DNA from: a virus
Reading direction: 5' to 3' (one strand)
Length of the DNA stretch: 20,368 nucleotides
Virus record (IMG/VR): IMGVR_UViG_3300041403_001028
Coordinates: 1 to 20,368 of that record
This document shows, in pieces, positions 1 to 20,368 of the stretch. Numbering within the stretch: the first letter of the stretch is position 1; every line of letters starts with the position of its first letter. The position numbers and the translations under genes were made by a program. The notes under the pieces are model-generated. The model saw nothing but the letters and a program-made list of their open reading frames with translations, was not told where the DNA came from and made no database searches.

Positions 1-2
1 TC

Positions 3-1049
3 TACATTAAAAATAACTACGACAAGAAACTTGTTAGTGCAATTAATAAGTTACCGGATTGGAAGATCGGTGGGAATAGTCATTGGGCTTGTACGGCGTA
101 TTGTTTAGAAAACATTCCTGCTATTGTTCCGCAAGCATACAAAGATGGTATCCATAAATGGATCCTTGAACTTGCTGAAGAAGGCGCTGCTGTAGCAGAA
201 GAAAAGAAGAAAGAAGAAAAGACTAAAAAGAACGTTTATGTTCCTACCATCCAAGAACGTATCCGTGATCAGTCGCAGGATATGGTAACAGATATCGACG
301 AATGGCTAGAAGGTTGGATACAAGACCCTAGCACATTCGATCCTAAGGGTTTTGACTTTAAAGCACACTTTGCAAAACTACAGCCGAGCCAAGCACACGC
401 TCGCAAGATGAAAACATTCTATGACGGTGTACTTGCTGACTACGACGACCTAGAACGCATGCCTACAGCAGGGCAGTTGAAAAAGATGGATGAACGAGAA
501 GCCGATCTTTGGCAGCAACTTAAAGAAGGTTATGCACATCTTAAGAAAGCAGACATTAAAAAGTTTCGTACTGCTATCGAAGAACTAATGGCAGCACTAG
601 ACTTTATCATTGATAGTGCAAAAGCAAACCGCAAGCCACGCAAGGCTAAACCAAAGAGTGCTACTAAGCTAGTTGAGAAGCTGAAGTTTTCAAAGACAGA
701 TGAAAGGTACAAACTAGCATCAATTGATCCTACTCTAATTGTAGGTGCTAATGAACTTTGGGTGTTTAATGTTAAAACACGCAAACTAGGCAAATACGTA
801 GCAGCTAATATAGACCCAAAAGGTATGGGACGAGATGGCACAGGTCTAAGTGTAAAAGGCACAACTATTATTGGATTTGACGAAAATTTAAGTATACAAA
901 AGACAGTGCGAAAACCCGATGATGTGCTTAAAGAATTCAAAGCAGCAGGCAAAGTAAAGTTACGCAAGTTCTTAGATGAAATTAACAGCGTAGATACAAA
1001 ATTAAACGGACGTTGTAATCCTGATACAGTACTTCTCAAGGTTTCTTGA
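3..1049 (+). CDS. Conserved phage protein of unknown function, 5'-truncated by the window edge
   Basis: The reading frame is open from base 3 with no stop, so the gene begins upstream of the window; the first internal ATG is at 282 but about 93 codons in frame precede it and look coding. The visible part is 348 residues. It contains a Lys/Glu-rich stretch (about residues 65-78) leading into VYVPTIQERI, a charged probably helical middle section, a basic linker (KANRKPRKAKPKS), and a C-terminal globular part with GANELWVFNVKTRKLGKYV. I see no enzyme motif, signal peptide or membrane segment. The style resembles conserved hypothetical proteins of marine T4-like phages, but I cannot name a function. 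A late promoter for the next gene overlaps its stop codon. Confidence 0.8.
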   Translation, partial: YIKNNYDKKLVSAINKLPDWKIGGNSHWACTAYCLENIPAIVPQAYKDGIHKWILELAEEGAAVAEEKKKEEKTKKNVYVPTIQERIRDQSQDMVTDIDEWLEGWIQDPSTFDPKGFDFKAHFAKLQPSQAHARKMKTFYDGVLADYDDLERMPTAGQLKKMDEREADLWQQLKEGYAHLKKADIKKFRTAIEELMAALDFIIDSAKANRKPRKAKPKSATKLVEKLKFSKTDERYKLASIDPTLIVGANELWVFNVKTRKLGKYVAANIDPKGMGRDGTGLSVKGTTIIGFDENLSIQKTVRKPDDVLKEFKAAGKVKLRKFLDEINSVDTKLNGRCNPDTVLLKVS

Positions 1050-1055
1050 TAAATA
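1048..1055 (+). promoter_or_regulatory. Predicted T4-type late promoter (GATAAATA)
   Basis: GATAAATA differs from the T4 late consensus TATAAATA only at the first base and lies 22 nt before the ATG at 1078. It overlaps the stop of the preceding gene. In T4-like phages this octamer is read by the gp55/gp33 late sigma system. The spacing matches the other four late motifs in this window. A GGAGA ribosome site follows at about 1063-1067. Confidence 0.6.
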
Positions 1056-1077
1056 TTGTTAATGGAGAACAAAACCG

Positions 1078-1929
1078 ATGTCTGATCTAGAAAATTTAAT
1101 TGCTAAACTTGGTGATAATATAAATGAAGTTGTAAAAACAGCTATATCTGTAGAAGATGTTAGACTGTCTAGAACAAAGTCTTTAGAATTTATGCCAAAT
1201 GATGAAGGTACTGCTAGAGGTTTAGGCGTATACTGGAAAGAAAAAAGTGGCACTAAACAATTGGTGCTAAGAGAAGATAGAATATTTTCTAGCGAAAATA
1301 TTGACTTACAACATGGTAAAGAATTTTCTATCGGTAACGTAGGTGTTTTAGGCGAAAATGAATTAGGCCCATCTGTTTGGAAGTCTTCATTAAGCAGAGT
1401 AGGTACATTACAAAACCTAAAAACAAATGGCAATTTAAGTATTGATGGTTATATTTTCTATAACGAAGATTCTAGTCGTTTAGGTATTGGCACTGAAGAA
1501 CCAAATGCAGCAGTAAGTGTTGTAAGTTTAGATTCAGAATTTGTAATTGATGTTGAAGGATCTACAACTAGAATTGGTAATTGGACTACAGATGATTTAG
1601 AAATTATCACAGATGACACAACACGTATAATGGTTAGTGCTTCTGGTAAAATTGAGTTAGGTAGCGAAAGCTCTCAAACTGTGGTAAAAGGTGCGTTGGG
1701 TGTAGGTATTAACAATCCATCATCTGATACAAGTATCACTACTGCTAAAGGTATACGTTTTAATGGATCTAAGTTTGATACAGGTAATTCTGCTCCTGAC
1801 GCAGGCTCATACACAAAAGGTGACATTGTTTGGAATACAGATCCAAAGCCAACAGGTTTTGTAGGTTGGGTTTGTGTAAGAGACGGCACACCCGGAACAT
1901 GGAAACCATTCGGTCAAATCAATCCCTAA
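1078..1929 (+). CDS. Fibre-like virion structural protein
   Basis: This 283-residue protein has the look of a trimeric beta-structured phage fibre. It carries two copies of the fibre motif LG(I/V)G-x-x-x-P (LGIGTEEP at 135-142, LGVGINNP at 207-214), Ser/Thr/Gly-rich short beta repeats between them, and a C-terminal tip (about 246-283) with GDIVWN, GWVCVRDGTPGTWKPFGQ, a pattern common at the ends of tail fibres and spikes. The N-terminal 35 residues are charged and probably helical, perhaps for attachment. There is no signal peptide. The late promoter just upstream supports a virion role. Whether it belongs to the tail, the baseplate or a head decoration cannot be told. Confidence 0.7.
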   Translation: MSDLENLIAKLGDNINEVVKTAISVEDVRLSRTKSLEFMPNDEGTARGLGVYWKEKSGTKQLVLREDRIFSSENIDLQHGKEFSIGNVGVLGENELGPSVWKSSLSRVGTLQNLKTNGNLSIDGYIFYNEDSSRLGIGTEEPNAAVSVVSLDSEFVIDVEGSTTRIGNWTTDDLEIITDDTTRIMVSASGKIELGSESSQTVVKGALGVGINNPSSDTSITTAKGIRFNGSKFDTGNSAPDAGSYTKGDIVWNTDPKPTGFVGWVCVRDGTPGTWKPFGQINP

Positions 1930-2211
1930 ATGAAAATAGATAAACAGACTAAATTATGGAAGTATGCAGCTTGGACATTACCATTCCTTGCACTAGCAGC
2001 AATCATTTTTGCATATTGGATTGAACCAAAGTCATTATTAAATAAAACTATAATTATCATCTGTACTGCATTTTTTAGTGTAAGTGTATTTTGGTGGTGG
2101 TGGGCCTTAGATAAACTTTCATTACTTGTAAAAGAAAAACTTGGAATAGAAGAAAAGTTTCATACTCTTACTGAAGAATTAAAAGCAATCAGAAAAGATC
2201 TTAAAAGATGA
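1930..2211 (+). CDS. Small two-helix membrane protein with C-terminal coiled coil
   Basis: This 93-residue protein starts directly after the preceding stop (TAAATG), so translation is probably coupled. Two hydrophobic segments are visible, about residues 12-30 and 38-60, the second ending in the aromatic run VFWWWWALDKL. They are followed by a charged helical tail (about 66-93) with heptad-like spacing ending in Lys-rich residues. It therefore looks like an inner-membrane hairpin with a cytoplasmic coiled coil. The last four bases overlap the start of the next gene (ATGA). I cannot assign a function; small membrane proteins of this size in T4-like phages include lysis, superinfection-exclusion and membrane-associated assembly factors. 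Confidence 0.75.
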   Translation: MKIDKQTKLWKYAAWTLPFLALAAIIFAYWIEPKSLLNKTIIIICTAFFSVSVFWWWWALDKLSLLVKEKLGIEEKFHTLTEELKAIRKDLKR

Positions 2212-2771
2212 CAGCATGGGTTATAGGAAACGGCGAAAGTCGTATTCCCATAAATTTAGATTTACTGTCAAATAAAATAGGCTGTAATGCAGTGCATAGA
2301 GATACGCACATAGACCATTTGATTTGTGTAGATAGAAAAATGGTAGAGGAATCTTTGCCGAAAAAAGATAAAACTAAAATTTATACAAGAAGCGATTGGG
2401 CAAGTCACTACAAAGTAAATCTTGTGCCTGAATTACCATATCAAGGAACACAAAGACCAGATGATCCCTGGCACTGGGGCAGTGGACCTTTTGCTGTTCT
2501 TTTAGGAGCAATGCTGTTTGATAAAATTAACCTGCTCGGATTTGATTTGCACAGTAAAAATAATAAAGTTAATAATGTATATAAAAATACTGCAAACTAT
2601 TCAAATGCAGACAAAAGACCAGTTGATCCTAGATATTGGATCTATCAAATTTCAAAAGTTTTTGAATGTTATCCTAGAAAACAATTTACAATCTATAACG
2701 AAGAAGATTGGATTATTCCAGATATCTGGAAAAAAGATAATGTAATGCTTGACAGTATAAGTAATGTATAG
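2208..2771 (+). CDS. Sialyltransferase/DUF115-like Rossmann-fold protein, possible glycosyltransferase
   Basis: This 187-residue protein opens with AWVIGNGES (residues 3-11), which resembles the GNGPS nucleotide-sugar loop of GT42 sialyltransferases and MptE/DUF115 proteins. The same order of signatures follows: CNAVHRD (26-32), a WGSGPFA segment (90-96) in the place of the family's SGxxA helix, and LLGFDLH (109-115) like the LxGxD strand. It is shorter than typical GT42 enzymes (about 260-290 residues), so it may be a minimal catalytic domain or a relative with another role. Its start overlaps the preceding stop by four bases. Its 3' end contains the -35 element of the next promoter. The fold relation is inferred by motif order, not by a search. 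Confidence 0.6.
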   Translation: MTAWVIGNGESRIPINLDLLSNKIGCNAVHRDTHIDHLICVDRKMVEESLPKKDKTKIYTRSDWASHYKVNLVPELPYQGTQRPDDPWHWGSGPFAVLLGAMLFDKINLLGFDLHSKNNKVNNVYKNTANYSNADKRPVDPRYWIYQISKVFECYPRKQFTIYNEEDWIIPDIWKKDNVMLDSISNV

Positions 2772-2777
2772 TATATT
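2749..2777 (+). promoter_or_regulatory. Predicted sigma70-type promoter (TTGACA - 17 - TATATT)
   Basis: A perfect -35 hexamer TTGACA (2749-2754) is followed after exactly 17 bases by TATATT (2772-2777), one mismatch from consensus. Transcription should begin near 2784, which places the 5' end of the RNA directly at the structured leader of the queD-like gene. No late octamer is nearby, so this operon is probably read by host polymerase carrying its housekeeping sigma factor, i.e. early or middle in infection. Confidence 0.7.
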
Positions 2778-2796
2778 AATACTAAGAGGTCTTAGT
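2769..2796. repeat. Two overlapping inverted repeats across the -10 and start region
   Basis: TAGTAT-ATTA-ATACTA (2769-2784) is a dyad with 6-bp arms over the -10 box, and ACTAAGA-GG-TCTTAGT (2781-2796) is a dyad with 7-bp arms over the predicted transcription start. Either could be an operator for a repressor. The second also overlaps the first half of the riboswitch-like leader, so the two readings compete. Confidence 0.4.
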
Positions 2797-2842
2797 GTTC
2801 GTTCCCTCTATAAACATTCCGCACACTCCACTAGCCAAGGAG
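2785..2842 (+). promoter_or_regulatory. preQ1-I-riboswitch-like leader before the queD-like gene
   Basis: AGAGG (2785-2789) can pair with CCUCU (2805-2809), enclosing a 15-nt loop that begins UCUUAG and followed by AUAAAC. The class I preQ1 aptamer has AGAGG, a loop starting UUCUAGC, CCCUCU and then AUAAA with CUAA, so stem and flank match closely. The loop segment UUAGUG (2792-2797) can pair with CACUAG (2829-2834, one U-G pair), giving an H-type pseudoknot ending just before the AAGGAG ribosome site (2837-2842). Differences from the known class: U instead of the specificity C after UAG, a longer loop, and the pseudoknot partner about 20 nt rather than 6-7 nt downstream. Position (promoter, leader, queD) is what a queuosine-precursor sensor would have. 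Confidence 0.4.
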
Positions 2843-2848
2843 TATAAA

Positions 2849-3295
2849 ATGAGTTATTATAGTACAAAAACATATGGACATAACATCGGACTAAGTGCCT
2901 GCTTTAGACAACCTAAAGCACACAGTCATTGCAGATTCCTGCACGGATATAGTTTGCAATTCCGTTTTACATTTGCAGCAGATGAACTTGATGAAAAGAA
3001 CTGGGTTGTTGACTTCGGCGGACTAAAACCGTTGAAAGCATGGCTTGAAGATAGCTTTGATCATAAAATTGTTCTTGATGCAGATGATCCGCATATGGAA
3101 ACTTTTAAAGATTTAGAAGAAAAAGGTCTTGCTGAACTTACAATCTTAGATGGTGTAGGTGTAGAACGTTTTGCTTATCATGCATGGAAACAAGCAAATG
3201 AACTTGTAAGCGAAATGACAGGCGGACGTTGTCGTTGTGTAGAAGTAGAGTGTGCAGAACACGGAGCAAATTCAGCAATTTATAAAGATGCCTAA
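2849..3295 (+). CDS. queD: QueD-like 6-carboxytetrahydropterin synthase / PTPS family, variant metal site
   Basis: This 148-residue protein matches the 6-pyruvoyl-tetrahydropterin synthase/QueD fold, which converts dihydroneopterin triphosphate to 6-carboxytetrahydropterin on the way to preQ0 and queuosine. Family features visible: Cys28-x3-His32-Gly (catalytic Cys and one Zn ligand), WVVDFGGLK (52-60), FDHK with Asp71-His72, and the terminal Glu137...Tyr145. Compared with E. coli QueD, two of three Zn histidines are replaced (Phe19 and Tyr34), while His25 and His27 lie close by and could substitute. This LSACFRQ...HGYS form resembles an alphaproteobacterial subfamily, so it may be functional but with a different site. 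ATG 2849 is chosen because AAGGAG lies six bases before it; a GTG at 2795 in frame would translate the leader. It heads the cassette up to 6006. Confidence 0.8.
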   Translation: MSYYSTKTYGHNIGLSACFRQPKAHSHCRFLHGYSLQFRFTFAADELDEKNWVVDFGGLKPLKAWLEDSFDHKIVLDADDPHMETFKDLEEKGLAELTILDGVGVERFAYHAWKQANELVSEMTGGRCRCVEVECAEHGANSAIYKDA

Positions 3296-4112
3296 GATAG
3301 ATAAATCTCAATATTCCAAAGAAGAATGGAAAATTATTAGAGAAAAAAGACGAAAAGAAAAAGAAAATAAGGTGCAGGAAAAACACTCTGCACCTTTAGA
3401 AGTTGATCCTAATGGCAAATATTATGTTTTGTGCCTGAAGCACGGGACAAAGTATAGTGCAGAGTATGTCAACAGACTTTACAATATGGTCAAAAGGAAT
3501 ACTACTGTTGATTTTCAAATGGTATGTCTCACAGAAGATTCGAAAGATATTAATGAAGAAATTATCATTAAACCATTACCACCAGCTCTAGCAGGTTGGT
3601 GGTGCAAACCCTATATGTTTTCGAATGATTTACAATTAAATGGCACTGTATTATACTTGGATCTAGATGTAGTAATTGCAAACAACATAGATAAACTTTT
3701 TACCTATGCACAAGGCGACTGGTGTATAATTAGAGACTTCACAAGAAAAATGCGTCCTGGGTGGCAAAAATATAATAGTAGTGTGATTAGATTTGAAGGT
3801 GGTACTAAAGATCATATATGGACAACTTTTGCAAAAAATAAAAACTTCTATATGAGAAAGCATCATGGAGATCAAGATTATATCTATGAAATTGATAAGT
3901 CAGCAGTGCTTTTTCCCGATAGCTGGATATTGAGCTGGAAATGGGAAGTACGAAAAAATAGAGAATTTGCACCCGGCGGTACAAGAGGCAGTAGAAAATT
4001 AAAAGTAATTGAAAATGTAACTCCTCCTGTGGATTGTAGTATTTGTGTGTTTCATGGAGATCCTAATCCTGACAACTGCGACGATCCTTGGGTAAAACAG
4101 AATTGGACTTAA
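3288..4112 (+). CDS. Glycosyltransferase with DxD motif (GT-A, GT8-like)
   Basis: This 274-residue protein shows the order of motifs of a GT-A, GT8-like glycosyltransferase: a first beta strand YYVLCLKHG (45-53), WWCKPYMF (104-111), the metal/nucleotide-sugar motif LYLDLDVVI with Asp125-x-Asp127, GDQD (194-197), and a C-terminal FHGDPNP (255-261). Residues 8-33 are a highly charged, probably helical extension. The start at 3288 overlaps the queD-like stop by eight bases; an upstream in-frame ATG at 3252 would overlap further and is less likely. Donor and acceptor cannot be read from sequence. Candidates are host surface glycans, virion proteins or modified bases. It sits between a pterin enzyme and three oxygenase-like genes in one operon. 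Confidence 0.8.
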   Translation: MPKIDKSQYSKEEWKIIREKRRKEKENKVQEKHSAPLEVDPNGKYYVLCLKHGTKYSAEYVNRLYNMVKRNTTVDFQMVCLTEDSKDINEEIIIKPLPPALAGWWCKPYMFSNDLQLNGTVLYLDLDVVIANNIDKLFTYAQGDWCIIRDFTRKMRPGWQKYNSSVIRFEGGTKDHIWTTFAKNKNFYMRKHHGDQDYIYEIDKSAVLFPDSWILSWKWEVRKNREFAPGGTRGSRKLKVIENVTPPVDCSICVFHGDPNPDNCDDPWVKQNWT

Positions 4113-4122
4113 AGGAATAACC

Positions 4123-4788
4123 ATGGAAAATGTGCCCGGCATAGTAATTGATAATTTTTATAGTGACCCAGATAGGGTTAGAGAATGGGCATTACAACAG
4201 GAATTTACAAGAGAAGGTGAAGGAGCATGGCCGGGAAAAAGAACAAAACCGCTTGATATTTTAGATCCTTATTTTTATCAGCAATTTGTGAACAAAATTT
4301 TTAGTGTTTTTATGCCAGTCGAACATGATATTGATGCACAGGTACAAACTATGTTTCAACTGATTCCTAATTTTGAAGATGATCCCAAAAGTCCAAAAAA
4401 CGTAGGATGGATTCATGACGATGATGATACTTTATTTGCAGGAGTAGTATTTCTTAGTCCAAATATAGATTTAGATTGTGGAACTAGTCTGTTTAGTTTA
4501 GAAGATGAAACAAAAATTGATAAAACTGATGCTAAGAAAGAATTTTTTAGTAACGGCAATGATTTAAATTATGATAGCGCAATTACTACTCATAATTCTG
4601 CGTATGCAGAAACAGTAAGGTTTCAAAACGTATACAATAGATGTATAATATTTGATCATACATGCTTCCATGGTGTTAACAGTTTTTACAACAGCCAAAG
4701 TCAGGATAGATTAACACAAGTATTTTTTGTAGATCAAGTTAATATGGATGTTCCGCCGCCAATATCAAGGCATAGAAATTTTCTTTAG
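4123..4788 (+). CDS. 2OG-Fe(II) oxygenase-like protein (DUF6445-like)
   Basis: This 221-residue protein begins with NFYSDPDRVREWAL (11-24) and WPGKRTK (36-42), which recall DUF6445, a family related to 2OG/Fe(II) oxygenases. The core follows: WIHDDDD with His98-x-Asp100 as first metal ligands, AGVVFLSPN strand, GTSLF (120-124), distal His183 in FDHTCFHGV, and Arg196 in DRLTQVFFV as the likely 2-oxoglutarate carboxylate anchor. The complete HxD...H...R set suggests an active dioxygenase. An AAAGGA ribosome site lies just upstream and the gap to the glycosyltransferase is 10 bases. The substrate is unknown; hydroxylation of protein, nucleic acid or small molecules are all possible. Such genes are common in marine T4-like phages. 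Confidence 0.7.
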   Translation: MENVPGIVIDNFYSDPDRVREWALQQEFTREGEGAWPGKRTKPLDILDPYFYQQFVNKIFSVFMPVEHDIDAQVQTMFQLIPNFEDDPKSPKNVGWIHDDDDTLFAGVVFLSPNIDLDCGTSLFSLEDETKIDKTDAKKEFFSNGNDLNYDSAITTHNSAYAETVRFQNVYNRCIIFDHTCFHGVNSFYNSQSQDRLTQVFFVDQVNMDVPPPISRHRNFL

Positions 4789-4799
4789 AAGGAAGGCAA

Positions 4800-5423
4800 A
4801 TGAAAACAGTAGTAGACGATTATCTTTGGTTATTTAAATTTGAAGATATAAACAATGAAATTCTGTACAAATCGTGTGTAGCAGTAGACAATGAATTAAG
4901 AGAAAAATTTCCTCCGATTACAGGAGAAAACGTATATGGTTGTTTTACAAGCTATTATCATCAGCAATATAATTTATTTGCATTTCCGTGCAGAGAGTTA
5001 CAAAAACTCTATACTAATTTAGTTATAAATTTTCAGCAAGTTTTAGATCCTAATAAACAATACTATGTACGTTGTTGGGCAAATCTATTTGAAAAGGGAA
5101 TGAATATAGATTGGCACAGTCATTGGTTACCAGAATACAAAACATATCATGGGTTTTATTGTGTTAATACAGAAGGCGAACAACCTAGTCATACTGATTA
5201 TGATATTCCTGGACAAAAAGACATACTTAGAATAATGAGCGAAGATGGATTATGTGTATTTGGAAAGTCAGACGGTGACGGACATCGTAGTTCGGAATGG
5301 TTGAACGAAGACAAATATAGGATTACAATTGCATTTGATGTTATTCCTATAGAAGCATTACGTACAGAAGAAAAATTCACACACAATTTGCTACATAACT
5401 ATATTCCATTAGCAAAGGTTTAA
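4800..5423 (+). CDS. 2OG-Fe(II) oxygenase-like protein with HxH first ligand pair
   Basis: This 207-residue protein has a double-stranded beta-helix core typical of iron/2-oxoglutarate oxygenases: RCWANLFEKGMNIDWHSHW (91-109) with His106-x-His108, a GFYCVN strand (117-123), distal His162 in GDGHRSSEW and Arg174 in YRITIAFDV. The first ligand pair is HxH instead of the usual HxD/E, so the metal site may be all-histidine, or a neighbouring acid may take over. A strong AAGGAAGG ribosome site precedes the start, 11 bases after the previous stop. It is not closely similar to its two neighbours, so the row of three is not a simple tandem duplication. Substrate unknown. Confidence 0.65.
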   Translation: MKTVVDDYLWLFKFEDINNEILYKSCVAVDNELREKFPPITGENVYGCFTSYYHQQYNLFAFPCRELQKLYTNLVINFQQVLDPNKQYYVRCWANLFEKGMNIDWHSHWLPEYKTYHGFYCVNTEGEQPSHTDYDIPGQKDILRIMSEDGLCVFGKSDGDGHRSSEWLNEDKYRITIAFDVIPIEALRTEEKFTHNLLHNYIPLAKV

Positions 5424-5424
5424 T

Positions 5425-6006
5425 ATGGCTAATTTAAGTTTATGGTTTCCAGTGTCAATCTACACACAAAAAGATATATTACCAAAAGAACAACATCAGT
5501 CTCTAATTGACCATGTTGACAAAATAAAGCAAGAGATACCCTCTGGAGGTAAAGACTGGTTTGGAAGTATCTACACAAGTTACGAAACATTTGATATTCG
5601 TAAAGATATTATGTTTGAATCCCTTCTTGAAAAAGTAGAGTATCACGTAAATGATTATGCTATAATGCACAACAGTCACCACAAATATAAATGCCGTGAA
5701 GCATGGTTTAACGAAAGTATAGGTAATCAGTTTCAAGAGTTTCATACACACGCTAACAATATTATTAGTGCTGTATACTATTTAAGAGCTCCCGAAGGTT
5801 CGGGTGAGATTGTGTTTAAAGATCCTAAGCAACCAGACATGATGCCTTTAAAAGAAATTGATTCTTTGAATAATTTAAATTTTGGAAATGCAAGTTTTGA
5901 TCCTATAGAAAATAGTCTAATAATTTTTAGATCATATCTTCCACATATGGTAAAGCCAGGCACAAATAAAATAGGTAGAATAAGTGTTGCTCTTAATTAC
6001 ACTTGA
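5425..6006 (+). CDS. Putative 2OG-Fe(II) oxygenase, PF13759/TIGR02466 type
   Basis: This 193-residue protein fits the small oxygenase family PF13759 (TIGR02466), frequent in marine phages. Signatures are FQEFHTHANN with His107-x-His109, IISAVYYLRAPEGSGEIVF (113-131) as the core strand pair, LIIFRSYLPHMVKPG with distal His174, and Arg185 in GRISVALNYT. Its length is normal for the family. The start is one base beyond the previous stop (TAATATG), so translation is coupled, and it is the last gene of the cassette starting at 2849. The TGA stop lies inside the -35 hexamer of the uvsE promoter. No substrate is established for the family as far as I know. Confidence 0.8.
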   Translation: MANLSLWFPVSIYTQKDILPKEQHQSLIDHVDKIKQEIPSGGKDWFGSIYTSYETFDIRKDIMFESLLEKVEYHVNDYAIMHNSHHKYKCREAWFNESIGNQFQEFHTHANNIISAVYYLRAPEGSGEIVFKDPKQPDMMPLKEIDSLNNLNFGNASFDPIENSLIIFRSYLPHMVKPGTNKIGRISVALNYT

Positions 6007-6031
6007 CTTTGTAAACAATAGAAAGTATAAT
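6003..6031 (+). promoter_or_regulatory. Predicted sigma70-type promoter (TTGACT - 17 - TATAAT) for uvsE
   Basis: TTGACT (6003-6008) and a perfect TATAAT (6026-6031) are separated by exactly 17 bases. Transcription would start near 6038, at or just past the first ATG of uvsE (6037), so the ATG at 6070 may be the one used, or the message is leaderless. Early or middle expression by host polymerase is implied. Confidence 0.75.
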
Positions 6032-6036
6032 AAACT

Positions 6037-7167
6037 ATGGATTTAAAATTTACAACCTGTGGTGACTATATGAAAGATTTTCAACACCGTATTGGTTTTG
6101 CTTGCAAGTACATGCATCCCGATCAGACACAAAAAAAGAAGCTGTTAGAAGAAGTACAACGACCGCTAAATACTCGTAGCACAACAGTACAGTGGCTTAA
6201 CAGACAGACACGTGATGTTGCTGAAGAACGCTTGTGGGACATTATGGTCCATAACATTGCGTCATACAAGAGGTTGATTGAATATGTGGGATCTCTTCCA
6301 CCTGAACTTCGGATGGTACGATTGGGTTCTGATGTACTTCCTGTTTATACCCAGCGTGATTGGTGCTATTATTGGAAGCGTCCTGACGTTGTTGCCTACG
6401 CAGAACGAGAGTTCGCAAAAGTCGGAGAAACGGCAAGAGCCCTCGATGTCCGACTATCGATGCACCCAGGCCAATTTACTGTACTTGCAAGCGACAACGA
6501 AGAAATAGTAGAACGGAGCATAGAAGAATTTGAATATCACACCGATGTCTTGCGCTGGATGGGATATGGTAAGACCTTCCAAGACTTTAAATGCAATGTC
6601 CACATCTCCGGCCGTAAGGGTCCAGCCGGTATCAAAGCAGCCCTCCCTAGACTCTCGCCAGAAGCGAGAAACACAATCACAATTGAAAACGACGAAAACA
6701 AATGGGGTATCGATAGTAGCTTAGAGCTAAGTAAAGATGTAGCACTTGTTCTAGATATACATCATCACTATGTGCATAGCGGAGGAGAATACATTGAACC
6801 TACTGATGATCGCTTTAGACGTATTGTCGATAGTTGGCGTGGCGTTCGTCCTGTTATTCATTATAGCATTAGTCGAGATGAGTACATTGGACACATACCG
6901 AAAAATATTCGGCCCGACTATGCGAGACTTATCGATGCAGGATACAAAAAAGCAAAACTGAGAGCACATAGTGATTGGTATCGTAATGATGCTTGCAATG
7001 AATGGGCATTGAGCTTTTTGCCTTACGCAGATATTATGTGTGAAAGCAAAATGAAGAACTTGGCAAGTATTGAACTATATAAATACTATATGGAGAGCAA
7101 ACACTATGAGTTACCTAAACAAGATGTACGGCAGAAACAAGCCGGACCAGACCCAATCATCATCTAA
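6037..7167 (+). CDS. uvsE: UV-damage endonuclease (UvdE/UvsE)
   Basis: UvdE cuts DNA 5' of UV photoproducts and other lesions, starting an alternative excision repair. The family signatures are present in order: RIGFACKY (18-25), LNTRSTTVQWLN (44-55), LSMHPGQF (140-147), NVHISGRKG (188-196), TIENDENKWG (215-224), LDIHHHYVHSG (239-249), HYSISR (275-280), RAHSDWY (309-315) and CESKMKNLA (335-343), the His/Glu/Asp ligands of the TIM-barrel metal centre. At 376 residues the gene appears intact, with a short C-terminal extension. The start could be ATG 6037, as given, or ATG 6070 (GGTGAC upstream), which the predicted transcription start at about 6038 favours. Its last 62 bases overlap the next gene and hold a late promoter. 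It is a common auxiliary repair gene in sunlit-water phages. Confidence 0.93.
   Translation: MDLKFTTCGDYMKDFQHRIGFACKYMHPDQTQKKKLLEEVQRPLNTRSTTVQWLNRQTRDVAEERLWDIMVHNIASYKRLIEYVGSLPPELRMVRLGSDVLPVYTQRDWCYYWKRPDVVAYAEREFAKVGETARALDVRLSMHPGQFTVLASDNEEIVERSIEEFEYHTDVLRWMGYGKTFQDFKCNVHISGRKGPAGIKAALPRLSPEARNTITIENDENKWGIDSSLELSKDVALVLDIHHHYVHSGGEYIEPTDDRFRRIVDSWRGVRPVIHYSISRDEYIGHIPKNIRPDYARLIDAGYKKAKLRAHSDWYRNDACNEWALSFLPYADIMCESKMKNLASIELYKYYMESKHYELPKQDVRQKQAGPDPIII
7078..7085 (+). promoter_or_regulatory. T4-type late promoter (exact TATAAATA) inside uvsE
   Basis: TATAAATA is a perfect match to the T4 late octamer and lies within the uvsE reading frame, 20 nt before the ATG at 7106. It would permit late expression of the downstream small genes independently of the early-type uvsE promoter. 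Confidence 0.75.
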
Positions 7168-7393
7168 TAAAAATCCAAATCGTGTAACAGGTGGCTTACG
7201 TGCGCAGGGCGTCGATCGTTTCACAATGATTAGTGAAGACGGTACGCAACAGGATGTTCCAAGTTTAGAATATGTACGCTCATTAGAAGAGCAGTCAAAA
7301 AAACAGCGAGCAGCTATCACTGTGTTAGAGCGTAAGCTGGCTCGCCAAGAAACTGCTATTCAACAACTCCAAGCTAATATTAGCCGTACATAG
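7106..7393 (+). CDS. Small phage protein with C-terminal coiled coil
   Basis: This 95-residue protein has a polar, disordered-looking N-terminus (Gln/Ser/Asn-rich to about residue 25), then RVTGGLRAQGVDRFTMI, a short beta-like segment and a helical C-terminus (about 55-90) with heptad spacing, EEQSKKQRAAITVLERKLAR, likely a coiled coil. The start at 7106 is preferred over the in-frame ATG at 7070 because GGAGAG lies eight bases upstream and the late promoter TATAAATA lies between the two. It overlaps the uvsE end by 62 bases in another frame. Late expression suggests a virion or assembly role, but no family is recognised. Confidence 0.75.
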   Translation: MSYLNKMYGRNKPDQTQSSSNKNPNRVTGGLRAQGVDRFTMISEDGTQQDVPSLEYVRSLEEQSKKQRAAITVLERKLARQETAIQQLQANISRT

Positions 7394-7394
7394 T

Positions 7395-7402
7395 ACTAAA
7401 TA
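7395..7402 (+). promoter_or_regulatory. Predicted late promoter (ACTAAATA)
   Basis: ACTAAATA, the CTAAATA variant of the late octamer, lies 21 nt before the ATG at 7424, with an AAGGAG ribosome site at 7411-7416. It probably drives the three small genes to 7988. Confidence 0.55.
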
Positions 7403-7423
7403 CTATATACAAGGAGAAAAATA

Positions 7424-7576
7424 ATGGCAGCCAGTAATTTTAGAGGTAGCCTGCAATTAACAAAAATCGTAGGGCTGAACAACAGGAAGAGGAATATGAT
7501 TCCTGTAAAAGTAGATAAAGTTAAAAATCTACGCAGATTGGCATCGCCACCAACACCAAAAGGATATAAAGTATGA
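7424..7576 (+). CDS. Very small, strongly basic protein (50 residues)
   Basis: The frame from ATG 7424 to TGA 7576 encodes 50 residues beginning MAASNFRGSLQLTKIVG. It has twelve Lys/Arg and a single Asp, and ends PPTPKGYKV. The strong AAGGAG ribosome site and late promoter directly upstream, plus the ATGA overlap with the next start, argue that it is real despite its size. The charge fits nucleic-acid or capsid interior binding, but this is inference only. Confidence 0.65.
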   Translation: MAASNFRGSLQLTKIVGLNNRKRNMIPVKVDKVKNLRRLASPPTPKGYKV

Positions 7577-7734
7577 AAAAATGGATTACAGCTAGACTGA
7601 ATGAAAGAACTACACTTGACGGTGCTGTTCTAGTGGGTGCCGGTGTTGCTTTTTTAATCTTTAAACCAATAGCAAGTCTAGTAGCATATGCAGCGATTGC
7701 ATATGGTGCATGGACTATTTGGAAAAAAGAGTGA
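7573..7734 (+). CDS. Small membrane protein (53 residues)
   Basis: The frame starts at ATG 7573, overlapping the preceding stop (ATGA), and ends at TGA 7734. The 53-residue product has a basic N-terminus (MKKWITARLNER) and two hydrophobic segments, about 17-30 (GAVLVGAGVAFLIF) and 33-50 (IASLVAYAAIAYGAWTIW), separated by Lys-Pro, so a membrane hairpin is likely. Possible roles such as a holin-like or membrane-modifying protein cannot be distinguished. Confidence 0.65.
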   Translation: MKKWITARLNERTTLDGAVLVGAGVAFLIFKPIASLVAYAAIAYGAWTIWKKE

Positions 7735-7988
7735 ATGGTATTGCACTAGTATTCTTTACTATGTGGATAAATGGTCCTGCTAACCCACAAGGACCGGAAA
7801 TAAGCGATAAGCTTTTTAAGTCAAAACAAGAATGTGCAGAATTTGTTAATACTATTGCACAAGACGATGTAGTTGATGACAACTACGAATTTACATTTGT
7901 TTCTATAGATGGATTAGTTTTCAATGGCGGGTGTTATAGCCCTGAAGAATTCGCAGAAAAATTTTATATTTTAGATCATCCAGTATAG
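7731..7988 (+). CDS. Small phage protein of unknown function with hydrophobic N-terminus
   Basis: I prefer the GTG at 7731, which overlaps the preceding stop by four bases (GTGA) and gives 85 residues; an in-frame ATG at 7710 would give 92 with a larger overlap. The N-terminal segment NGIALVFFTMWINGP is hydrophobic and could be a signal or anchor. The rest is soluble and acidic, with two cysteines (SKQECAEF and NGGCYSPEEF) that could form a disulphide if exported. It ends two bases before the convergent minus-strand gene. I do not recognise the family. Confidence 0.7.
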   Translation: MNGIALVFFTMWINGPANPQGPEISDKLFKSKQECAEFVNTIAQDDVVDDNYEFTFVSIDGLVFNGGCYSPEEFAEKFYILDHPV

Positions 7989-7990
7989 AA

Positions 7991-8278
7991 CTATAACTTG
8001 TTGATAGGAATATCACTACTAGCAGTTAAATTCCAAACTTTTCTGCGTTCTACACCTCTCTTTTGGGCAAAAACTTTTGCATCACAATTTTTACAAACAT
8101 GAAAATAATTATTATTTAGACGTTTAGGATCCATACTTCCTCTAGGTCTTTCAAAATCTTTATCACAATTATCACATCTAAATACACATATAGTAGACTC
8201 GCGTTTATAGGTGTGTTCCTTGCCGGTTTTACTAGTTCTAGTATGTCTGGTTTGCTTCTTATATTCTTTTAAAAACAT
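7991..8278 (-). CDS. Four-cysteine zinc-finger protein
   Basis: This is the only minus-strand gene in the window, 95 residues. It has a basic N-terminus (RHTRTSKTGKEHTYKRES), then Cys35-x2-Cys38 and Cys62-x2-Cys65 with a conserved-looking MDPKRLNNNYFH between them, the layout of a C4 zinc ribbon with an HNH-like flavour, followed by KRGVERRKVW. The finger and charge suggest nucleic-acid binding, e.g. a transcription modulator, but catalytic HNH residues are not evident. It converges on the gene ending at 7988 and diverges from the Fe-S carrier at 8340. I recall similar small zinc proteins in cyanophages with no assigned role. Confidence 0.75.
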   Translation of the reverse strand: MFLKEYKKQTRHTRTSKTGKEHTYKRESTICVFRCDNCDKDFERPRGSMDPKRLNNNYFHVCKNCDAKVFAQKRGVERRKVWNLTASSDIPINKL

Positions 8279-8296
8279 AATTATATTTACATTAAG

Positions 8297-8326
8297 ATTA
8301 TAAAATCATACGATAAATATAAACAA
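8297..8326 (-). promoter_or_regulatory. Possible sigma70-type promoter for the minus-strand zinc-finger gene
   Basis: On the minus strand TATAAT (complement of 8297-8302) is preceded after 18 bases by TTGTTT (complement of 8321-8326), a weak -35. It would start transcription about 12 bases before the gene's ATG. The late octamer of the divergent gene sits inside the spacer, so the two promoters physically overlap. Confidence 0.35.
8312..8319 (+). promoter_or_regulatory. Predicted late promoter (GATAAATA) for the Fe-S carrier and fibre operon
   Basis: GATAAATA lies 20 nt before the ATG at 8340 with AAGGAG at 8325-8330. No further late octamer is seen before 19746, so this site probably serves the Fe-S carrier and the two large fibre genes behind it, an RNA of about 11.4 kb. 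Confidence 0.65.
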
Positions 8327-8339
8327 GGAGACTGAAAAT

Positions 8340-8699
8340 ATGAGTATTTGTACCTTAACTGACGCAGCAAAAGCCCAAATCGATACAATCTGTAACGAAA
8401 ATGAAGTATATGCAGTAAGTCTAAACATCAAAGGAGGTGGTTGCGCAGGTTTTGAGTACGAATGGGGAACATTAGATTCTCCTGATCAGTTAGAAGACGG
8501 TGACGAAATATTAAAAACAGACACAAATTGTACATTTGTAATAGGTGTTCATAGTATAATGTTTCTAATCGGAACAGAAATAGATTATAAAAAAGACATA
8601 ATAGGATCACAGTTTGTAATAAACAATCCTAATGCACATTCATCATGCGGATGTGGTGTAAGTGTAAACTTTGATATGGATAGTATTCCACATTTTTAA
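8340..8699 (+). CDS. A-type iron-sulfur carrier (IscA/HesB/ErpA-like)
   Basis: This 119-residue protein fits the HesB/IscA family, which binds Fe-S clusters or iron and passes them to apoproteins. The three cluster cysteines are present: Cys35 in KGGGCAGFEY and Cys103-Gly-Cys105 in SSCGCGVSV near the C-terminus. The length is normal and the start follows AAGGAG. A late promoter drives it and the giant fibre gene begins 12 bases after its stop, so it is co-transcribed with virion genes, not with metabolic ones. Homologues occur in marine T4-like phages. It may help load clusters or iron onto virion components, or support host Fe-S maintenance late in infection; both are inference. Confidence 0.88.
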   Translation: MSICTLTDAAKAQIDTICNENEVYAVSLNIKGGGCAGFEYEWGTLDSPDQLEDGDEILKTDTNCTFVIGVHSIMFLIGTEIDYKKDIIGSQFVINNPNAHSSCGCGVSVNFDMDSIPHF

Positions 8700-8711
8700 A
8701 CGGAGCATTAA

Positions 8712-11700
8712 ATGGCAAGACAAGATATTGATATCGGCGTAGAAGGTAATGACAATACTGGCGACAGTATTAGAGAAAGCTTTCGTAAAGTAAATGAAAA
8801 TTTTTCAGAACTATATGCCGTTTTTGGGATCGGCGGACAAATATCTTTTACAGATTTAAGTGATGTGCCTGACACATATGAAGGAAATGAAAATAAAGTT
8901 CCTTTAGTGAGAGCAACAGCAACTGGAATGGATTTTGTTACCCTAGCAAGTGATAGTGCGCTAGATCCAGCTGATGTTGATACAATTGGTTTTGACTTTA
9001 GTGTTGACGGTAAACTAGTTGTACGCATTGTTACAACAAGAATACAAAACGATCCTACGCCAGTACTAGGTGGTCCATTAAATGCTGGTACACAAGTTAT
9101 TGGTAACACAGGTGATTTGACACAAGACAATGTTGATGTATTCAACAGTGTTCACGGAACAAATATCACAGTAGACGATCTAGTTATTACAAAAGGATAT
9201 GCAGATGTAAACTTCCAGCCAAGAGAAAAAGCTGGTGCTGGTTTACGCCTTGATCCGGAACCAGCGGATCGTTCACAGTATTCTAAAGTAATTGACAGCT
9301 TCAATTTAGGTAATGCAGTTATTCTAGGACATAACTACGGTGAAGAGTATAACAGTGCTCCGTTTACATTTACCGTAAGTGACGGTGGAACACCTCCTAC
9401 TAATATTGTTGCTGGCGAAACATACTATATCAGAATTGTCGATGCTGACACAGTAAGTTTACATGAAACACCGACAGGCGCTCTTGAAAATACTGATAGA
9501 ATAATTATGAGCGGCGGTAGTGGAACACTTACTATTACAGATAATGATTTCGATCCTACGCTTACAGGTAATTGGTTGTCAACAGTTGCTATACCAAGAG
9601 AAAGTGCAGTTCGTAGACAAGGCGATATACTTGAAGGTGCTATTTTTGCTCACGATCATCCAGGCGATTTGTCAGGAATAAACACAGGATTGCAAGAAGA
9701 CTTACAACTTGCTACAAAATATTATGTAGACAAACAAGGTATTCCGCCTTCACAAGTTAACTTATATGTATCTACCAGCGGCGATGATCGTCAAGTAAAT
9801 ACACCTGCAGGTAAAGAAGGACGTTCAGAGCCTTGGGCATATAGAACAATTAATGCTGCTGCAAGAAAAGCCGAAGAAATTATCGCTGCTGCACCCTATC
9901 AAGCAGGTCCATATCAACAAACTATGACGTTTGGCGATGGGCGTGGATTTTCTACAGTCACAACTGCTGGCACTACAGCACCAGTTAGCGGAAGAAATAA
10001 TGCAAGAACTTTGGTACTTGAAAACAAAGAGTTTATACAAAAAGAAGTTATTGGATTTGTAAACACAACATTCCCAGATTTTGAATACGATACCGAAATT
10101 TGTGAAAGAGATGTTGGATTTATTCTAGATGCAGTTAGTTTAGATATTCAGTTAGGTGATAACGCAAACTTCTTGTCAAGAACAGCAGGTATACGCTATT
10201 ACGAAAATCCAAGTGCAAGAAAAGCAATTGGAGAACAAAAAACAGAAACAGTTGCAGCAATTGAACATGCTAAAAAACTTGTTAATGATATTTTGAATCA
10301 AAGAGAAATAGCAGTAGATCCTACAGCACTAGTTGATGTACTATATCAAGATAGATATACACAGTATATTGAGCCATTACAACAACCGGATGCAAATGCA
10401 GATAATGCTGCTGATGCAAAATTTGATATAATTTTAGATATTATTGAAGTAGGTCCACTTGATGCTCCGCCCGTTGTTGATGGTAGTGTTCGTTATACAA
10501 TGAATGTAAACAACGGAAACTTTGGTTTTATAGACCAAGGTGATCCAACTAACCAGGATATTATTCCAGGTAAAGTTGTAGTAGGTAAAAACTCTGGTGC
10601 AAAAGGTAGAATTATTAGCTACAAATATGAATCAGATCCAACTACTGTTACACCTGCAAGCAATGACCAATTTGAGCTACAATTGCTAGAGCCGATTGAA
10701 TTCGAAACTGGAGAAGAACTAGAGTATGGTAACTTTGTTAAAGAAACACAGATTACTATTAGAATTGAGTCAGGTATATACGAAGAAGACCTTCCAATCA
10801 GAGTAGCAGAAAACGTTTCGGTCAAAGGTGATGAATTTAGACGTGTAATTGTTAGACCAAAGGACCGTGTATCACAATCAAGATATTCTGAAACATTCTT
10901 CTATAGAGATGCAGAATTTGATGGTCTTGTAATTGTAGCAAGTAGATTAAAAGCATTTACTCTTACAAATGCTTATCCAGATGCAACAAGAGCAGCAGCA
11001 GCCGGAACATACAACAACGTAGCAACTACATCTAGCAAATATGGCACAGGCGCTACTTTTGATATTACAATTGCTGCAAATGGTAGTGTAAGTGCAACAC
11101 TAAATCAACCAGGTACAGATTATCTTGTAAATGACGTTATTGAACTTGACGATTTGTTAATTGGTGCTTCAGGTGCAGATGATTTAAGATTTACAGTGGA
11201 TGAAATTACTGGTGGTAAAAAATATGTTGATCCTATTACAGGCGAAATTGCTGGCTACTTTGGGTTCCATTATCTACGAAATCCAGACAAGCCAAAGAAC
11301 GTAGGACCAGGATATCAAAACGCAGGTGGATACACAACTGCTGCTGCTATCCTACGTGATAACAAAGAATTTTTCCAAGAGCAGGTTGTTGAATATATCA
11401 ATACTGAATGGCCTGCTGTTGTTTATAGTCCAACAAAATGTGCAAGAGACGTAGGATTAATTATTGAAGCTCTAGCAGAAGACTTAGAAGTAGGTAGTAA
11501 TGAGTTTACTCTACAAGCTCAAGGCGAATACTATTATGGTGCGTTACCTGTAGATGGTTCACAAAGCGAAGCAACCGAAGATGGTATCAATCACATTTAC
11601 ACAATTATTGAAAGCATCTTTAATAACGCACAACCAACAACTTACGGCGTGAGCTTAGATTATCCTCAAGCAGACTTGTTTAATGGCACTGCTGAAAATG

Positions 11701-14700
11701 GCGCTCAAAGTATAGCACAAAACTTGGTAGGAACGATTACATTTGCATTTAATGCAGACTATAACCCGCCATTAAGAAACGATGAAATTGATGTGTTCTT
11801 AATGAATAACGCAACCATTCTACGTAATATTACAGGACAAGGACACGGTGGTTTCCAAATGGTGCTTGATCCAGAAGGTCAAGTTCTTACTAAATCTCCA
11901 TATTGTCAGACTGGTACAGGTTTCGCAGGAAGTTTAAATAAACAAGCATTCCGAGGAGGTCTGTTAGTTGACGCATTTACAGGTAATACTGCAATGCGTG
12001 TTACAGGACGTCGTGATGGCGATCCGTTTGTATTAGAAGTAGAAAGTTTAGGTAGCCAAGACGATCCACAAGGCTTATTTGTAAGACGTCCGGAAGTTCC
12101 TGCTCCGTTCTACATTGACGGAAGACGATTCCAAGTTAATGCTGTAACAGAATATGATCCAGACTTTGGTACTGCTGTTCTATTGCTAGACAAAAACTCA
12201 AATGATGGTGCTGGTTTTACAGGTACAACAAGTAATCTTCTATCTGGTATTGATTTAGATACTGTAGGTACATTTGATTTTGATGTTGAAAAGTGTGAAA
12301 GAGACAGTAACATTATTTTAACAGGAGCAAGATTTGATATTGCACTAGGCACAACATACAACCAGATTACCAACGGTCTTGCATATCAACGTGCAACAAG
12401 TGCATACTTACAAAGCGAACAGCAAACACAAACTGTTCAAAGTATCAACAAAGGTAAAACAGAAGTTCTTGCACTAGATGGTATTGTTGCAGACGGAACA
12501 GCTACTACAAGAGCAACAGATTACTTTGACGAAGTTATTGATATTATTGAAAACGGAGTAGTTAGTACAGATACAGCAGCAGATTTACCTGTTTCTTTCC
12601 CTGCCCCAGCAGTGCTTCCTACAGCAGATGCAGATGATGCAGCTACCAGATTAATAAACAACAGAGCATTCCTTGCAGCAGAAGTTGTAGCATTTGTAAA
12701 TGACAACACTCCACCTGCAGGATATGATCAAACAAAATGTGGTAGAGATGTAGAATATATCGTAGATGCATTTACTTACGATATACTATATGGCGGTAAC
12801 TATGGTACTTCAGTTGCAGCAAAATCTTATTTTGATGGTGCAGTTGAGCAACTACCACTCGCTCAAAGAGCTAGCACAATTGCAGCTTATCAGCATTTAG
12901 AAAGTGTAATTAATGACTTACTAGTTGGTACACCTGTTACACCTACTACTGGTAATGCATTATCACCTAATACATCAGGTGCAAATGCTACAGCAACAGA
13001 AACTGCTAGAATATCAACCTTCATTGACACTATTATTGATGTTATCGATATTGGCACAACAGCAACAATGCCGCCTCTAGAGTATCCAAACCTAGGAGAT
13101 TTAGGCGTCAGTGCAACACTAACAACTGCATCAGACGATATTGAAAATAATCAAGATCTAATTGTACACAGAATGATTCAAATTGTTGATTCACCTATTC
13201 CAATTACTATGCAAACTGCTGGTAACAGAAGTATGCTAGGTAACGACTTTACACAAATTAATGATTTGGGTTACGGCCTAGTTGTTGTGAATGGTGCGCT
13301 GTCAGAAATGGTTAGTATGTTTACATACTACTGTAGAGCAAGTTACTATTCTAAAAACGGTTCAGAAATTCGTTCACTAACAGGTTCGAGCTGTTACGGT
13401 GAATTTGGTCTAGTTGCAGAAGGTTCGGATCCAAACGAAATTCCAGATGGTATTTCACTAGGTGCTGACATGGCTCGTCCTGCTAAGGCATTTACCGCAG
13501 AAATAGTGTTAACTACAACAGGTGACTTGACACTAGCAGCAGGTAGAGATTTAGAACAGGCAGGTTCCGGTGCCACTGGTACAACTACAATGGCTATAGA
13601 CGGTAGAACCGTTTATATTGTAGGTGTAACAGGTATCTGGGATACAACTAATCAAATAACTGATGTAACAGGTGGCGGATCAATAGCACTAGGCGCGAAC
13701 AGTATACCTACTGAAGTTGATAGCACAGGTTATACTAACGACAAAGAACAGCTGAACGCATACATCTATGACATTGAAGAACCGCCAAGCAACAGAGGTG
13801 AGTTTGACATCTATCACCCAATCACTGATATTTTTGCACGTTACGAAATAGCAAACGTCGAGGTGACAGATCTTGTTGTAGGTACATACAAAGATTTTGC
13901 ACAATCAGGAGGTGCATATACAACAACTTATACTGCAATCAATCTAGGTCTAGGTACTGGCGCATCATTTAATATTGTAAAAACTGTTGAAGGTGGCTAC
14001 GATGTTCAATTAATACAAATTGGTACAGATTATGAAGTTGGTGACCAAATAACGTTCCTTGGCACTGATTTAGGTGGTGCTTCTCCTGCCAATGATGTGT
14101 CTATCACTGTTGATGCAATTGACAGTAATGGTGGTATTGCAGACTTTACACAAGGTGCTGCTACTATTGCAGTAAATGGTGACACTCCGGTAAAGGATGG
14201 ACAAGTTTATAAAGTTAACTTTAGCACAGGTGACGCACAGTTCAGCCAGGATGGTATTCTTGAAACTGATGGCATAGTACATGGCACATTCTGTCAGGTT
14301 AGAAACAACCAAACATTTATATTAACTGATATTGCTCGTCCGGATATCTTAACAATTCGTCCATCAACTGCGGTTATCTTTAGAGAAAATCCAGGTACAG
14401 TTTACAGAAGTATTTCATTCTTGACAGCAGATGCTACAGGTGAAACATTGCCTGAAGATAATTCACTTGCAGGTTTTGATAGCACATATGACTATGTGAG
14501 ACTTGTTACAGATTCTACAACTGCACAAGAAAACATAGGTAGTGTATATGGACTAGACGGCATTACAGCACTATCAGGTGGTACTACAATGGGTAACACC
14601 GCAGGTGATACTACAATTGCTGTTACACGTATTTTTGAAGAAAACGAAATTAGACGTTTGAATAACAATACTGCAACACCTGAAAACTTTAGACCTAGTG

Positions 14701-17672
14701 ATTACACAGGCGAGTTGCCAATGGTTATGTCGTGGAGTGGTAAAAAACATACAGTGTTTAATTACCGTGGTGTAAAAACAGTTGATGTAACTGAAACACT
14801 ATCAAACGCAACACAAACTAACCCAGTTGTGATTACGCTATCAAGTGACATTAATCTAGTAAATGGAGAACAAATTTCGTTTACTGGCGTGGGTGGTATG
14901 ACAGAATTAAATGCAGGTACTTACTATGTTAACAACGTATCAGGAGCACAAGCAGAACTGTATGATGATGCGGGACTTTCTACATCAACAGATGGTACAG
15001 GCTTTACTGCTTATACCACAGGTGGTACTGCGGCTATTCCAAGACAGGTAGTGCAACAATTCCCAGGTGAAACAGATGAATTTGGTATTATAGATATTGC
15101 TGACAAAGATGACATTAACTATCCTGCAACAGCTACAGGTCTTGCAAGCACAGTTGTACTAGGTAACGAAAATGTGATTTTAAGAACAGGTCTACAAGAA
15201 GGCTCTCCAGGTACAGTTACTATCAACATTTCAACCTGTCGTGCTACAGGACATGACTTCTTAGATGTTGGTACAGGCGGATTTAACACAAGTAACTATC
15301 CAAACGTTATCTTTGGTTTGCCACAAGCACCTGATCAATCCAAAGAAGTTGATGAACGTGGTAAAGGGCGTGTGTTCTACGTAAGTACAGACCAAAACGG
15401 TATCTTTAGGGTTGGTAGATTCTTTAGCGTGGACCAGGGTACTGGTACTGTTAGCTTCTCTGCAAGTATTGCGCTTTCAGATGTTGACGGTCTAGGCTTT
15501 AAACGTGGTGTTGTTGTAACTGAATTCTCAACAGACACAGCAATGACAGATAACGCATCAGACACAGTACCAACAGAAAGTGCTGTACGAGGATATGTTA
15601 ACAGACGACTAGGCTTTGACCAAACTGGTGCTGCTATTACAAACAAAATAGGACCAGGTGTGCTTGCTCCTAACGGTGCTGTTCCGATGACAGACAACCT
15701 TAACGCAGCAAGTAACACAATTACAAACCTAAGAGCTCCGCTATCAGATTCAGATGCTGCAACAAAAGCATATGTAGATGCAACAGCAGGTGGTATTGAC
15801 ACAATTCCTGACTTCCGTGATACTGAAATAAACGGCTATGACGAAGGTCAACTATTAGTATCAACTGGACTAAAACGTATTATTCTAGATGCTGACACTA
15901 TTGTAAGTGGACCATTTGAAGTAGGTGACACTATTACAGGTAGTATTAGTGGTGCAGAAGGTACAGTTGTTGACGTTGAATCAACAACAGGTCTTGAAGG
16001 AAACATTATTGTAATTACATATACTGCTGTAAGTGGAACATTTAGTTCAGGACCACCACTAGGACAAGACACTGTCGAAGTTTTAGGTGGTGCAGAAGCA
16101 GTTGCTATTGACGGACCTATCGATGAATGGGGTAATGGTATTTGGACTGGTTCTGGAGATATTGAAACTAGTGTAACTAGAAATGTAACTTATGATGCAA
16201 TTCTGCAAGAAGTTACAGACCGTAGTGTTTCATTAGAACTAAACATTAAACCAGATGTGATTGTAAACGCAGACGTTAACAGTGCAGCAGCAATTGCGCA
16301 AAGCAAACTTAATATGCAAGCAGCATCAACACTTGCTGATGCTACAAGCGGTAGTGGTGCTTTAGGTGCTGTAATACAAGCTGATCTAGGTTTAGTAGCA
16401 TTTAAAGCAAGCGAATTTACTCTTACAGATGGATTTGCAGAACTAAAAACTGCTACAGATACAGCAACAGGTGTTGGATTAGATAAAATCACACATATTG
16501 CAGAAGCAACCGTTCTAGGTAGAGCTGGTGCCGGAGCAGGTGAAGTAACTGCTGTACCGTTCAGTGATATTTCAAACTTAGGTGGTGCTATTGTACACAA
16601 CGATCTTAACTTTACTGACATTGACGGTATTGAAGATGCATTTAGTGATACGGGCGCTGGCGCAAACAATGCAGAACCAGGTGTTCTTACAAGAACAGGT
16701 GACGAAACTTACAGTGTATTACCTATTACTACAACGGGTGCAGGCAACAGTTTTGTTAAAACTGATGCTGATGGTAGTATACAAGTTAACTCACTTATAT
16801 TAGGTGGTGACAGTAACTATGAAATACTTGCACTAGATACAACTGAGTTAATATTTAAAACACCTGCACAAGGTGAAATACTAAGAGCAGTAGGCGGCGG
16901 CGTAGGTACTCCTCCAGATGTAAGCATCGGTGGTAGTATAGACGTTGGTGGAACTGGTATAACACAAAGTACACTTCATACAGCTTCTAACTATAACGGT
17001 GAAAGTGCCCTTGGTGTAGATTGGATCTATTCAGGATTTATTGAAGCACCGGGCGAAAAAGGAAGTGCAAGTACAGGTATTGCAATTGGTGCTGATACAG
17101 GTCTTACAACTGCTGGACAAGTTGCTATTGCGGTAGCTGACAGTTTAACGAGTAGTACATTTACTCCGTTTGTATTCAGCAGTACTGGTGCTATACCAGA
17201 TCAGGATAATGTATATAACATTGGTAATAGCAGCCGTAGGTATAACACAATTTATGCAAGTGTGTTTAACGGTACTGCTACTGAAGCATTCTACGCTGAC
17301 TTAGCAGAAAACTACCTAGGTGATGAAAAATACGAAGCAGGAACTGTGCTAGTATTTGGTGGTGCCAACGAAGTTACAACAACAGACGTCAAAGGTGATA
17401 CTAGAGTAGCTGGTGTTGTTTCAGAAAACCCTGCACACTTAATGAATAGTATGCTAGTAGGTGATACAGTTGTGCCATTAGCACTACAAGGTCGGGTACC
17501 TGTAAAAGTAATTGGTAAAGTTTCCAAAGGAGATATGCTTGTTACAAGTGCTATACCAGGTTATGCAGTTGCATCACATGATCCAAAAGTTGGACAAGTA
17601 ATTGGTAAAGCATTAAAAAGTAAAGAAGGCAGTGACAAAGGTGTCGTCGAAGCTGTGGTAGGGAGAGTATAA
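8712..17672 (+). CDS. Giant tail-fibre/beta-helix structural protein (2986 residues)
   Basis: This protein fills 44% of the window and is built of recognisable fibre pieces. An N-terminal attachment module (1-80: SFRKVNENFSELYA, then DLSDVPDTYEG) recurs in the next genes. At 350-359 LYVSTSGDD starts a pectin-lyase-like beta helix, with IRIESGIYEEDLPIRV and NVSVKGDEFRRVIVRP at about 683-716. Four repeats carry Cys-x-Arg-Asp (Cys464, 910, 1195, 1343). Further landmarks are GQGHGGFQMVLDPEGQ (1042), MQTAGNRSMLGNDFTQIND (1500), GMTELN (2062), GRVFYVSTDQNG (2219) and AATKAYVD (2349). The C-terminal 150 residues (YADLAENY at 2861, RVPVKVIGKVSKGDM) form a separate domain. GGAG precedes the start. It is probably a host-binding fibre or adhesin; no depolymerase active site was identified. 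Confidence 0.85.
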   Translation: MARQDIDIGVEGNDNTGDSIRESFRKVNENFSELYAVFGIGGQISFTDLSDVPDTYEGNENKVPLVRATATGMDFVTLASDSALDPADVDTIGFDFSVDGKLVVRIVTTRIQNDPTPVLGGPLNAGTQVIGNTGDLTQDNVDVFNSVHGTNITVDDLVITKGYADVNFQPREKAGAGLRLDPEPADRSQYSKVIDSFNLGNAVILGHNYGEEYNSAPFTFTVSDGGTPPTNIVAGETYYIRIVDADTVSLHETPTGALENTDRIIMSGGSGTLTITDNDFDPTLTGNWLSTVAIPRESAVRRQGDILEGAIFAHDHPGDLSGINTGLQEDLQLATKYYVDKQGIPPSQVNLYVSTSGDDRQVNTPAGKEGRSEPWAYRTINAAARKAEEIIAAAPYQAGPYQQTMTFGDGRGFSTVTTAGTTAPVSGRNNARTLVLENKEFIQKEVIGFVNTTFPDFEYDTEICERDVGFILDAVSLDIQLGDNANFLSRTAGIRYYENPSARKAIGEQKTETVAAIEHAKKLVNDILNQREIAVDPTALVDVLYQDRYTQYIEPLQQPDANADNAADAKFDIILDIIEVGPLDAPPVVDGSVRYTMNVNNGNFGFIDQGDPTNQDIIPGKVVVGKNSGAKGRIISYKYESDPTTVTPASNDQFELQLLEPIEFETGEELEYGNFVKETQITIRIESGIYEEDLPIRVAENVSVKGDEFRRVIVRPKDRVSQSRYSETFFYRDAEFDGLVIVASRLKAFTLTNAYPDATRAAAAGTYNNVATTSSKYGTGATFDITIAANGSVSATLNQPGTDYLVNDVIELDDLLIGASGADDLRFTVDEITGGKKYVDPITGEIAGYFGFHYLRNPDKPKNVGPGYQNAGGYTTAAAILRDNKEFFQEQVVEYINTEWPAVVYSPTKCARDVGLIIEALAEDLEVGSNEFTLQAQGEYYYGALPVDGSQSEATEDGINHIYTIIESIFNNAQPTTYGVSLDYPQADLFNGTAENGAQSIAQNLVGTITFAFNADYNPPLRNDEIDVFLMNNATILRNITGQGHGGFQMVLDPEGQVLTKSPYCQTGTGFAGSLNKQAFRGGLLVDAFTGNTAMRVTGRRDGDPFVLEVESLGSQDDPQGLFVRRPEVPAPFYIDGRRFQVNAVTEYDPDFGTAVLLLDKNSNDGAGFTGTTSNLLSGIDLDTVGTFDFDVEKCERDSNIILTGARFDIALGTTYNQITNGLAYQRATSAYLQSEQQTQTVQSINKGKTEVLALDGIVADGTATTRATDYFDEVIDIIENGVVSTDTAADLPVSFPAPAVLPTADADDAATRLINNRAFLAAEVVAFVNDNTPPAGYDQTKCGRDVEYIVDAFTYDILYGGNYGTSVAAKSYFDGAVEQLPLAQRASTIAAYQHLESVINDLLVGTPVTPTTGNALSPNTSGANATATETARISTFIDTIIDVIDIGTTATMPPLEYPNLGDLGVSATLTTASDDIENNQDLIVHRMIQIVDSPIPITMQTAGNRSMLGNDFTQINDLGYGLVVVNGALSEMVSMFTYYCRASYYSKNGSEIRSLTGSSCYGEFGLVAEGSDPNEIPDGISLGADMARPAKAFTAEIVLTTTGDLTLAAGRDLEQAGSGATGTTTMAIDGRTVYIVGVTGIWDTTNQITDVTGGGSIALGANSIPTEVDSTGYTNDKEQLNAYIYDIEEPPSNRGEFDIYHPITDIFARYEIANVEVTDLVVGTYKDFAQSGGAYTTTYTAINLGLGTGASFNIVKTVEGGYDVQLIQIGTDYEVGDQITFLGTDLGGASPANDVSITVDAIDSNGGIADFTQGAATIAVNGDTPVKDGQVYKVNFSTGDAQFSQDGILETDGIVHGTFCQVRNNQTFILTDIARPDILTIRPSTAVIFRENPGTVYRSISFLTADATGETLPEDNSLAGFDSTYDYVRLVTDSTTAQENIGSVYGLDGITALSGGTTMGNTAGDTTIAVTRIFEENEIRRLNNNTATPENFRPSDYTGELPMVMSWSGKKHTVFNYRGVKTVDVTETLSNATQTNPVVITLSSDINLVNGEQISFTGVGGMTELNAGTYYVNNVSGAQAELYDDAGLSTSTDGTGFTAYTTGGTAAIPRQVVQQFPGETDEFGIIDIADKDDINYPATATGLASTVVLGNENVILRTGLQEGSPGTVTINISTCRATGHDFLDVGTGGFNTSNYPNVIFGLPQAPDQSKEVDERGKGRVFYVSTDQNGIFRVGRFFSVDQGTGTVSFSASIALSDVDGLGFKRGVVVTEFSTDTAMTDNASDTVPTESAVRGYVNRRLGFDQTGAAITNKIGPGVLAPNGAVPMTDNLNAASNTITNLRAPLSDSDAATKAYVDATAGGIDTIPDFRDTEINGYDEGQLLVSTGLKRIILDADTIVSGPFEVGDTITGSISGAEGTVVDVESTTGLEGNIIVITYTAVSGTFSSGPPLGQDTVEVLGGAEAVAIDGPIDEWGNGIWTGSGDIETSVTRNVTYDAILQEVTDRSVSLELNIKPDVIVNADVNSAAAIAQSKLNMQAASTLADATSGSGALGAVIQADLGLVAFKASEFTLTDGFAELKTATDTATGVGLDKITHIAEATVLGRAGAGAGEVTAVPFSDISNLGGAIVHNDLNFTDIDGIEDAFSDTGAGANNAEPGVLTRTGDETYSVLPITTTGAGNSFVKTDADGSIQVNSLILGGDSNYEILALDTTELIFKTPAQGEILRAVGGGVGTPPDVSIGGSIDVGGTGITQSTLHTASNYNGESALGVDWIYSGFIEAPGEKGSASTGIAIGADTGLTTAGQVAIAVADSLTSSTFTPFVFSSTGAIPDQDNVYNIGNSSRRYNTIYASVFNGTATEAFYADLAENYLGDEKYEAGTVLVFGGANEVTTTDVKGDTRVAGVVSENPAHLMNSMLVGDTVVPLALQGRVPVKVIGKVSKGDMLVTSAIPGYAVASHDPKVGQVIGKALKSKEGSDKGVVEAVVGRV
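10008..13130 (+). repeat. Four diverged protein repeats with a Cys-x-Arg-Asp core, inside the giant fibre gene
   Basis: The repeats centre on codons for Cys464 (10101), Cys910 (11439), Cys1195 (12294) and Cys1343 (12738). Consensus: an N-(K/R)-(E/A)-F...(E/Q)-VV-x-(F/Y)-(V/I)-N helix, then Y-x3-(K/I)-C-x-R-D-V-x2-I-x2-A-x3-D-I/L-x2-G, and further on an I-(D/E)-(I/S)-I helix followed by a proline-rich loop. Copy 3 lacks the first helix. Copies are about 110-170 residues and differ widely in DNA. Confidence 0.65.
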
Positions 17673-19750
17673 TGGCTAAGCAAACTATTAACATTGGCAC
17701 TAACGCAAACAGCAGAGACGGCGATCCTTTACGTAATGCATTTAGAAAGATAAATGACAACTTTGATGAATTGTATGCCGGCCAAAATACAGATCCTAGC
17801 AACACAGCAGCAGATCTTATACCAGATGCTGACGGCACACGTTCATTAGGCAGTGAAGACAAGCGTTGGGAAGATGTATATGTAAAAGACTTTATATATC
17901 TTAACCAAAACAGAATTGAACTTACTGCTAATGGTACATTGTTAATTAACGGTGGCCCACCTGCAGAAAGACAAGATACTACTGGTAGTGTTTTTGCAGA
18001 TGACTCTAGTGTAATGGTAGATGGTATTGCTGGCAAAATTGTAGGTCCGGTTGATACTACAACAGTTGATGCAACTACAATTACTGCTACAACAATAAAT
18101 GGAGATCTTACAGGCAATGTAACTGGTAATATAACTGGTAATGTAACTGGAGATATTGTAGGAAGTGTATTTGCTGATGACAGTACTTCAATGGTAGACA
18201 GTGTAGGTAAAGCAATTAACTTAGATGGAACTGTTAAAGGTAACATTATTCCAGATGCAGACGAAGCATACGACATAGGAAGCATGACACATAAGTTCCG
18301 CGACTTATATCTAAGCGGAAGCACAATCAACTTAGGCGGCGTTGAAATTACAAATGACGGCGGAGTAATTACTTTCGGTGGCGAGAAAGTTGTTGTTGAA
18401 GGTGGTACAGGTGATGTTAAAGGTAGTGTATTTGGTGATGATAGTACTCTATTAGTTGATGCGGTTAATAGCATAATACCAAAAGCAGTGGTACAAGACA
18501 GCACAAATTGGGATACTGCTTACAGTTGGGGAGATCATAGTGCAGCAGGATATCTTGTACAAGCAGATATACTTGACGGCACATTAACAATTGATGTTAA
18601 TAACACCGGCGACTTACAAGGTAGTGTATTTGGCGATGATAGCACACTATTAGTTGATAGTGTGAATAGTAAAATAAATCTACAAAACACTGTGCTCAAC
18701 AATACTATTTCTACTACTGATGAGGTTTTGTATCTTAATACAGCATCTACACCAGGCGAGAGAGGATTTAAAGTATCCACCACAGATAGCATCTTTGATA
18801 TCTACGGTGCAACACTAGAAGATGGCAACGGTGGCGGTTTATGGCTCAGTGGCGGTATTGCAGAACCTGGCATGCAAGGTGGTGACGTAATTATAAGCGG
18901 ACGTATCATAAGCCTTTTAGGTGGCGATGGCGACGGCAGTGGCGGAATTGCGTTAAGCGGTCCAATAATAGGAACAATAGATGGAGACATACAGGGTAGT
19001 GTGTTTGGCGACGATAGCACACTATTAGTAGATGGTGTGAACAGTGTTATTCCAAAAGTGAATATAGAAAGCAGTGCAGATTGGGATACTGCTTTTGGCT
19101 GGGGCAACCATAGTGCAGCTGGTTATGCTCCGCAGGCAACAACTTATACAAAAGCAGAAGTTGATACTGCTATTTCAGCACCGAGAGATTTAAAAGGTAG
19201 TGTGTTTGCTGATGACAGTACACTACTAGTAGATGGAGCAGGTGGAACTATAGCAGGGCCAATATCTAGTACAAATTGGATGGCAGCCAGTGACAGTTAC
19301 TTAACTATTTCAAATGGCGGTAATACTGCTCCGGGTCCTATACAAATTGTTGCATCAGCAAACTTAGACTTGTCTTCTGGTACTAATAATGATATTAATA
19401 TTACACCACACGGTTCGGGTAGAGTAAAAGTTAGTGATGGTGCATTTGGTATTGTTGAAGCAGCAACCTTTATGGGTCACGCAGATCAAACAATGTATCT
19501 GTCAAGTAAAACAACAACTGCAGAAAGCACACACATTGCACTAGACAGCACAAGCGGCGTAGCAACCACAATGTACGGTGATGTAACAATGCAGGGATCA
19601 TTTACACCACCTATGCTAACACAATTAGAGATAGACGCACTAACACCTACACTAGGTATGATGGTGTATAACACAACAACAGGAAAGTTCCAAGGGTATG
19701 CAGCGGACGCAAATAACGATAGCACAACTGGTTGGGCTGATTTACACTAA
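17672..19750 (+). CDS. Repeat-rich tail-fibre protein (692 residues)
   Basis: The N-terminus (MAKQTINIG...LRNAFRKINDNFDELYA) is closely similar to that of the giant fibre before it, so both probably attach at equivalent sites. It then alternates fibre modules: two (I)IPDAD...LGS/IGS...(W/F)xD(V/L)Y units (50-72, 193-215), six copies of GSVF(A/G)DDS-x3-VD (105-521), a Thr/Gly repeat NVTGNITGNVTGD (149-161), and two WDTA(Y/F)xWG(D/N)HSAAGY copies (280-294, 471-485). The C-terminal tip MMVYNTTTGKFQGYA...GWADL is common on phage fibres. The start overlaps the preceding stop (TAATG) with GGGAGAG upstream, so it is translated from the same message. No enzyme motif is seen. Confidence 0.85.
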   Translation: MAKQTINIGTNANSRDGDPLRNAFRKINDNFDELYAGQNTDPSNTAADLIPDADGTRSLGSEDKRWEDVYVKDFIYLNQNRIELTANGTLLINGGPPAERQDTTGSVFADDSSVMVDGIAGKIVGPVDTTTVDATTITATTINGDLTGNVTGNITGNVTGDIVGSVFADDSTSMVDSVGKAINLDGTVKGNIIPDADEAYDIGSMTHKFRDLYLSGSTINLGGVEITNDGGVITFGGEKVVVEGGTGDVKGSVFGDDSTLLVDAVNSIIPKAVVQDSTNWDTAYSWGDHSAAGYLVQADILDGTLTIDVNNTGDLQGSVFGDDSTLLVDSVNSKINLQNTVLNNTISTTDEVLYLNTASTPGERGFKVSTTDSIFDIYGATLEDGNGGGLWLSGGIAEPGMQGGDVIISGRIISLLGGDGDGSGGIALSGPIIGTIDGDIQGSVFGDDSTLLVDGVNSVIPKVNIESSADWDTAFGWGNHSAAGYAPQATTYTKAEVDTAISAPRDLKGSVFADDSTLLVDGAGGTIAGPISSTNWMAASDSYLTISNGGNTAPGPIQIVASANLDLSSGTNNDINITPHGSGRVKVSDGAFGIVEAATFMGHADQTMYLSSKTTTAESTHIALDSTSGVATTMYGDVTMQGSFTPPMLTQLEIDALTPTLGMMVYNTTTGKFQGYAADANNDSTTGWADLH
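17984..19235 (+). repeat. Six GSVFxDDS repeats within the 692-residue fibre gene
   Basis: Copies begin at about 17984, 18161, 18422, 18620, 18995 and 19196. Each encodes GSVF(A/G)DDS(S/T)-x2-VD followed by a short Gly/Asn turn. Spacing is irregular (177-375 bases) and codons differ mainly at silent positions, so the protein motif rather than the DNA is conserved. Confidence 0.75.
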
Positions 19751-19753
19751 ATA
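19746..19753 (+). promoter_or_regulatory. Predicted late promoter (ACTAAATA) for the third fibre gene
   Basis: ACTAAATA overlaps the stop of the 692-residue fibre gene and lies 23 nt before the ATG at 19777, the same spacing and variant as the motif at 7395. Confidence 0.55.
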
Positions 19754-19776
19754 TATAAAACAACAGGATTTAGAGA

Positions 19777-20368
19777 ATGGCTAATAGATTTCCACTGGTA
19801 CTAGACACTACAGACGGTAACAAAATTAAAGAAATACCGGCGGGCGATAATCTAGACCTTCGTAACGTAAGCATAGAAGATGTACAAAATATTAATGCAT
19901 TAGGAACAATAAATGCAGCAGCAGTTCAAATTAATGGACAAAATCTTAAAGCTGGAGAATTTATTGATTTAGCAGATGTACCTAATTCATATAATGGATT
20001 TGAAGGATATCTAGTTAAAGTTAAAGATGATGGCACAGGTTTAGAGTTTACTACACTAGGTGCAGGTGGATCTGACTTTGCTGTAAATGATATTATATTG
20101 ACTGGTGATATTATTCCTGATCAATTAAATGTAAGCAATATTGGATCTACTACTAAAAGATTTGCACAAATACATTCTCAAATATTCCAAGGTTCGATTA
20201 AAGGGTTTGACGGTAGTACAGTATTTGATGCTACAACCAACCAAATTCCTTATGCAGTTATTGTCGGCAGACCAGAAAATGTTAGTGACTTGCCTAACGA
20301 TGCAGAGTACATTACACGAGCACAACTAAAAGCTACACTTCCAGAAGTGCTTGGCGAAGACTTAACAA
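19777..20368 (+). CDS. Third tail-fibre-like protein, 3'-truncated by the window edge
   Basis: The frame is open to the end of the window, giving 197 residues of an incomplete protein. The N-terminus (MANRFPLVLDTTDGNKIKEIPAGDNLDL) is of a type I recall from marine T4-like phage fibres and differs from the two preceding genes. Downstream it shares modules with them: FIDLADVPNSYNGFEGYLV...GTGLEFTTL matches residues 46-78 of the giant fibre, and IIPDQLNVSNIGSTTKRFAQIHS matches the IPD...IGS units of both. It continues RAQLKATLPEVLGEDL at the edge. Its own late promoter precedes it. Likely another virion fibre or fibre-connector. Confidence 0.8.
   Translation, partial: MANRFPLVLDTTDGNKIKEIPAGDNLDLRNVSIEDVQNINALGTINAAAVQINGQNLKAGEFIDLADVPNSYNGFEGYLVKVKDDGTGLEFTTLGAGGSDFAVNDIILTGDIIPDQLNVSNIGSTTKRFAQIHSQIFQGSIKGFDGSTVFDATTNQIPYAVIVGRPENVSDLPNDAEYITRAQLKATLPEVLGEDLT

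Follow-up and report, generated by a model that had tools for sequence, protein, structure and literature searches.

A conserved pseudoknotted leader of queD-like genes in uncultured phages, a candidate translational riboswitch related in form to preQ1-I

The leader that precedes the queD-like gene in the analyzed virus record (a stretch of 20,368 bases, hereafter the window) is probably a riboswitch, whose aptamer would be an H-type pseudoknot recognizing a guanine-faced compound of the queuosine/7-deazaguanine pathway and regulating the translation of queD. The structure of this RNA, its conservation and its association with QueD are established by comparison of homologous leaders; ligand binding, the identity of the ligand and the direction of control are what we infer. 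The best reading of these sequences is that of a candidate translational riboswitch, new and phage-borne, akin to preQ1-I in its form and endowed with a different pseudoknot.

The window also encodes a tail-fibre-like protein, UvdE, an Fe-S assembly protein and a glycosyltransferase. Its queD-like gene (2849-3295, on the + strand like all features given below) specifies a member of the 6-carboxytetrahydropterin synthase (PTPS) family, matching Pfam PF01242 (E = 7.4e-19) and the QueD-like PHROG 2389 (E = 9.6e-45). A 77-nt gap, occupied by the leader, separates the ATG at 2849 from the preceding gene (2208-2771). The promoter (2749-2777), which has 11 of the 12 consensus bases, consists of a -35 box TTGACA (2749-2754), a 17-nt spacer and a -10 box TATATT (2772-2777). 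Since it ends 7 nt upstream of the AGAGG that begins at 2785, the RNA would start at about this AGAGG. Thus, two elements of the original prediction were borne out: a riboswitch-like RNA between promoter and queD, which is found as a structured leader in the 77-nt gap, and an RNA start near AGAGG, which agrees with the position of the promoter. Homologous leaders show the same arrangement, with 11 or 12 of the 12 promoter bases in 42 of 71 distinct upstream regions (2 of 1420 in shuffles) and a -10 box located mostly 5-15 nt upstream of the first stem (P1), so that the RNA usually begins with P1. An in-frame GTG could lengthen the window's queD in the 5′ direction across the leader (2795-2848); the ATG at 2849 and its ribosome site are common to the homologues.

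At this predicted start, the 5′ strand of P1 (AGAGG, 2785-2789) pairs with CCUCU (2805-2809), as had been proposed, and this stem is conserved and covaries among homologous leaders (AGAGG/CCUCU, AGUGG/CCACU, AGACG/CGUCU). Loop L1 (UCUUA, 2790-2794) leads to the 5′ strand of P2 (2795-2801), which comprises GUGU, an unpaired U2799 and C2800-G2801. A cytosine at 2804 directly precedes the 3′ strand of P1, which is followed by loop L3 (AUAAACAUUC, 2810-2819); this loop begins with the AUAAAC noticed initially and is nearly invariant in alignment A2 (48 sequences; consensus NUAAAYAYUC). The 3′ strand of P2 (2820-2826) consists of C2820-G2821, paired with G2801 and C2800, of C2822 opposite U2799, and of ACAC (2823-2826), paired with GUGU. 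The conserved H-type pseudoknot indicated by the comparison is therefore GUGU-U-CG (2795-2801) with CG-C-ACAC (2820-2826).

In alignment A2, 91.4% of the P1 and corrected P2 pairs are standard, and their covariation reaches 0.497, compared to 0.140 ± 0.016 for shuffles and at most 0.123 for slid controls. The variable part of P2 comprises four to five pairs (GACAC/GUGUC, GACUU/AAGUC, GGCAU/AUGCC, GUGU/ACAC), after which come a conserved U.C mismatch, a C-G pair and an R-Y pair. Among the 144 unique sequences, this last pair is GC in 58, AU in 85 and something else in one, its partners switching jointly in 143 of 144; the search patterns had set these positions to R and Y and left the pairing between them free. 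The G-C pair at the top of P1, which would form the floor of the pocket, is present in 143 of 144 unique sequences, and the second base of L1 and the pocket base (C2804 in the window) are C in all 144. L1 varies from 3 to 9 nt. A subtype with a short L3 follows the same plan, with a P1 of 3-4 bp, a shorter L3 and a fourth P2 pair that alternates between G-C and A-U. It could be objected that so short a segment might form a hairpin by chance, or that only the promoter and the ribosome site are conserved and the RNA has no function. This explanation is refuted by the covariation, and the length-variable loops and invariant unpaired bases also speak against it; we give it a negligible probability.

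The first base of L1 is A or U: the window and one large subtype carry U (U6), another subtype A (A6). The base preceding the invariant C follows it, being mostly A in leaders with A6 and either U or C in those with U6; this link is partly an effect of the search, since pattern 1 imposed A with A, while the U6 scan and the queD-based loci left the base free. This non-standard covariation (positions 2790 and 2803 in the window), found across all leaders, is unusual and lies beside the presumed pocket.

The same comparisons bear on the version of the structure proposed initially, a variant preQ1-I aptamer in which U occupies the specificity site and UUAGUG forms a pseudoknot with CACUAG. The six pairs can indeed be drawn in the window. 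However, among 25 relatives from the same subfamily, which share the same P2, all six are found in the window alone; 102 of 150 pairs are possible over these relatives, compared to a mean of 102.1 with shuffled tails, and 585 of 1000 shuffles do as well. Furthermore, the specificity base had been mis-assigned. In preQ1-I, it is the C adjoining the 3′ strand of P1 on its 5′ side (PMC11625349), and its equivalent in the window is therefore C2804, retained as C in the 144 unique homologues. The C-to-U change on which the argument for a new ligand was based is thus absent. What persists of the likeness to preQ1-I is P1, the AUAAA flank, the pocket cytosine and an H-type pseudoknot; the pseudoknot as first drawn and the C-to-U change do not persist, and this version, refuted by the relatives, is now very improbable.

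The RNA is closely tied to QueD, although queD played no part in the DNA patterns. The downstream ORF encodes QueD in all 156 readable cases among the loci collected before the short-L3 and U6 scans, in 105 of 105 cases for the short-L3 subtype and in 113 of 119 among the U6-subtype matches listed. Among the U6 exceptions, L356, L393 and L404 show truncated QueD starts and L417 is broken off by the end of the contig. In L396 (8825-9602), a normal QueD start (MAKFISTKTYRQIGPVAYRQWRAD) is followed by unrelated sequence that breaks in, perhaps an intron or an inserted gene. L411 (2408-2449; 31.5 bits) is the sole copy of the motif without a clear QueD next to it; the next gene encodes a 302-aa protein with a weak resemblance to PTPS (residues 35-74, E = 0.078). 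In L164 (931-1200), the motif is separated from an intact QueD frame by a small ORF of about 55 codons. Conversely, among 76 QueD loci with a readable upstream region, 36 are devoid of the motif (a count corrected for five loci missed by the script, which carry the motif according to the covariance model), and their queD overlaps the preceding gene or lies within 25 nt of it. Therefore, queD has no leader of its own in the phages lacking the motif.

This exclusive location raises the main alternative, namely that the pseudoknot of the queD mRNA is an autogenous translational operator recognized by a phage protein, either QueD itself or another. Autogenous control of mRNAs is found in some T4-like phages. 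The 25 long contigs with a covariance-model match at E < 0.01 carry exactly one match each, which suits either interpretation, and this single strong motif is found at queD and never at folE or queE, even when these genes are present elsewhere in the same phage. FolE is encoded by 10 of the 28 motif-bearing contigs, QueE is found near queD in some and QueC is rare (these contigs being incomplete, an absence carries little weight). The occurrence of FolE and QueE in part of these phages speaks for the riboswitch. Against an operator, the RNA core remains constant while the QueD proteins diverge widely (the weakest regular member has an E-value of 2e-12 to the window protein), and many of the conserved bases are unpaired and positioned as in preQ1-I. 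In addition, QueD catalyzes the first committed step of the pathway, and a metabolite sensor located at queD alone is therefore reasonable. Overall, we consider the operator rather unlikely and retain the riboswitch as the preferred interpretation.

The motif is widespread in viral sequences. At least 344 viral contigs match three mutually exclusive DNA patterns: the core-RNA pattern, which makes no reference to queD, matches at least 120 of them, the short-L3 pattern 105 and the U6 pattern at least 119. False matches of loose regular expressions (L083, L103 + and L156 +) were removed by hand. Using the window QueD as query, 80 viral loci were kept, about half of which have a similar leader. 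The core-RNA pattern gave no match in 85k prokaryote species genomes. A relaxed pattern gave 20 matches in 85k bacterial and archaeal genomes, only two of which are real; both adjoin QueD in one Rickettsiales metagenome-assembled genome (MAG) and have phage-like neighbour genes, and they apparently correspond to phage contigs within this MAG. The two contigs concerned (L211 and L218 of MED657) share one phage-like region together with its motif, which suggests a duplicated or mis-binned phage contig. Model R1 did not detect the motif in eight whole genomes of cultured phages carrying queD. In two cultured phages, ACP17 and X1, whose QueD proteins are 72% and 64% identical to that of contig L128, the queD leader is short or absent. 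A blastn search of 50,697 phage records with two leader variants returned chance matches to the ribosome-site end only.

Under the riboswitch interpretation, the queD mRNA would begin with the leader, folded into an H-type pseudoknot aptamer. A small molecule of the queuosine/7-deazaguanine pathway with a guanine-like Watson-Crick face would be seated between P1 and P2 and paired with C2804, by analogy with preQ1-I; this ligand is probably preQ1, preQ0 or another guanine-faced compound of the pathway. Its binding would stabilize P2 and alter the access of the ribosome to queD, formation of the pseudoknot favouring translation (ON switch). In the window, RNA folding points to a possible expression platform (2825-2843), in which ACUCC (2825-2829) forms a 5-bp helix with GGAGU (2839-2843) at the ribosome site, A2825-C2826 being shared with the 3′ strand of P2. 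In another subfamily (L158, L161, L103), the 3′ strand of P2, extended by AUC, base-pairs with the region of the start codon. Since this strand overlaps a helix hiding the ribosome site or the start codon in the window and in several subfamilies, the pseudoknot would favour translation. Cognate pairing is modestly better than swapped pairing (mean of -6.39 versus -5.78; 679 of 20,000 permutations as good), and the CCGUU subfamily showed nothing of the kind. When P2 is held, the ribosome site is freed in 57 of 72 leaders (0.32 to 0.76); this is taken as weak support because spacer-shuffled controls rise similarly (0.36 to 0.67). The overlap expected of an ON switch is thus clear in some subfamilies only, and the proposed direction of control is conditional on it. 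In one subfamily (L103, L124, L137, L161 and many of L337-L455), a conserved stretch, AUCAAACUU[A/G]CU ... GGAG[G/A]C[A/U]AGAGAUG, is found 3′ of P2; it could represent a hairpin or another regulatory element.

If a metabolite of the pathway is bound, hundreds of uncultured phages would own a sensor for the supply of modified guanine. Phage 7-deazaguanines can shield phage DNA from restriction (PMC6884629), and the switch could tie this protection to the level of the metabolite. Furthermore, the natural A/U variation at the edge of the pocket would provide ready variants with which to study the encoding of ligand choice in a very small aptamer.

The closest known system is preQ1-I (RF00522, types I-III), in which an H-type pseudoknot likewise opens the mRNAs of queuosine genes. 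Both RNAs have a P1 closed by G-C, a C directly 5′ of the 3′ strand of P1, AUAAA 3′ of P1 and C as the second base of L1, and the window shares the U at the first. However, P2 is longer here (6-7 pairs with a U.C mismatch), L3 has the consensus NUAAAYAYUC, many members have A as the first base of L1, and L1 spans 3-9 nt. In translational preQ1-I members, an A-rich L3 is followed by a short P2 containing the Shine-Dalgarno sequence, whereas this sequence (2838-2843 in the window) lies outside P2 here. Moreover, the present motif is found in phage contigs and is absent from bacterial genomes proper. The Rfam check suggested at the outset gave the window leader 10.4 bits with RF00522, compared to a curated cut-off of 39, and RF00522 matched the motif in none of 28 related contigs; on score alone, the leader cannot be filed as a member of preQ1-I.

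A more specific reading overlaps with the preferred one. It is quite possible that these leaders form a fourth, very divergent type of preQ1-I that binds preQ1 in the known alpha mode, a reading that differs from the preferred one in ligand and membership. The AGAGG or AGUGG of P1, the C before its 3′ strand, the AUAAA flank and the H-type pseudoknot argue for it, as do the G-C floor pair and the two L1 bases (U then C in the window), which recall the preQ1-I pocket (PMC11625349); the low RF00522 score, the A found in many members at the first L1 position, the longer, mismatched P2 and the Shine-Dalgarno sequence outside P2 argue against it. More tentatively, the leaders might constitute a separate, phage-only class sensing a pathway compound other than preQ1 (such as preQ0, or the substrate or product of QueD), with two natural pocket forms, in which the invariant C is preceded by A (A6) or by U or C (U6), and turning queD translation on.

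Other known RNAs are more distant. preQ1-II (RF01054) and preQ1-III (RF02680) are also queuosine-related and pseudoknotted but adopt larger HLout folds (PMC11625349), and cmscan found no match to either in the window or in representative members. No Rfam family reached its gathering score in the window and members; the weak matches to Mu-gpT-DE, ES036, freshwater-2 and rli53 were judged to be due to chance. The literature searched, which did not include the 224 RNA motifs listed in 2017, contained no description of the motif; RNA motifs of this kind usually enter Rfam. The manA and wcaG motifs of T4-like cyanophages are phage-borne candidate cis-regulatory RNAs known mostly from metagenomes (PMC2864571). 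They are associated with other genes than here, and the present leader does not match them in Rfam. Finally, T4-type autogenous operators, such as that of gene 32, also place a pseudoknot in the leader of the controlled gene, where it is bound by a protein. In the leaders described here, by contrast, many of the conserved unpaired bases recall an aptamer.
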